This document shows, one piece after another, positions 1 through 64,000 of a DNA stretch of 64,000 nt (position 1 is its first letter; each line of letters starts with the position of its first letter). Below the pieces are notes generated by a model. It did no database searches. It was not told the DNA's origin and was given only the letters and a program-made list of their open reading frames with translations. The position numbers were made by a program, and so were the translations under genes. Source of the stretch: Polaribacter sp. SA4-10 (lineage in GTDB: Bacteria > Bacteroidota > Bacteroidia > Flavobacteriales > Flavobacteriaceae); contig CATIQU010000035.1 of assembly GCA_949519155.1 (NCBI GenBank), forward strand, positions 248,001 to 312,000, given 5' to 3'.

Positions 1-2701
1 TATTTTCTTTTTTCTTTTGTATCGCTTTCTTTAAAAGGGCTTCTTTTTTATTCTCTTTACTGGGAAGCGCTAACTCAGAAGGATTTTGAACAGAAGCTAC
101 ATCCATTGGTAACGTTTCTTCGATAACCTCTTTTTCTATCACTTCCATATTATCAGATGAAGGTTCTTCTGGTTCATCAAAGGGCAATGACTCCAATAAA
201 TTTACCTGCTTAATTTTATTGGTGGTCAATTGATTTCCTTGTGCTTTGATTCCTTTGATAGAAATAAAAGTTTCAAAATTGATGGTTTGATTTTCAATAT
301 TTCTTTTGGAATACACAATTTCTGCCATCGGCCTGTAATCTGTCGCCACAATTTCTAGTTGCGATTTCGGATGATCGCCAAAAAGAGTTTCTTCTTTGTC
401 AGTGGTTTCCATTAAAAAACGTTTGATGTAATAACGCTCTTTCTCTCCATCAAAATAAATTGCAGAAATGGGTTTGTTTGGTTTCCATTTTTCCAACACA
501 ATCATATCATTTTCAAAATGCATGGCCAAATCTGGTTTTACCGCTTTTGCTTTTCCACTTTGTGAAATGATTAACAACTTGTCTTCTGCTTTAAATTCTC
601 CTAAAAGATCTCCTCTATCGTCTACATTTAAACGTTGTACAGCTTCATCAAACCATATTTTACGTGGTTTTAAGGTAGAAACTCCTGCTGATTTAAAATC
701 GATAGATTTGATAGTGTATTTGGTAATTGTGTTTCCTCTTACTGCCCTACCTTTTACACCAAGGTCTGCAAAATCAAGATCCCACTTCAGCTTCTTAACA
801 CTTCCAACAGCTCTTAAATTTACGGTAACTAGTTCCGCCTCTCCGTTTGGATTTGCTGTAAAATACAACACTTTAGAACCTTTATTTTCATTGGTTAAAT
901 CGTACTCTTTATCTCGCGTAACCGAAGTAACATTAAAACGCTTCATATAAGAAGGGCCTTTTGCACCATCTCGATACATAAAATTATAAACCGTTCGTTT
1001 GTCTTTCTTTTTAAAAATGGCGACATGAATAATGTCTTTTCCAACAAAGATTTTTGAATCTATTTTGGTCACCATCATTTTACCGTCTTTTCTAAAAACA
1101 ATCACATCATCGATGTCCGAACAATCCGTTACAAATTCATCTCTTTTTAGTGAAGTACCAATAAAACCTTCTTCTCTATTTACATAAAGCTTGGCGTTGT
1201 TCATGGCTACCTTAGAGGCAACGATATCATCAAATATTCTAATGTCTGTTTTGCGTTCTTTTCCTTTTCCGTAGGTTTCTTTTAAACGCTTAAAGTAATC
1301 GATTGCAAATACAATTAAGTTGGCTAAATGCCCTTTTACAACAGCAATCTTATCTTCTAAACCTTGTATAAATTGTTTGGCTTTGTCGATATCAAATTTT
1401 GATATTTTCTTGATTCTAATTTCTGTCAAACGAACAATATCTTCCTCTGTGATTGCACGTTTTAAATGTTTTATATGTGGCTTTAATCCAGCATCAATTG
1501 CTTGGATAACGCCTTCCCAAGTTTCTTGGTCTTCAATATCTCGATAGATTCTGTTTTCAATAAAAATACGTTCCAAAGAAGAAAAATGCCATTGTTCTTC
1601 CAATTCGTTTAATTGAATCTCTAATTCCTTTTTCAACAAGTCCACCGTTAAATCTGTAGAATGTTTTAACATTTCGGTAACGCCTACAAAAACGGGTTTG
1701 TTATCTTCAATAGTACAACACAAGGGTGAAATAGAATTTTCACAATTTGTAAATGCATACAGCGCATCAATGGTTTTATCTGGCGAAACATTTGGAGGTA
1801 AATGCACTAATATTTCTACTTCTGCAGCAGTGTTATCTTCTATTTTTTTAATTTTTATTTTACCTTTTTCATTGGCTTTTATAATACTGTCAATAAGTGT
1901 TGTAGTCGTCGTTCCAAAAGGAATTTCATTGATAACCAATGTCTTTTTGTCCAATTGAGCAATTTTTGCTCGAACACGCACTTTTCCACCGCGTTTTCCG
2001 TCATTATAATTGGTGAAATCTGCAATTCCGCCCGTTAAAAAATCGGGTAAAATAGTAAAACTTCTTCCTTTTAAATACTTGATGGAAGCATCTATGAGTT
2101 CAATAAAGTTATGAGGAAGGATTTTGGTGGATAATCCGACTGCAATCCCCTCTGCTCCTTGTGCCAATAGTAATGGGAATTTTACCGGCAAATCTATCGG
2201 TTCTTTTCTTCTCCCATCATACGACATTTTCCAATCTGTAGTTTTCGGATTAAAAACAACATCCAAAGCAAATTTTGACAAACGAGCTTCAATATATCGA
2301 GAGGCTGCTGCACGATCTCCTGTAAGAATATTCCCCCAGTTACCTTGCATGTCAATCAGCAATTCTTTTTGACCAATTTGCACCATAGCATCTGCAATGG
2401 AAGCGTCTCCATGCGGGTGATATTGCATGGTATGCCCAACTATGTTCGCTACTTTGTTGTAACGGCCATCGTCCAAGTCTTTCATAGAATGCATAATTCT
2501 ACGCTGCACTGGTTTTAATCCATCTTCTAAGGACGGAACCGCTCTTTCTAAAATTACATACGAAGCATAATCTAGAAACCACTCTTTGTACATCCCTGTG
2601 ACTTTGGTGATGGTTTCAACGGGTTCAGCATGATGATCAAGCCCCCCTGTTTGATTCTTTAATTCTTCTTGGTGTTCGTTGTCGTTTATTTCTTCACTCA
2701 T
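1..2701 (-). CDS. parC: DNA topoisomerase IV subunit A (3' end beyond window)
   Basis: Reverse-strand translation from ATG at 2701: MSEEINDNEHQEELKNQTGGLDHHAEPVETITKVTGMYKEWFLDYASYVILERAVPSLEDGLKPVQRRIMHSM...; type IIA topoisomerase A subunit. Runs off the window, so absent from the ORF track. Confidence 0.95.
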   Translation of the reverse strand, partial: MSEEINDNEHQEELKNQTGGLDHHAEPVETITKVTGMYKEWFLDYASYVILERAVPSLEDGLKPVQRRIMHSMKDLDDGRYNKVANIVGHTMQYHPHGDASIADAMVQIGQKELLIDMQGNWGNILTGDRAAASRYIEARLSKFALDVVFNPKTTDWKMSYDGRRKEPIDLPVKFPLLLAQGAEGIAVGLSTKILPHNFIELIDASIKYLKGRSFTILPDFLTGGIADFTNYNDGKRGGKVRVRAKIAQLDKKTLVINEIPFGTTTTTLIDSIIKANEKGKIKIKKIEDNTAAEVEILVHLPPNVSPDKTIDALYAFTNCENSISPLCCTIEDNKPVFVGVTEMLKHSTDLTVDLLKKELEIQLNELEEQWHFSSLERIFIENRIYRDIEDQETWEGVIQAIDAGLKPHIKHLKRAITEEDIVRLTEIRIKKISKFDIDKAKQFIQGLEDKIAVVKGHLANLIVFAIDYFKRLKETYGKGKERKTDIRIFDDIVASKVAMNNAKLYVNREEGFIGTSLKRDEFVTDCSDIDDVIVFRKDGKMMVTKIDSKIFVGKDIIHVAIFKKKDKRTVYNFMYRDGAKGPSYMKRFNVTSVTRDKEYDLTNENKGSKVLYFTANPNGEAELVTVNLRAVGSVKKLKWDLDFADLGVKGRAVRGNTITKYTIKSIDFKSAGVSTLKPRKIWFDEAVQRLNVDDRGDLLGEFKAEDKLLIISQSGKAKAVKPDLAMHFENDMIVLEKWKPNKPISAIYFDGEKERYYIKRFLMETTDKEETLFGDHPKSQLEIVATDYRPMAEIVYSKRNIENQTINFETFISIKGIKAQGNQLTTNKIKQVNLLESLPFDEPEEPSSDNMEVIEKEVIEETLPMDVASVQNPSELALPSKENKKEALLKKAIQKKKEN

Positions 2702-2744
2702 TTAAAAAAACGTTTATTCGTTTAATTGTATAATTATTTATTTT

Positions 2745-2825
2745 GGGCGTTCCCTAAAAAGGTCGGACTTTCCGTTCTATCTTTTTATGAAAATAAAAAG
2801 GATGCCACTTCAATCCCTAATGCAG
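2745..2825. repeat. ~80-nt structured intergenic repeat-like element with perfect 8-bp hairpin
   Basis: GGGCGTTCCCTAAAAAGGTCGGACTTTCCGTTCTATCTTTTTATGAAAATAAAAAGGATGCCACTTCAATCCCTAATGC; CTTTTTAT(2781-2788)-GAAA-ATAAAAAG(2793-2800), outer GCGTT/AATGC pairing. Resembles, from memory, a GGGCGTTCCC...GGTCGGGCTTT...CAATCCCTAACGC repeat of Flavobacteriaceae genomes (not checked). Confidence 0.5.
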
Positions 2826-2838
2826 GCGTACTTGCCAA

Positions 2839-3370
2839 CTATTTTCTATATCCAATTTTTATTCTTTCGTTCTTAGTCTCTTTCTTTTCAATCAACTCAT
2901 CCAAGTAAAAAACACCAATTCTATATTCCTACTTTGATTGGTTACTTTTTTTTTGATTTCCTCTATTTCTAATCGCAAACTTAAATTATCAGTTAATAAT
3001 TCTCGCATTTTTGTAAAAACTCTAATGATTCTAATATTTACAGCAATTGCTCTATCGCTTCTTAACACACAAGAAAGCATTGCTAATCCTTGCTCTGTGA
3101 ATACCATTGGCACGTAACGTAAACCCATATTTTCTGAATTGGAGGTGCCAAATTGACGCCTCCAATTTAGAAGCTCTTCTTTTGACAATTCAAACATGAA
3201 GTATTCAGGAAAACGTTCGATATTTCTACGAACCTGTCTTTTAATAATTTCGTTTCCACTTGATATAATTCCGCCAAGTCTCTATCTAACATTACTTTTT
3301 GATTCCGAATCAAATAGATTTTATTCGTGATAATTTCATCTGGAATTAATAAGCTTTCTTCTTCTTTCAT
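2839..3370 (-). pseudogene. ORF6N-domain DNA-binding protein, frameshifted
   Basis: ORFs 3167..3370 (IPDEIITNKIYLIRNQKVMLDRDLAELYQVETKLLK) and 2892..3197 (MFELSKEELLNWRRQFGTSNSENMGLRYVPMVFTEQGLAMLSCVLRSDRAIAVNIRIIRVFTKMREL) are consecutive parts of one ORF6N protein. +1 nt in the AAAA run near 3247 gives RQVRRNIERFPEYFMFELSKEE; +1 nt in the T run near 2920 gives YLDELIEKKETKNERIKIGYRK*. Confidence 0.8.
3137..3167. repeat. intragenic palindrome in ORF6N gene
   Basis: AATTGGAGG-TGCCAAATTGACG-CCTCCAATT: 9-bp perfect arms, 13-nt spacer; encodes LNWRRQFGTSNS on the minus strand. Confidence 0.8.
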
Positions 3371-3380
3371 TTTTTATAAT

Positions 3381-3407
3381 CTTGAGGTCACAATTTGCAT
3401 CCTCAAG
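3381..3407. promoter_or_regulatory. palindrome immediately upstream of ORF6N start, possible operator
   Basis: CTTGAGG-TCACAATTTGCAT-CCTCAAG: 7-bp perfect arms, same 13-nt spacer geometry and GAGG-N3-CAAWTTG-N3-CCTC core as 3137..3167. Confidence 0.55.
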
Positions 3408-3450
3408 TTGATTTTCCTTTTTCGAAATTACGCTTAATTATATTTCTTTT

Positions 3451-5310
3451 CTAACCTTCATCCTCAATAGTATCCAACTCTACTTTTAAATTCTCGATGA
3501 TAAATTTCTGTCTATCTGGAGTGTTTTTACCCATGTAGAATTGCAACATTTCTTCGATTGACATTTCTTTGTCTAACATTACTGGATCTAATCGGATATC
3601 ATCTCCAATAAAATGAACAAACTCATTCGGTGAAATCTCCCCCAAACCTTTAAATCGAGTTATTTCTGGCTTTCCTCTTAACTTTTCAATGGCAGTTCGT
3701 TTTTCTTCGTCAGAATAACAGTAAAATGTTTCTTTCTTATTTCGAACTCGAAACAAAGGCGTTTCTAAAATATACAAATGCCCTTCTTTGATTAGTTCTG
3801 GAAAAAATTGCAAGAAAAAAGTAATTAACAATAAGCGAATATGCATTCCATCAACATCAGCATCCGTAGCAATAACAATATTGTTATAACGTAAATCTTC
3901 TAATCCGTCCTCAATATTCAGTGCAGCTTGTAATAAATTAAATTCTTCGTTTTCATACACAATTTTCTTACTCAATCCGTAAGAATTTAAAGGCTTTCCT
4001 TTTAAACTAAAAACGGCTTGTGTGTTTACATTTCTCGATTTGGTAATGGAACCTGAGGCAGAGTCTCCCTCAGTAATAAATAAGGTAGATTCTAAGTAGT
4101 TTTCTTTTTTAATATCTCCTAAATGGACTCTACAATCACGTAATTTTTTATTATGCAAACTCGATTTCTTGGCTCTATCTCTTGCGAGTTTTCGAATTCC
4201 TGAAAGTTCTTTTCGTTCTTTTTCTGCTTGGATTATCTTCTTTTGAAGTTTCTCTGCTACATTTGCGTTTTTATGCAAATAATTGTCAAGCTGTGTTTTT
4301 ACAAAATCGTTGATATAAGATCTTACTGTTGATAAGTCCCCTCCCATTTCTGTAGAACCCAACTTCGTTTTAGTCTGACTTTCAAAAATTGGTTCCATCA
4401 CTTTGATAGCAATGGCAGAAATGATTGATTTTCGCACATCTGATGCTTCAAAGTTTTTCCCGTAAAACTCTCGAATTGTTTTTACAATGGCTTCTCTAAA
4501 TGCAGATTGATGCGTTCCTCCCTGTGTGGTATATTGTCCGTTAACAAACGAATGGTATTCTTCTGAATATTGTGTTTTACTGTGTGTAATAGCAACTTCG
4601 ATATCATTTCCTTTTAGATGAATTATTGGATACAACATATCACTTTGATTGTTGTTGTCTTCTAATAAATCTTTTAAGCCGTTTTCTGAAAAGAATTTTT
4701 CTCCGTTAAAAATAATGGTCAATCCTGGATTTAAATACACATAATACTTTAACATTTTTGCTACATACTCATTTCTGTATTTATAGTTTTTAAAAATAGC
4801 TTCATCTGGAATAAATGAAACTTTAGTTCCTTTTCTTCGAGAAGTTTCTTCTAAGAACTCTTGGTCTGTCAGATTTCCTTGACTGAACTCTGCCGAAGCA
4901 GATTTTCCATCCCTGGAAGATTCTACTCTAAAAAAAGAAGACAATGCATTTACCGCTTTGGTACCAACACCGTTTAAACCTACCGATTTTTTAAAGGCTT
5001 TCGAATCGTATTTTCCACCAGTATTCATTTTAGAAACCACATCAACAACCTTTCCTAAAGGAATTCCTCGACCATAATCACGCACAGTAACTTTACTTCC
5101 TTGAATAGAAATTTCAATAGTTTTTCCTGCTCCCATGACATATTCGTCAATGGAATTATCTAAGACTTCTTTTACCAAAATATAGATACCGTCATCTGCA
5201 GAAGAGCCATCGCCCAACTTACCGATGTACATTCCCGGACGCATTCTTATATGCTCTTTCCAATCTAATGACCGAATATTATCTTCTGTATATTTTGTTT
5301 CTTGACTCAT
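3451..5310 (-). CDS. parE: DNA topoisomerase IV subunit B
   Basis: 619 aa, [33 protein letters not shown] and [11 protein letters not shown] motifs of type IIA topoisomerase B subunits. Confidence 0.95.
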
Positions 5311-5600
5311 AAAATAGCTTACTACAATTAAGTGTGAAGTGATAGCTAAAATAAGATTTAACCTAGAAAAACAAAATGCCTTTGTTAATTAGTTATCAAC
5401 AGGATTTCAACGAAGATTTGAAAGTACTTTTAGTCTTCTTTTCACAGAATTCACACGGTTCTAAAAATAAAAAAAACAGCCTTTAAAAAAACGTATTTAA
5501 CGTAAAAATCACAATAAAAAACAATTTGTTATATTTTTAAACAAATAATGCCATCTCTTGTAATTTGGCTAGTTTTACAGCAAAATAAAACTATACATTC

Positions 5601-6845
5601 GTGGAAAGAACACAACTTTTAGCATTGGCAAACAAATACGGGAGTCCGTTATATGTTTATGATACCGATAAAATTGAATCACAGTACAACAGATTGACAA
5701 ATGCTTTTAGCAGCGTAAAAAGCTTAAAATTAAATTATGCAGTAAAAGCGCTTTCAAACATCAATATATTAAAATTCTTCAAGAATATTGGTGCTGGTTT
5801 AGATACAGTTTCAATACAGGAAGTACAATTAGGATTGACCACAGGAATAGACCCTAAAAAAATTATTTTCACCCCCAATGGTGTTTCTTTAAAAGAAATT
5901 GAAGAAGTTGCAAAATTAGGCGTTCAAATTAATATTGACAACCTATCCATTTTAGAATTATTTGGTCAAAAACATCCAGAAATCCCAGTTTGTATTCGCA
6001 TCAACCCACACATTATGGCAGGGGGGAATTCTAAAATTTCTGTGGGACATATCGATTCTAAATTTGGGATATCTATTCATCAAGTACCACACATTAAACG
6101 TGTTGTAGAAAATACAGGTATGAATATCAATGGAATTCACATGCATACAGGGTCTGATATTTTAGACATCGATACTTTTTTGCGTGCAACAGAAATTTTA
6201 TTTGATGTTGCTAAACAGTTTGACAACATCGATTTTATTGATTTCGGAAGTGGATTCAAAGTACCTTATAAAGAAGGAGATATTTCGACAGATATAGAAC
6301 AATTAGGATTACAATTATCAGAACGATTTAATGCGTTTTGTTTAGAATATGGTAAAGAAATTACCCTCATGTTTGAACCAGGTAAATTTTTAGTTTCCGA
6401 TGCAGGCGTATTTTTAGCAAAAGTAAATGTTGTCAAACAAACCACTTCCACTGTTTTTGCACATGTAGATTCTGGTTTCAACCATTTGGTAAGACCCATG
6501 ATGTATGACTCCTATCACCACATTACCAACATTTCAAATCCAGCAGGAAGAGATCGTTATTACTCAGTTGTAGGCTACATTTGTGAGACCGACACTTTTG
6601 GTTCTAACAGAAGAATTCCAGAAATCTCTGAAGAAGATGTCTTGTGTTTTCATAATACTGGTGCTTATTGTTTCTCTATGGCATCCAACTACAATTCTCG
6701 GTATTTACCCGCAGAAGTAATGGTACATCAAGGAAAAGATTATCTAATTAGAAAAAGACAAACCATTGAAGACATTTTACACAATCAAGAAATTGTTTCC
6801 TTTGATTATATTGAAGAAAATAAAACGGTAGCCATTAAAGCTTAA
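5601..6845 (+). CDS. lysA: diaminopimelate decarboxylase
   Basis: PLP-dependent decarboxylase; YAVKALSN, MHTGSDI, DFGSGF, EPGKFLVSDAG motifs; GTG start. Confidence 0.92.
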   Translation: MERTQLLALANKYGSPLYVYDTDKIESQYNRLTNAFSSVKSLKLNYAVKALSNINILKFFKNIGAGLDTVSIQEVQLGLTTGIDPKKIIFTPNGVSLKEIEEVAKLGVQINIDNLSILELFGQKHPEIPVCIRINPHIMAGGNSKISVGHIDSKFGISIHQVPHIKRVVENTGMNINGIHMHTGSDILDIDTFLRATEILFDVAKQFDNIDFIDFGSGFKVPYKEGDISTDIEQLGLQLSERFNAFCLEYGKEITLMFEPGKFLVSDAGVFLAKVNVVKQTTSTVFAHVDSGFNHLVRPMMYDSYHHITNISNPAGRDRYYSVVGYICETDTFGSNRRIPEISEEDVLCFHNTGAYCFSMASNYNSRYLPAEVMVHQGKDYLIRKRQTIEDILHNQEIVSFDYIEENKTVAIKA

Positions 6846-6865
6846 AAAGAATTACTTAAATTGTA

Positions 6866-6909
6866 CCACAAATTCACAACGCTTAATTTTGTGAATTTGT
6901 GGTTTTTTT
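6866..6909 (+). terminator. intrinsic terminator of lysA
   Basis: CCACAAATTCACAA-cgcttaatt-TTGTGAATTTGTGG followed by TTTTTTT. Confidence 0.85.
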
Positions 6910-6932
6910 ATAACTTTTAACCCTTTTGTTCA

Positions 6933-7445
6933 ATGAAAATTCAACTTTCTACAATTAATGAAATTCCAGAGATCATCGAAATTATTGAGGATGCGAAAGC
7001 TTATTTGGCTTCTTTAAAAATTGAGCAATGGCAAAATGGATATCCAAATGTAACACAAGTTGAACACGATATTTTAAAAGGAGAAAGTTACGTGATGCTT
7101 AATGTTGAAAATCAAGTGATCGCAACTTCAATGTTTACTACAAAAAAAGAACCAACCTATAAAATCATTGAAGGAAATTGGCAAATTAATGAGACCAAAC
7201 CATACGGAGTTATCCATAGAATGGCTATTAAAAAGGAATTTCGAAAATTAGGTTTAGCAACGCTTTTATTCAATGAATTTCATCAACAACTAAAAATCAA
7301 AAACATACAAAGCTTAAAGATTGACACGCATGAAGAAAATCTTGGAATGCAAGCACTCATTAAAAAAATAGGCTATCAATATTGTGGTATTATCTACACC
7401 AGTTATGGTGCAAAAAGACTAGCTTTTGAGAAAGTAATTCAGTAA
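6933..7445 (+). CDS. GNAT-family N-acetyltransferase
   Basis: VIHRMAIKKEFRKLGLATLLFNEF matches the GNAT acetyl-CoA binding motif; 170 aa. Confidence 0.85.
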   Translation: MKIQLSTINEIPEIIEIIEDAKAYLASLKIEQWQNGYPNVTQVEHDILKGESYVMLNVENQVIATSMFTTKKEPTYKIIEGNWQINETKPYGVIHRMAIKKEFRKLGLATLLFNEFHQQLKIKNIQSLKIDTHEENLGMQALIKKIGYQYCGIIYTSYGAKRLAFEKVIQ

Positions 7446-7471
7446 TAATTCAATTTTAAAAATATGTTAGC

Positions 7472-7508
7472 AACCTCATAAGTTCAATTTTATGGGGTTT
7501 ATTTTTTC
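7472..7508 (+). terminator. probable intrinsic terminator
   Basis: AACCTCATAA-gttcaatt-TTATGGGGTT (one G-U) followed by a T-rich tract. Confidence 0.55.
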
Positions 7509-7528
7509 CTTAATTTGAAAACAAAAAA

Positions 7529-9652
7529 ATGCAAATTCTTTCCTATATAATTCAACAAACACAGCTAGCAGAACAGTCTATACAAAACACGCTTTCATTA
7601 TTAAACGAAGACGCTACCATTCCATTTATCGCGAGATACAGAAAGGAAATGACTGGCAATTTAAACGAGGTCCAGATTGGGAAAATTGTAAAGTTAAAAG
7701 CCCTTTTTGAGGGTTTAGAAAAACGAAAAAAAGCCATTTTAAAAGCGCTAGAAGAACAAAACGTCTTAACTCCTGAATTAACACAAAAAGTAAATAACTC
7801 AAAAGAATTAACAGCTTTAGAAGATGTGTATTTACCCTTTAAAAAGAAAAGGAAAACCAAAGCCGAAACTGCACGTTTACAAGGTTTAGAACCTTTGGCA
7901 AAAATAATTATCAGTCAACGTATAAACGACTTAAAACCTACTGCTTCAAAATACACTTCCAGTGAAGTTAAAACAATTGAAGATGCTTTAGAAGGTGCTC
8001 GTTTTATAATTGCAGAATGGATCAACGAACGTTCAGACATTAGGAATACTATTCGACGAGAATTAGAACGCTACGCAACAATTTCATCGAAAGTAATTAA
8101 GAAAGGAATAAATGCTGAAAAAGCACAAAAATTCAAAGATTACTTTGATTGGAGTGAGTCGTTACCTCGAATTCCATCGCATCGATTGTTGGCTATTTTA
8201 AGAGCAGAAAGCGAAGGTTTTATTCGTGTTAAAATAGAAATTGATTCCGAAAAAGTGCTTCAAAAAATTGAGAGTCGAATGATTCGGTATCAAAACGAAT
8301 GTGCAACACAAATACAATTTGCTATTCAAGATGCCTACAAGCGCTTATTATTTCCTTCCTTATCAAATGAAGCGTTGACAATTGCCAAAGAAAAAGCAGA
8401 TGCTGCAGCCATTCTTGTTTTTGCAAAAAACTTAAAGCAACTCCTTTTAGGTGCTCCGTTGGGCGAGAAAAGAATTCTTGCCATAGATCCAGGTTTTAGA
8501 TCGGGTTGTAAAATGGTTTGTTTGAATAAACAAGGCGAGTTATTGCATAATGAAAATATATATCCGCATGCCCCACAAAACAAATTGAAAGAAGCGGTTG
8601 ATTGCATTAGCACATTAGTTGAAAAATATGAAATTGAAGCGATTGCTATTGGAAACGGAACTGCTTCAAGAGAAACGGAGCAATTTGTTAAAAAAATCCT
8701 CTTTAAAAATGAACTTGAAATATTTGTCATTAGTGAAGCAGGTGCGTCTACTTACTCCGCATCAAAGATTGCAAGGGATGAATTCCCTAACTATGACATT
8801 ACCGTTCGTGGAGCCGTTTCTATTGGAAGAAGATTGGCAGATCCTTTGGCAGAATTGGTCAAGATTGATGCAAAATCGATTGGTGTTGGGCAATATCAAC
8901 ACGATGTAGATCAAAACCAACTGAACAATTCTTTAAAGAGTGTTGTAGAAAGTTGCGTAAATACGGTAGGAGTCAACATCAATACTGCAAGCAAATCTTT
9001 ACTCAGTTATGTTTCTGGAATTGGATCAAAGATCGCCGAAAATATTGTGAATTATAGAAATGAAAACGGTTCTTTTACTTCAAGGTCTGCGATTAAAAAA
9101 GTACCCCGTTTAGGTGGAAAAGCATTTGAACAAGCAGCTGGTTTTTTACGCATTAAAAACAGTACAAATCCATTAGATGATTCTGGAGTTCATCCCGAAA
9201 GCTACGGACTGGTAAACACCATGGCAAAGGACTTAAAAACCAATGTCACCAATTTAATAAGAAATAAAGCACTCCTTCAAAAAATAGTACTTAAAAATTA
9301 TATTTCTGATACCATCGGATTGCCAACACTACAAGACATTATTAAAGAATTGGAAAAACCTGGAGTAGACCCAAGAGAAAAAGCCAAAATGTTTTCGTTT
9401 GATCAAAATATTAAATCAATTTCAGATTTAAAAACTGGGCAACTTTTACCCGGAATTGTTAATAACGTCACAAACTTTGGGTGTTTTGTTGATCTTGGGA
9501 TTAAAGAAAGTGGCTTAATTCATGTATCTAATTTATCGGATACTTTTGTAAAAGATGTTAATACAATTGTATCTTTAAATCAACAAATTCTTGTAAAAGT
9601 ATTGGAAGTTGATGTGGTTCGAAAAAGAATTCAATTGGCTTTGGTGAAATGA
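7529..9652 (+). CDS. tex: Tex-like S1 RNA-binding transcription accessory protein
   Basis: 707 aa: Tex N-terminus, YqgF-like ILAIDPGFRSGCK, HhH region, C-terminal S1 domain PGIVNNVTNFGCFVDLGIKESGLIHVSNLSD. Confidence 0.93.
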   Translation: MQILSYIIQQTQLAEQSIQNTLSLLNEDATIPFIARYRKEMTGNLNEVQIGKIVKLKALFEGLEKRKKAILKALEEQNVLTPELTQKVNNSKELTALEDVYLPFKKKRKTKAETARLQGLEPLAKIIISQRINDLKPTASKYTSSEVKTIEDALEGARFIIAEWINERSDIRNTIRRELERYATISSKVIKKGINAEKAQKFKDYFDWSESLPRIPSHRLLAILRAESEGFIRVKIEIDSEKVLQKIESRMIRYQNECATQIQFAIQDAYKRLLFPSLSNEALTIAKEKADAAAILVFAKNLKQLLLGAPLGEKRILAIDPGFRSGCKMVCLNKQGELLHNENIYPHAPQNKLKEAVDCISTLVEKYEIEAIAIGNGTASRETEQFVKKILFKNELEIFVISEAGASTYSASKIARDEFPNYDITVRGAVSIGRRLADPLAELVKIDAKSIGVGQYQHDVDQNQLNNSLKSVVESCVNTVGVNINTASKSLLSYVSGIGSKIAENIVNYRNENGSFTSRSAIKKVPRLGGKAFEQAAGFLRIKNSTNPLDDSGVHPESYGLVNTMAKDLKTNVTNLIRNKALLQKIVLKNYISDTIGLPTLQDIIKELEKPGVDPREKAKMFSFDQNIKSISDLKTGQLLPGIVNNVTNFGCFVDLGIKESGLIHVSNLSDTFVKDVNTIVSLNQQILVKVLEVDVVRKRIQLALVK

Positions 9653-9725
9653 TAATTTACTTGACCACTTTATAAAGTAATTCCCAATTATTTCACTATT
9701 TTCGAATTCCTAAACCCCATCACCA

Positions 9726-12047
9726 TTGAAAGTCTGTATTGCAGAAAAGCCAAGTGTCGCCAGAGAAATTGCTAATATACTAGGTGCCAACACAAAACGT
9801 GATGGCTACTATGAAGGCAATGGCTATGCAGTAACCTATACTTTCGGACATTTATGCACACTTTTAGAACCAAAAGATTACAAACCGCATTGGAAAAGTT
9901 GGGATTTGAACAACTTACCCATGTTGCCAGAACGTTTTGACACGAAAGTAACCAGCAATGATGGCATCAAAAAACAGTTCAATATTGTAAAGTCTTTGTT
10001 TGACAAAGCAGCTGTTGTTATTAATTGTGGGGATGCTGGCACCGAAGGAGAACTGATTCAGCGTTGGGTTATTAACCAAGCAGGTTATAAAGGAAAAGTA
10101 CAACGTTTGTGGATTTCTTCTCTGACCGAAGAAGCCATTAAAGAAGGCTTTAAAAACTTAAAACCGGCAGAACAATACGACAATCTGTATTATGCAGGAT
10201 TTTCGCGCGCTATTGGGGATTGGTTATTAGGCTTAAATGCAACACGGCTATACACCGTAAAATATGGCGGGTACAAACAAGTTTTATCTGTTGGAAGAGT
10301 ACAAACACCTACGCTTGCTATGTTGGTCAATCGTTTTAAAGAAATTCAGCATTTTAAACCACAACCGTATTGGGAATTGCAAACTACGTATAGAAATACA
10401 CTTTTCAATTACGAAGACGGTCGTTTTCTTAAACAAGAAGATGGGCAGTTTTTAGCCAATAAAGTAACAGCATCCGATTTTGAAATTGTTTCTGTGACCA
10501 AAAAGAAAGGAAAAGAATACGCGCCAAAATTATTTGATTTAACGGGTTTACAGGTCTATTGCAATAATAAATTTGGATTTTCAGCAGACGAAACCTTAAA
10601 AATGGTGCAAAAATTATACGAAATGAAAGTAGTTACCTACCCCAGAGTAGATACTACTTTTTTACCGAATGATGTGTATCCAAAAATTCATGGAATTTTA
10701 TCCAAACTAACAAATTATAGCGCGTTAACACAACCTCTTTTAGAAACCAAAATACCAAAATCAAAACGCATTTTTGATGATAAAAAAGTAACCGATCACC
10801 ACGCCATTATTCCAACAGGAATTCAAGGGAATCTACAATACAATCAGCAACAAGTTTATGATATCATTACCCGAAGATTTATTGGCGTTTTTTACCCAGA
10901 TTCTGATGTTTCGAATACTTCAGTAATTGGTAAAGCTGCAGAAGTACCTTTTAAAACAACGGGAAAAGAAATTTTAACCAAAGGTTGGCGGGTTGCCTTT
11001 GAAACCGAAGAGAGTAAGATTAAAAAGGAATTAAGCGAACAATTGACACTACCTGCCTTTGTCAAAGGAGAAAAAGGAAGCCATGCCCCTTCGTTTTTAG
11101 AAAAGGAGACAAAACCTCCACGTAATTTTACCGAAGCAAGTTTATTGCGCGCCATGGAAACTGCCGGAAAGCAAGTAGATGATGATGAGATGCGCGAATT
11201 AATGAAAGAAAACGGGATAGGGAGACCTTCTACAAGAGCAAGTATTATTGAAACGTTGTTCCGAAGAAAATACATAGAACGTAAAAAGAAATTAGTTATC
11301 GCAACCCAAACTGGAATTGATTTAATTGATTTGATTGATAATGAACTTTTAAAATCTGCAGAGCTCACAGGTCGATGGGAAAAACGTTTGAAAGAGATTG
11401 AACGGGGTGAATTTAACGCTGGTACCTTCATTAATAATATGAAGAAAATGGTAGATGAACTGGTCTATGAAGTGCGGGCGAACAAGTCAGTAAAACGGAT
11501 TTCTTCAGTCAGTACCCAAGAGCATCAAACAAACAATCCGCAACCAATTAAAACAAAACCAGTAAAATCAAAAAAAGAAGTTGTTGGAAAATCCTGCCCC
11601 AAATGTAAAAAAGGAATCTTGATCAAAGGATCTACTGCTTTTGGCTGTTCTGAATACAAAAACAATTGTGATATAAAAATTCCTTTTGATATCTATGGAA
11701 AGAAAGTTTCTGAAATTCAAATCACACGGTTGATTGACAAAGGGTATACAACCAATTTAAAAGGCTTTAAAACGGCAACTGGAACTGCGGAAGGACTCAT
11801 TCGATTTGACGCCCATTTTAGCATACTATTAGAACCTAAAAAACAACCAATAAAAACAGCAACCTTATCAGACAAAATCAGTTGTCCAAAATGTAAAAAG
11901 GGAACTCTCTTAAAAGGAAAAACGGCCTATGGGTGTTCAGATTATAAAGTGGGTTGTAATTTTGTATTCACTTTTGATGCCATAAAAAAAATCGCCAATG
12001 GAAAGCCATTGACGAAAGAGTTGGTATTATATATTATCAGTAAATAA
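9726..12047 (+). CDS. topB: DNA topoisomerase III (type IA)
   Basis: Toprim MKVCIAEKPSVAREIANILG, VSVGRVQTPTLAMLV, MVQKLYEMKVVTYPRVDT; two C-terminal CPKCKKG...GCS zinc-ribbon-like repeats; TTG start. Confidence 0.92.
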   Translation: MKVCIAEKPSVAREIANILGANTKRDGYYEGNGYAVTYTFGHLCTLLEPKDYKPHWKSWDLNNLPMLPERFDTKVTSNDGIKKQFNIVKSLFDKAAVVINCGDAGTEGELIQRWVINQAGYKGKVQRLWISSLTEEAIKEGFKNLKPAEQYDNLYYAGFSRAIGDWLLGLNATRLYTVKYGGYKQVLSVGRVQTPTLAMLVNRFKEIQHFKPQPYWELQTTYRNTLFNYEDGRFLKQEDGQFLANKVTASDFEIVSVTKKKGKEYAPKLFDLTGLQVYCNNKFGFSADETLKMVQKLYEMKVVTYPRVDTTFLPNDVYPKIHGILSKLTNYSALTQPLLETKIPKSKRIFDDKKVTDHHAIIPTGIQGNLQYNQQQVYDIITRRFIGVFYPDSDVSNTSVIGKAAEVPFKTTGKEILTKGWRVAFETEESKIKKELSEQLTLPAFVKGEKGSHAPSFLEKETKPPRNFTEASLLRAMETAGKQVDDDEMRELMKENGIGRPSTRASIIETLFRRKYIERKKKLVIATQTGIDLIDLIDNELLKSAELTGRWEKRLKEIERGEFNAGTFINNMKKMVDELVYEVRANKSVKRISSVSTQEHQTNNPQPIKTKPVKSKKEVVGKSCPKCKKGILIKGSTAFGCSEYKNNCDIKIPFDIYGKKVSEIQITRLIDKGYTTNLKGFKTATGTAEGLIRFDAHFSILLEPKKQPIKTATLSDKISCPKCKKGTLLKGKTAYGCSDYKVGCNFVFTFDAIKKIANGKPLTKELVLYIISK

Positions 12048-12049
12048 AA

Positions 12050-13627
12050 TTACAATATATAATCTGTATTTATAAAATTGGATGCTTTCTTATCTAATAA
12101 ATCTTGTAAAATAGCATTGTTGTATGGGCTATCTTTTGATGCTAAGAAGGTTCTAATTGAGAAGGAACGCAAAGCATCATGAACACTTAAAGTACCTGTT
12201 GCAGAATCTTTTCTTCCTGTAAAGGGATACACATCGGGACCTCTTTGGCAAGAACTGTTCAAATTTACACGACAAACTAAATTCACTAAAGTATCAATTA
12301 AAGGGGCTAGAGTATTCGCGTCACTCCCAAAAACACTAACTTGTTGTCCGTAATTTGAGGCAGCCATATCATCTAAAGGCTCATTAATATCAGAAAAGGA
12401 AACCACTGGAGTTACCGGTCCAAATTGCTCTTCGTGAAAAACACGCATTTCTTTATTTACTGGATATAGAACTGCTGGAAATATATAATTTTCAGAATGT
12501 TCACCTCCTTTTTTATTGATGACTTTTGCACCTTTCTGCAATGCATCATCAATTAATTCCTGAATATAACTTGGTTTATCTACTTCTGGTAACGGTGTTA
12601 ACTTCACTCCTTCTTCCCAAGGGTTTCCAAATTTTAAGGCATCTACTTTCTCAGAAAAACGTTTATTAAATTCATCTACAATTTCTTCATGAACATATAA
12701 AATTTTTAAAGCAGTGCAACGCTGCCCATTAAAGGACATTGCTCCTGCAATACATTCATTTATTGCCAAGTCTAAATCTGCATCTTTTAAAACAATTGCT
12801 GGGTTTTTTGCTTCTAATCCTAAGATTTGACGCAATCTATTTTTTCTCGGATGGTATGCTTGTAACGCATTGGCAGATTTACTATTACCTATTAAAGCCA
12901 AAATATCTACCTTACCGGTTTTCATGATCGGTGTTGCCAAGGTTCTTCCTCTACCATAAATAATATTTACCACACCTTTTGGGAAACTACTTTTAAAAGC
13001 TTCCAATAAAGGGGCTATTAAGAGAACTCCATATTTTGCGGGTTTGAAAACAACGGTATTTCCCATAATTAATGCTGGGATTAGCAAAGAAAAAGTTTCG
13101 TTTAAGGGATAATTATAAGGCCCTAAGCACAAAACAACACCCAAGGGTCCCCGTCGAACATGTGCATGAACACCTGAATTTTTTTCAAATTTTGCAGAAT
13201 TTCGATCCATCTGCTTGTAATCCTCAATGGTATCGTAAATATATTCTACAGTTCTATCAAATTCTTTTTCAGAATCGGGTAGGGTTTTCCCTATTTCCCA
13301 CATCAATAGTTTTACAATTTCATCGCGCTTGGTTTTCATTTGTGAAACAAATTTTTCCATAGCAGTAATTCTACCTTCAACTTTCATTGTTGGCCAAAGC
13401 CCTTTTCCTTTATCAAAGGCATTGCAAGCGGCATCTAAAGCTTCTAGAGCTTGTGCTTCTCCTAATTGCGGGACACTTCCTAAAAGCGTTGGTTTGTAAT
13501 CTTCTGTTGAAGAAATTGTAGAAAGGACATCGGCTGTTTCGCCTGTCCATTTTTTTAATTCTCCAGCTATTAAATAGTTTTTTTGATGTAATATTGAAGT
13601 GATTTTATATTTTTCAGGTACTCCCAT
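12050..13627 (-). CDS. gapN: aldehyde dehydrogenase family, probable NADP-dependent glyceraldehyde-3-phosphate dehydrogenase
   Basis: 525 aa [33 protein letters not shown] active-site Cys, [25 protein letters not shown]. Confidence 0.8.
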
Positions 13628-13659
13628 AGCTTAAATATAATTTATAATTAGTCCTAAAT

Positions 13660-14922
13660 TTACACTAAAAATTGAAACAAATCGGGTTTGTCATTTAAAT
13701 AATCTCCGAAAAAATTCTTTTCTTTCATTTTTGCAACCAACGGCGCTAAGTCCTTTGAAGATTTTAATTGCAGGCCAACGACAGCAGCACCATTTTCTCT
13801 ATTGGTTTTTTTTGTATATTCAAAATGAGTAATGTCATCATTTGGTCCTAAAATATCAACCAAAAATTCTTTTAAAGCTCCTGCTCTCTGTGGAAATTTA
13901 ATGATAAAGTAATGTTTTAAATTGGCAAACAATAAGGCTCTTTCTTTGATCTCTGCCGTTCGAGTAATATCATTATTACTTCCGCTCACAATACAAACAA
14001 CGTTTTTACCACGAATTTCTTTAGCATAGCTATCTAATGCAGCAATGCTTAAAGCTCCTGCTGGTTCTACAACAATAGCATCTTTATTGTACAAGTCTAA
14101 GATAGTCTGACATACTTTTCCTTCCGGAATTGTAATCATATCCGATAAGTTTTGCAAACAGATATCGAAATTTAAATCACCAACTCTTTTTACAGCAGCA
14201 CCATCTACAAAAGCATCAATTGTATCTAAAGCAATTACTTTTTTATGAGCGATAGAAGTCTTCATTGAAGGAGCTCCTTCTGGCTCTATACCAATTATTT
14301 TTGTTTCTGGTGACAGGTTTTTGAAAACAGACGACAATCCAGAAGACAAACCTCCACCTCCTACTGCCACGAAAACGTAGTCAATTTTTTCTGAAGTTTG
14401 ATTCAAAATTTCTAACCCAACGGTAGCTTGACCTTCAATCACTTTTTTGTCATTAAAAGGATGAATGAATGTTTTATCTTCCGATTCACAAGCAACTATA
14501 GCCGCATGATAGGCATCATCAAAAGTATCCCCTTCAATCACAACCTCAATAAAATCTTCTCCGAACATTTTTACCTGCTCAATCTTCTGATTTGGGGTTG
14601 GTGAAGGCATGTAAATAGTACCTTTTATCTGCAATAACTTACAGGATAATGCAACACCTTGTGCATGATTTCCTGCACTGGCACAAACAATTCCTTTTTC
14701 TCTTTGCACTGTTGACAAAGAAGACATTTTATTATAAGCACCTCTTATTTTATAAGATCGGACGACTTGTAAGTCTTCTCTTTTAAATAGTATGTTAGCT
14801 CCAAATTTCTTTGAATTTTGAACATTTTGGCTCAATGGCGTAATAGAAGCCACTCCTTTTAGATTTGAAGCGGCTGCTTTTACGTTTTCTAAACTTGGAA
14901 AATAGGTGTTTTTTGATTGCAT
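13660..14922 (-). CDS. ilvA: threonine dehydratase (biosynthetic)
   Basis: FKREDLQVVRSYKIRGAYNKM, SAGNHAQGVALSC, GGGGLSSGL, C-terminal regulatory domain; in ilv operon. Confidence 0.93.
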   Translation of the reverse strand: MQSKNTYFPSLENVKAAASNLKGVASITPLSQNVQNSKKFGANILFKREDLQVVRSYKIRGAYNKMSSLSTVQREKGIVCASAGNHAQGVALSCKLLQIKGTIYMPSPTPNQKIEQVKMFGEDFIEVVIEGDTFDDAYHAAIVACESEDKTFIHPFNDKKVIEGQATVGLEILNQTSEKIDYVFVAVGGGGLSSGLSSVFKNLSPETKIIGIEPEGAPSMKTSIAHKKVIALDTIDAFVDGAAVKRVGDLNFDICLQNLSDMITIPEGKVCQTILDLYNKDAIVVEPAGALSIAALDSYAKEIRGKNVVCIVSGSNNDITRTAEIKERALLFANLKHYFIIKFPQRAGALKEFLVDILGPNDDITHFEYTKKTNRENGAAVVGLQLKSSKDLAPLVAKMKEKNFFGDYLNDKPDLFQFLV

Positions 14923-14925
14923 TAA

Positions 14926-16404
14926 TTATGCTTCTGATGTAATTACTTTCATTGCGGTCATTGAAGCTCGTAGTTGTGCACCAATGATTTCAACTGGATG
15001 ATTTCTGATTGCACTATTCACAGCAATTAAATCTTGGTTGTCTACACCGTTTTCATTTGTAAAGGATTTCCCAATAATATTTGTTTTTACTGTTTTCATA
15101 AAATCTGTCAACAACGGCTTACAGGCATGATCAAATAAATAACAACCATATTCTGCAGTATCAGAAATCACACGATTCATTTCAAATAATTTTTTACGGG
15201 CAATAGTGTTTGCAATTAAAGGTGTTTCATGTAAAGATTCATAGTAAGCAGATTCCTCAATAATTCCCGCAGCGGTCATTGACTCAAAAGCCAACTCCAC
15301 GCCTGCTCTTACAAAAGCAACTAATAAAGTGCCATGATCAAAATATTCTTGTTCAGAAATTTCTTGATCTGTAAGTACTTGTTTTTCAAAAGCAGTTTCT
15401 CCAGTAGCAGCTCTCCAAGACAATAAATTTTTGTCATTGTTAGCCCAATCTTCCATCATCGTTTTTGAAAAATGTCCTGAAATAATATCGTCCATATGCT
15501 TATTGAATAATGGACGCATAATGTCTTTTAGTTCTTCTGAAATTCGAAATGCTTCAATCTTAGCTGGGTTTGACAAACGGTCCATCATGTTGGTAATTCC
15601 ACCATGTTTTAATGCTTCCGTTGTGGTTTCCCAACCGTATTGAATGAGTTTAGCAGCATACCCTGGTTCAATTCCTTCAGCAACCATTTTATCGAAAGAT
15701 AAGATGGCGCCTGTTTGTAACAAACCACATAAAATGGTTTGTTCTCCCATTAAATCGGACTTTACTTCGGCTACGAAAGAGGATGCCAAAACACCTGCTC
15801 TGTCACCACCTGTTGCAACCGCATAGGCTTTCGCTTGTACCCAACCTTTATTTTCTGGATCATTTTCTGGATGTACTGCTATTAATGTAGGCACTCCAAA
15901 TCCACGTTTGTATTCTTCACGAACTTCACTACCAGGAGATTTTGGCGCAACCATAATTACGGTCAAATCTTTACGGACTTGCATTCCTTCTTCTACAATA
16001 TTAAAGCCATGAGAATAGCTTAATGTTGCATTTTTTTTCATCAAAGGCATGATGGTTTTCACCACATTTGTATGCTGCTTGTCCGGTGTTAAATTCAATA
16101 CTACATCTGCTGAAGGAATCAATTCTTCATAGGTACCTACTGTAAAACCGTTTGAAGTTGCATTGAGATAGGAATCTCGTTTTTGATCAATTGCTGCTTG
16201 ACGTAATGTATACAAAATATCCAAACCTGAATCTCTCATGTTGAGCCCTTGATTTAATCCTTGTGCACCGCAACCAACAATTACAATTTTCTTTCCTTTC
16301 AATGCTTGAACACCGTCTACAAATTCTGACGAATCCATAAATCTACATTTCCCTAATTGTTCTAATTGATTTCTTAATGATAATGTGTTAAAATAATTTG
16401 ACAT
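14926..16404 (-). CDS. ilvC: ketol-acid reductoisomerase (long/class II type)
   Basis: 492 aa, [27 protein letters not shown], duplicated C-terminal knotted domain. Confidence 0.95.
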
Positions 16405-16415
16405 GTTTACGTTTT

Positions 16416-16943
16416 TTAGTTGAATGCTGTCAGCATTTGTGAGATTTCCATGGGTTGTTTTGACACTGATACTCTTCCAGAACGCGTAAATTGCAAAATT
16501 CCAAAAGGCTTTAATTCTTTATAAATTAAATCGACTTCTTCTTTTCTTCCTGATTTTTCAATCACAAAAAAGGATTTATTTACGGTAACAATTCTTGCGT
16601 TGCTTTCTTTAATAATATTCTGAATCTGTCTTTCTTCAAAGAGCAAATCAGACTGCATTTTAAAAATACACGATTCTTGATAAATGGTGTCTTCGTCTTT
16701 GTGATAATAGGCCTTAATAACCTCCACTTGCTTTTCAATTTGACCAATTATTTTCTTGATATTTTCATCTGTCATATTGACAACAATGGTGAATTTAGAG
16801 ACCCCTTCTATTTCTGAAGGCGAGGTATTTAAGCTCTCTATATTGATATGTCTTCGCTGAAAAATTGCAGAGATTCGATTCAATAAACCAATATTGTTTT
16901 CAGTATAGACTGAAATGGTAAATAATTGTTTTTCTGTACTCAT
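16416..16943 (-). CDS. ilvN: acetolactate synthase small subunit
   Basis: ACT domain [36 protein letters not shown]. Confidence 0.93.
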
Positions 16944-17056
16944 TTTTTATGGCTTTAGGCTCATAGCTATAGGCTTTCTTACGCTTTTTATTAAACTCTT
17001 AATTTTATCTTTCTAACTTTTTTACATTCGTCTTTTTGACGACAAACAACCTATTT

Positions 17057-18790
17057 CTAACACAGTCTTATATCTGAAACACTTGCTCCTGAAGGAACCA
17101 TTGGAAATACATTTCCTTCCTTTTCTACACAAACTTCTAAAAAATAGGCTTCTTTACTCTCCATCATTTCTTTTACTGCTGCAGCCAAATCTTCTCGTTT
17201 TGTTACTTTTCTTGCTTTTAAATAGTACCCTTCTGCAATGGCAACAAAATTAGGATTGGTCATTTCTGTGGAAGCATAGCGTTTATCAAAAAATAGCTGC
17301 TGCCATTGACGAACCATTCCTAGAAATTCGTTGTTTAAAACCACCATCTTCACCGCTGTTTTCTGCTGAAAAATAGTTCCTAATTCTTGAATTGTCATTT
17401 GATAACCACCATCTCCTGAAATAGAAACGACTTCTCTTTCTGGAGCAGCCATTTTAGCACCAATTGCAGCAGGTAATCCAAACCCCATAGTTCCTAAACC
17501 ACCCGAAGTAATATTACTTTTTGTTTTATTGAACTCGGCATATCGACAGGCAATCATTTGATGTTGTCCAACATCAGTAACAATCGCAGCATCTCCTTTA
17601 CTTTCAACATTAATCTGGTGAATCACTTCCCCCATTGTCAATCCTTCTTTGGTTGGATAGAGGTCCTCTTTTATGACTTTTTCATATTCAATGGCATATA
17701 AATCTTTAAATTCTTGATGCCAGTCTGTATGTGTACTCTCATTTATAAGTGGCAAAATTGCAGTCAAACTTGCTTTTGCATCCCCTAAAACTGCAACATC
17801 CGTTTTTACATTTTTATCAACTTCTGAAGGGTCAATTTCAAAATGAATCACTTTTGCTTGAGTTGCATATTTACTAAGGTCTCCAGTAACACGATCATCA
17901 AAACGCATTCCAATAGCAATCAACACATCACACTCATTGGTTAATTTATTAGGTGCATAATTACCATGCATACCCAACATACCAACATTTAAACGATGCG
18001 AAGTTGGCAATGCAGAAGCACCTAAGATGGTCCATGCTGCAGGAATCCCAGCTTTTTCTACAAAAGCTTTAAATGCCACTTCTGCTTCACTTAAAATAAT
18101 GCCTTGCCCCCAAACAATCATTGGTTTTTTAGCTTCATTGATCAGTTTTGCTGCCGCCTCTAGAGTTCCAGATATTGTTTTTGGAATCGGCACATAGCTT
18201 CTTACTTTGGTACATTTTTCGTAAGCAAAATCAAACTCTTCAAATTGTGCATCCTTGGTAATGTCTACTAAAACAGGACCCGGTCTTCCACTTTTTGCAA
18301 TGTAAAATGCTTTTGCAATGGCTTCTGGAATTTGAGACGCTTTAGTTACTTGACAATTCCATTTTGTTACTGGCGTTGAGATACCTACAATGTCGGTTTC
18401 TTGAAAAGCATCACTTCCTAATAAATGGGAAGGTACTTGCCCAGTAATACAAACCATGGGTGTAGAATCTATCTGTGCATCTGCAATTCCAGTAATTAAA
18501 TTGGTAGCACCCGGACCAGAGGTTGCAATGGCAACTCCTACCTGTCCAGAAATTCTTGCAAAACCTTGTGCTGAATGTGTAGCACCTTGTTCATGACGTG
18601 TTAACACGTGATGAATTTTGTCTTGGTATTTATACAACTCATCATAAACGGGCATAATTGCACCACCAGGATATCCATATAAAACCTTTACTCCTTCTGC
18701 TATTAAACAGCGAACAATAGCTTCACTACCTGAGATTTTTTCGGTAACTTTTGTTACTGTATCTTTATTTTTGATGGTTTGAGTTTCCAT
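17057..18790 (-). CDS. ilvB: acetolactate synthase large subunit
   Basis: ThDP enzyme; VLYGYPGGAIMPVYDELY, GPGATNLITGIADAQIDSTPMVCITGQV, GDGGYQMTIQELGT. Confidence 0.95.
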   Translation of the reverse strand: METQTIKNKDTVTKVTEKISGSEAIVRCLIAEGVKVLYGYPGGAIMPVYDELYKYQDKIHHVLTRHEQGATHSAQGFARISGQVGVAIATSGPGATNLITGIADAQIDSTPMVCITGQVPSHLLGSDAFQETDIVGISTPVTKWNCQVTKASQIPEAIAKAFYIAKSGRPGPVLVDITKDAQFEEFDFAYEKCTKVRSYVPIPKTISGTLEAAAKLINEAKKPMIVWGQGIILSEAEVAFKAFVEKAGIPAAWTILGASALPTSHRLNVGMLGMHGNYAPNKLTNECDVLIAIGMRFDDRVTGDLSKYATQAKVIHFEIDPSEVDKNVKTDVAVLGDAKASLTAILPLINESTHTDWHQEFKDLYAIEYEKVIKEDLYPTKEGLTMGEVIHQINVESKGDAAIVTDVGQHQMIACRYAEFNKTKSNITSGGLGTMGFGLPAAIGAKMAAPEREVVSISGDGGYQMTIQELGTIFQQKTAVKMVVLNNEFLGMVRQWQQLFFDKRYASTEMTNPNFVAIAEGYYLKARKVTKREDLAAAVKEMMESKEAYFLEVCVEKEGNVFPMVPSGASVSDIRLC

Positions 18791-18838
18791 ATATTTCTTT
18801 TTTTAACTTCTGCTTTCACAGAAATGACCGTCTATTTA

Positions 18839-20521
18839 TTAAGCATCTGTAATACATCCTTTTGAAGCGGACGCAACTACTTTCGCATATTTATATAAGA
18901 TTCCTTTTTTATGTTTTAATGCGGGTGCAGTCCATTTTGCTTTTCTTGTTGCTAATTCTTCTGCGGAAAGCATTACATTAATGGTATTGTCTTCGGCACT
19001 GATTCTAATGGTATCTCCTGTTTCTAAAAGTGCAATGATTCCTCCAGATTGTGCTTCTGGTGTAATGTGTCCTACAACAAAACCATGAGTACCTCCAGAA
19101 AAACGACCATCGGTAATTAATGCAACCGATTTTCCTAAACCAGCCCCCATAATTAATGAGGTAGGTTTCAACATTTCTGGCATCCCTGGCCCTCCTTTAG
19201 GGCCTACATAGCGAATGACAACCACATCACCTCTTTCAACATCACCGTTTGAAATTCCTGTATTGGCAGCTTGTTCGCCGTCATATACAACCGCTTTTCC
19301 TTCAAAAAGCAATCCTTCATTTCCAGAAATTTTTGCGACAGCACCTTCTTCTGCAAGATTTCCATATAAAATTTGAATATTTCCTGAGGATTTAAGCGCT
19401 TTGTCCTTTGGATAAATGACATCTTGAGAATCTTTATCAAAGGTCAATGCTTCCACATGTGCTAGGTTCTCTGCCAATGTTTTTCCGGTAACGGTTAAAC
19501 ATTCACCATGCAAATAGCCGTTGTCTAACAAATACTTCATGACAGCTGGCGTTCCACCTACCCCATGAACATCTTCCATCAAATATTTTCCCGATGGTTT
19601 TAAATCAGCAATTAATGGCGTTCTATCACTTACTTTTTGAAAATCTGCTAAGGTAAAATCGATATCTGCTGCATGCGCAATTGCTAAAAAGTGCAACACC
19701 GCGTTTGTAGACCCTCCCAATGCATTTACAATTGCAATGGCATTTTCGATGGATTTTTTAGAAATAATATCCAACGGTTTTAAATCCAATTCTAATAAAT
19801 TCTTAATCGCCAATGCAGTTCTTTCTGCTTCCGATAATTTATTTGGATTTTCCGCAGGTATTGATGAGTTGTAAGGCAATGAAAACCCCATACACTCGAT
19901 GGCAGAAGCCATGGTGTTTGCTGTATACATTCCACCACAAGCTCCTGCTCCTGGAATGGCTCGTTTTATAATTTCTCGGTATTCTTCTTCTTCTATTTCT
20001 CCTGCTACTTTTTGACCTAAAGCTTCAAAAGCAGAGACAATATTTAATTTTTTTCCTTTATAATTTCCAGAAGCAATGGTGCCTCCATACATCATAATGG
20101 AGGGTCTGTTTAAACGCAACAACGCAATTACAGCACCTGGCATGTTTTTATCACAACCAACCACAGAAATTAATCCATCATAACTTTGTGCATTCATCAC
20201 GGTCTCAATAGAATCTGCAATTATATCTCTGGACGCCAGCGAATAATTCATTCCCGATGTTCCCATCGAAATACCATCTGAAACCCCAATCGTATTAAAA
20301 CCTAAACCGACTAAACCAGCAATTTTAGTTTCGACTTTTACTTCTGCTGCCAAATTGTTTAAGTGCATGTTACATGGATTTCCATCATAACCTGTACTTG
20401 CAATACCAACTTGCGCTTTGTTCATGTCTTCATCAGTCAAACCTACGGCATACAACATGGCTTGTGATGCGGGCTGAGATTCATCTTGTGTTAATCTTTT
20501 GCTATGTTTATTCAATTCCAT
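18839..20521 (-). CDS. ilvD: dihydroxy-acid dehydratase
   Basis: [39 protein letters not shown] motifs. Confidence 0.95.
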
Positions 20522-20690
20522 TTATTAAATGCTTCAATTTGTTGACTAAATTACTATGTTTCTGAGTTTTTGTTGAATATTCCACAATTATAAAAGCTAA
20601 ATTCATGCCCCCTGAAAGGGATGTAAAATACTTACATACAGATACTTAAATACTTTTTTATATGACATCCAACTTTTGAATTATTTTCAC

Positions 20691-20724
20691 AAAAAAACCT
20701 TCCGAATAATTGGAAGGTTTTTTT
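20691..20724 (-). terminator. attenuator-type terminator in leuB-ilvD spacer
   Basis: Minus strand AAAAAAACCTTCC-AATTATTC-GGAAGGTTTTTTT: 13-bp perfect stem ending in a T7 tract, inside an operon spacer. Confidence 0.85.
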
Positions 20725-20751
20725 ATAAAAATTATAAATAGCACCTCCGTA

Positions 20752-20814
20752 TCATGTCGTAATAACTACGTTGACAATAAGAATAGAAATAATATTTATG
20801 AATTGTATATACAT
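20752..20814 (-). CDS. ilv leader peptide MYIQFINIISILIVNVVITT
   Basis: ATG...TGA 20-aa ORF with 7 Ile, 3 Val, 1 Leu, 2 Thr; stop codon followed at once by GGAGG that can pair with CTTCC of the terminator stem; sits between leuB and ilvD. Confidence 0.75.
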   Translation of the reverse strand: MYIQFINIISILIVNVVITT

Positions 20815-20865
20815 TTTTCAAATATTTGTAATTTTTTGTTAAATATCTAAATTTATTTTACTTTT

Positions 20866-21981
20866 TTAAATAATGGTACTTTTTCCCATGTGAATGTTCT
20901 GAAAATTATGATTACTATCATCGTGATTTTCAATATAATCTGCAATAAAATCACCTACCTCTGAAGTTGTAAACGATTTCTCAGAATTCAAATCTTCAGT
21001 AACTATTGATAATTCTAACGATTTTTCAACAGCATTTTCTATCGCTTCTGCTTCATCATGTAAACCTAAGTGCTCCAGTAACATTGCTGCTGATAGGATA
21101 GAAGCTAAAGGATTGGCAATATCTTTACCTGTTGCTTGCGGAAATGATCCATGTATAGGTTCAAAAAGTGCATTCTCGTTTCCAATAGATGAGGAGGCTA
21201 ATAAACCTATAGAACCACCTATAACACTGGCTTCATCAGAAATAATATCTCCAAAAAGGTTTTCTGTAAGAATGACATCAAATTGTTTTGGATTTAAAAT
21301 CATTTGCATGGCAGCATTGTCTACAAAAAGGAATTCAAGGGTAACATCTTTATATTCTTTGGCTATTTCTGTAACCGTTTTTCTCCACAAACGAGACGTT
21401 TCTAAAACATTCGCTTTGTCAACTAAGGTTACTTTTTTTCTTCTATTTTGTGCCGCTTTAAATGCGAAATGTGTAATTCTTGAAATTTCATTAACAGAAT
21501 AAGAACATCCATCAAAAGCAACGGTACCGTCTTCACTTAATTCCTTTACTCCAAAATAAATACCTCCTGTTAGTTCTCTAAAAATAGAAATATCAGTACC
21601 TGAAATAATTTCTCTTTTTAAGGGAGAATTATCAATGAGTTGTTCGTAGGCTTTTACAGGTCTTATGTTGCAAAACAATCCCAATTCTTTACGTAACCTT
21701 AACAAACCTTGCTCTGGTCTTACTTTTGCTGTGGGATCGTTGTCGTACTTTGGGTCTCCAATAGCTCCGAATAAAATAGCATCCGATTTTTTACAAATCT
21801 TTAACGTTTTTTCTGGTAAAGGATTTCCTGTTGCATCAATTGCACAAGCCCCCATCTGCGCTTCTTTGTAAATAAACACATGATTGTAGGTATTTGCAAC
21901 CGCGTTGAGTGCTTTTTTTGCTTGATTGATTACTTCTGGACCAATTCCGTCTCCAGGAATTACTGCAATATTAAATTTCAT
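20866..21981 (-). CDS. leuB: 3-isopropylmalate dehydrogenase
   Basis: IAVIPGDGIGPEVINQAKK, TENLFGDIISDEASVIGGSIGLLASSSIG. Confidence 0.95.
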   Translation of the reverse strand: MKFNIAVIPGDGIGPEVINQAKKALNAVANTYNHVFIYKEAQMGACAIDATGNPLPEKTLKICKKSDAILFGAIGDPKYDNDPTAKVRPEQGLLRLRKELGLFCNIRPVKAYEQLIDNSPLKREIISGTDISIFRELTGGIYFGVKELSEDGTVAFDGCSYSVNEISRITHFAFKAAQNRRKKVTLVDKANVLETSRLWRKTVTEIAKEYKDVTLEFLFVDNAAMQMILNPKQFDVILTENLFGDIISDEASVIGGSIGLLASSSIGNENALFEPIHGSFPQATGKDIANPLASILSAAMLLEHLGLHDEAEAIENAVEKSLELSIVTEDLNSEKSFTTSEVGDFIADYIENHDDSNHNFQNIHMGKSTII

Positions 21982-21986
21982 AACTT

Positions 21987-22565
21987 CTATAGTGTTGCCT
22001 CGAAGGCGTTAATTTTATCTTTTTTACTGATTAAAAAATCAATATCGTCATATCCGTTAATCAAACAGACTTTTTTATAGGCATCTATTTCAAACGCTTC
22101 TTCTCTATTGGAATAGGATATGCATTGGTTTTCTAGGTCTACATTAATTTCTAATGTAGGATCTTCTTTAATTTTACGCAATAAATCTTTCAAAAACACT
22201 TCAGATACCTGAATTGGCAATACACCATTGTTTAAAGCATTTCCTTTAAATATGTCTGCAAAAAAACTGCTAACAATCACTTTAAAACCGTAACCGGCCA
22301 ATGCCCAAGCAGCATGCTCTCTACTGGACCCACAACCAAAATTGTTTCCAGCTACTAAAATACTTCCTCCATAGACTGACTGATTTAAAGGGAAACTTTC
22401 ATTAACAGTCCCATCTTTATGGTAACGCCAATCTCTAAAAACATTGTCTCCAAAACCTAATTTATCGGTCGCTTTTAAGAAACGTGCTGGAATAATTTGA
22501 TCTGTATCTACGTTTTCCGTTTCTAAAGGTACGGCTGTAGCTCTTAATTGTATAAATTTCTCCAT
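21987..22565 (-). CDS. leuD: 3-isopropylmalate dehydratase small subunit
   Basis: [35 protein letters not shown]. Confidence 0.95.
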
Positions 22566-23947
22566 TAATTTAAGTGTTTTGTAATATCTACAATTCTTCC
22601 TACTATTGCTGTTGCTGCTGCTACCAATGGGCTTGCCAAAATAGTTCTGGCTCCCTGCCCTTGTCTCCCTTCAAAATTTCTGTTTGAAGTAGATACACAA
22701 TATTCTCCTTCTGGAATTTTGTCATCATTCATCGCCAAACAAGCAGAACATCCTGGTTGTCTTAATGTAAAACCAGCGGTTTCAAAAATGGTTTTTAATC
22801 CTTCCGCTTCAATTTGCTTTGCCACCTTCTGTGAACCTGGAACCAACCAAGCGTTTACATTATTGGCTTTCTTTTTTCCTTCTACAAATGCTGCTGCAAT
22901 TCTAAAATCTTCGATTCTAGAGTTGGTACAACTTCCAATAAAGACATAATTAATCTTTTTATCAATAAGCGATTCTCCTTTTTTGAAATTCATATACGCC
23001 AATGATTTCTCAAATGAGGCATCTTTTAATTCTGGTATATTTTCCGTAATCTTAATTCCCATTCCTGGATTGGTTCCATAGGTAATCATGGGACCAATGT
23101 CTTCGGCATTTATTGAATATTCTTGATCGAAAACGGCATCGTCATCAGTAGGAAGTGTTTTCCACTCGGCAACTTTTCGATCAAAATCAGCTCCTTTTGG
23201 CGCAAATTCTCTTCCTTTTACATATTCAAAAGTCGTTTCGTCTGGAGCAATCATGCCTCCACGAGCGCCCATTTCGATACTCATATTACAAATAGTCATT
23301 CTGCCTTCCATAGACATTTCTTCAAAAACATTTCCTGCGTATTCACAAAAATATCCGGTACCAGAATTGGTTCCTAATTTAGAAATAATATAAAGAATAA
23401 CATCCTTTGGCAGCACTCCTTTTGCTAATTTTCCGTTTACATTTACACGCAAACTTTTTGGTTTTTCTAACAATAAGCACTGACTTGCAAATACTTGTGC
23501 AACTTGACTTGTACCGATTCCGAAAGCAATGGTTCCAAAAGCGCCATGTGTAGACGTATGAGAATCTCCACAAACCATGGTCATTCCGGGTTGTGTAAAC
23601 CCTAATTCTGGTGCAATAACGTGAACAATTCCGTTATTCTCATGCCCTAAACCATATAAGGTAATCTTGTTTTTGGCACAATTCTTTGTGAGTTGTTCTA
23701 ATTGATTTCGAGACAACACATCTTTTACTGGCAAATGCTGATTTAATGTTGGGGTATTGTGGTCTGCTGTAGCTACTATTTTGTCGGGTCTAGCTATAGA
23801 AATTCCACGACTTTCTAATTCATTAAAAGCCTGAGGACTTGTTACTTCATGAATTAAATGTTTGTCGATATACAGTACCTGTGGTCCGTTTTCAATAACA
23901 TCTACTACATGTGCATCCCAAACTTTATCAAATAATGTTTTTCCCAT
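22565..23947 (-). CDS. leuC: 3-isopropylmalate dehydratase large subunit
   Basis: [38 protein letters not shown]. Confidence 0.95.
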
Positions 23948-25122
23948 TATGCCATTGTTATTTTAGAAATTTTATTTACTTTTTTTAGAATCAAATGAAG
24001 ATCGTCATTCATTACTTCTTTCTGTTTATCTGCATATTCAAGAAATGCATCATAGGCGAAATCCAATTGCACCTTTGTCAATTCGTATCCAATCTTTTTT
24101 GCTCTGTAGGCTAATGCGGCCCTACCACTTCTTGCAGTTAAAATAATGGCACTTTCTGTAACACCAACATCTTCTGGATTCATTATTTCGTAGGTTTCTC
24201 TGTTTTTAATAACACCGTCTTGGTGAATTCCAGAACTGTGTGCAAAGGCATTAGCACCCACAATTGCTTTGTTTGGTTGTACCGGCATCCCCATACTTTC
24301 ACGAACTAATAAACTGGTGTCGTATAATAATTTTGTATTGATATCGGTTACCAAATTTAAATACGGATGTTGTTTTAATACCATCACGACTTCTTCTAAA
24401 GCAGTATTTCCTGCACGTTCACCAATTCCGTTAATCGTACATTCTATTTGACGTGCGCCACTCATAACCCCCGCAATGGAATTGGCGGTTGCCATTCCTA
24501 AATCATTATGACAATGACAGGAAAGTATTACATTTTCTATTCCTTTAACATTTTCTCTTAGGTATTTGATTTTTGCGCCATATTCTTCAGGTAGGCAATA
24601 TCCAGTTGTGTCAGGAATGTTTAATACAGTAGCACCTGCTTTAATGACTGCTTCGCATACTCTTGCTAAATATTCATTCTCAGTTCTACCAGCATCTTCA
24701 GCATAAAACTCCACATCCTCTACAAAAGATTTTGAGTAAGAAACAGCTTTTATAGCACGTTCTATTACTTTTTCTCTGGTTGAATTGAATTTAAATTTTA
24801 TATGTGAATCACTCGTACCAATTCCCGTATGAATTCTTGGCAATTTAGCGTATTTTAAAGCTTCTGCTGCGACTTTAATATCATTTTCTACAGCTCTAGT
24901 CAAACCACAAACAGTTGCGTTTTTTACTATTTTTGAAATCTCTGAAACGGAATTAAAATCACCAGGACTGGAAACAGGAAATCCAGCTTCGATGACGTTG
25001 ACGCCTAGCAAATCTAAACGTTCTGCAATTACCAATTTTTGTTGAGTATCCAGTTTACATCCTGGTACTTGCTCCCCGTCTCTTAATGTAGTATCAAAAA
25101 TTTGAACTTTATTATCCTGCAT
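23947..25122 (-). CDS. leuA: 2-isopropylmalate synthase
   Basis: [42 protein letters not shown]. Confidence 0.94.
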
Positions 25123-25254
25123 CTTTATATTTTGTATTTCATATATTTAAATCAAATGTATATCTTGGGCTTCATTAAAAGGATGTTTTAAGAGTACGAA
25201 ATACGATTGCTACTTCTTTTTTTTACTATTTAAATAATTAATAGTCAGTATTTT

Positions 25255-26820
25255 ATGAGCAAAAGCATTACATCACTCAACCAACAAAAGGATTCCTCGT
25301 TTATTTTGGTAAAATCGTTATCAAAATCAGAAAAGAGGCAATTCAACCTTTATGTGAGTAGATTAGGTGGAAATGTAGACGCAAAATTCTTTTCCTTGTT
25401 TAAGTTTTTAGACAAAATGAAGGCTTATAATGAAAAGGAAATCATTAAAAGTAACATTGTCACCAAACAACAATTATCAAACTTAAAAGCGCACTTATAC
25501 AAGCAAATTTTAATAAGTTTACGACTCAATCCTTCGCATCAAAATATTCGTTTACAAATTAGAGAACAGCTAGATTTTGCGACCATTCTGTATCAAAAAG
25601 GGCTGTACAAGCAAAGTTTAAAATTACTAGAAAAAGCAAAGGGATTAGCGATTGACAATGAAGAAAAAAATGTCGCTTATGAAATCGTAGAGTTAGAAAA
25701 AATAATTGAAACACAATATATTACTCGTAGTATCAGTTCAAGAGCAAATTTCCTTTCTGTACAGGCAAAAAATTTAAGTCAGTTAAATGTAACAACAAGC
25801 AAACTTTCCAATTTATCTTTACAATTATATAGTCATTTACTGCAAAATGGATATGTGAAAAACAATGAAGAATTGCTTTTTATAACGACTTATTTTAATG
25901 AAAAATTACCAAAATATGATTTTTCAGACTTTGGTTTTCGAGAAAAATTGTGGCTCTACAAATCGCATTTATGGTTTAGTTTGTTAACACAAAATTTCCT
26001 GCAAAGCTATAAGTACGCAAGTAAATGGGTCGACTTGTTTAAGAGTCATAAAGAGCTCATTTCTTTGCACCCTGTCTTTTATTTAAAGGGTAAAAACTAT
26101 TTTTTAGAAGCTTCTTTTCTGGTAAAAAATAACCAGAAATTCAAGGAAGAACTAGCTTATTTTGAAAAGGAAATTGAAGACAATAGCATTCCTTTCAATA
26201 GCAATACAGAAATTTTAATATTTCTATATTATTACACCAATAAATTGCACTTACACTTTTTAGAAGCAACGTTTAGCGAGGGTGAATATTTAGTAGAAAT
26301 TATCAATACGAAAATAGAAACCTATAGAAGCAAGATAGACAACCATCATATTGTCACCTTGTATTATAAAATTGCATGTTTGTATTTTGGAATGAATAAA
26401 AACAAAGAATGTATCACTTATTTAAGTAAAATCATTAATACAAAAGATTTAAAAGTTGCAGAGGATCTTCAATGTTTTGCAAGGGTCTTAAATTTAATAG
26501 CACACTATGAATGTGGTCTGGACTATGATCTGGAAAGGCAATTTGTAGACACGTATAAGTTTTTATTAAAAATGGAAAACTTACAAGAGGTACAAAAGGA
26601 ATTTATCACCTCTATACGAGATTTAAGTGATGTATATCCGCATGAAATAAAAAACGAATTTCAAAAAATACATGCAAGATTAAGTAAATATGAAAATCAT
26701 CAATATGAAAAAAGGGCATTTTTATATTTAGATATTTTATCTTGGTTGGAAAGTAAAATTAAAAACAAACCCATTGCGGTTATCATTAAAGAAAAAGCAA
26801 ATAAATCCTCTAAAAGATAA
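25255..26820 (+). CDS. hypothetical protein, probable TPR-like helical repeat
   Basis: 521-aa intact ORF; alpha-helical, Lys/Leu-rich; no specific motif recognised. Confidence 0.7.
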   Translation: MSKSITSLNQQKDSSFILVKSLSKSEKRQFNLYVSRLGGNVDAKFFSLFKFLDKMKAYNEKEIIKSNIVTKQQLSNLKAHLYKQILISLRLNPSHQNIRLQIREQLDFATILYQKGLYKQSLKLLEKAKGLAIDNEEKNVAYEIVELEKIIETQYITRSISSRANFLSVQAKNLSQLNVTTSKLSNLSLQLYSHLLQNGYVKNNEELLFITTYFNEKLPKYDFSDFGFREKLWLYKSHLWFSLLTQNFLQSYKYASKWVDLFKSHKELISLHPVFYLKGKNYFLEASFLVKNNQKFKEELAYFEKEIEDNSIPFNSNTEILIFLYYYTNKLHLHFLEATFSEGEYLVEIINTKIETYRSKIDNHHIVTLYYKIACLYFGMNKNKECITYLSKIINTKDLKVAEDLQCFARVLNLIAHYECGLDYDLERQFVDTYKFLLKMENLQEVQKEFITSIRDLSDVYPHEIKNEFQKIHARLSKYENHQYEKRAFLYLDILSWLESKIKNKPIAVIIKEKANKSSKR

Positions 26821-26921
26821 TAATTTACTATTTTTTAGTAGCTATTTTTATTCATTTGACATTAATCAAATATAAAAACAAAATAGTCTTTAATAAAAGT
26901 GCCTCTATTAACTAATAACAA

Positions 26922-26929
26922 TATTTTTG
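26922..26929 (+). promoter_or_regulatory. Bacteroidetes-type -7 box upstream of thr leader region
   Basis: TATTTTTG matches TAnnTTTG; no convincing -33 TTTG seen at the usual spacing. Confidence 0.4.
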
Positions 26930-26933
26930 CCTT

Positions 26934-27038
26934 GTGAATAACATAAGTCTACATATAATTTTATCTACCAATTCAGCAATTTCTTTTGAGATGACTTCTA
27001 TTGGTACGTTTCGCATTCCTTCGATTATTACCCTTTAG
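26934..27038 (+). CDS. candidate Thr/Ile-containing leader peptide upstream of thrA
   Basis: GTG-start ORF MNNISLHIILSTNSAISFEMTSIGTFRIPSIITL* (internal ATG at 26991); 8 Ile and 4 Thr of 34; no strong terminator seen downstream. Confidence 0.35.
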   Translation: MNNISLHIILSTNSAISFEMTSIGTFRIPSIITL

Positions 27039-27138
27039 GGGTTCTTATTTTTCATATCAAATTAGGTCATCATATTTTTCGATAAAAATTCGAAAACAAA
27101 TTCATAAAAATTATTTATCAACTATTTTATTATCAAAA

Positions 27139-29583
27139 ATGAAAGTCTTAAAATTTGGAGGTTCCTCTGTAGCTAGTTCAGAGAACATAAAAAAAGTAAT
27201 AAAAATTGTAGTTGATGCGGCTAAAAAACACAAAGTGTTAGTCATCGTTTCTGCGTTTGGTAAAACAACAAATGCATTAATTGAGGGGGCGCACTTCGCA
27301 CAAAATAAAAATGAAGAATATAAAAATGTCATTCAGCAACTAGAAAAACATCATTTTAATGTCATTCAAGAATTAATTCCGCCACAGAAACAACCTACTA
27401 TTGTTGCTCATGTCAAAGAGTTATTTAATCAATTAGAAACAATTTATAAAGGGTGTTATTTATTGGAAGAATTAAGCCCAAAGACACTGGCTACAATTTC
27501 AAGTTTTGGAGAATTATTATCATCTTCTATTATCGCAGAAATTTCTAATTTAGAACTCGACACCAACTACAAAGATAGCAGAGATTTAATTATTGCCTCT
27601 GATATGTATTTAGACGCTGTCGTAGATTTTTCAGCAACCAACAAAAAAATTACAGCTTACTTTAAGAATGATACCGCACAAGTTACTTTATTACCTGGTT
27701 TTGTTGCACTTACAAGCCAAGGACAAACAACAACATTGGGGCGTGGTGGTTCCGATTATTCGGCGGCGATCTATGCAGCAGCTTTAGATGCCGAAGAGTT
27801 ACAGATATGGACAGATGTTAGCGGAATGTTTACCTCCAATCCGAGTATCGTAAAGCAAGCATTTGCAATCCCCCATATTTCCTATCACGAAGCAATGGAA
27901 TTGTCACATTTTGGTGCAAAAGTAATTTACCCTCCGACAATTCAACCTGTTTTACAAAAAGAAATCCCGATTGTCATTAAAAACACTTTTCAACCCGAAG
28001 ATAAAGGGACGCGAATTACTAAAGACACACACACTAATAACCAACCTGTAAAAGGAATTAGTTATATAGAAAACATTACGCTAATTACTTTAGGGGGTAC
28101 TGGAATGGTTGGTATTCCTGGATTTTCAAAACGTTTATTCGAGGTTCTTTCTTTACATGAAATAAACATTACGTTAATTACACAAGCGTCTTCTGAATTG
28201 TCCATTTGTATTGGTGTTGAAAATAAAGATGCACATCGGGCACAAAAATTAATTGATACCATCTTTGAATATGAAATTCATCAACAAAAAGTAAGGCCTG
28301 TTATTTTAGAGCAAGATTTATGCATTATCGCTTTGGTTGGAGACAATATGAAAAATCACCAAGGTTTGAGTGGAAAAATGTTTAGCTCTTTAGGGAAAAA
28401 CAATGTCAATATTCGCGCAATAGCCCAAGGAGCGTCAGAAAAAAACATTTCGGCAGTCATCAATAAAAAGGATGCTAAAAAAGCACTGAACACTTTACAT
28501 GAGCAATTTTTTGAAGAAAAAACAAAACAGTTAAATTTATTTGTAACAGGAGTTGGAAATGTTGGAGAACGCTTTTTAGCACAAATTCATCAGCAAAAAG
28601 AATTCTTAAAAAAACATTTAAAATTAAGTATTAGAGTGGTGGCGATTTCTAACTCTCGAAAAATGTTTTTCGATGAAAATGGTATTAATTTGGAAAACTG
28701 GAAAGAACCACTAACCAACGGAACACCCACGAGTTTAACAGCCTTCTTTGAAAAAGTAAAAAACAGCAACTTAAGAAACAGTGTTTTTGTAGATAATACC
28801 GCAAATCAGCAAGTTTCAGAATTTTACAAAAACTACTTAAGTGAAAGTATTGGGGTGGTTACTTGTAATAAGATTGCCTGTGCCTCTTCTTTAGAAAATT
28901 ATAAAAAACTTAAAGAAACTTCAAGAAAATATAATGTACCCTTCTTATTTGAAACAAATGTTGGTGCTGGTTTACCCATAATTGACACCTTAAAAAACTT
29001 AGTTGCTTCAGGAGATCGAGTTCATAAAATTCAAGCTGTTTTGTCAGGAAGTTTGAATTATGTCTTCAACAATTTTGATGCTAAATCGACATTTCACGAT
29101 GTGGTTGCAGCAGCACAAAAAGAAGGGTATACAGAACCCGATCCAAAAATTGATTTAAGCGGTATAGATGTCGCACGAAAAATTCTAATTTTAGCCAGAG
29201 AAAGTGGCTACGATTTAGAGTTAGAAAATATAGAAAACAATTCTTTTTTACCTGAAAACAGCCTAGAAGCATCAAATAATGATGATTTTTATGAATCTTT
29301 AGCACAAAACGAAGCACATTTCCAAAACATTTTTAAGGAGGCGAATACTAAAAATTGCCGTTTAAAATATGTGGCAGCATTTGAAAACGGGAACGCAAAT
29401 GTTGGTTTGCAACAGATTGCTCCAGAACATCCTTTTTATAATTTAGAAGGAAGTGATAATATCGTGTTGTTTTTCACAGACAGATACCCAATAAACCCAC
29501 TTATAATAAAAGGAGCGGGCGCTGGTGCAGATGTAACAGCATCAGGTATTTTTGCAGATATTATAAGAATTGGAAATTTGTAA
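27139..29583 (+). CDS. thrA: bifunctional aspartate kinase / homoserine dehydrogenase I
   Basis: MKVLKFGGSSVASSENIKK start; TTLGRGGSDYSAA; LFVTGVGNVGERFL; GAGAGADVTASGIFADI. The ORF track start at 27001 (TTG) is probably over-extended by 46 codons. Confidence 0.95.
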   Translation: MKVLKFGGSSVASSENIKKVIKIVVDAAKKHKVLVIVSAFGKTTNALIEGAHFAQNKNEEYKNVIQQLEKHHFNVIQELIPPQKQPTIVAHVKELFNQLETIYKGCYLLEELSPKTLATISSFGELLSSSIIAEISNLELDTNYKDSRDLIIASDMYLDAVVDFSATNKKITAYFKNDTAQVTLLPGFVALTSQGQTTTLGRGGSDYSAAIYAAALDAEELQIWTDVSGMFTSNPSIVKQAFAIPHISYHEAMELSHFGAKVIYPPTIQPVLQKEIPIVIKNTFQPEDKGTRITKDTHTNNQPVKGISYIENITLITLGGTGMVGIPGFSKRLFEVLSLHEINITLITQASSELSICIGVENKDAHRAQKLIDTIFEYEIHQQKVRPVILEQDLCIIALVGDNMKNHQGLSGKMFSSLGKNNVNIRAIAQGASEKNISAVINKKDAKKALNTLHEQFFEEKTKQLNLFVTGVGNVGERFLAQIHQQKEFLKKHLKLSIRVVAISNSRKMFFDENGINLENWKEPLTNGTPTSLTAFFEKVKNSNLRNSVFVDNTANQQVSEFYKNYLSESIGVVTCNKIACASSLENYKKLKETSRKYNVPFLFETNVGAGLPIIDTLKNLVASGDRVHKIQAVLSGSLNYVFNNFDAKSTFHDVVAAAQKEGYTEPDPKIDLSGIDVARKILILARESGYDLELENIENNSFLPENSLEASNNDDFYESLAQNEAHFQNIFKEANTKNCRLKYVAAFENGNANVGLQQIAPEHPFYNLEGSDNIVLFFTDRYPINPLIIKGAGAGADVTASGIFADIIRIGNL

Positions 29584-29686
29584 ATTTGATTAAAAAAAAA
29601 GACTAAATAGGTCGAAAATAGTAGTACTTTAGATTTAAAAAGTGCTTTTAAATTTTCTCATTTTCAATCTTTATACACTATAAATC

Positions 29687-30610
29687 ATGGATTATTTAAA
29701 AATATTTGCTCCAGCTACGGTAGCTAATGTTTCTTGCGGATTTGATTCTTTGGGTTTTGCAGTAGATGCAATTGGAGATGAAATGACCTTCACGAAAACT
29801 TTAGAAAAAGGAGTTAAAATAACCAATATTACTGGCGCTGAATTGCCTTACAACGTTGATGAAAATGCAGCAAGTGCCGTAATTAAAAAAATACTATTGG
29901 AAGCAAGCGCCGATTTCGGTATTGCATTAACCATTCATAAAGGTTTTTCTCCAGGTAGTGGATTAGGGAGTAGCGCAGCAAGTGCTGCTGGTGCTGCATT
30001 TGGAATAAATCAATTTTTAACACATCAATATTCCAATTTAGAACTGACAAAATTTGCCATGTTTGGAGAAGAAGTTGCTTGCGGGTTTGCAATTGCTGAC
30101 AATGTTGCTGCTGCAATTTATGGCGGGTTTGTTTTAGTGAGAAGTTATGAACCGTTAGAAGTTATAAAACTACCCGTCCCAGAAGACTTGAGAGTCGTTG
30201 CAATTCATCCTCAAATAGCTATAAAAACAAAAGACGCAAGAGACGTCTTACCAAAAGAAATCGCATTGAAAGATGCTGTTACACAATGGGCAAACGTGGG
30301 AGGTTTAGTAAGTGGCCTATTTACAAACAATTATAAATTGATCAGCAACTCATTAGTAGATGTTATTGTAGAGCCTTTTCGAAAAGGTTTAATTCCTTTT
30401 TTTGACGATGTAAAAACAAGTGCAGTAGAAGCGGGTGCTTTAGGTGCAGGAATTAGTGGGTCTGGCCCAACAATTTTCGCCTTGTGCAAGGGAGACGATA
30501 GTGCAAAGAAAGTGTATAAATCGGTTGAAGCAACTTATAAAAAAACAGGAATTGATTTTGAAATGTTTATTTCAAAAGTGAATTCACAAGGAATGAAAAT
30601 TATTAAATAG
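29687..30610 (+). CDS. thrB: homoserine kinase
   Basis: GHMP kinase: APATVANVSCGFDSLGFAVD, GSGLGSSAASAAGAAFG. Confidence 0.95.
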   Translation: MDYLKIFAPATVANVSCGFDSLGFAVDAIGDEMTFTKTLEKGVKITNITGAELPYNVDENAASAVIKKILLEASADFGIALTIHKGFSPGSGLGSSAASAAGAAFGINQFLTHQYSNLELTKFAMFGEEVACGFAIADNVAAAIYGGFVLVRSYEPLEVIKLPVPEDLRVVAIHPQIAIKTKDARDVLPKEIALKDAVTQWANVGGLVSGLFTNNYKLISNSLVDVIVEPFRKGLIPFFDDVKTSAVEAGALGAGISGSGPTIFALCKGDDSAKKVYKSVEATYKKTGIDFEMFISKVNSQGMKIIK

Positions 30611-30672
30611 TTTTTAGAGATCAGTAGTGTGCCTTAGCAATACCTAAAACTAAAAACGACAAACTCATAACA

Positions 30673-31959
30673 ATGAACTATTACAGTTTACACCGAAAGT
30701 CACCAAACACAACGTTTAAGAACGCAGTAATAGAGGGACTTGCAAAAGACAGAGGAATTTATTTTCCAGAAAACATTAGACCGCTTTCTAACGATTTTAT
30801 CGAAAACATTGAACAGTATTCTCATGAAGAAATTGCATTTGAAGCCATCAAGCAATTTGTAGGGGATGAAATTCCAGAAACGGTATTGAAAGAAATTATT
30901 AAAGAGACTGTTTCATTTGATTTTCCTGTTGTGGAAGTTAAAGAAAACATTGGTACGCTTGAATTATTTCACGGACCCACAATGGCTTTTAAAGACGTTG
31001 GTGCCCGTTTTATGAGTTCTTGCTTAGCGTATTTCAATCGTGATAATGACAAAGAAATTACGGTTTTAGTAGCAACCTCGGGAGATACTGGGGGTGCCGT
31101 TGCAAATGGTTTTTTAAATAAGAAAGGAATTAAAGTGGTAATTTTATACCCAAGTGGTAAAGTGAGCGACATTCAAGAACGTCAATTAACTACATTAGGA
31201 AATAACATCACTGCATTAGAAGTTGATGGGGTTTTTGATGATTGCCAAGATATGGTGAAAACTGCCTTTTTAGATGAAAGTATACAACGAACACTGACCT
31301 CTGCAAATTCCATAAATGTGGCACGTTGGTTGCCCCAAATGTTTTACTTTTTCTTTGCATACAAACAATTAAAAAAGCAAAACAAAGAATTAGTTTTCTC
31401 AGTACCAAGTGGGAATTTTGGAAATATTTGCGCAGGAATCATGGCAAATAAATTAGGTTTACCCATAAAACACTTTATTGCCGCGACCAATATAAATGAT
31501 ACTATTTCCGACTATTTAGAAAATGGAGTTTATACACCCAAACCTTCTAAAGCAACAATTTCAAATGCAATGGATGTTGGAAACCCTAGTAATTTTATTC
31601 GTATTCAAGAATTATTTAATAATGATTTGGGTGCCTTAAAAAGCAAATTCTCTTCATATAGTTTCACAGATGAGGCTACCAAAAAAGCGATGAAATCAAT
31701 TTTTGAAGAAACTGGATATGTTGCTGATCCACATGGAGCAGTAGGGTATTTGGGCTTGCAGAAATATGATTTAAAAGAAAATGAATATGGCGTGTTCTTA
31801 GAAACTGCCCATCCTGTAAAGTTTTTAGATGTTGTAGAAACAACTCTTCCCGTTACCATTGAAATTCCAGAACAAATCAAAAAAGTAATTGGTAAAGAAA
31901 AGGTATCTCTGAAGATTCGTACTTATGAAGAACTAAAAAGTTATTTAAATGTTGAGTAA
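30673..31959 (+). CDS. thrC: threonine synthase
   Basis: ELFHGPTMAFKDVGARF, VATSGDTGGAVANGF. Confidence 0.95.
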   Translation: MNYYSLHRKSPNTTFKNAVIEGLAKDRGIYFPENIRPLSNDFIENIEQYSHEEIAFEAIKQFVGDEIPETVLKEIIKETVSFDFPVVEVKENIGTLELFHGPTMAFKDVGARFMSSCLAYFNRDNDKEITVLVATSGDTGGAVANGFLNKKGIKVVILYPSGKVSDIQERQLTTLGNNITALEVDGVFDDCQDMVKTAFLDESIQRTLTSANSINVARWLPQMFYFFFAYKQLKKQNKELVFSVPSGNFGNICAGIMANKLGLPIKHFIAATNINDTISDYLENGVYTPKPSKATISNAMDVGNPSNFIRIQELFNNDLGALKSKFSSYSFTDEATKKAMKSIFEETGYVADPHGAVGYLGLQKYDLKENEYGVFLETAHPVKFLDVVETTLPVTIEIPEQIKKVIGKEKVSLKIRTYEELKSYLNVE

Positions 31960-31966
31960 ATATCTC

Positions 31967-32006
31967 AAAAGCTTTTCGATTTTGTAATCGGTAAGCTTTT
32001 ATTTTA
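31967..32006 (+). terminator. intrinsic terminator after thrC
   Basis: AAAAGCTTTTCGATT-ttgt-AATCGGTAAGCTTTT-attttaat, stem with small internal mismatch. Confidence 0.65.
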
Positions 32007-32220
32007 ATATGGTTTTCTCGTAGAGTTTCTCTACTTTCTCTCTCGCCCAAGGAGTCGTTCTTAAGAACTTTAAACTCGATTTGTAAGTTGGATTGTTCTG
32101 AAATGCTTTCATATTTAAAATATCTCCTAATTCCTCCCACCCATATTCTTTGAAAAGTTCTTCTAATATGGTTGCTAATTTAATCCCATGCATTGGATTA
32201 TTCGGTTGTTCGTTGCTCAT
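31999..32220 (-). CDS. VF530-family (DUF2132) DNA-binding protein
   Basis: NNPMHGIKLATILEELFKEYGWEELG..INMKAFQNNPTYKSSLKFLRTTPWAREKVEKLY-type sequence, characteristic of the VF530 family. Confidence 0.85.
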   Translation of the reverse strand: MSNEQPNNPMHGIKLATILEELFKEYGWEELGDILNMKAFQNNPTYKSSLKFLRTTPWAREKVEKLYEKTILK

Positions 32221-32548
32221 TATTTATCTAAATCGGGTAAAACTAAAATCATTAAAATAGATTTTTATCCTGTTTTTTTTCAAAATTACCACAATTTCTT
32301 GAATCATGCCCCCCTAAACCAATATGATAAGAAAATCTATTTTAAAAAGAGATGCATACGACTAGAATTCCCCTAATTGGTAAACCATACAAACAAGTTC
32401 TTATTTAAATTTCTTCATTAGTGATCCTTTTGCGGAGACTCCTAAATATGAAGGGAATTAATTTATAGTTCAAAAAATTAACAAAAAATTAGTGATTGAT
32501 TATTGTCTGTTTTTTAATAATTTAGCTAAAATTTTAGAAAACTACAAT

Positions 32549-33634
32549 ATGAAAAATATAGCATTGCACGAAATTCATGTTTCTTTAGGCGCAAAAATGG
32601 TTCCTTTTGCAGGATATAATATGCCCGTTCAGTATGAAGGCGTTACTGCAGAACACCTTACCGTAAGGGAATCTATTGGTGTTTTTGACGTAAGTCATAT
32701 GGGTGAGTTTTTGGTAAGCGGAAATAGTGCATTGGCGCTCATCCAACGAGTAACATCAAACGATGCCTCTAAATTAGCCATTGGTGATGCTCAATACAGT
32801 TGTTTTCCAAATGAAAGTAACGGGATTGTAGATGATCTTATTTGCTATAAAATCAAAGAAAATCAATATTTGCTTGTTGTAAATGCTTCAAATATTGAAA
32901 AAGATTGGAATTGGATTTCGAAACACAATGAGCAATTTGATGCAGATTTGAAAGACCTTTCAGAAACATATTCACTATTGGCTATTCAAGGACCAAAAGC
33001 AGTGGACGCAATGCAATCCTTATCTTCTGTAGATTTGGCAGACATTCCTTTTTATACATTTAAAATTGGCGATTTTGCAGGAATCGAAAACGTAATTATT
33101 TCGGCAACAGGGTATACTGGTTCTGGTGGCTTCGAAATCTATTGTAAAAATGACGAAGTAGTCCAAATTTGGAAGCAAGTTTTTGAAGCAGGAGAACGCT
33201 TTGGAATTAAACCGATTGGTTTGGCTGCAAGAGATACTTTGCGTTTAGAAATGGGCTATTGCTTGTATGGTAATGATATTGACGACACAACATCTCCTAT
33301 TGAAGCTGGTTTGGGTTGGATTACAAAATTTACAAAAGATTTTATAAATGCACCGGCTCTGGCCAAACAAAAAGAAGCGAAACCAATACGTAGATTAGTT
33401 GCTTTTGAATTGGACGAAAGAGGCATTCCAAGGCATGGCTATGATATTATTGATGCCGATGGAAACGTTATTGGAAAAGTAACTTCTGGAACAATGAGTC
33501 CTTGTTTACAAAAAGGAATTGGAATGGGCTACGTTCCAAGAGTATTCTCAAAATCTGGAACAAAAATTCAAATTCAAATTCGTAAAAAGGCAATTTCTGC
33601 GACTGTGGTGAAATTGCCTTTTTACAAAGGATAA
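32549..33634 (+). CDS. gcvT: glycine cleavage system aminomethyltransferase
   Basis: [59 protein letters not shown]; likely start at 32549, not 32492. Confidence 0.94.
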
Positions 33635-33647
33635 AAATTAAAAATGC

Positions 33648-34835
33648 TTATTTTGTGAATTTATTTCGTGAAATAATCGCTTTTAATTTCTTTTTCAAAT
33701 CACTTCCAGTATCATAGATCATTTGCTCGTTGGTTGGAAACACAACTGACTTCATCTTTAACAGACTCAAAAAAGAACGCCCTAAGGCTCTTTTATCTCC
33801 ATCGTAATCTGCATATGAGTGTTCAAAAATAAATTCGCTTTTTATTGGAAACACTTTAATCGTTTGTTTTGCATGAAAATCTACATACGTCACTTGTCCA
33901 GATACATAGGCTGACTTAAACTGCGTAAATTGGTACAATTCACAACGAACATTTATAAGTTTATCAACTTTAATCTTGTTACCCAAACTATCTTTCACTT
34001 GGTTTCCGTCAGTATCCAACAAATATTGATATCCGTCTTTTATTTGTTTTTCTTTTATGATTTGCTTTTCTCTCACCTGCTCTGATGATACTTCTATCTT
34101 TCTTAAATTTAAGGACAATCCAAAATCATATTTAATTTCAGTATCTTTTCTACTATGATACACTGTCCAGAAATCATTCAATCCATAGGTATCGAAATTC
34201 AATAAATCTTTTTCTAATTTTTTAGGGACCACTTGTTCTGTTTCGTTTTTCATTGAAACAAAAACATAATCGATTCCTTTAGCATTGGCTTCTTGCATTA
34301 AAGCCCGTGTGTCTTTATAGTTCGGATTAATTTCTTCAATATACTTTAACTCTTCATACGCTTTTCTATAGTCGTATTTATAATTAGAGGCAAATAATGT
34401 TTTGACTTTTGAGTATAAATAATTTGAAAGTTCTTTTTTTGCATTGATAATTTCAGCGGCATAATTCACCATATTAAAACGTGCATTGGCATTGTTTTTT
34501 AATATCCGCAATGGTAATAAGGGTTTTATTTGCTGTTGTCTTTTATTTAAGCCCAAGTACAAATTATAAATACTTTCTAGATTTTCTGGATTTGCATCTT
34601 GTTTTAAAAAAGTGATTTTACCTTGATCTCGTTTTGAAGCTTTAGCAAATGCCTCTTCTAAGAGGAGAACATAGGGTTGGTTTTCCTTCTTGGTTTTGTT
34701 GATTTTAAGGTTTCGGATAGCGATGCTTATTGCTTTATCATAATTTCCTTTATTAATTGCTTTTTGTGTTTTTTTAACACTACTACAACCAATTAATAAG
34801 AGGCTGAAAAATAAAATAAATAATTTTTTTTTCAT
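33648..34835 (-). CDS. hypothetical lipoprotein
   Basis: Lipobox MKKKLFILFFSLLLIGCSS; 395 aa. Confidence 0.75.
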   Translation of the reverse strand: MKKKLFILFFSLLLIGCSSVKKTQKAINKGNYDKAISIAIRNLKINKTKKENQPYVLLLEEAFAKASKRDQGKITFLKQDANPENLESIYNLYLGLNKRQQQIKPLLPLRILKNNANARFNMVNYAAEIINAKKELSNYLYSKVKTLFASNYKYDYRKAYEELKYIEEINPNYKDTRALMQEANAKGIDYVFVSMKNETEQVVPKKLEKDLLNFDTYGLNDFWTVYHSRKDTEIKYDFGLSLNLRKIEVSSEQVREKQIIKEKQIKDGYQYLLDTDGNQVKDSLGNKIKVDKLINVRCELYQFTQFKSAYVSGQVTYVDFHAKQTIKVFPIKSEFIFEHSYADYDGDKRALGRSFLSLLKMKSVVFPTNEQMIYDTGSDLKKKLKAIISRNKFTK

Positions 34836-34895
34836 GAATTTTTTTAAATAAGTATAGCAATTAGAATGCCAAAGTAGATGTTACAGTTAGAAAAT

Positions 34896-34925
34896 AAAAA
34901 AAAACTCTATAAGAGAGTTTTTTTT
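34896..34925 (-). terminator. bidirectional-looking terminator downstream of ychF
   Basis: AAAAAAAACTCT-ataag-AGAGTTTTTTTT. Confidence 0.7.
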
Positions 34926-34954
34926 CATGTAATCGGTATAGTAATAAAAAGGAC

Positions 34955-36046
34955 TTACACATTAAATCGAAAGTGCATTACATCACCATCTTTTACAACA
35001 TATTCCTTCCCTTCTACTTTCATTTTCCCAGCCTCTTTTACTTTGGCTTCGCTTCCAAAAGTTACATAATCTTCATAGGCAATTGTTTCTGCACGGATAA
35101 ATCCTTTTTCGAAGTCAGTATGAATGACACCCGCTGCTTGAGGTGCTGTTGATCCAATTGGAATGGTCCAAGCTCTCACTTCTTTTACACCAGCTGTAAA
35201 ATAGGTCTGTAAATTTAATAATTTATATGCGGAACGCACTAAACGCGAAACACCGGCTTCTTCCAATCCAATATCTGCTAAAAACATTTGCCTTTCTTCG
35301 TAATCATCTAACTCTGTAATGTCTGCTTCTGTTCCTACTGCTAAAACAATTACCTCTGCGTTTTCATCTTTCACCGCTTCGCGGATTCTTTCAACATAAT
35401 CGTTTCCAGTTACTGCAGATTTTTCATCAACATTACACACATACAATACAGGCTTTGCTGTTATGAATTGTAATGATTGTACAAATTCCATTTCTTTTTC
35501 AGAAAATTCCAATGCTCTAACAGAAATTCCTTTTAATAAGGTTTCTTCGATTTTTAATAAAACAACCAACTCAGCTTGTGCTTCTTTATTGCCCGTTTTT
35601 GCAGTTCTTTTTACACGTTCTAAACGTTTTTCAACAGTCTCTAAATCTTTTAATTGCAGTTCAATATCGATTGTTTCTTTATCTCGAACTGGATCTATAG
35701 AATTATCTACATGAATAATATTGTCGTTATCAAAACAACGTACTACATGTAAAATAGCATCTGTCTCTCTAATGTTTGCAAGGAACTGATTCCCTAAACC
35801 TTCTCCTTTACTTGCTCCTTTTACCAAACCAGCAATGTCTACAATTTCTACGGTTGCAGGCAATACTCTTTCTGGGTTTACCAATTCTTCTAATTTTTCT
35901 AAACGTGCATCTGGCACATTTACAACACCAATATTGGGTTCGATTGTGCAAAAAGGAAAGTTGGCACTTTGCGCTTTTGCATTCGATAAACAATTAAATA
36001 ATGTTGATTTTCCTACGTTTGGTAATCCTACAATTCCGGCTTTCAT
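34955..36046 (-). CDS. ychF: redox-regulated ATPase / GTP-binding protein YchF
   Basis: [45 protein letters not shown] domain C-terminus. Confidence 0.95.
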
Positions 36047-36172
36047 TTCTTTAAATTTTGCGAGTACAAATATATAGGAAGTTTCATAAAATGAGGAATA
36101 AAATCAATAAAGAAAACAGAAACTCAAAATTTTATCTATATTGAACAATATTTTAAAATTTTAAATTCGTAG

Positions 36173-36742
36173 ATGGAGAAACTGACTGATAAATATCTTT
36201 GGAAATCACTAAAAGAGGGCGATTTGAAAGCCTATGAAGTGCTTTTTGAAACTTATTATCCGTTGCTGCATAGTTATGGTTTAAAAATTTCTAAAAACGA
36301 AGCACTTACAGAAGACACCCTGCAAGACTTTTTTTTATACATCTATGAAAAAAGAGAAAACCTCAGTGATTTAGAGACCATTGCACCCTATTTATTTACT
36401 TCATACAAACGTTTTATCATAAAAGTAATCACAAAGAATAAGAAAGTTAAAACAACCGACTTTTCTGAGGAAATTATTACCGATATCCAATTCACTAAAG
36501 AAGAGTTAATCACAAACCAGGAAACAGAAAGTTTTAAAAACAAAAACATCGAAGTCCTTTTAAATAAATTGCCCAAAAGACAAAAAGAGGCTATTTATTT
36601 AAAATATTATAGTGAATTGAAAACAGCAGAAATTGCTGAAATCATGAACATCAATTACCAAAGTGTCGTAAATACTCTGCACAAGGCTATTAAAAACCTG
36701 AAAGAAGATATTTCTATTTTAAAACTTTTTAAATCACTTTAA
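36173..36742 (+). CDS. ECF-type RNA polymerase sigma-70 factor
   Basis: Sigma region 2/4: TEDTLQDFFLYIYEKRENL, LPKRQKEAIYLKYYSELKTAEIAEIMNINYQSVVNTLHKAI. Confidence 0.9.
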   Translation: MEKLTDKYLWKSLKEGDLKAYEVLFETYYPLLHSYGLKISKNEALTEDTLQDFFLYIYEKRENLSDLETIAPYLFTSYKRFIIKVITKNKKVKTTDFSEEIITDIQFTKEELITNQETESFKNKNIEVLLNKLPKRQKEAIYLKYYSELKTAEIAEIMNINYQSVVNTLHKAIKNLKEDISILKLFKSL

Positions 36743-36809
36743 CATAAATTTAAGAGTATCAAAATAGAAAACGCGCCTTAGTCTAATTAGAATACGATTA
36801 TAATAGAAA

Positions 36810-37799
36810 ATGAAACACAAAGATTACAACAACATAAATGATTTTTTAGAGGACGCTTCGTTTAAAAACTGGGTGCATCAAGAAAACGCTACCGATATTA
36901 ATTTCTGGAAACATTGGATCTATAACAATCCAGATCAAAAAGAGATTTTAAACCAAGCAAAAGATCTTGTATTAGGAATCTCTTTTAAGAAGGAATTTGT
37001 AAGCAAAGAAAAAGTTGCTTTTGAGTGGTCAAAATTAGAGGCTAAAATTCAAAAGAAACAAGCGGCACCAAAAAGAAAGCGAAGGTTTTTACAACCGTTT
37101 CGTATTGCAGCTTCCATTGCATTGCTTATTTCTGTAGGGTTTTACTTTTTAAGTGGAAGTCTTAAAATTACTCATAAGACTCATTTTGGTGAAATTTTAA
37201 AAATAAAGCTACAAGATGGTAGTGATGTTACTTTAAATTCAAACTCAAGTCTCTCCTACTACGAAAATGAAAGTAGAAAAGTGTGGCTTTCGGGGGAAGC
37301 TTTTTTTCAGGTAGATAAAAAAGTAACTACAAACGCAAAATTCTGGGTACTTACAAACGATTTATCTGTTGAAGTCTATGGAACTTCTTTTAATGTAAAT
37401 ACAAAAAAAGAAAAAACAGCGGTCTTTTTAGAGGAAGGAAATATTTGGTTAAAACTTAAAAATGCAGGAGACAAAAAGATGCTTCCTGGAAACTACCTCT
37501 CCTACTCTGCTGATAAAAAAGAAATATTAGAAGACATCAATATTTACAATCCTATCGTTAAAACTTCTTGGAAAGATGGTTCATTGCACTTCAAAAATAT
37601 TTCTTTAGAAGATGTGATGGAGAAAATTGAAGAAACGTATGGATATGCAATTGTTTTTAAAGATAAGAACAGTAAAAATATTCTAATAACTGGAGCGGTT
37701 CCGAATACAAATATCGATATTTGTATAAATGCGATTGAAAAATCTGCCAATGTCACCATATTGAAAAAAGACAATACGCTTGAAATAAGTAAGAAGTAA
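36810..37799 (+). CDS. FecR-family anti-sigma protein
   Basis: FecR domain LQDGSDVTLNSNSSLSYYENESRKVWLSGEAFFQV, single TM helix, DUF4974-like C-terminus. Confidence 0.9.
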   Translation: MKHKDYNNINDFLEDASFKNWVHQENATDINFWKHWIYNNPDQKEILNQAKDLVLGISFKKEFVSKEKVAFEWSKLEAKIQKKQAAPKRKRRFLQPFRIAASIALLISVGFYFLSGSLKITHKTHFGEILKIKLQDGSDVTLNSNSSLSYYENESRKVWLSGEAFFQVDKKVTTNAKFWVLTNDLSVEVYGTSFNVNTKKEKTAVFLEEGNIWLKLKNAGDKKMLPGNYLSYSADKKEILEDINIYNPIVKTSWKDGSLHFKNISLEDVMEKIEETYGYAIVFKDKNSKNILITGAVPNTNIDICINAIEKSANVTILKKDNTLEISKK

Positions 37800-37808
37800 G
37801 AAGTAAGC
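37788..37808 (+). repeat. 7-nt tandem repeat x3 across fecR stop codon
   Basis: AGTAAGA AGTAAGA AGTAAGC. Confidence 0.8.
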
Positions 37809-37826
37809 ATAACGCTATCTCGATAA

Positions 37827-40763
37827 ATGAAACAGAAACTAATAATCTTAAAATTAGTATGGATTCTATGTCTCATTTCAACTTGCCATTTAACGAAGGC
37901 TCAAACTAAAACAAATACTGAGATTGAGCTATCTCAATTACTAAATAAAATAAGTAATGAACACAAAGTATTCTTCACATACGACTCCAACCTTATTGGA
38001 AATAGACTCGTACAAGAAAGTGGATTCTTAAACTTATCTCTAAAAGAATCCATCTCTTTATTACAAAAGTTAACCCCTTTCAATTTTGATGATTTAGGGA
38101 ACGACTACTATGTTGTTTATTCAAAATATGAGGCGCCAAAGAGAAGAAGCAAATTTAAAGGAGACGTTTCAAATTATACGACAATTAATATAGACAGTAC
38201 GCTTCGTTATAAAACCGTCACCGTTAAAGGTATTGTTTTAAGTTCCGATAACATTCCTTTAAGCGGCGCTACTTTAAAAGACAACAAATCGTTGTTTGGG
38301 ACAACTGCCAATTCTGATGGAACATTTCAATTTAACATTCAAAGAGACAACAATATCGTTGTTAGTTTTTTGGGTCATGAAACGAAAACTCTCCAATTGA
38401 CCGCTAAAAAGTTTCATACCATTGTATTAGTCTCTGGACAAGAATTGGATGAAGTTAAAATTGTTGGCTCTCGAAATAAAAATAGAGTTGCAAACGACAC
38501 ACCTGTAGCTATCGACTTTATTGACATCGAAAATTCGGCATCAAAAAGTAGTCAATTAGAAATTAATCAATTATTACAATATGTCATTCCCTCTTTTAAC
38601 GCTTCAAAACAATCAGGTGCAGATGGTGCAGATCATATCGATCCGGCCACATTAAGAGGGTTGGGACCAGATCAAACACTAGTATTAATCAACGGAAAAA
38701 GAAGACATCAAGCTTCCTTAGTAAATTTATATGGAACTCGTGGAAGAGGGAATTCTGGAACGGACTTAAATGCCATTCCAATTTCTGCTATTAAAAGAAT
38801 TGAATTATTACGAGATGGTGCATCGGCGCAGTACGGTTCTGATGCCATTGCAGGAGTTCTCAACATTGTTTTAAGAGACGATGATGATGTTTTGAATGTA
38901 TGTTCTACTGTTGGCTTTCATAATTCAAATAGTACGGGAACACTACCTTCTAAAATAGATGGGTTTACTTATAAATTAGCATTGAATTATGGTGCTAAAA
39001 TTGCTAAGAAAGGATTTATAAACTTCTCTACAGAAGCATTGTCTTCAGATAACACGCTAAGACCTGGGACAATTAGTCGACAAAAATTTGGACAGGCTTC
39101 CGTAAAAAATGTGAGTTTCTTTTTAAATTCTGAAATCCCCATAGATGCTGCTACAAAGTTTTACTTAAATGGTGGTTTCAATTATAGAGATACAGAAGCA
39201 TTTGCTTTTACAAGAGCTATCGATAGTGAACGCAATGTTTTAGACATCTATCCAGATGGATTTAACCCTTTAATTACTTCCAATATTACCGACAATTCTT
39301 TTTCATTCGGATTCGTTACTAATTTTAAAGATTGGAATGTAGATATCAATAATACTTTTGGCCGAAATAATTTCCATTATTTTATAAAAAACACACTTAA
39401 TGCCACTTTAGAAGAGCACTCTCCAACAGAGTTTGATGCGGGTGGACATCAGTTAATTCAAAATACAACTAGTGTTGATTTTTCTAAATACTACAAAACC
39501 AAATCTCTTGGATACAATGTTGCTTTAGGACTCGAATATCGTTTGGATAAGTATAAAATATTTGCTGGCGAAGAAGCTTCTTATGCGTCCTATGATATTT
39601 ATGATGAAATGGTTACCTCTCAAACCCCCATTGCAAATTACAAAACATATAATGGTGTGATTCGCCCAGGAGGCGCGCAAGGTTTTCCGGGATATGCTCC
39701 GGAAAATGAAGTAGATCGGAATCGTTCTAATTTTAGTATTTATGCAGACACAGAGATAGATTTTACCAAAAAGTTCATGATTGGCACTGCATTGCGCTAT
39801 GAATATTACAGTGATTTTGGAAGTACACTTAATATAAAATTGGCTTCCAGATATCAAGTGAATCCAAAAGTAAACATTCGTGGTTCCTATAGCACAGGTT
39901 TTAGAGCACCATCATTAGCGCAAACCTATTACAATTTGACCTTTACCAACTTCATTGGAAACGTCCCTTCAGAGTCTTTATTAATTGCAAATAACAATCC
40001 GATTGCCCGCTCTTTTAATATTGATCAGTTAAAAGAAGAAAAGGCAAGAAACTTTAGTATTGGATTTACAACTAAAATTAGTCCTAATTTAAATGTTTCT
40101 ATTGATGCTTATTTTGTAGCCATAAAAGATCGAATCATTTTAAGTGGAAATTTTGATGCGTCATCGCTTGGATTTGGTTTGGATAACGTTCAGTTTTTTG
40201 CAAATGGAGTTGATACCCAAACAAAAGGGCTCGATATGGTTCTTAATTGGAAGAAAGTGCTGGACAATAGTAAAATTTCGATACATCTTTCGGGAAACGT
40301 AAATTACATGAAAATCACCGAGATAAAAAACAACGAATTGGATGCAGCCACTTTTTTTGGTGTTAGAAATCAGCAGTTTTTATTAGGGTCTGCTCCGAAG
40401 AGCAAATTTAATTTGAGTTTTAGCTACGAATTTAAAAAATTAGAAACCTCCATCAACTTCACTCGTTTTAGTAGCATCAAACTAATCGATTGGCAAATAC
40501 GGGAAGATATCGCAAATTTCAACAACTCAGCATCGGAACAACTAGATGCAGCAACGGACATTTACAAATCTAAAGTAACTACAGACCTGCATTTAAATTA
40601 TCAATTAAACACGGCTACAAACCTACAGTTGGGCGCCAATAATATCTTCAACATATACCCTTCAAAACAAAATGGTTTTACCGATAGTGGCGGCTTGTGG
40701 GACGCTACACAAATGGGAACGAATGGCGCTTTTTATTACACAAAATTAACGCTCAACCTATAA
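37827..40763 (+). CDS. TonB-dependent receptor with N-terminal secretin/TonB (STN) and carboxypeptidase-like domains
   Basis: Signal peptide, STN-like HKVFFTYDSNLIGNRLV, TVKGIVLSSDNIPLSGATLKDN, plug RDGASAQYGSDAIAGVLNIVL, terminal beta-barrel. Confidence 0.9.
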   Translation: MKQKLIILKLVWILCLISTCHLTKAQTKTNTEIELSQLLNKISNEHKVFFTYDSNLIGNRLVQESGFLNLSLKESISLLQKLTPFNFDDLGNDYYVVYSKYEAPKRRSKFKGDVSNYTTINIDSTLRYKTVTVKGIVLSSDNIPLSGATLKDNKSLFGTTANSDGTFQFNIQRDNNIVVSFLGHETKTLQLTAKKFHTIVLVSGQELDEVKIVGSRNKNRVANDTPVAIDFIDIENSASKSSQLEINQLLQYVIPSFNASKQSGADGADHIDPATLRGLGPDQTLVLINGKRRHQASLVNLYGTRGRGNSGTDLNAIPISAIKRIELLRDGASAQYGSDAIAGVLNIVLRDDDDVLNVCSTVGFHNSNSTGTLPSKIDGFTYKLALNYGAKIAKKGFINFSTEALSSDNTLRPGTISRQKFGQASVKNVSFFLNSEIPIDAATKFYLNGGFNYRDTEAFAFTRAIDSERNVLDIYPDGFNPLITSNITDNSFSFGFVTNFKDWNVDINNTFGRNNFHYFIKNTLNATLEEHSPTEFDAGGHQLIQNTTSVDFSKYYKTKSLGYNVALGLEYRLDKYKIFAGEEASYASYDIYDEMVTSQTPIANYKTYNGVIRPGGAQGFPGYAPENEVDRNRSNFSIYADTEIDFTKKFMIGTALRYEYYSDFGSTLNIKLASRYQVNPKVNIRGSYSTGFRAPSLAQTYYNLTFTNFIGNVPSESLLIANNNPIARSFNIDQLKEEKARNFSIGFTTKISPNLNVSIDAYFVAIKDRIILSGNFDASSLGFGLDNVQFFANGVDTQTKGLDMVLNWKKVLDNSKISIHLSGNVNYMKITEIKNNELDAATFFGVRNQQFLLGSAPKSKFNLSFSYEFKKLETSINFTRFSSIKLIDWQIREDIANFNNSASEQLDAATDIYKSKVTTDLHLNYQLNTATNLQLGANNIFNIYPSKQNGFTDSGGLWDATQMGTNGAFYYTKLTLNL

Positions 40764-40922
40764 ATTATTCCTTTTTCTGTACCAAATTTGGTTTTTCTTT
40801 GAAAAAAAAAGAAAAAATAAAGAGTATAAAAAACTATTTACTTACTTATAACTACAAGTCACCCATCCAGGTTTATCTGGAAACAGGTGATATCACAAAC
40901 TTTATTAACTAATAATTTATTT

Positions 40923-43637
40923 ATGAAACAAAAGTATTTATTAAAATTATGTACAATTGCTTTTCTTTTGATGCTTCCTTTAGGGATGCTAGCACAAACT
41001 GTAAAAGGAAAAGTAACGGATTCAACTGGTGAAGGATTGCCATACATGAATATCGTAGAAAAAGGAACTGCTAACGGAGCGACTTCTGATGATTCAGGAG
41101 CATTTTCGATTACAGTAGGGAGCTTACCATCTACATTAGTAATCTCTTCTATGGGTTATGCTTCAAGAACAATTGAGATTACAAGTACTTCATTCGTAAC
41201 AATTGTTATGAAAGAAGACAATGCTTTAGATGAAATTATTTTAGTAGGATCTAGAACAGCTCCAAGAAGTAATGCAGATACTGCATTGCCAGTGGATGTT
41301 GTTGGTGTGAAAGAATTAATGTCTACAGGTCAAACCACTTTTGACAAGGCGTTACAATTTAGAATTCCATCATTTAACACAGTACAAACTCCTGTGAATG
41401 ACGCAACTTCTTTATTAGATCCGTACGAAATCAGAAACATGGGGCCAAGTAGAACTTTGGTATTAATTAATGGAAAGCGTAAAAACGTTAGTGCATTATT
41501 ATATACACAAGATTCTCCTGGACGTGGTGAAACAGGTACAGATATTTCTGCAATTCCTGTAGATGCTATTAAAAGTATTCAAGTATTAAGAGATGGTGCT
41601 TCTGCACAATATGGTTCTGATGCAATTGCAGGTGTAATCAATATTATCTTAAAAGACGATGTAAACAGAGGATCTGCAACATTAAGATCAGGAGTAACTT
41701 CTGAAGGAGATGGTGAAATGTTTGGAATTAGCATTAACAATGGTTCTTCTATCGGTGACGACAAAGGATTTATCAACTATACAATCGATTTTTCTAAAGT
41801 TGGATTGGCAAACAGACCAGGAATGGTAAGTGCAAAAGGGGAAGCATTTGGTGGAACTGGATTTGGTGCTGACTTAGCGGTTGTTGAAGAATTTTTAACA
41901 CGTAGACCAGACGCTGGAAACATTAACGGTTCTCCTGAAACAGTAGCAACAAAATTCTTAGTGAATGGTGCTTATGATTTATCTGAAGAGTCTAGATTGT
42001 ACTTTAATGCAGCCTATGTATTTAAAAAAGTAAATTCGTATGCAAACTACAGAACTCCATATTGGAAAGTAGCAACTGGAGACTTAGCGTATTTACAAGA
42101 TTTATTCCCTTCAAATCAAGCAGGTGGATTTGATGGTTATGTTCCTACTTTTGAAGGGGTATTAAATGACTTCAATGCAACTGTTGGAATTACTCGTAAA
42201 GTAAATGACTGGAATGTGGATGCTAGTGTTACCGTAGGTGGAAACGAGCAAACATACAAAGTAAACAACTCGCACAACGCAAGTGATAACTACCAGGCAT
42301 TAAGCCCTACAAGTTTTGATCCAGGAGGAACAGCTTTCAACCATGTTGTTGGAAATTTAGATGTATCGCGTTTACTTTCTGATAAAGTAAGTATTGGTAT
42401 GGGTGCAGAGTTTAGAAATGAAAATTTTGAAATCATTGCAGGAAAAGCTTCTTCTTATGTAGGAGGTGGTTCAGATTCTTTTTCAGGAAATGATCCTGTA
42501 AACTCTGGTATCTTTAACAGATATAACTTAGGTGGATATTTTAGTTTAGATTATGATGTATCTGACGCTTTTTTAATAAGTGGAACGGTACGTGGTGAAA
42601 ACTATTCTGATTTTGGAAATACATTTGTATACAAATTAAGTTCTCGCTACAAATTGTCTGATAAATTGACTATGAGAGGTTCTGTTTCTTCTGGATTTAG
42701 AGCACCAAGTTTACACCAGATTTATACTGAAAAATCTCAATACTCTTTTGCCGATGGTGGAGGAATTGATGTTGTAGGATTGGTAAACAATGTATCTCCG
42801 AAAGCGAGAGAATTAGGAATTCCTGCATTAAACCCAGAAAAATCGACAAACTTTACCGTTGGTTTTGGTGGAAAATTAACAAATAATGTAAGCTTCACAG
42901 TAGATTATTATAAAATTGATGTTGAAGACAGAGTAATTTATACAAACCAAATTGGTAAAAATCAATTCTTTATCAATGGTTTTGATACTACTACTTCTGG
43001 TATAGATTTTGTTTCAGGAATTTCAAACATTGAAATTGGTGAAGGCAAGTTAGCTTTAAACCTTTCTGGGAATTATACAATCGACAACAAAAGAACACAA
43101 GAAGTTCCTACGATCAATGTAACCAATGATGATGGTTCTGTAGATGCTGTTCCTGTTCTTGATAGATCTAACTTAGCGTTAATGTTCTCTTCTAGACCAA
43201 AAACAAAATGGATCTTAGGAGCAAACTATGACATCAATAAATGGGGTCTTTCTTTAAACAACACGTATTTCGGAAAAACAACATTTAGACAGAAGTTCAT
43301 GAGCGATGATTTAAGAACTGAGTTTACTCCAAAAGTGGTTACCGATTTAGCAATTAACTATCAAGCAACTGATAAATTATCGATTGCTTTAAATGTAAAC
43401 AACTTGTTAAATGTATTGCCAGAATGGGCGTTCAAAGCAGAAAATGCTGCAGGACAAGCAATCATAGACGATACAAGTATCATTTCTATTGCAGATGGTG
43501 GTTCTGGATTAACGCAACTTGAGAATGAAGCGAACGCGATTACATTTAATGGTCGTTACTCTCAAATGACGTATGATGGGTCTCACTTTAGCCAATTAGG
43601 AACTATGTTTAACTTATCATTAAACTACCAATTTTAA
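40923..43637 (+). CDS. TonB-dependent receptor
   Basis: MKQKYLLKLCTIAFLLMLPLGMLAQTVKGKVTDSTGEGLP; plug RDGASAQYGSDAIAGVINIIL; likely start at 40923. Confidence 0.9.
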   Translation: MKQKYLLKLCTIAFLLMLPLGMLAQTVKGKVTDSTGEGLPYMNIVEKGTANGATSDDSGAFSITVGSLPSTLVISSMGYASRTIEITSTSFVTIVMKEDNALDEIILVGSRTAPRSNADTALPVDVVGVKELMSTGQTTFDKALQFRIPSFNTVQTPVNDATSLLDPYEIRNMGPSRTLVLINGKRKNVSALLYTQDSPGRGETGTDISAIPVDAIKSIQVLRDGASAQYGSDAIAGVINIILKDDVNRGSATLRSGVTSEGDGEMFGISINNGSSIGDDKGFINYTIDFSKVGLANRPGMVSAKGEAFGGTGFGADLAVVEEFLTRRPDAGNINGSPETVATKFLVNGAYDLSEESRLYFNAAYVFKKVNSYANYRTPYWKVATGDLAYLQDLFPSNQAGGFDGYVPTFEGVLNDFNATVGITRKVNDWNVDASVTVGGNEQTYKVNNSHNASDNYQALSPTSFDPGGTAFNHVVGNLDVSRLLSDKVSIGMGAEFRNENFEIIAGKASSYVGGGSDSFSGNDPVNSGIFNRYNLGGYFSLDYDVSDAFLISGTVRGENYSDFGNTFVYKLSSRYKLSDKLTMRGSVSSGFRAPSLHQIYTEKSQYSFADGGGIDVVGLVNNVSPKARELGIPALNPEKSTNFTVGFGGKLTNNVSFTVDYYKIDVEDRVIYTNQIGKNQFFINGFDTTTSGIDFVSGISNIEIGEGKLALNLSGNYTIDNKRTQEVPTINVTNDDGSVDAVPVLDRSNLALMFSSRPKTKWILGANYDINKWGLSLNNTYFGKTTFRQKFMSDDLRTEFTPKVVTDLAINYQATDKLSIALNVNNLLNVLPEWAFKAENAAGQAIIDDTSIISIADGGSGLTQLENEANAITFNGRYSQMTYDGSHFSQLGTMFNLSLNYQF

Positions 43638-43683
43638 TCTTACATCCTACGATATAAGAATAAAATAAGTATTTTATAATGAA

Positions 43684-43717
43684 AACACCCAACACTTTTT
43701 TGTGTTGGGTGTTTTTT
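43684..43717 (+). terminator. intrinsic terminator after TonB receptor
   Basis: AACACCCAACAC-tttttt-GTGTTGGGTGTTTTTT. Confidence 0.9.
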
Positions 43718-43750
43718 ATTGGAAGAAGTTTCATTTAATTAGGAAAACAA

Positions 43751-43778
43751 AAAAATCCTGAATTTCTTCAGGATTTTT
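43751..43778 (-). terminator. terminator downstream of ferredoxin gene
   Basis: AAAAATCCTGAA-tttc-TTCAGGATTTTT, 12-bp stem. Confidence 0.75.
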
Positions 43779-43800
43779 ATAATGATATAAACAATTCGTT

Positions 43801-44151
43801 TTATTTCGAATGCATAAATTTTTGTTTTTCTAGCAATGCTTCTTTGGTTTCCACATGGTCATCATCTGGCACACAACAATCTACAGGACAAACAGCAGCA
43901 CATTGTGGCTCTTCGTGAAAACCAACACATTCGGTACACTTATCTGCTACAATATAATAAATCTCGTCAGAAATAGGCTCCTGCGTCTCATCTGCATTCA
44001 TTGCTTTTCCGTTTGGTAAAACAACATTTCCTGTTAAATCTGTACCGTCAGCATGTTTCCAATCATCAGCTCCTTCGTAAATTGCTGTATTCGGGCATTC
44101 TGGCTCACATGCTCCACAGTTAATACATTCATCAGTAATTATAATTGCCAT
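43801..44151 (-). CDS. 4Fe-4S ferredoxin (two clusters)
   Basis: [24 protein letters not shown] ... [24 protein letters not shown]; start at 44151 preferred over 44271. Confidence 0.92.
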
Positions 44152-44224
44152 CGTTTTTTTCTTTGAGTTTATGTAACTTTGCAGTTGCAAAAATAACGCC
44201 AATAAAACAGACAACCAAAATATA

Positions 44225-45286
44225 ATGGATAGTATTGAAAATAGAATAAATGCTTTTGTAAAATTAGGCAATTTTTTAAGTCAGTTTTCCAACGAAGGCA
44301 TTCAAAAAAAAGAAACTGTTCTTTTGAATGAGCTGTTTTTTGATGGTTTTAAACATCAAATAAAAATAGCCCAAGAACACAATTCTTGGTTTACAAAAGA
44401 AGCTATTTTAGAAGCCCTCTACAACTGGTCTAATGCACTTACAAAAAGCAACTTACATATATTTACCGACACTTATAAACCCACCACGGTATCCTCAAAA
44501 AAAGTAGCGATTGTAATGGCAGGGAATATTCCCATGGTCGGTTTTCATGATTTTTTGGCAGTATTGATTTCTGGACATTCTGTTTTGGTAAAGCAATCTT
44601 CAAACGACAAACATTTATTGCCCTTTTTAGCGAAATATTTAGAACATATTGATCCGTATTTTAAAGGAAAAATTACTTTTACAGAAGGTAAATTAGCAGA
44701 CTTTGATGCCGTAATTGCTACCGGAAGCAACAATACTGCACGGTATTTTAAATATTATTTTAAAAACAAACCCAATATTATTCGAAAAAGCAGAAATTCT
44801 GTTGCTGTTTTAACAGGAAAGGAATCTGATCTTGAATTGGAAAAGCTCTCTAAAGATGTTTTTAACTATTTTGGCTTAGGTTGCAGAAGTGTTTCCAAAT
44901 TGTATGTCCCAAAAGGATATAATTTCGATGCCTTTTTTAATGGTATGTACAACAAAAGAGACCTCATTAACAATGCCAAATATGCCAACAATTACGATTA
45001 CAATAAGGCTGTATATTTAATGAGTGAATTTGATTTATTAGAAAATGGTTTCTTAATGATTAAAGAAGATGAAAGCTACTCCTCTCCTATTGCAACTGTA
45101 TTTTATGAATATTATCAAGATGAAACGAGTTTAAAAAACAAATTAGAAGCGGACAACGATAAAATTCAATGTATTGTATCGAATGGTTTTACAGCAAACG
45201 AAATTGCTTTTGGTGAAACTCAGAATCCACAATTATGGGACTATGCAGATGGAATTAATACCTTAGATTTTTTAGCTGGAATTTAA
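44225..45286 (+). CDS. acyl-CoA reductase (LuxC-like/ALDH superfamily)
   Basis: [57 protein letters not shown]. Confidence 0.85.
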
Positions 45287-45314
45287 AAAAAGTGACACAT
45301 TAAAAATTCAAAAA

Positions 45315-46379
45315 ATGAAAAAACATAATTTTAGTGCAGGACCTTGTATTCTGCCACAAGAAGTGTTACAGAAAGCATCAGAAGCAATCCTCAATTTTAA
45401 TGATGATGATTTGTCATTGATTGAAATTTCTCACCGTAGCGGCTCATTTGTAGCGGTTATGGAAAAGGGAAGACAGCTAGCGCTGGAATTGCTAGGACTT
45501 GAAAACAAAGGGTACAAAGCCTTGTTTTTACAAGGGGGTGCCAGTTTAGAATTTTTAATGGTTGCCTATAATTTACTAGAGAAAAAAGCAGCCTATTTAA
45601 ATACGGGTACTTGGGCAGACAAAGCCATAAAAGAAGCCAAGGCTTTTGGAGAAGTGGTTGAAGTAGGCTCTTCAAAAGACAAGGGGTTTTCCTACATTCC
45701 AAAAGGGTATCCTATTCCAGAAGATATCGATTATTTTCACTGTACAAGTAACAATACCGTTGCAGGTACTCAAATGAAAGCATTTCCAAATACCAATGCA
45801 CCTTTGGTTTGTGATATGAGTTCAGATATTTTTTCACGTCAATTAGATTTCGAAAAATTCGATTTAATTTATGCTGGAGCACAGAAAAATATGGGACCCG
45901 CTGGAGCCACATTGGTTATTATTAAAGAAGAAATTTTAGGTAAAGTAACCAGACACATCCCGTCAATGTTAAATTACCAAACCCATATAGATAAAGACAG
46001 TATGTTTAACACACCGTCTGTTTTTGCCGTGTATGTTTCTACATTAACCATGCAATGGTTAAAAGACTTAGGAGGCATTCCGTTTATAGAAGCAGTAAAT
46101 AATAAAAAAGCAGCACTGCTGTATGCAGAGATTGACAGAAACCCCTTGTTTGAAGGAGTGGTCGCAAAAGAAGACCGAAGTACTATGAATGCTACTTTTG
46201 TCTTATCAGACCCTTCTTTAAAAGATACTTTTGATACCCTTTGGAAAGAAGCCGGAATCAATGGTTTAACAGGGCATAGAAGTGTTGGTGGGTATAGAGC
46301 AAGCATGTACAATGCGCTGCCATTATACAGCGTACAAGTATTGGTAAACGCAATGCAAGCATTAGAAAAAAATAAATAA
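45315..46379 (+). CDS. serC: 3-phosphoserine aminotransferase
   Basis: MKKHNFSAGPCILPQEVLQKASEAILNF; ISHRS; GAQKNMGPAGATLVII. Confidence 0.95.
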   Translation: MKKHNFSAGPCILPQEVLQKASEAILNFNDDDLSLIEISHRSGSFVAVMEKGRQLALELLGLENKGYKALFLQGGASLEFLMVAYNLLEKKAAYLNTGTWADKAIKEAKAFGEVVEVGSSKDKGFSYIPKGYPIPEDIDYFHCTSNNTVAGTQMKAFPNTNAPLVCDMSSDIFSRQLDFEKFDLIYAGAQKNMGPAGATLVIIKEEILGKVTRHIPSMLNYQTHIDKDSMFNTPSVFAVYVSTLTMQWLKDLGGIPFIEAVNNKKAALLYAEIDRNPLFEGVVAKEDRSTMNATFVLSDPSLKDTFDTLWKEAGINGLTGHRSVGGYRASMYNALPLYSVQVLVNAMQALEKNK

Positions 46380-46449
46380 TTAAGCAATTTAAAAAAATAA
46401 TACACCCATTATTTACTTTTAAATTGTACACCTTAGAAAGAATTTTAGA

Positions 46450-47400
46450 ATGAAAATATTAGCAAACGACGGAATTTCACAAAATGGAATTGACGCTTTA
46501 GAAGCAGCAGGTTTTGAAGTACTAAACATAAAAGTGGCACAAAATCAATTAGAAAGTTACATCAATGAAAATGGTATTGATGCCGTTTTGGTAAGAAGTG
46601 CAACCGAAATTCGTCAAGAATTATTAGAAGCCTGTCCAAGTATTAAATTAATTGGACGCGGTGGTGTTGGCATGGACAATATCGATGTGCAATTCGCAGA
46701 AGATCAAGGCATTCATGTAATCAACACCCCAGCAGCCTCTTCAGGTTCTGTCGCAGAATTGGTGTTTGCACACTTGTTTGGATTGGCTCGTTTTCTTCAC
46801 CAATCAAACAGAGAAATGCCTTTAGAAGGAGATACCCGTTTTAATGATTTGAAAAAAATGTATGCCGAAGGCATTGAGTTAAGAGGGAAAACACTTGGAT
46901 TAATTGGTTTTGGACGTATTGGTCAAGAAACGGCAAAAATTGCTTTAGGAATAGGTATGAATGTGATTGCCACCGATATTTTTATTCAGAAGGCAAACAT
47001 TACATTAGATTTTTATAATGGACAGAAAGTGAATTTCAATATCAATACAGTTTCTAAAGAGGAAGTGCTAAAAGAAGCAGACTTTATCTCAATTCATACG
47101 CCAAGCACAGACGGGTATTTAATTGATGAAGCAGAAATTAAACAAATGAAGTCTGGTGTTGGAATCATAAATACTGCCAGAGGAGGTGTAATCAATGAAA
47201 TTGCTTTGGTCAATGCTATCGAAGATGGAAAAGTGCTTTTTGCTGGGTTGGATGTTTTTGAAAAAGAACCAACCCCAGAAATGCAATTGTTGATGAATCC
47301 AGAACTTTCATTAACGCCACATATTGGAGCAGCTACAAAGGAAGCACAAGATCGAATTGGCTCTGAGTTAGCATCGCAAATTATTCCTCTATTGGGCTAA
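46450..47400 (+). CDS. serA: D-3-phosphoglycerate dehydrogenase
   Basis: D-2-hydroxyacid dehydrogenase: GRGGVGMDNIDV, LGLIGFGRIGQETA, INTARGGVINE. Confidence 0.92.
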   Translation: MKILANDGISQNGIDALEAAGFEVLNIKVAQNQLESYINENGIDAVLVRSATEIRQELLEACPSIKLIGRGGVGMDNIDVQFAEDQGIHVINTPAASSGSVAELVFAHLFGLARFLHQSNREMPLEGDTRFNDLKKMYAEGIELRGKTLGLIGFGRIGQETAKIALGIGMNVIATDIFIQKANITLDFYNGQKVNFNINTVSKEEVLKEADFISIHTPSTDGYLIDEAEIKQMKSGVGIINTARGGVINEIALVNAIEDGKVLFAGLDVFEKEPTPEMQLLMNPELSLTPHIGAATKEAQDRIGSELASQIIPLLG

Positions 47401-47414
47401 GCAACTAAAGGAAG

Positions 47415-48086
47415 ATGATTAAAGATAATTTACAAAAAATAAAAGAATCCATTTCTGAAGAAGTATCCCTAGTGGCTGTTTCTAAAACAAAACCCATTGC
47501 AGACTTGCAGGAAGCTTATGACGCTGGGCAACGAATTTTTGGCGAGAATAAAATTCAAGAAATGGCAGAAAAGTTTGATGCCCTACCTAAAGACATTCAA
47601 TGGCATATGATTGGTCATTTACAACGTAATAAAGTGAAATATATGGCGCACTTTGTCGATTTAATTCATGGGGTAGATTCTTTTAAAACATTAAAAGAAA
47701 TTAACAATCAAGCTAAAAAGCACAAACGTGTAATCAACTGTTTGTTACAAGCAAAAATAGCCAAAGAGGATTCTAAATTTGGGTTGTCTTTTGATGCCAT
47801 TGAAGAAATTATTACTTCAGAAGAATTGGCAACGCTAGAGAATATTTCAATTATTGGTTTTATGGGAATGGCAACATTTACAGACAATCAACAACAATTA
47901 GAAGAAGAATTTGAATCTCTAAAACAATTCTTTGACCAACAAAAAACAATAAAGGTTCGTGCTAATTGCGCATTGAATATACTCTCTATGGGAATGAGTG
48001 GAGACTACCCTTTAGCAATTAAAAACGGAAGCAATATGATACGCGTAGGAAGTGCCATATTTGGTAGTCGCAATTACATTGCTTAA
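47415..48086 (+). CDS. YggS-family pyridoxal-phosphate-binding protein
   Basis: LVAVSKTKP, FGENKIQEM, WHMIGHLQRNK, LSMGMSGDYPLAI. Confidence 0.93.
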   Translation: MIKDNLQKIKESISEEVSLVAVSKTKPIADLQEAYDAGQRIFGENKIQEMAEKFDALPKDIQWHMIGHLQRNKVKYMAHFVDLIHGVDSFKTLKEINNQAKKHKRVINCLLQAKIAKEDSKFGLSFDAIEEIITSEELATLENISIIGFMGMATFTDNQQQLEEEFESLKQFFDQQKTIKVRANCALNILSMGMSGDYPLAIKNGSNMIRVGSAIFGSRNYIA

Positions 48087-48110
48087 TTTTATCATTAAAG
48101 AAAAAGAAAT

Positions 48111-49190
48111 TTGTACGCAATTTTAGATATTGAAACCACCGGAGGAAAATTTAACGAAGAAGGCATTACAGAAATCGCCATCTATAAATTTGACGGTCAA
48201 AATACAGTAGACCAATTTATTAGTTTGGTAAACCCTGAAAAAGAAATCCAAGAATTTGTTGTAAAACTAACCGGTATTAACAGTAAAATGTTGCGAAATG
48301 CTCCTAAATTTTATGAGGTCGCAAAACGGATTGTAGAAATTACTAAGGACTGTATTTTGGTTGCACATAATACCTCTTTTGATTATCGCATTTTACGTAC
48401 TGAATTTTCCAGATTAGGCTTTGAGTTTGACAGAAACACATTGTGTACTGTTGAGTTAAGTAAAAAACTTATTTTAGATGAACCCTCATACAGTTTAGGG
48501 AAGTTAGTGAAATCGCTAGGAATCCCTATTACAGACAGACACAGAGCAAATGGAGATGCGTTGGCTACGGTACAGTTATTTAAGTTATTATTGCAGAAAG
48601 ATGTTCATAAAGACATCCTCCAAAATACCATCAAATATTATGATAAAAGAACAGAAAAGCAAAAATTTCAATCCATTTTAGAAAGTCTACCTACTGCACA
48701 AGGTCTTTTTTATGTGCACAATATTGGGGGAACAATCATTTATATTGGGAAAGGAAAAAATATAAAATCAGCCGTAAATCAGTTATTTACAAAAGACACC
48801 ACAAGAGCCTTAAAAATTCAAGAAAGAACCGCTACTATTACATTTGAAAAAACAGGAAATGACTTATTTACGAAGTTAAAGTATCAAATAGAACTAGCGG
48901 CATTGACACCAAAATTCAACTTCAAAAAAAATACAAAATACATTAATGATCATTTTAATAATAACGATTTCTTAATTATTGAAAAAGGAAGAGAATTGGG
49001 TGAAAACGCCATTATTTTGGTGGAAGGAAACACCGTTTTTGGCTACGGATACACCAACTTGGCGTACCAAGAAAATAAAATTGACATTTTAAAAAAGGTG
49101 CTAACTCCTTTTGAAAATAAAGAAATTTCTAAAACAATTATAAAAAACTACCTCAAAAAAAACAATGTTCAAAAAATAATACGCTTATAA
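48111..49190 (+). CDS. DnaQ-like 3'-5' exonuclease fused to GIY-YIG nuclease domain
   Basis: MYAILDIETTGGKFNEEGITEIAIY; LVAHNTSFDYRIL; C-terminal GLFYVHNIGGTIIYIGKGKNIKSAVNQLF; TTG start. Confidence 0.85.
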   Translation: MYAILDIETTGGKFNEEGITEIAIYKFDGQNTVDQFISLVNPEKEIQEFVVKLTGINSKMLRNAPKFYEVAKRIVEITKDCILVAHNTSFDYRILRTEFSRLGFEFDRNTLCTVELSKKLILDEPSYSLGKLVKSLGIPITDRHRANGDALATVQLFKLLLQKDVHKDILQNTIKYYDKRTEKQKFQSILESLPTAQGLFYVHNIGGTIIYIGKGKNIKSAVNQLFTKDTTRALKIQERTATITFEKTGNDLFTKLKYQIELAALTPKFNFKKNTKYINDHFNNNDFLIIEKGRELGENAIILVEGNTVFGYGYTNLAYQENKIDILKKVLTPFENKEISKTIIKNYLKKNNVQKIIRL

Positions 49191-49261
49191 AAACAATTCT
49201 ATCAAAATAATTTTTGATAAAAATAACATAACTTCGTTACCCCAAACACACAAATAAAAAC

Positions 49262-50089
49262 TTGAACTCAGCATCAAAAAAAACGACTTGGAAACAGCGT
49301 CTTCATGAAATTATTTATGAAGCAGATACCAAAGAAGGAAAGCTCTTTGATGTCATTCTTTTAATTGCCATTATTGCTAGTATTCTTCTTGTAATGCTGG
49401 AAAGTGTAGAGAGTTTTGATACAAAGTATCACACCTACCTTGACATCTCTGAGTGGGTGATTACATTCCTGTTTTCAGTGGAATACATCTTACGACTGAT
49501 TTCAATAAAAAAACCTTTTAAATATATTTTTAGTTTCTATGGCATCATCGATTTGCTCTCGACCATACCTAAATACCTCTCTTTTATATTTGTAGGTTCC
49601 CATCACTTAGCAGCATTTAGAGCATTGCGCCTATTAAGGGTTTTTAGAATACTAAAGCTCACAAGATATGTAGGAGCTTCCAATACCTTAATTGTTGCCT
49701 TAAGAGCTAGCAGAGCCAAAATTGCAGTATTTTTATTTTTCGTGGTCATTGTCTGTATTCTTTTAGGAACGGTTATGTACATGATAGAAGGAGAAGAAAA
49801 TGGATTTACAAGCATCCCCAGAAGTGTATATTGGGCAATTGTTACACTCACAACAGTAGGTTTTGGAGACATTGCACCGCAAACCCCTCTTGGGCAATTC
49901 ATCGCAAGTATCATTATGATTTTAGGGTATGGTATTATTGCCATTCCGACAGGGATCGTCAGTTCCGAAATTTCTAAAAATACAAACAGTATTGACAGCA
50001 ACACACAGTCCTGTCCAAATTGTTTAAAAGACACACATAAAGACAATGCAGCATTTTGCGATCATTGCGGAAGTATTTTAAACGAATGA
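49262..50089 (+). CDS. voltage-gated-type potassium channel / ion transporter with C-terminal zinc ribbon
   Basis: S4 FRALRLLRVFRILKLTRY, selectivity filter TLTTVGFGDIAP, C-terminal CPNC...CDHCG; TTG start. Confidence 0.88.
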   Translation: MNSASKKTTWKQRLHEIIYEADTKEGKLFDVILLIAIIASILLVMLESVESFDTKYHTYLDISEWVITFLFSVEYILRLISIKKPFKYIFSFYGIIDLLSTIPKYLSFIFVGSHHLAAFRALRLLRVFRILKLTRYVGASNTLIVALRASRAKIAVFLFFVVIVCILLGTVMYMIEGEENGFTSIPRSVYWAIVTLTTVGFGDIAPQTPLGQFIASIIMILGYGIIAIPTGIVSSEISKNTNSIDSNTQSCPNCLKDTHKDNAAFCDHCGSILNE

Positions 50090-51015
50090 AAAAAATAGAA
50101 AATTTTCTAATTACCATTGTCGGTCCAACTGGAATTGGTAAAACAGCCCTCAGTATTGTACTCGCAAATCATTTTAAAAGTGAAATTATCTCTTGTGATT
50201 CTCGTCAGTTTTTTAAAGAAATGAAAATCGGTACGGCTGTTCCAGAAAAAATTGAGCTTGCCGCTGCCAAACATCATTTCATTCAAAATAAAAGTATTTT
50301 TGAAGACTATAATGTGGGGCAATTTGAAAGAGAAGCCCTGAAAAAACTAGAAGAATTATTTAAAGAAAATTCCGTTCAGATTATGGTAGGCGGTAGTGGT
50401 TTGTATGTAGATTCTGTATTAATAGGTTTGGATGAATTCCCAAAAGTAGCACCAACCGTTCGAGAAAAATTGAATTTAGAATTGGAGACCAAAGGATTGG
50501 AATCACTTCAAAATCAATTAAAAGAATTGGATTTAGAAACCTATGAAAAGATTGCCATAGAAAACCCACAAAGAGTTATTAGAGCCCTAGAGATTTGTAT
50601 TGGCAGTGGGCTTCCCTACTCCACTTTTAAGAACAAACCCAAAGCACCAAGAATATTCACTTCCATAAAAATTGGATTGGATGCAGAAAGACCGTTTATA
50701 TACAAGCGCATAAACTTGCGCGTTGACCGTATGATGGAAAACGGTTTGTTGGAAGAAGCAAAGACACTCTATGCCCACAGACAACTCAATGCACTGCAAA
50801 CGGTAGGATATCGGGAATTATTTTCTTTTTTTGATAATGAATTTTCCCAAGAATTTGCAGTATCAGAAATTAAAAAGAATACACGTCGTTTTGCAAAAAG
50901 GCAATTAACTTGGTTCAAAAGAGACAAAGAAACTCTATGGTTTGACACTAAAACTGATATTGAAAATATTATTTCTGTAATTTCAGAAAAAATGAACACT
51001 TTTAAAGAAAAGTAA
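50086..51015 (+). CDS. miaA: tRNA dimethylallyltransferase
   Basis: IVGPTGIGKTALSIVLANHF, SCDSRQFFKEMKIGTAVP; ATG overlaps the preceding stop (ATGA). Confidence 0.94.
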   Translation: MKKIENFLITIVGPTGIGKTALSIVLANHFKSEIISCDSRQFFKEMKIGTAVPEKIELAAAKHHFIQNKSIFEDYNVGQFEREALKKLEELFKENSVQIMVGGSGLYVDSVLIGLDEFPKVAPTVREKLNLELETKGLESLQNQLKELDLETYEKIAIENPQRVIRALEICIGSGLPYSTFKNKPKAPRIFTSIKIGLDAERPFIYKRINLRVDRMMENGLLEEAKTLYAHRQLNALQTVGYRELFSFFDNEFSQEFAVSEIKKNTRRFAKRQLTWFKRDKETLWFDTKTDIENIISVISEKMNTFKEK

Positions 51016-51018
51016 TCT

Positions 51019-51047
51019 TTTGTAAGTCAATCCCTTTTATATCTTTG
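51019..51047 (+). promoter_or_regulatory. Bacteroidetes-type promoter upstream of OmpH-family gene
   Basis: TTTG (51019-51022), 17 nt, TATCTTTG (51040-51047) matching the TTTG/TAnnTTTG consensus; start codon 51066. Confidence 0.5.
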
Positions 51048-51065
51048 CTAAACAAAATAAAGAAC

Positions 51066-51587
51066 ATGAAATCAAAAATTAGTATCTTATTTGCTATTTT
51101 AATAAGTAGCATTGCCATAGCACAATCTAAAGTTGGAACCGTTAACAGTGATTACTTACTAAGTGTTATGCCCGAAGGCAAAATAGTCGTTAAACTAACT
51201 AAAGAATACGCAGAAAGATTGGATTCCGTTTTTGCGCTAAAGGTTACAACATATCAAAATAGTTTGACTCAATTTAGAGACCTTGCCGATAGCATTTCAC
51301 AAGAAGCAAAAACTGTAAAGTTAATTGAAATACAGAAGTTTGAAGCTGATGTAAATAAAGCAAAGGAAGCGGGAACGCAATTAATGCGTCAAAAAGAAAA
51401 TGAGTTGATGAGACCTTTGTACAAAAAGTTGGGCGAAGCAATTAGAGCAGTCGCAAAAGAAAACAATTACACGCAGATTTTAACGCTTCAAGGAAATGAA
51501 TTTGCATATATTGATAGTAACTTTGATATTACAGAATTAGTAATGGTGAAGTTGAATATTGAAAAGCCAAAAGCAACAGAAGAATAA
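51066..51587 (+). CDS. OmpH/Skp-family periplasmic chaperone
   Basis: Signal peptide plus KVGTVNSDYLLSVMPEGK and coiled-coil helical body. Confidence 0.85.
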   Translation: MKSKISILFAILISSIAIAQSKVGTVNSDYLLSVMPEGKIVVKLTKEYAERLDSVFALKVTTYQNSLTQFRDLADSISQEAKTVKLIEIQKFEADVNKAKEAGTQLMRQKENELMRPLYKKLGEAIRAVAKENNYTQILTLQGNEFAYIDSNFDITELVMVKLNIEKPKATEE

Positions 51588-51608
51588 ATAAGAAACGAAT
51601 ATCGTTCT

Positions 51609-51634
51609 AAAAGAGAAGCCTTGGCTTCTCTTTT
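51609..51634. terminator. bidirectional terminator between convergent genes
   Basis: AAAAGAGAAGC-CTTG-GCTTCTCTTTT. Confidence 0.85.
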
Positions 51635-51643
51635 TTTTTAACC

Positions 51644-52975
51644 TTAAATAAGTCCTTTAGATTTAAATTCTAAATACTTATTAATTACATTTACAGACAA
51701 CTGACTTGGTTTTGTTAAAATAGAATGTACTCCTGACTTCTCTAACTCTTTTACGATCAAGCGTTTTTCATACGAAAACTTTTCTGCTATGGTTTTGTGA
51801 TAAATTGCCTGTACATCTTCTGCGGTTTCTTTGATCATTTCATCCAAAGCAGTATTCTCGAAAAATACGGTGACGAGTAAATGTTTTTTTGCAATCGCCT
51901 TTAAGTAGGGCAACTGTCTTTTTAATGCAGAAATGTGTTCGAAATTTGTATATAATATAAGTAAACTTCGCTGGTTTATCTTTCTCTTAATCGCCCCATA
52001 TAAATACCCGAAATCAGGATCGTTAAACTCGGTATTTACATTGTATAAAACTTCATTTAAAATAGATAGGTTTGTTTTTTTATTACTGGCTGCAACTATA
52101 TTCTCTACCTTTTTAGAAAAGGTCATCATGCCCACTTTATCGTTTTTCAACAAAGCAATATTAGAAAAGGCCAAGGTTGCATTGATGGCGTAATCTAATA
52201 ATTTCAATTCGTCAAAAGGCATTTTCATGGCCCTACTGGTATCTAAAATTGAATAGATGGGCTGTGATTTTTCATCTTGATATTGATTGATCATTAAAGC
52301 GCCCCGCTTCGCAGTTGCTTTCCAGTTAATCGTTCGAACATCATCCCCAACAATATAGTTTTTAATTTTCTCAAATTCCATGGTATGCCCTATTCTCCGT
52401 ATTTTTTTCAATCCAAACTCAGTCAAACGATTGCTCATGGCTAAGAACTCGTATTTTTTCATTTGAATGTAGGAAGGGTACACGGCTACTTTTTTCTCGT
52501 TATCAAATTGATACTTTCTGGTAAATATTTTCAACGAAGAAGAAGCATACACATTGATATTCCCAAAAAAATACTCCCCTCTTTCAAAAGGAATTATGGT
52601 ATACTGAAACGTTTCACTTTCGGATGCTTTGAGCTCTGTATTATATTCAAAATCTCTTTTTTGAAATTGTATTGGCAATTCATCAACAACACTTATGAGA
52701 ACGGGAATTGAATAGTTATTTTCTAAAAAGACAGCGACTTGGTTTTCATCAGAATTAGAGAATTTATCAGGTAAGATTCGGTTCGATTGGATTCCTTTTT
52801 TTACTTTGTAAAGTAGAAAGAGATCAAATGCTCCAAAAACTAGTAAAACTAAGGTAGAAACCCAGGCAAGATTGTAAAAAAATTCAACCCAATACGAAAT
52901 TAGAAATAGCGCAGCAACTCCGCTTATATAAGCGAAAAAATGACTGTGGATATAGAGTGATTTATAAAATTTCAA
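51644..52975 (-). CDS. DUF58 domain-containing protein
   Basis: LTEFGLKKIRRIGHTMEFEKIKNYIVGDDVRTINWKATAKRGALMINQYQDEKSQPIYSILDTSRAM. Confidence 0.9.
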   Translation of the reverse strand: MKFYKSLYIHSHFFAYISGVAALFLISYWVEFFYNLAWVSTLVLLVFGAFDLFLLYKVKKGIQSNRILPDKFSNSDENQVAVFLENNYSIPVLISVVDELPIQFQKRDFEYNTELKASESETFQYTIIPFERGEYFFGNINVYASSSLKIFTRKYQFDNEKKVAVYPSYIQMKKYEFLAMSNRLTEFGLKKIRRIGHTMEFEKIKNYIVGDDVRTINWKATAKRGALMINQYQDEKSQPIYSILDTSRAMKMPFDELKLLDYAINATLAFSNIALLKNDKVGMMTFSKKVENIVAASNKKTNLSILNEVLYNVNTEFNDPDFGYLYGAIKRKINQRSLLILYTNFEHISALKRQLPYLKAIAKKHLLVTVFFENTALDEMIKETAEDVQAIYHKTIAEKFSYEKRLIVKELEKSGVHSILTKPSQLSVNVINKYLEFKSKGLI

Positions 52976-52976
52976 T

Positions 52977-53978
52977 TTATCTTGGTACTTCTACGGATTG
53001 AATAATCATATCGATGACCTTGTCGGTTGTCATACCTTCCATTTCTCTTTCTGGTGTTAACATTACACGATGTCTTAAGACAGGAAATAAGCTTTTCTTT
53101 ACATCTTCTGGTGTTACAAAATCGCGTCCATTGATTGCTGCAAATGCTTTCGAGGCCATTAAAACAGCAATGCTTGCTCTTGGTGAACCTCCTAAAAATA
53201 AATGCGGATGATTTCTTGTATTTGAAATGATAGTTGCAATGTATTGTATAATATTTTCTTCGACTAAAATATCAAATATTTGATCTCTAAATTGGGCTAA
53301 CTCTACTTCTGACAATACGGCTTTCACCAAAGTTTGTGGTGTGGCACCTCTTCGTTTATTGTGTGCAGCAATTATTTGAGTTTCTTCTTCTAAATTTGGA
53401 TACCCAACATTAATTTTAAACAAAAAACGATCTAATTGGGCTTCTGGCAAAGCATACGTTCCTTCCTGTTCGATTGGATTTTGTGTTGCCAATACCATAA
53501 AGGGGGGCTTCATTTTATACTGAGTGCCGTCGATGGTAATTTGTTTTTCTTCCATTACTTCAAACAAAGCAGCTTGCGTTTTTGCAGGCGCTCTATTGAT
53601 CTCATCAATAAGGACTAAATTGGAAAATATGGGTCCTTTTTTAAACTCAAAATCAGAGGTTTTCATGTTTAAGATGGAAGTTCCTAGTACATCTGAAGGC
53701 ATTAAATCAGGTGTAAACTGGATTCGACTAAAGTCAGTTGCAATTGTTTTGGCCAATAATTTTGCGGTCACTGTTTTTGCAACACCAGGGACTCCTTCGA
53801 TTAAAACATGTCCGTCTGCCAATAAAGAAACCAACAACAATTCGATAAAATCATCTTGCCCAACAATGACATTTCTTAACTGTGCTTTAATGGCTAAAAT
53901 AGCTGTTTTTAATTGTGACAAATCAATTCTATTTGAAAACGAATTTTCTTCTGGTACTTGCTTTTCTGTGTTTTCCAT
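52977..53978 (-). CDS. MoxR-family AAA ATPase
   Basis: GVPGVAKTVTAKLLA, RIQFTPDLMPSDVLGTSI, LIDEINRAPAKTQAALFEVMEEKQIT; start at 53978 preferred over 54023. Confidence 0.93.
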   Translation of the reverse strand: MENTEKQVPEENSFSNRIDLSQLKTAILAIKAQLRNVIVGQDDFIELLLVSLLADGHVLIEGVPGVAKTVTAKLLAKTIATDFSRIQFTPDLMPSDVLGTSILNMKTSDFEFKKGPIFSNLVLIDEINRAPAKTQAALFEVMEEKQITIDGTQYKMKPPFMVLATQNPIEQEGTYALPEAQLDRFLFKINVGYPNLEEETQIIAAHNKRRGATPQTLVKAVLSEVELAQFRDQIFDILVEENIIQYIATIISNTRNHPHLFLGGSPRASIAVLMASKAFAAINGRDFVTPEDVKKSLFPVLRHRVMLTPEREMEGMTTDKVIDMIIQSVEVPR

Positions 53979-53988
53979 ACTATTAGTT

Positions 53989-55191
53989 TTAAGATCTTGA
54001 TTGTTTCTCCATGAAAGATTCAATCTTATTGTTTAAGGTTACTAACTGTTCTTTTGTGATTTTTCTTAATGCATTAATGCCATCAATGGTCTCAAACAAA
54101 GAAGAAATAGCTTCTTTTTTGTTGCCACTTCTAACTGCTAAATGATTGTAAAAAGATTCATTTATAACACTTGTTGGCAGATGTAACTTTGTTCTAATAT
54201 GTTCTAAGAAATATGTTATTTTATGTGTGGCAATGTTTTTATGTTCTGATTTCTCATAATACATATTCGCAATTGTTCTGGTAAATGCAACGGTTTGATT
54301 TTTTAATGGGACTACAATAGGAATCAATCTTTGTACTCTTTTTGATTTGAAAACGATAAAGAAAATAATCCCAATGAGTCCCATATAATAGGCCCATTTT
54401 AAGTTTTTAGACCCTAGAACGTATTGCATTGGTGAGGTTATTTTACTTTTCCCATTCTTATAGTACGCATCCCATAAAAAGGGTTGATCGGCATCTATAT
54501 AGGAAAGTACATTTTCTATATAGATGTCATTTGTTGCTTTTAAAAGACTGTAATTGGTAAATAACAAAGGAGCTGTATGAAAATAAAAATTACCTTTTCC
54601 ATGCTGATGTTTGATAAAGTTGACGCCTTCTGCTACCACTTCCTTCTCTTCGTTTGTAATCATTAATTTCCCTAAAGCAGTTGATTTCAAAGTATCTAGT
54701 TTAGAGAAAACCAAATTTGTTGAGGGTCTATCAAAACTAAAAGTAGCTTCGCTAAAGGCTGGATTTAATAATGCTATTTTAAAATTTTCTTCTAATTCTG
54801 CAGTTATAATTTGTTTGGTTTCTAAACCTAGTGTGTCAATATTAGCGCCATTGGTTGCTACAAAAACAGCATTTCCTCTTGCTACAAAAGCAAGTAGGCT
54901 TTTGAATTCTGCTTTGTCAAAATTCAGAGATCCATTCAAAAAGAAATAGGCACCTGATCTTGTGGTATCTGCTAAAAACTGAAATGGTGGTTGATGAATT
55001 TCTTTAATAGTAGTTTTGGGAAACAAACTTGGTAACTGCGCTTTTAAGACATAGGTACCAAAAGGCGTTTTATGCTTTGCTGCATAACTCGGAAACCAAC
55101 TAATTGGTTTTGTCTTTGTAGGGTCTGCATACATTAACCCTCCAACAATGGTGATGAAAATAGCAATATATATTTTGAGTTTTTTATCCAA
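53989..55191 (-). CDS. DUF4350 domain-containing membrane protein
   Basis: N-terminal TM, position in MoxR-DUF58-DUF4129 cluster; NGKSKITSPMQYVLGSKNLKWAYYMGLIGIIFFIVF. Confidence 0.8.
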   Translation of the reverse strand: MDKKLKIYIAIFITIVGGLMYADPTKTKPISWFPSYAAKHKTPFGTYVLKAQLPSLFPKTTIKEIHQPPFQFLADTTRSGAYFFLNGSLNFDKAEFKSLLAFVARGNAVFVATNGANIDTLGLETKQIITAELEENFKIALLNPAFSEATFSFDRPSTNLVFSKLDTLKSTALGKLMITNEEKEVVAEGVNFIKHQHGKGNFYFHTAPLLFTNYSLLKATNDIYIENVLSYIDADQPFLWDAYYKNGKSKITSPMQYVLGSKNLKWAYYMGLIGIIFFIVFKSKRVQRLIPIVVPLKNQTVAFTRTIANMYYEKSEHKNIATHKITYFLEHIRTKLHLPTSVINESFYNHLAVRSGNKKEAISSLFETIDGINALRKITKEQLVTLNNKIESFMEKQSRS

Positions 55192-55918
55192 GAATTTTTT
55201 TTGTCAATGTGTTAAATAAGATTTCTGCTTTTAAAAATTCACCTTTATTAATCTCAAAATTTCCATACCAAACAAAATCATACAATCGTGTGATTTCTGT
55301 AAAGTATGGAGCAATTTTGAGGTGTCCTACTTCTCGTATAAAATCTTCATTTGTTTTCTCTTGCTGCCAAACAATCAATTCTTTGTCTGTTAACTTTTGC
55401 AAAATCAATAAATAATAAAAACGAACTGCCAGTCTGTAATCCTTTTCTTGAATCGCTTGCGCTATCAGTTCACTTAACTGTTGATTATTTATTAACTCTT
55501 CATCCTTGGTCAGTTGAATTGATGGAACTGTTTCGATAGCATCGGTTGCTTTTTTGGTGTTTAGTTTCAAGAAAAACTTGAGCATAAAAAAGAGTAAAAG
55601 ACCTAAAACAATCCATGGAATTGCTTTCACTATTGCTGCTAAAATTCCTACTGCAGGACCAATATCATCAAATATCCATGAAAGTATTCTTTTTACCACT
55701 CTGCCCAACCATGCCAATGCTTTTTGAAATACATTGTCTTCTCGTAGCTTTTCGTTGTAATCAAAATCGTCTTGACTTTTATATACATCCAACGCTTTTT
55801 GATCAAACAATTTTTGTCCGACATTCGAGGAATCAATCTTAATATCTGTAATTTTTTCCTGTGAAAAAACACTGATTGAAAACAATAAAAATGATATATA
55901 AATGAGAGTTTTTTTCAC
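55184..55918 (-). CDS. DUF4129 domain-containing protein
   Basis: Signal peptide, TM, cytosolic DYRLAVRFYYLLILQKLTDKELIVWQQEKTNEDF. Confidence 0.82.
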   Translation of the reverse strand: MKKTLIYISFLLFSISVFSQEKITDIKIDSSNVGQKLFDQKALDVYKSQDDFDYNEKLREDNVFQKALAWLGRVVKRILSWIFDDIGPAVGILAAIVKAIPWIVLGLLLFFMLKFFLKLNTKKATDAIETVPSIQLTKDEELINNQQLSELIAQAIQEKDYRLAVRFYYLLILQKLTDKELIVWQQEKTNEDFIREVGHLKIAPYFTEITRLYDFVWYGNFEINKGEFLKAEILFNTLTKKILG

Positions 55919-55921
55919 TGG

Positions 55922-56761
55922 TTATCTTCCTAAATCATCTATTTGATCGATTGTACCTGAGGCATTTTTTTGTTCGTTGATATCAAAATAAATGAATGCA
56001 ATTGAGACAGCAAAAACAGCACCAAAAAGTTGTTGTGCAATTGAAGAGATAAAAGCGAATAGTAAGAAAACTGGATTTGAAAACAACCCTGATATTTGTG
56101 TAACATCATTACTCTGCATAACAGAAAAAGCTTCGATCATTGTATAAATTACCGTTGGCAACGAAAAAACAAACCCCAAAACGGCTAATAAAAGTCCCAC
56201 AACAAATAAAATTCCGAGGCTTTCCCAAAAATGACCTTTCACAAATGAAAAACAAGCACCGATCGAATCCATCGAAGTTTTGTTTTCAAAAATATAGATA
56301 CATCCAACAAAAGAGAGGACAGTACCTGTATAAAATGCAGGAAAAAAACAGAGTACAGCACTCACAATAATAAGTATCCAAGAAACAAACCCCATCCCTA
56401 AAAATGGAAGCATGTTTGCTGTTTTGTAGGCGTTTATTTCTGAAATATCTACAGCTCCATTGTTTTCTATATAGCTTTTAATATAAGACAGTGCAGAAAG
56501 TGTGATTAAATAATAAATTACACATAATAATAAATAATTGAATAAATTTAAAACGATCGGAGCAATATTAAATGAAGGATTCATTACAAATGTGTTTGCA
56601 TAGGCACTAATTCCAAAAGAAAGTAAAATGGGAATAATGGCTACTTTAAAAATAAATGTAAAGAAGGGTTTCCACTCGATGCGTATAAATTTAAACGTAT
56701 CTGTAATAATAGCGCCTAAATCTCTTTCTCTCTTAAATTCCACATAACTATGTTCTTCCAT
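55922..56761 (-). CDS. multipass membrane protein of the MoxR/DUF58 cluster
   Basis: 279 aa with several hydrophobic segments; between DUF4129 and SpoIIM genes. Confidence 0.75.
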   Translation of the reverse strand: MEEHSYVEFKRERDLGAIITDTFKFIRIEWKPFFTFIFKVAIIPILLSFGISAYANTFVMNPSFNIAPIVLNLFNYLLLCVIYYLITLSALSYIKSYIENNGAVDISEINAYKTANMLPFLGMGFVSWILIIVSAVLCFFPAFYTGTVLSFVGCIYIFENKTSMDSIGACFSFVKGHFWESLGILFVVGLLLAVLGFVFSLPTVIYTMIEAFSVMQSNDVTQISGLFSNPVFLLFAFISSIAQQLFGAVFAVSIAFIYFDINEQKNASGTIDQIDDLGR

Positions 56762-57719
56762 CTTTTTCTATTTTATTGTTCAATTTAATTGGGTATACAA
56801 TGTAATAATATATAATTATAAATAATGAGGTTGCTATAATAAAGATTGCCAACCAATCTGGCATTTCTGTGTGTCGGGTAACAAATCCTTCTAAAAAACC
56901 AGCAACTACAAAAAATGGTAGGGTGCTGACCATAATTTTTAAACCTGATTTTGCACTTCTTTTAAAAGATTCGGAACGACTGTATGTTTTCGGGAACAGC
57001 AATCCGTTTCCTAAAACCAGACCAGCACAACCGGCAATTATAATAACAGAAATCTCGATGGTTCCATGAATCCAAATGGTTCTAGAAGATTCCCAAAGTA
57101 AGTCTTGATCATAGAAAAAATATAAAAAAGAGCCCAGCATAATGCCGTTTTGCATCATAATATAGAGAGTTCCAACAGAAAATAGCATTCCAAAAATAAA
57201 GGCATACATGGCTACTCGAATATTGTTGATGGTAATTCCTAAAAACATTTCTATTTCATTGGCGTCTTTATAAACTGCCATCGAATCGCCTTTTCCAATA
57301 TTTTCTAATGTCATGTTTACATAGCCATCTCCTAAAATGAGGCGCACAAAATCGATATCATTCGCAGCAGAAAAAGCGCCTATCAATGTGAAAAAAGCAA
57401 AAACTAAGAATGCAATTCCTAATTGTTTATGATGTTGATAAAATTCAATTGGAAATCCTATTTTAAAGAAATGAACAATGCTGTTTTTTCCTTCTTTCTT
57501 TGTATTGTAAATTTTTAAATGTGCTGTTGCTGCAACTGTATTTAAATAGCTCGTGGTACTGCTTCTTGGGTAAAATGTTTTGGAAAAACTTAAGTCGTCG
57601 GTAATTTCAATGTATAAATCGGAGAGTTTGTCTGGAGAAACCTGGGTTTTCTTAGATAAGACATCTTCAAAAAGCTGCCATTTCTCTTTATTTTTTCGAA
57701 CAAAAGCGGCCTCTCTCAT
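56748..57719 (-). CDS. stage II sporulation protein M-like (SpoIIM/DUF95) membrane protein
   Basis: MREAAFVRKNKEKWQLFEDVL; IEISVIIIAGCAGLVLGNGLLFP. Confidence 0.85.
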   Translation of the reverse strand: MREAAFVRKNKEKWQLFEDVLSKKTQVSPDKLSDLYIEITDDLSFSKTFYPRSSTTSYLNTVAATAHLKIYNTKKEGKNSIVHFFKIGFPIEFYQHHKQLGIAFLVFAFFTLIGAFSAANDIDFVRLILGDGYVNMTLENIGKGDSMAVYKDANEIEMFLGITINNIRVAMYAFIFGMLFSVGTLYIMMQNGIMLGSFLYFFYDQDLLWESSRTIWIHGTIEISVIIIAGCAGLVLGNGLLFPKTYSRSESFKRSAKSGLKIMVSTLPFFVVAGFLEGFVTRHTEMPDWLAIFIIATSLFIIIYYYIVYPIKLNNKIEKDGRT

Positions 57720-57830
57720 ATGCTGAGAAATATTTTATCGTTAAAAAGTAAAAACTGAAATTCAGAAATCATAGAAACTTATTATCTTAGCACTTCTTTA
57801 AAAAAGTTGAGATAACAAATAAAAGGAAAA

Positions 57831-58550
57831 ATGGATAACTTTCAAATAGAAACTGCGCAGAATATCACCATACATCAAAATGTTGCACATATTACTACAC
57901 GCATTGGGTCCTTTTTCTTAGACGTACTCATTATCATTTCTTATGCGGTCTTATTGGTGTTCTTAACATCTTCTTGGTTAGACCTTAGATTTGGGATGCA
58001 ACAATGGGCCATATCGCTCATTCTTAGCTTGCCGATCCTCTTTTATAGTTTGATTTTTGAAACCTTATGGAACGGACAGACTCCTGGTAAAAGAATCAAT
58101 AAAACAAGAGTGGTAAAATTAGACGGTTCAAAACCAACCCTAGGTAGTTATTTGCTCAGATGGTTGATGCGCATTATTGATATTCAAATGGCAACAGGTT
58201 CCGTAGCTGTTTTAACCATTTTATTGAATGGAAAAGGACAACGCTTGGGAGACATTGCTGCTGGAACCACCATTATTAGTGAAAAGAAAAGAGTGACTTT
58301 ACAGGAGGTTCTTTTGGCAGATGCCCCAGAGGAGTATACGCCTACTTTTCCGCAGGTAACGCTACTATCGGATAGCGACGCACAAACTATAAAAAAATTA
58401 TACAACAGTGCGCTAAAAAAAAGAAAGCATGCCATTATTTTAAAACTCCATGAACGTGTTGTGGAAATTACAGGGGTTAAAACAGATCTAAAACCAGTAG
58501 ATTTTCTAAAAATAGTACTCACCGATTACGATTACTACACGCAACAATAA
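57831..58550 (+). CDS. RDD-family membrane protein
   Basis: RIGSFFLDVLIIISYAVLL, GQTPGKRINKTRVV, RLGDIAAGTTII. Confidence 0.9.
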   Translation: MDNFQIETAQNITIHQNVAHITTRIGSFFLDVLIIISYAVLLVFLTSSWLDLRFGMQQWAISLILSLPILFYSLIFETLWNGQTPGKRINKTRVVKLDGSKPTLGSYLLRWLMRIIDIQMATGSVAVLTILLNGKGQRLGDIAAGTTIISEKKRVTLQEVLLADAPEEYTPTFPQVTLLSDSDAQTIKKLYNSALKKRKHAIILKLHERVVEITGVKTDLKPVDFLKIVLTDYDYYTQQ

Positions 58551-58553
58551 CGA

Positions 58554-58583
58554 AAAAAAAAACGGATTGCGACCAATAAATCC
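58554..58583 (-). terminator. weak terminator on minus strand beyond REP cassette
   Basis: Minus strand GGATT-tattggtcgc-AATCC-GTTTTTTTTTT. Confidence 0.4.
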
Positions 58584-58621
58584 TAGCTAAGCAGAGTTTC
58601 CTGCAGCCCCAATATTGTTTC

Positions 58622-58651
58622 CCCCGCTGCCGCACGATTGTATCGTGTGGT
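58622..58651 (+). repeat. REP-like palindrome copy 1
   Basis: GCTGCCGCACGATTGTATCGTGTGG; CCGCACGAT/ATCGTGTGG hairpin. Confidence 0.85.
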
Positions 58652-58654
58652 TTT

Positions 58655-58822
58655 ACATTTGGTCTAACGCTCTAAATATTGTAATAGTATCTAACAATCC
58701 ATTTTCTCCTACATAATCTATTGCACTACTATACATGTAGTTTTCTGCTTTAAAAACGAGTCCTGCTTCTACTGAGTTTTGATGTATATAATTTATTTTT
58801 TCTTGAATAACTTTAGTACTCC
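58655..58822 (-). pseudogene. duplicated 3' fragment of the adjacent RAYT gene
   Basis: 168 nt aligning gaplessly to 58927-59094 with 9 differences counted by eye. Confidence 0.9.
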
Positions 58823-58853
58823 GCTACCGCACGATTGTATCGTGTGGTTTTAC
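58821..58853 (+). repeat. REP-like palindrome copy 2
   Basis: CCGCTACCGCACGATTGTATCGTGTGGTTTTAC. Confidence 0.85.
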
Positions 58854-58888
58854 CTTTGGTCTAACGCTCTAAATATTGTAATAGTATC
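58852..58888 (-). pseudogene. second, shorter 3' fragment of RAYT gene
   Basis: 37 nt ACCTTTGGTCTAACGCTCTAAATATTGTAATAGTATC matching the start of 58655.. and 58927... Confidence 0.85.
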
Positions 58889-58895
58889 CTAAACC

Positions 58896-58928
58896 CGGCT
58901 GCCGCAAGATTGTATCGTGTGGTTTTAC
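58896..58928 (+). repeat. REP-like palindrome copy 3 (overlaps RAYT stop codon)
   Basis: CGGCTGCCGCAAGATTGTATCGTGTGGTTTTAC; RAYT TAA stop lies at 58925-58927. Confidence 0.85.
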
Positions 58929-59494
58929 CTTTGACCTAACGCTCTAAAAACTGTAATATTATCTAACAATCCATTTTCTCCTGCATAATCTATTGCACTA
59001 CTATACATGTAGTTTTCTGCTTTAAAAACGAGTCCTGCTTCTACTGGATTTTGATGTATATAATTTATTTTTTCTTGAATAACTTTAGTACTCCAAAACT
59101 CTATTGGTTTATTATCATGCCTCCAAAATTGATATTCTTTTACATTGGAAGAATTTTTTGCAGCTTTTTTAAATTGATCTAATAAAAATTCTCTCCTGCT
59201 TTCTCTATTATTTTCTTTAATAGTTTTCACCAAAGTCTTACTGGTAAAACGTTTGAAATCGCCTAATACTAATTGAGGTTTACCATCATCTACGATTCTA
59301 AAAATTAAATGCACATGATTTGTCATAATACACCAAGTAACTATTTCCATGCCTTTTTTATTTTGACAAAAAGTAAAGCTCTCTAATAAGATCTCTTTGT
59401 ACTCATTTCTTGTAAAGACATCTAACCATTCTACTACTGCAAAACTTACAAAATAGATGCCTTCTTGATTATGAAACTTATAATTACGCCTCAC
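58925..59494 (-). CDS. REP-associated tyrosine transposase (RAYT, IS200-like Y1 family)
   Basis: MRRNYKFHNQEGIYFVSFAVVEWLDVFTR; TWCIMTNHVHLIFR (HUH motif); FKRFTSK. Confidence 0.92.
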   Translation of the reverse strand: MRRNYKFHNQEGIYFVSFAVVEWLDVFTRNEYKEILLESFTFCQNKKGMEIVTWCIMTNHVHLIFRIVDDGKPQLVLGDFKRFTSKTLVKTIKENNRESRREFLLDQFKKAAKNSSNVKEYQFWRHDNKPIEFWSTKVIQEKINYIHQNPVEAGLVFKAENYMYSSAIDYAGENGLLDNITVFRALGQR

Positions 59495-59548
59495 AGTTTT
59501 TAAAACTAAATTATGAAAATTTAATGAAATAGTGCGGGTTTTTACTTT

Positions 59549-59653
59549 TTACCACACGATACAATCGTGCGGCAGCGGGGTATTGGTTTGCGCAGCACAT
59601 AAAAAACCCGTTAAAAAAAATATTCCTATTAAAATAGCTGTATGTAATTTCAT
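59549..59653 (-). pseudogene. small secreted-peptide ORF truncated by REP cassette
   Basis: MKLHTAILIGIFFLTGFLCAAQTNTPLPHDCIVW*: signal peptide, then translation enters the REP sequence. Confidence 0.6.
59551..59580 (-). repeat. REP-like palindrome copy 4 (inverted)
   Basis: ACCACACGATACAATCGTGCGGCAGCGGGG. Confidence 0.85.
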
Positions 59654-59667
59654 GCCTTTTTTCTTTA

Positions 59668-60042
59668 TTATTGATTTTCAAATTTTTTCATTTCCCATTT
59701 CATAAATAGTTCACTCGCTTTCGCATTTAATGCTCCTTTTTCAGCAGTCCATTTTTTACCTAAAGCTGAATTGTAAAATGTGAGTATCCGTTGCATTTCA
59801 GAAAAAGAAAATGAGGTCGTATAAACCGCTGCAATTTTTTTGAGAATTGTTTCTTTCTCAATAATTGATTTTTGAGATAACTTTTTTTTTTGGTCATCAG
59901 GTGTTATCTCACCAATAGACTTGGTAACTTGATCAATTTGAATCCCATAGAAAATATTGGCCAATTCATACGCTGGTTTTTGCGCTTGTGTTGAAAAGCT
60001 GGTTACCATAAAAATCCCGAAGAATAAGAGTGCTTTTTTCAT
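59668..60042 (-). CDS. hypothetical exported protein (DUF2059-like)
   Basis: Signal peptide MKKALLFFGIFMVTSFSTQAQ; TFYNSALGKKWTAE. Confidence 0.65.
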   Translation of the reverse strand: MKKALLFFGIFMVTSFSTQAQKPAYELANIFYGIQIDQVTKSIGEITPDDQKKKLSQKSIIEKETILKKIAAVYTTSFSFSEMQRILTFYNSALGKKWTAEKGALNAKASELFMKWEMKKFENQ

Positions 60043-60290
60043 TTTTTAAAAGTTTTAATTATTTAAACATTACTATTTTTGTCTGTCAAAAAAAACGTCG
60101 GTAAAAACAGCCCGATTTTTATAAAATAAAGAGGCCTTTTTTACTTTAAAAATTAAAATAAACGATTAAAGTTGTAGCTGTTTTTCTTTTACCGGACTAA
60201 AATATAAAAACAAATTAAATAAATCTATATTAATAAAAAATATTTATAATAAAAATAAAACACTGTAATACAATACTTTATATACATAGT

Positions 60291-60436
60291 ATGACAAAAA
60301 AAAAGAATTCAGTTACAAAAATTTAAGTAAAGGGTTTTTAAAAGATATTTTTGGAAAGCCTCCTGTAGTAATTATAGAAAAAAGGAGTCTAAATAAGAAG
60401 AAAGATGATGCAAAAACACTGCCGCTATATTCATAA
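60291..60436 (+). pseudogene. small frameshifted ORF candidate
   Basis: One extra A in the A9 run gives MTKKKEFSYKNLSKGFLKDIFGKPPVVIIEKRSLNKKKDDAKTLPLYS*. Confidence 0.35.
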
Positions 60437-60455
60437 AGTAAAGGGGAAAAAGGAC

Positions 60456-60488
60456 ATAAAAAAACTACCCGAATTGCTTCGCGTAGTT
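60456..60488 (-). terminator. terminator downstream of 60563..60790 gene
   Basis: Minus strand AACTACGCGAA-gcaa-TTCGGGTAGTT-TTTTT. Confidence 0.65.
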
Positions 60489-60562
60489 AAATATTAATAT
60501 ATATAAGGATCATTTTGGAATCCATTTCAGAAAAGAAATGACAGTAGATCTAAGAAGGCAAT

Positions 60563-60790
60563 TTACTCCTCGTATTGTCCAATTTCTTTATCATAAAATA
60601 GGCCCGCTTTATCCATTAAATCGGCTAATTCGGTGGCAATATCTTCTTCATTTTCACCCGTCAAATCTTCAAACCATTCAATTTGATCATCTTTTAAATT
60701 AATTAGAAAACGAGGATATTCTGTATGAAGAATAAAAATATCTTCTGGGTATTTACTATTATCTGCTAATAAAAATTTCGGAATTTCCAT
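60563..60790 (-). CDS. hypothetical small acidic protein
   Basis: 75-aa ORF MEIPKFLLADNSKYPEDIFILHTEYPRFLINLKDDQIEWFEDLTGENEEDIATELADLMDKAGLFYDKEIGQYEE with a terminator downstream. Confidence 0.7.
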   Translation of the reverse strand: MEIPKFLLADNSKYPEDIFILHTEYPRFLINLKDDQIEWFEDLTGENEEDIATELADLMDKAGLFYDKEIGQYEE

Positions 60791-60868
60791 AATTTGTTTT
60801 TGAGGCCAGCTTGAACATCGTAGAAACTGGAGTTATATAAATATTGATTTAATACTACAAATGTAGCG

Positions 60869-62275
60869 TTAATTATTTTGCGTTCTAATTAGTTTTAACG
60901 TTAAATAATTAAAACGCAGGTACAACAAAACCGCGGCAGTAGACAAGCCTGCCAACAAGCCTAACCAAATACCAAAACTGCCATACATTTCTTCTTTTCC
61001 AAAAAAGTAGCTGACAGGAAACCCAATTATCCAATAAGAAATAAAAGTAATTATAGTGGGTATTTTTACATCTTGCAATCCACGCAAAGCACCTAAAAAA
61101 ACCACTTGTATCGTATCCGAAATTTGAAAAATAGCAGCAGCAAACAATAGTTGGGAAGCAATGGCCACCACTTCTAAATTATCAGCATAATTGGTAACAT
61201 CATTAAAATCTACATAAATTTTAGGCAAACTTTTATGGAACAAAAAGAAAATAGCTCCAAAGAAAATCGCCAATAGAATTCCTAATAAAAAAATAGAAAA
61301 AGCAATTCTTCTGAGTTCTTTAAAATTTTGCAGTCCTTTCTGGTTTCCAACACGTACCATCGAAGCAACACTTAAACCCATGGCGACCATAAAAGTCATG
61401 GAAGATAGGTTCAATGCAATCTGATTTGCCGCTTGGGCATTTTTTCCCAACAAACCACTCAACCAAATTGCGGAGGTAAAAATAGCCACTTCAAAAAACA
61501 TTTGCATTGCACTAGGCGCCCCTAAATTGATTAATTTTCGGAGCATTAACTTTTCCAGTACAAAAAACTTAATATTCGTAACCAACGCGCTAGAACGTTC
61601 TTTATTTGCCAAGAGCCACCAGAGGTAAGCAAGCATTATAAAACGTGAAATTACTGTACCATAAGCAGCACCTACAATCTCTAATTCTGGAAATCCAAAT
61701 TTTCCAAAAATTAATAAGTAGTTTAAAACGATATTGACAATATTGGCAATTAAGGTTGCATACATTGGGTATTTGGTCATCGACATTCCATCACTAAATT
61801 GCTTTAATGCTTGAAAAACGACCAAAGGAATTAAAGAAAAAGCCACCAAATCTAAATACGGGATCGCCAATTCGACTACCTCTTGTGGTTGCTTCATCAA
61901 ATACATCAAAGGTTTTGCAAAAAAGACACCTAAAAACAAAAAAATTCCTAAGACAGTACATAAAAAGAGACCATGTTTAAATGTCGATTTTGCTTGGTCA
62001 AAATTATTGGCACTATCCGCTTCCGCAATTAAAGGAGTAATGACTGTAGAAAAACCAATTCCTATAGACATGGCAATGAACATAAAACTATTCCCTAAAG
62101 AAACTGCGGCCAATTCTGCAGTTCCAATTTGCCCTACCATAATATTATCGACAAAACTGACAAAAGTATGCCCTAACATACCGAGCATTACTGGAGCAGC
62201 GAGCTTCCAATTGTATTTAAATTCTGAAGTATATTGGGAAATGTTCACGTTTGATTGCTGATTTTCTGACGGCAA
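60869..62275 (-). CDS. MATE-family efflux transporter
   Basis: 468 aa, 12-TM pattern; LAAPVMLGMLGHTFVSFVDNIMVGQIGTAELAAVSLGNS. Confidence 0.92.
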   Translation of the reverse strand: MPSENQQSNVNISQYTSEFKYNWKLAAPVMLGMLGHTFVSFVDNIMVGQIGTAELAAVSLGNSFMFIAMSIGIGFSTVITPLIAEADSANNFDQAKSTFKHGLFLCTVLGIFLFLGVFFAKPLMYLMKQPQEVVELAIPYLDLVAFSLIPLVVFQALKQFSDGMSMTKYPMYATLIANIVNIVLNYLLIFGKFGFPELEIVGAAYGTVISRFIMLAYLWWLLANKERSSALVTNIKFFVLEKLMLRKLINLGAPSAMQMFFEVAIFTSAIWLSGLLGKNAQAANQIALNLSSMTFMVAMGLSVASMVRVGNQKGLQNFKELRRIAFSIFLLGILLAIFFGAIFFLFHKSLPKIYVDFNDVTNYADNLEVVAIASQLLFAAAIFQISDTIQVVFLGALRGLQDVKIPTIITFISYWIIGFPVSYFFGKEEMYGSFGIWLGLLAGLSTAAVLLYLRFNYLTLKLIRTQNN

Positions 62276-62339
62276 AGGTATTTATAATAACTGAGGAATA
62301 TTAACAAAAAAGTAACAGTTTAAATTCGACAAAAAAATG

Positions 62340-62347
62340 TATTTTTG
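62340..62347 (+). promoter_or_regulatory. -7 box of tpx promoter
   Basis: TATTTTTG (TAnnTTTG) 21 nt upstream of the tpx ATG. Confidence 0.45.
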
Positions 62348-62368
62348 ATGTTATAAAAATTCAATAAA

Positions 62369-62866
62369 ATGGCAAACATTACTTTAGGAGGAAATCCGAT
62401 AACAACAATAGGAAGCTTACCAAAAACGGGCGAAAAAGCACCCGATTTCAACTTAACGGCAGTCGATTTAAGTCACAAAAACTTAGGGGATTATGCTGGA
62501 AAAAACATTCTTTTAAACATCTTTCCAAGTATTGACACGGGAACCTGTGCAACTTCTGTAAGGGAATTTAACAAAAAAGCGGGGAGCTTAGAAAACACCG
62601 TAGTTATATGCGTTTCCAGAGATTTACCATTTGCACAAGCACGTTTTTGTGGCGCAGAAGGGATTGAAAACGTAGCAATGTTGTCAGACTTTGCAACGGG
62701 TAGCTTTGGAAAAGAGTACCAGCTAGAAATTACAAATGGTCCGTTGGCAAATTTGCACTCGAGAGCCATTGTAATTATAAATACTGAAGGAACCTTAGTA
62801 TATACAGAACAAGTTTCGGAAATTGCTGCAGAGCCAAATTACGATGCGGCATTAAAGGCACTATAA
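62369..62866 (+). CDS. tpx: thiol peroxidase
   Basis: NIFPSIDTGTCATSVREFNKKA; SRDLPFAQARFCGAEGIENV. Confidence 0.95.
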   Translation: MANITLGGNPITTIGSLPKTGEKAPDFNLTAVDLSHKNLGDYAGKNILLNIFPSIDTGTCATSVREFNKKAGSLENTVVICVSRDLPFAQARFCGAEGIENVAMLSDFATGSFGKEYQLEITNGPLANLHSRAIVIINTEGTLVYTEQVSEIAAEPNYDAALKAL

Positions 62867-62870
62867 ATTC

Positions 62871-63251
62871 ATGAAAAACCCGAACGATAGTTTTTTAAGA
62901 GGAAGACTTCGCAGTTTAAAATTTGCATTGAAAGGAATGTGGCTTTTAATAACCACTGAAGACAGTATTAAAGCACAATTATTTTTTGCCGCTGTTGCTG
63001 TTGGTTTTGGACTGTATTTTGATATTTCAAATACAGAATGGATGATTCAATCCTTAATTATTGGGATGGTTTTGGTTGCAGAAGCATTGAATACAGCAAT
63101 TGAAAAATTAGCAGACTTTGTACATCCAGCCTACCATGATAAAATTGGTTTTATTAAAGACATTGCCGCTGGAGCACCAAGTTTTGCAGCATTCACTGCG
63201 CTCATTATCGCAGGTTTTATTTACGGTCAAAAAATAATCGAATTATTTTAA
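62871..63251 (+). CDS. dgkA: diacylglycerol kinase family protein
   Basis: VLVAEALNTAIEKLADFV...KDIAAGAPSFAAFTALIIG-type motif. Confidence 0.9.
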   Translation: MKNPNDSFLRGRLRSLKFALKGMWLLITTEDSIKAQLFFAAVAVGFGLYFDISNTEWMIQSLIIGMVLVAEALNTAIEKLADFVHPAYHDKIGFIKDIAAGAPSFAAFTALIIAGFIYGQKIIELF

Positions 63252-63289
63252 AAAAAGGTATCTTTACCTGTCATCTATGAACAATTTTA

Positions 63290-64000
63290 ATGATTAAAAA
63301 AGCAACGAAAGACACAATCGCTAAGGCTCCAAAAACACCTATTTTTGCATTTCTAAAAACAAGGCAGTCGAAAACAATTATTGCGGCGTTTTTAATTTTG
63401 TTTGCATGCTTTTTAGCCATTGCTTTCTTCTCGTTCTTTTTTAATTGGCAAGAAGATCAAAGTACACTTACCCAACTCGCCAACAAAAAAGTATTGAGCA
63501 AGAACCTTCTTGGAAAAATCGGTGCAAATTTAAGTCATTTTTTCATTTATAAAGGTTTTGGAATTGGAGCTTTTATCATTGCTTTTCAAGTAGGAATTAC
63601 AGGCTTATACTTGATATTTCAAAAGAAAATTGGTAAAATTATTATTTCATGGAACTGGGCATTGTTAATGATGCTTTGGATTTCTATTGCTTTTGGATTT
63701 ATGGACGCTTCCTCTGCCCTTCTTTCGGGAACTATTGGATATGAAGTGAATGATTACCTGCAGCGCTTTTTAGGAAAAACAGGTTTGGCCATCGTTTTAA
63801 TATTTTTTTTAATTACTTATTTGGCAATCCGTTACAAATTAACTTTAGATCGGTTTGTTGAGAAACTTAGAGAAAGAAATGCTAGAAGGGCGGCATTAAA
63901 TGATGTAACAAATCAAACAGTATCAATTCCTACTGAAAACACGGTTTCTATAGCTAGTGATCTGGTAACTGAAGACCCTTTAAAATCTGAGTTTGAATTG
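63290..64000 (+). CDS. ftsK: DNA translocase FtsK, N-terminal part (runs off window)
   Basis: MIKKATKDTIAKAPKTPIFAFLKTRQSKTIIAAFLILFACFLAIAFFSFFFNWQEDQSTL..., N-terminal 4-TM integral domain of flavobacterial FtsK. Confidence 0.85.
   Translation, partial: MIKKATKDTIAKAPKTPIFAFLKTRQSKTIIAAFLILFACFLAIAFFSFFFNWQEDQSTLTQLANKKVLSKNLLGKIGANLSHFFIYKGFGIGAFIIAFQVGITGLYLIFQKKIGKIIISWNWALLMMLWISIAFGFMDASSALLSGTIGYEVNDYLQRFLGKTGLAIVLIFFLITYLAIRYKLTLDRFVEKLRERNARRAALNDVTNQTVSIPTENTVSIASDLVTEDPLKSEFEL

Follow-up and report, generated by a model that had tools for sequence, protein, structure and literature searches.

A predicted isoleucine/valine leader-peptide attenuator upstream of ilvDBNCA in Polaribacter sp. 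SA4-10 and its counterparts in Bacteroidota

Results

Organization of the leuB-ilvD spacer

The window analyzed here, the whole 64,000-nt stretch of Polaribacter sp. SA4-10 DNA, carries on its minus strand the genes leuA-leuC-leuD-leuB, a 344-nt spacer, and ilvD-ilvB-ilvN-ilvC-ilvA. Within the spacer, a 51-nt gap is followed by a short leader ORF, a GGAGG motif, a hairpin, and about 170 nt leading up to ilvD. The features are as follows.

20866-21981, minus strand: leuB, the upstream flanking gene
20819-20850, minus strand: promoter-like element, from conserved columns in 75 loci with [AT]TTG as the anchor and a listing of upstream sequences
20814-20752, minus strand: leader ORF encoding MYIQFINIISILIVNVVITT and a stop, with Ile/Val control codons and a composition kept in relatives
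20750-20776, minus strand: 1:2-like hairpin over the last codons and stop, a pause or protector candidate, from folding
20743-20748, minus strand: putative antiterminator 5' strand GGAGGU, with ACCUUC in the 5' arm of the terminator as its partner
20722-20738, minus strand: inner antiterminator stem UUUAUAA:UUAUAAA, from folding
20724-20691, minus strand: intrinsic terminator hairpin with T7, matched by a conserved hairpin in relatives
18839-20521, minus strand: ilvD (NF002068/TIGR00110), the first gene under the predicted control
17057-18790, minus strand: ilvB
16416-16943, minus strand: ilvN
14926-16404, minus strand: ilvC
13660-14922, minus strand: ilvA

The original prediction of an Ile/Val-rich 20-codon ORF and a 13-bp T7 hairpin between leuB and ilvD was confirmed in both coordinates and composition. 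The leader runs from an ATG at 20814-20812 to a TGA at 20754-20752 and contains 7 Ile, 3 Val, 1 Leu, and 2 Thr, with Ile and Val occupying 10 of its 20 codons. The terminator is built from A7 CCTTCC (20724-20712), the 8-nt loop AATTATTC (20711-20704), and GGAAGG T7 (20703-20691), giving 13 perfect pairs, 6 in the C/G-containing core and 7 A-U pairs with the T-tract itself. Among 5,000 dinucleotide shuffles of the spacer, a comparable Ile/Val ORF arose 13 times and a comparable hairpin never, nor did both occur together. A terminator-like scan of the window did not include the leader hairpin in its list.

At Rfam gathering scores, the only family in the whole window was the Flavo-1 RNA (RF01705; 2757-2825, minus strand, 50.9 bits), a described flavobacterial RNA motif of unknown function. 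Permissive-threshold Rfam matches to the leader element lay on the A/T-rich hairpin, far below the cut-offs, and were rejected. Two observations concern the flank beyond leuB. The LeuA homologue (23947-25122, minus strand; 391 aa) matches only about the first 384 of the 516 positions of the bacterial LeuA profile and thus lacks the C-terminal part. Divergent from leuA, a 521-aa ORF on the plus strand (25255-26820) has no Pfam match at E below 1e-10.

Conservation across Bacteroidota

Regions upstream of ilvD were gathered by a public-genome scan and from relatives at the genus, family, and phylum level, giving 237 non-redundant sequences. Scoring a module required two elements: an ORF of 10 to 45 codons in which a stretch of 12 residues holds 6 or more Ile/Val and, no more than 70 nt beyond it, a hairpin that has 3 or more G-C pairs and a T-tract. 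By this rule, 105 of the 237 regions carry a module, and neither their shuffled versions nor their reverse complements do (0/237 each), which rules out a chance ORF and hairpin. The pattern that would have spoken against the original prediction, relatives lacking both the ORF composition and the hairpin, was not borne out. Carriers include Flavobacterium, Lutibacter, Algibacter, Aquimarina, Winogradskyella, Elizabethkingia, Saprospiraceae, and Sediminibacterium, and the recurrence of the same arrangement in so many genera indicates that the control circuit is widespread in Bacteroidota.

Over 113 modules, the leader peptides consist of 31% Ile and 15% Val, and 111 begin with ATG. Peptides differ between groups (NIISIIVIVIISQG-like sequences, QISIIITSVVVVNV in Flavobacterium, LSTVISLVIIRVIG in another family), but Ile and Val stay the main residues. 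The remaining 132 regions showed no module recognizable by the rule, which may have missed some, and the 9 most divergent ilvD loci had none.

Individual relatives have lost the leader, the nearest one among them. In this relative (L002; ilvD 95% identical), the leader ATG and the TATTTG box upstream of it are gone and the terminator is intact, apparently the remains of a decaying attenuator. Three other loci (L008, L012, and L032) have no leader and carry a TAnnTTTG-like box just before ilvD.

The stretch between the terminator and ilvD in the window (20522-20690, minus strand) contains the conserved non-coding blocks TTGAATATCATAATAA, CCTGAATTTAAA, and TAATTTAGTCAACAAA, which are also kept in relatives without the leader. 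The last of these, TAATTTAGTCAACAAA, corresponds to the TAnnTTTG-like box in L008, L012, and L032. Possibly, these blocks form a second promoter or regulatory site.

Co-variation and folding of the antiterminator

Directly 3' of the leader stop lies GGAGG (20748-20744, minus strand), which had been proposed to pair with the 5' arm of the terminator. This pairing held up, its best register being GGAGGU:ACCUUC with one G-U pair, and is prolonged by the inner UUUAUAA:UUAUAAA stem, which was absent from the original prediction. In nascent RNA, before the 3' arm is made, GGAGGU:ACCUUC plus the inner stem folds at -8.6 kcal/mol alone.

Co-variation was assessed by computing the duplex energy between each post-stop strand and its own terminator 5' arm and by permuting the partners among 33 non-redundant modules with clearly different arms. 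True pairs sum to -336.1 kcal/mol against a permuted mean of -230.8 (sd 13.1), a sum that none of 20,000 permutations attains. For a control strand taken from within the ORF the signal was absent: re-pairing did equally well or better in 3,447 of 5,000 cases. The first version of the test, with 16 modules and with L023 at -446, L051, and L068 left out as ORFs judged spurious by eye, gave the same answer. Variants that preserve the pairing include GGAAG/CTTCC, TTGATACAG/CTGTATCAA, GAATGG/CCATTC, and AAAGGGAT/ATCCCTTT. We regard this co-variation as the strongest single piece of evidence, because we see no process other than an alternative pairing with the terminator arm by which it would be maintained.

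Folding of the window RNA depends on how the U-tract is treated. When the 3' arm is present and the U-tract is kept in the RNA-DNA hybrid, the antiterminator reaches 0.52-0.83 for first free bases 6-18 nt ahead of the stop, positions that by the estimated ribosome footprint correspond to a stall at about codons 11-16. With the ribosome on the stop codon, the terminator reaches 0.99-1.0. Once the full U-tract is free to pair, equilibrium folding of the window RNA always gives the terminator, and the switch must therefore be kinetic. Even with the U-tract excluded, only 44 of the 113 modules favor the antiterminator at their best stall position, so that equilibrium folding is only partly favorable to the switch and does not demonstrate it.

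A 1:2-like hairpin over the last leader codons could act as a pause or protector in the folding model. It is more stable than 95% of synonymous-codon shuffles in 36 of the 113 modules, where about 6 would be expected; in the window alone the same test is not significant (0.36).

A promoter-like element beside the leader start codon

Upstream of the leader ATGs, a conserved TTGG or TTAGG is followed after about 23 nt by TATTTG, which takes the form TACTTTTG in Flavobacterium. TATTTG mostly lies 8-10 nt from the leader ATG (about 19 nt in Flavobacterium). In the window, TTAG, a weak match to TTGG, precedes TATTTG (20824-20819), which ends 4 nt before the leader ATG and inside the 51-nt gap between leuB and the leader; the window's own -33 element is weak. 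The conserved box resembles the TAnnTTTG -7 box of Flavobacterium psychrophilum sigmaA, mapped at -12 to -5 (PMC9723704). A generic sigma-70 scan, which does not model flavobacterial promoters, found nothing above shuffles. If the element is used, transcription would start at the ATG or a few nucleotides from it.

The operon context of the attenuator can be read in two ways. The original prediction had placed it inside a single leu-ilv operon, where leuACDB-ilvDBNCA would form one transcript and the element would adjust ilv expression relative to leu. Consistent with such an arrangement, leuB precedes the leader by 51 nt in the same orientation, no terminator separates the two, and leuB is the upstream neighbor in 25 of the 105 leader-bearing loci. 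However, the other 80 have no leuB upstream, and the promoter-like element is conserved right beside the leader ATG. This part of the prediction is not supported by these features, and we consider an internal attenuator unlikely, if the best placed of the alternatives. Most likely, judging from these sequence features, the attenuator is the 5' element of an ilv operon with its own putative promoter and an almost leaderless leader ORF. Read-through from leuB into ilv is not needed for this arrangement but may occur, and it would also be attenuated.

Trp and His leaders elsewhere in the genome

Targeted looks were taken at trpE, hisG, and the aspartokinase genes of the same genome. Upstream of trpE (L245, G000:C33; trpE homologue at 26327-27652), a Trp leader, MKQQNIWWWSSLNQ with WWW followed by a stop, precedes a 12-bp terminator hairpin, AAAAGGCTTATC(TCAC)GATAAGCCTTTTTT. 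Here, TAAATTTG lies 7 nt before an in-frame ATG, and TTGG stands 27 nt before TTTG, the same spacing as in the ilv promoter-like element. Upstream of hisG (L248, G000:C35; hisG at 202137-202679), the His leader MYFIQNHHHHFQICNQAK with HHHH and a stop is followed by a terminator-like hairpin, ACCCGTTTGA...TCAAATGGGTTTTTTT. By sequence, leader-peptide attenuation thus appears to serve at least three pathways in Polaribacter sp. SA4-10, and the presence of Trp and His leaders makes the attenuator reading of the ilv leader much more likely.

Tandem modules

The window has a single module. Nine loci among the relatives (L010, L017, L038, L046, L058, L142, L157, L171, and L184) have two complete Ile/Val leader-terminator modules in series upstream of ilvD, and in seven of these a GGAAG type comes first and a GATACAG type second. 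The literature searched contained no previous description of leader-peptide attenuators arranged in series upstream of an amino-acid operon.

Discussion

Proposed mechanism

The module in 105 of 237 regions, the co-varying antiterminator, and the Trp and His leaders together make classical ribosome-mediated (trp/ilv-type) transcription attenuation at the 5' end of the ilvDBNCA operon the best explanation, and one we hold with high confidence. An attenuator needs an ORF rich in the pathway's amino acids, here with half of its codons for Ile or Val, and a terminator between the leader and the first structural gene, which in the 105 loci lies within 70 nt of the leader stop. It further needs an antiterminator gated by the ribosome that excludes the terminator, and such a structure is found computationally, with only the 44 of 113 modules noted above being energetically favorable.

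RNA polymerase would start at the putative promoter immediately 5' of the leader ATG, leaving the leader mRNA with almost no 5' untranslated region, and a ribosome would translate the 20-codon Ile/Val-rich leader. With ample charged tRNA-Ile and tRNA-Val, the ribosome would reach the stop and cover GGAGG, CCUUCC would pair with GGAAGG, and transcription would end at the U-tract before ilvD. A ribosome stalled at the Ile/Val codons (about 11-17) would leave GGAGG free to form the antiterminator with the terminator 5' arm, presumably through kinetic trapping, and ilvDBNCA would be transcribed. The hairpin over the last codons would probably serve as a pause or protector. In outline, this is the switch originally predicted, with a ribosome at the stop hiding GGAGG, and the leader peptide, terminator, and GGAGG antiterminator are all strongly supported at the sequence level by the composition kept in 105 loci, the co-variation of the pairing, and the Trp and His leaders.

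Other readings of the ORF and hairpin fare worse. The hairpin, about 140 nt after leuB, might simply terminate the leu operon, with the ilvD promoter further downstream, as the TAnnTTTG-like boxes of the three leaderless relatives could suggest, and with the short ORF as an accident of AT-rich sequence. Both features together occurred in none of the 5,000 shuffles, however, and loci without leuB likewise show the ORF composition and the co-varying antiterminator, making this very improbable. Slightly less probable still is a functional small hydrophobic (membrane) protein with a terminator unrelated to its translation. The peptide is indeed hydrophobic and its NIISIIVIVII core recurs, but the sequence varies between families while the Ile/Val content stays, and neither the antiterminator co-variation, the synonymous constraint at the ORF end, nor the genome's own Trp and His counterparts fit a protein function. 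A riboswitch or T-box-like RNA that senses the amino acid or tRNA directly, to which position and terminator are common, is the least credible reading, as no Rfam family reaches its gathering score at the leader locus and the alignment of close relatives shows no conserved structure besides the terminator.

Comparison with known attenuators

Textbook cases of ilv operon attenuation by leader peptides come from enterobacteria, where ilvGMEDA and ilvBN (ilvL, ivbL), like trp, have an ORF of end-product codons, a 1:2 hairpin, a 2:3 antiterminator, and a 3:4 terminator. The attenuator in the window resembles these leaders in its ORF codons, antiterminator, terminator, candidate 1:2-like hairpin, and placement, although no sequence relation was found and the phylum is different. 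Unlike in the enterobacterial leaders, the leader ATG stands a few nucleotides after a promoter-like element, and ilvD is the first gene.

Published evidence also supports a leader attenuator of Corynebacterium ilvBNC (ilvB-II motif), whose leader is translated as leaderless mRNA or with no ribosome binding site (PMC10272879, PMC11857589). Like the ilv element in the window, it combines a uORF rich in branched-chain amino acids with terminator, antiterminator, and anti-antiterminator hairpins. It differs in preceding ilvB, in its uORF of 15-17 codons, in its sequence, and in belonging to Actinobacteria.

Bacteroidota did not figure among the groups for which a 2010 survey listed known leader peptides (PMC2965389), and leader-peptide attenuation in this phylum has so far been only hinted at (PMC9723704). 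The latter study, on F. psychrophilum, from the same family of bacteria as the window, speaks of "strong clues" that leader-peptide attenuation precedes amino-acid operons and, among structured 5' regions, names conserved elements for hisG and pheA; its main text contains no mention of ilv, no antiterminator evidence, and no phylum-wide survey. Its supplement may already list an ilv leader of Flavobacterium. Leader attenuation of ilv genes in Bacteroidota seems not to have been described earlier, and the near-leaderless layout and the tandem arrays may be the new parts. Salmonella mgtCBR likewise has two serial leader ORFs before one operon, as in the nine tandem ilv loci, but these control a Mg2+ transport/virulence operon and not amino-acid synthesis (PMC3641672).

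These findings make a strong, testable case that ribosome-mediated attenuation controls Ile/Val synthesis across much of Bacteroidota. More tentatively, and with the balance tipping slightly against it, Bacteroidota may own a widespread form of classical attenuation in which leader ORFs begin about 0-8 nt from the transcript 5' end (leaderless or nearly so, with no Shine-Dalgarno) and in which part of the phylum places two ilv attenuators whose terminator/antiterminator sequences are distinct, GGAAG type then GATACAG type, in series, widening the response range. The locus suggests a natural test of attenuator switches with near-leaderless mRNA, where translation does not rely on Shine-Dalgarno pairing, and the about 110 leader-peptide modules offer a resource with natural compensatory variants.

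A further, uncertain candidate is a Thr/Ile leader, MTSIGTFRIPSIITL followed by a stop, before an aspartokinase-homoserine dehydrogenase gene (26990-27140, plus strand). It overlaps ACCCTTTAGGGGT, after which comes T-rich sequence. The ATG of the gene (MKVLKFGGSS) lies at about 27139, and the TTG at 27001 that is listed as its start probably lies too far upstream.
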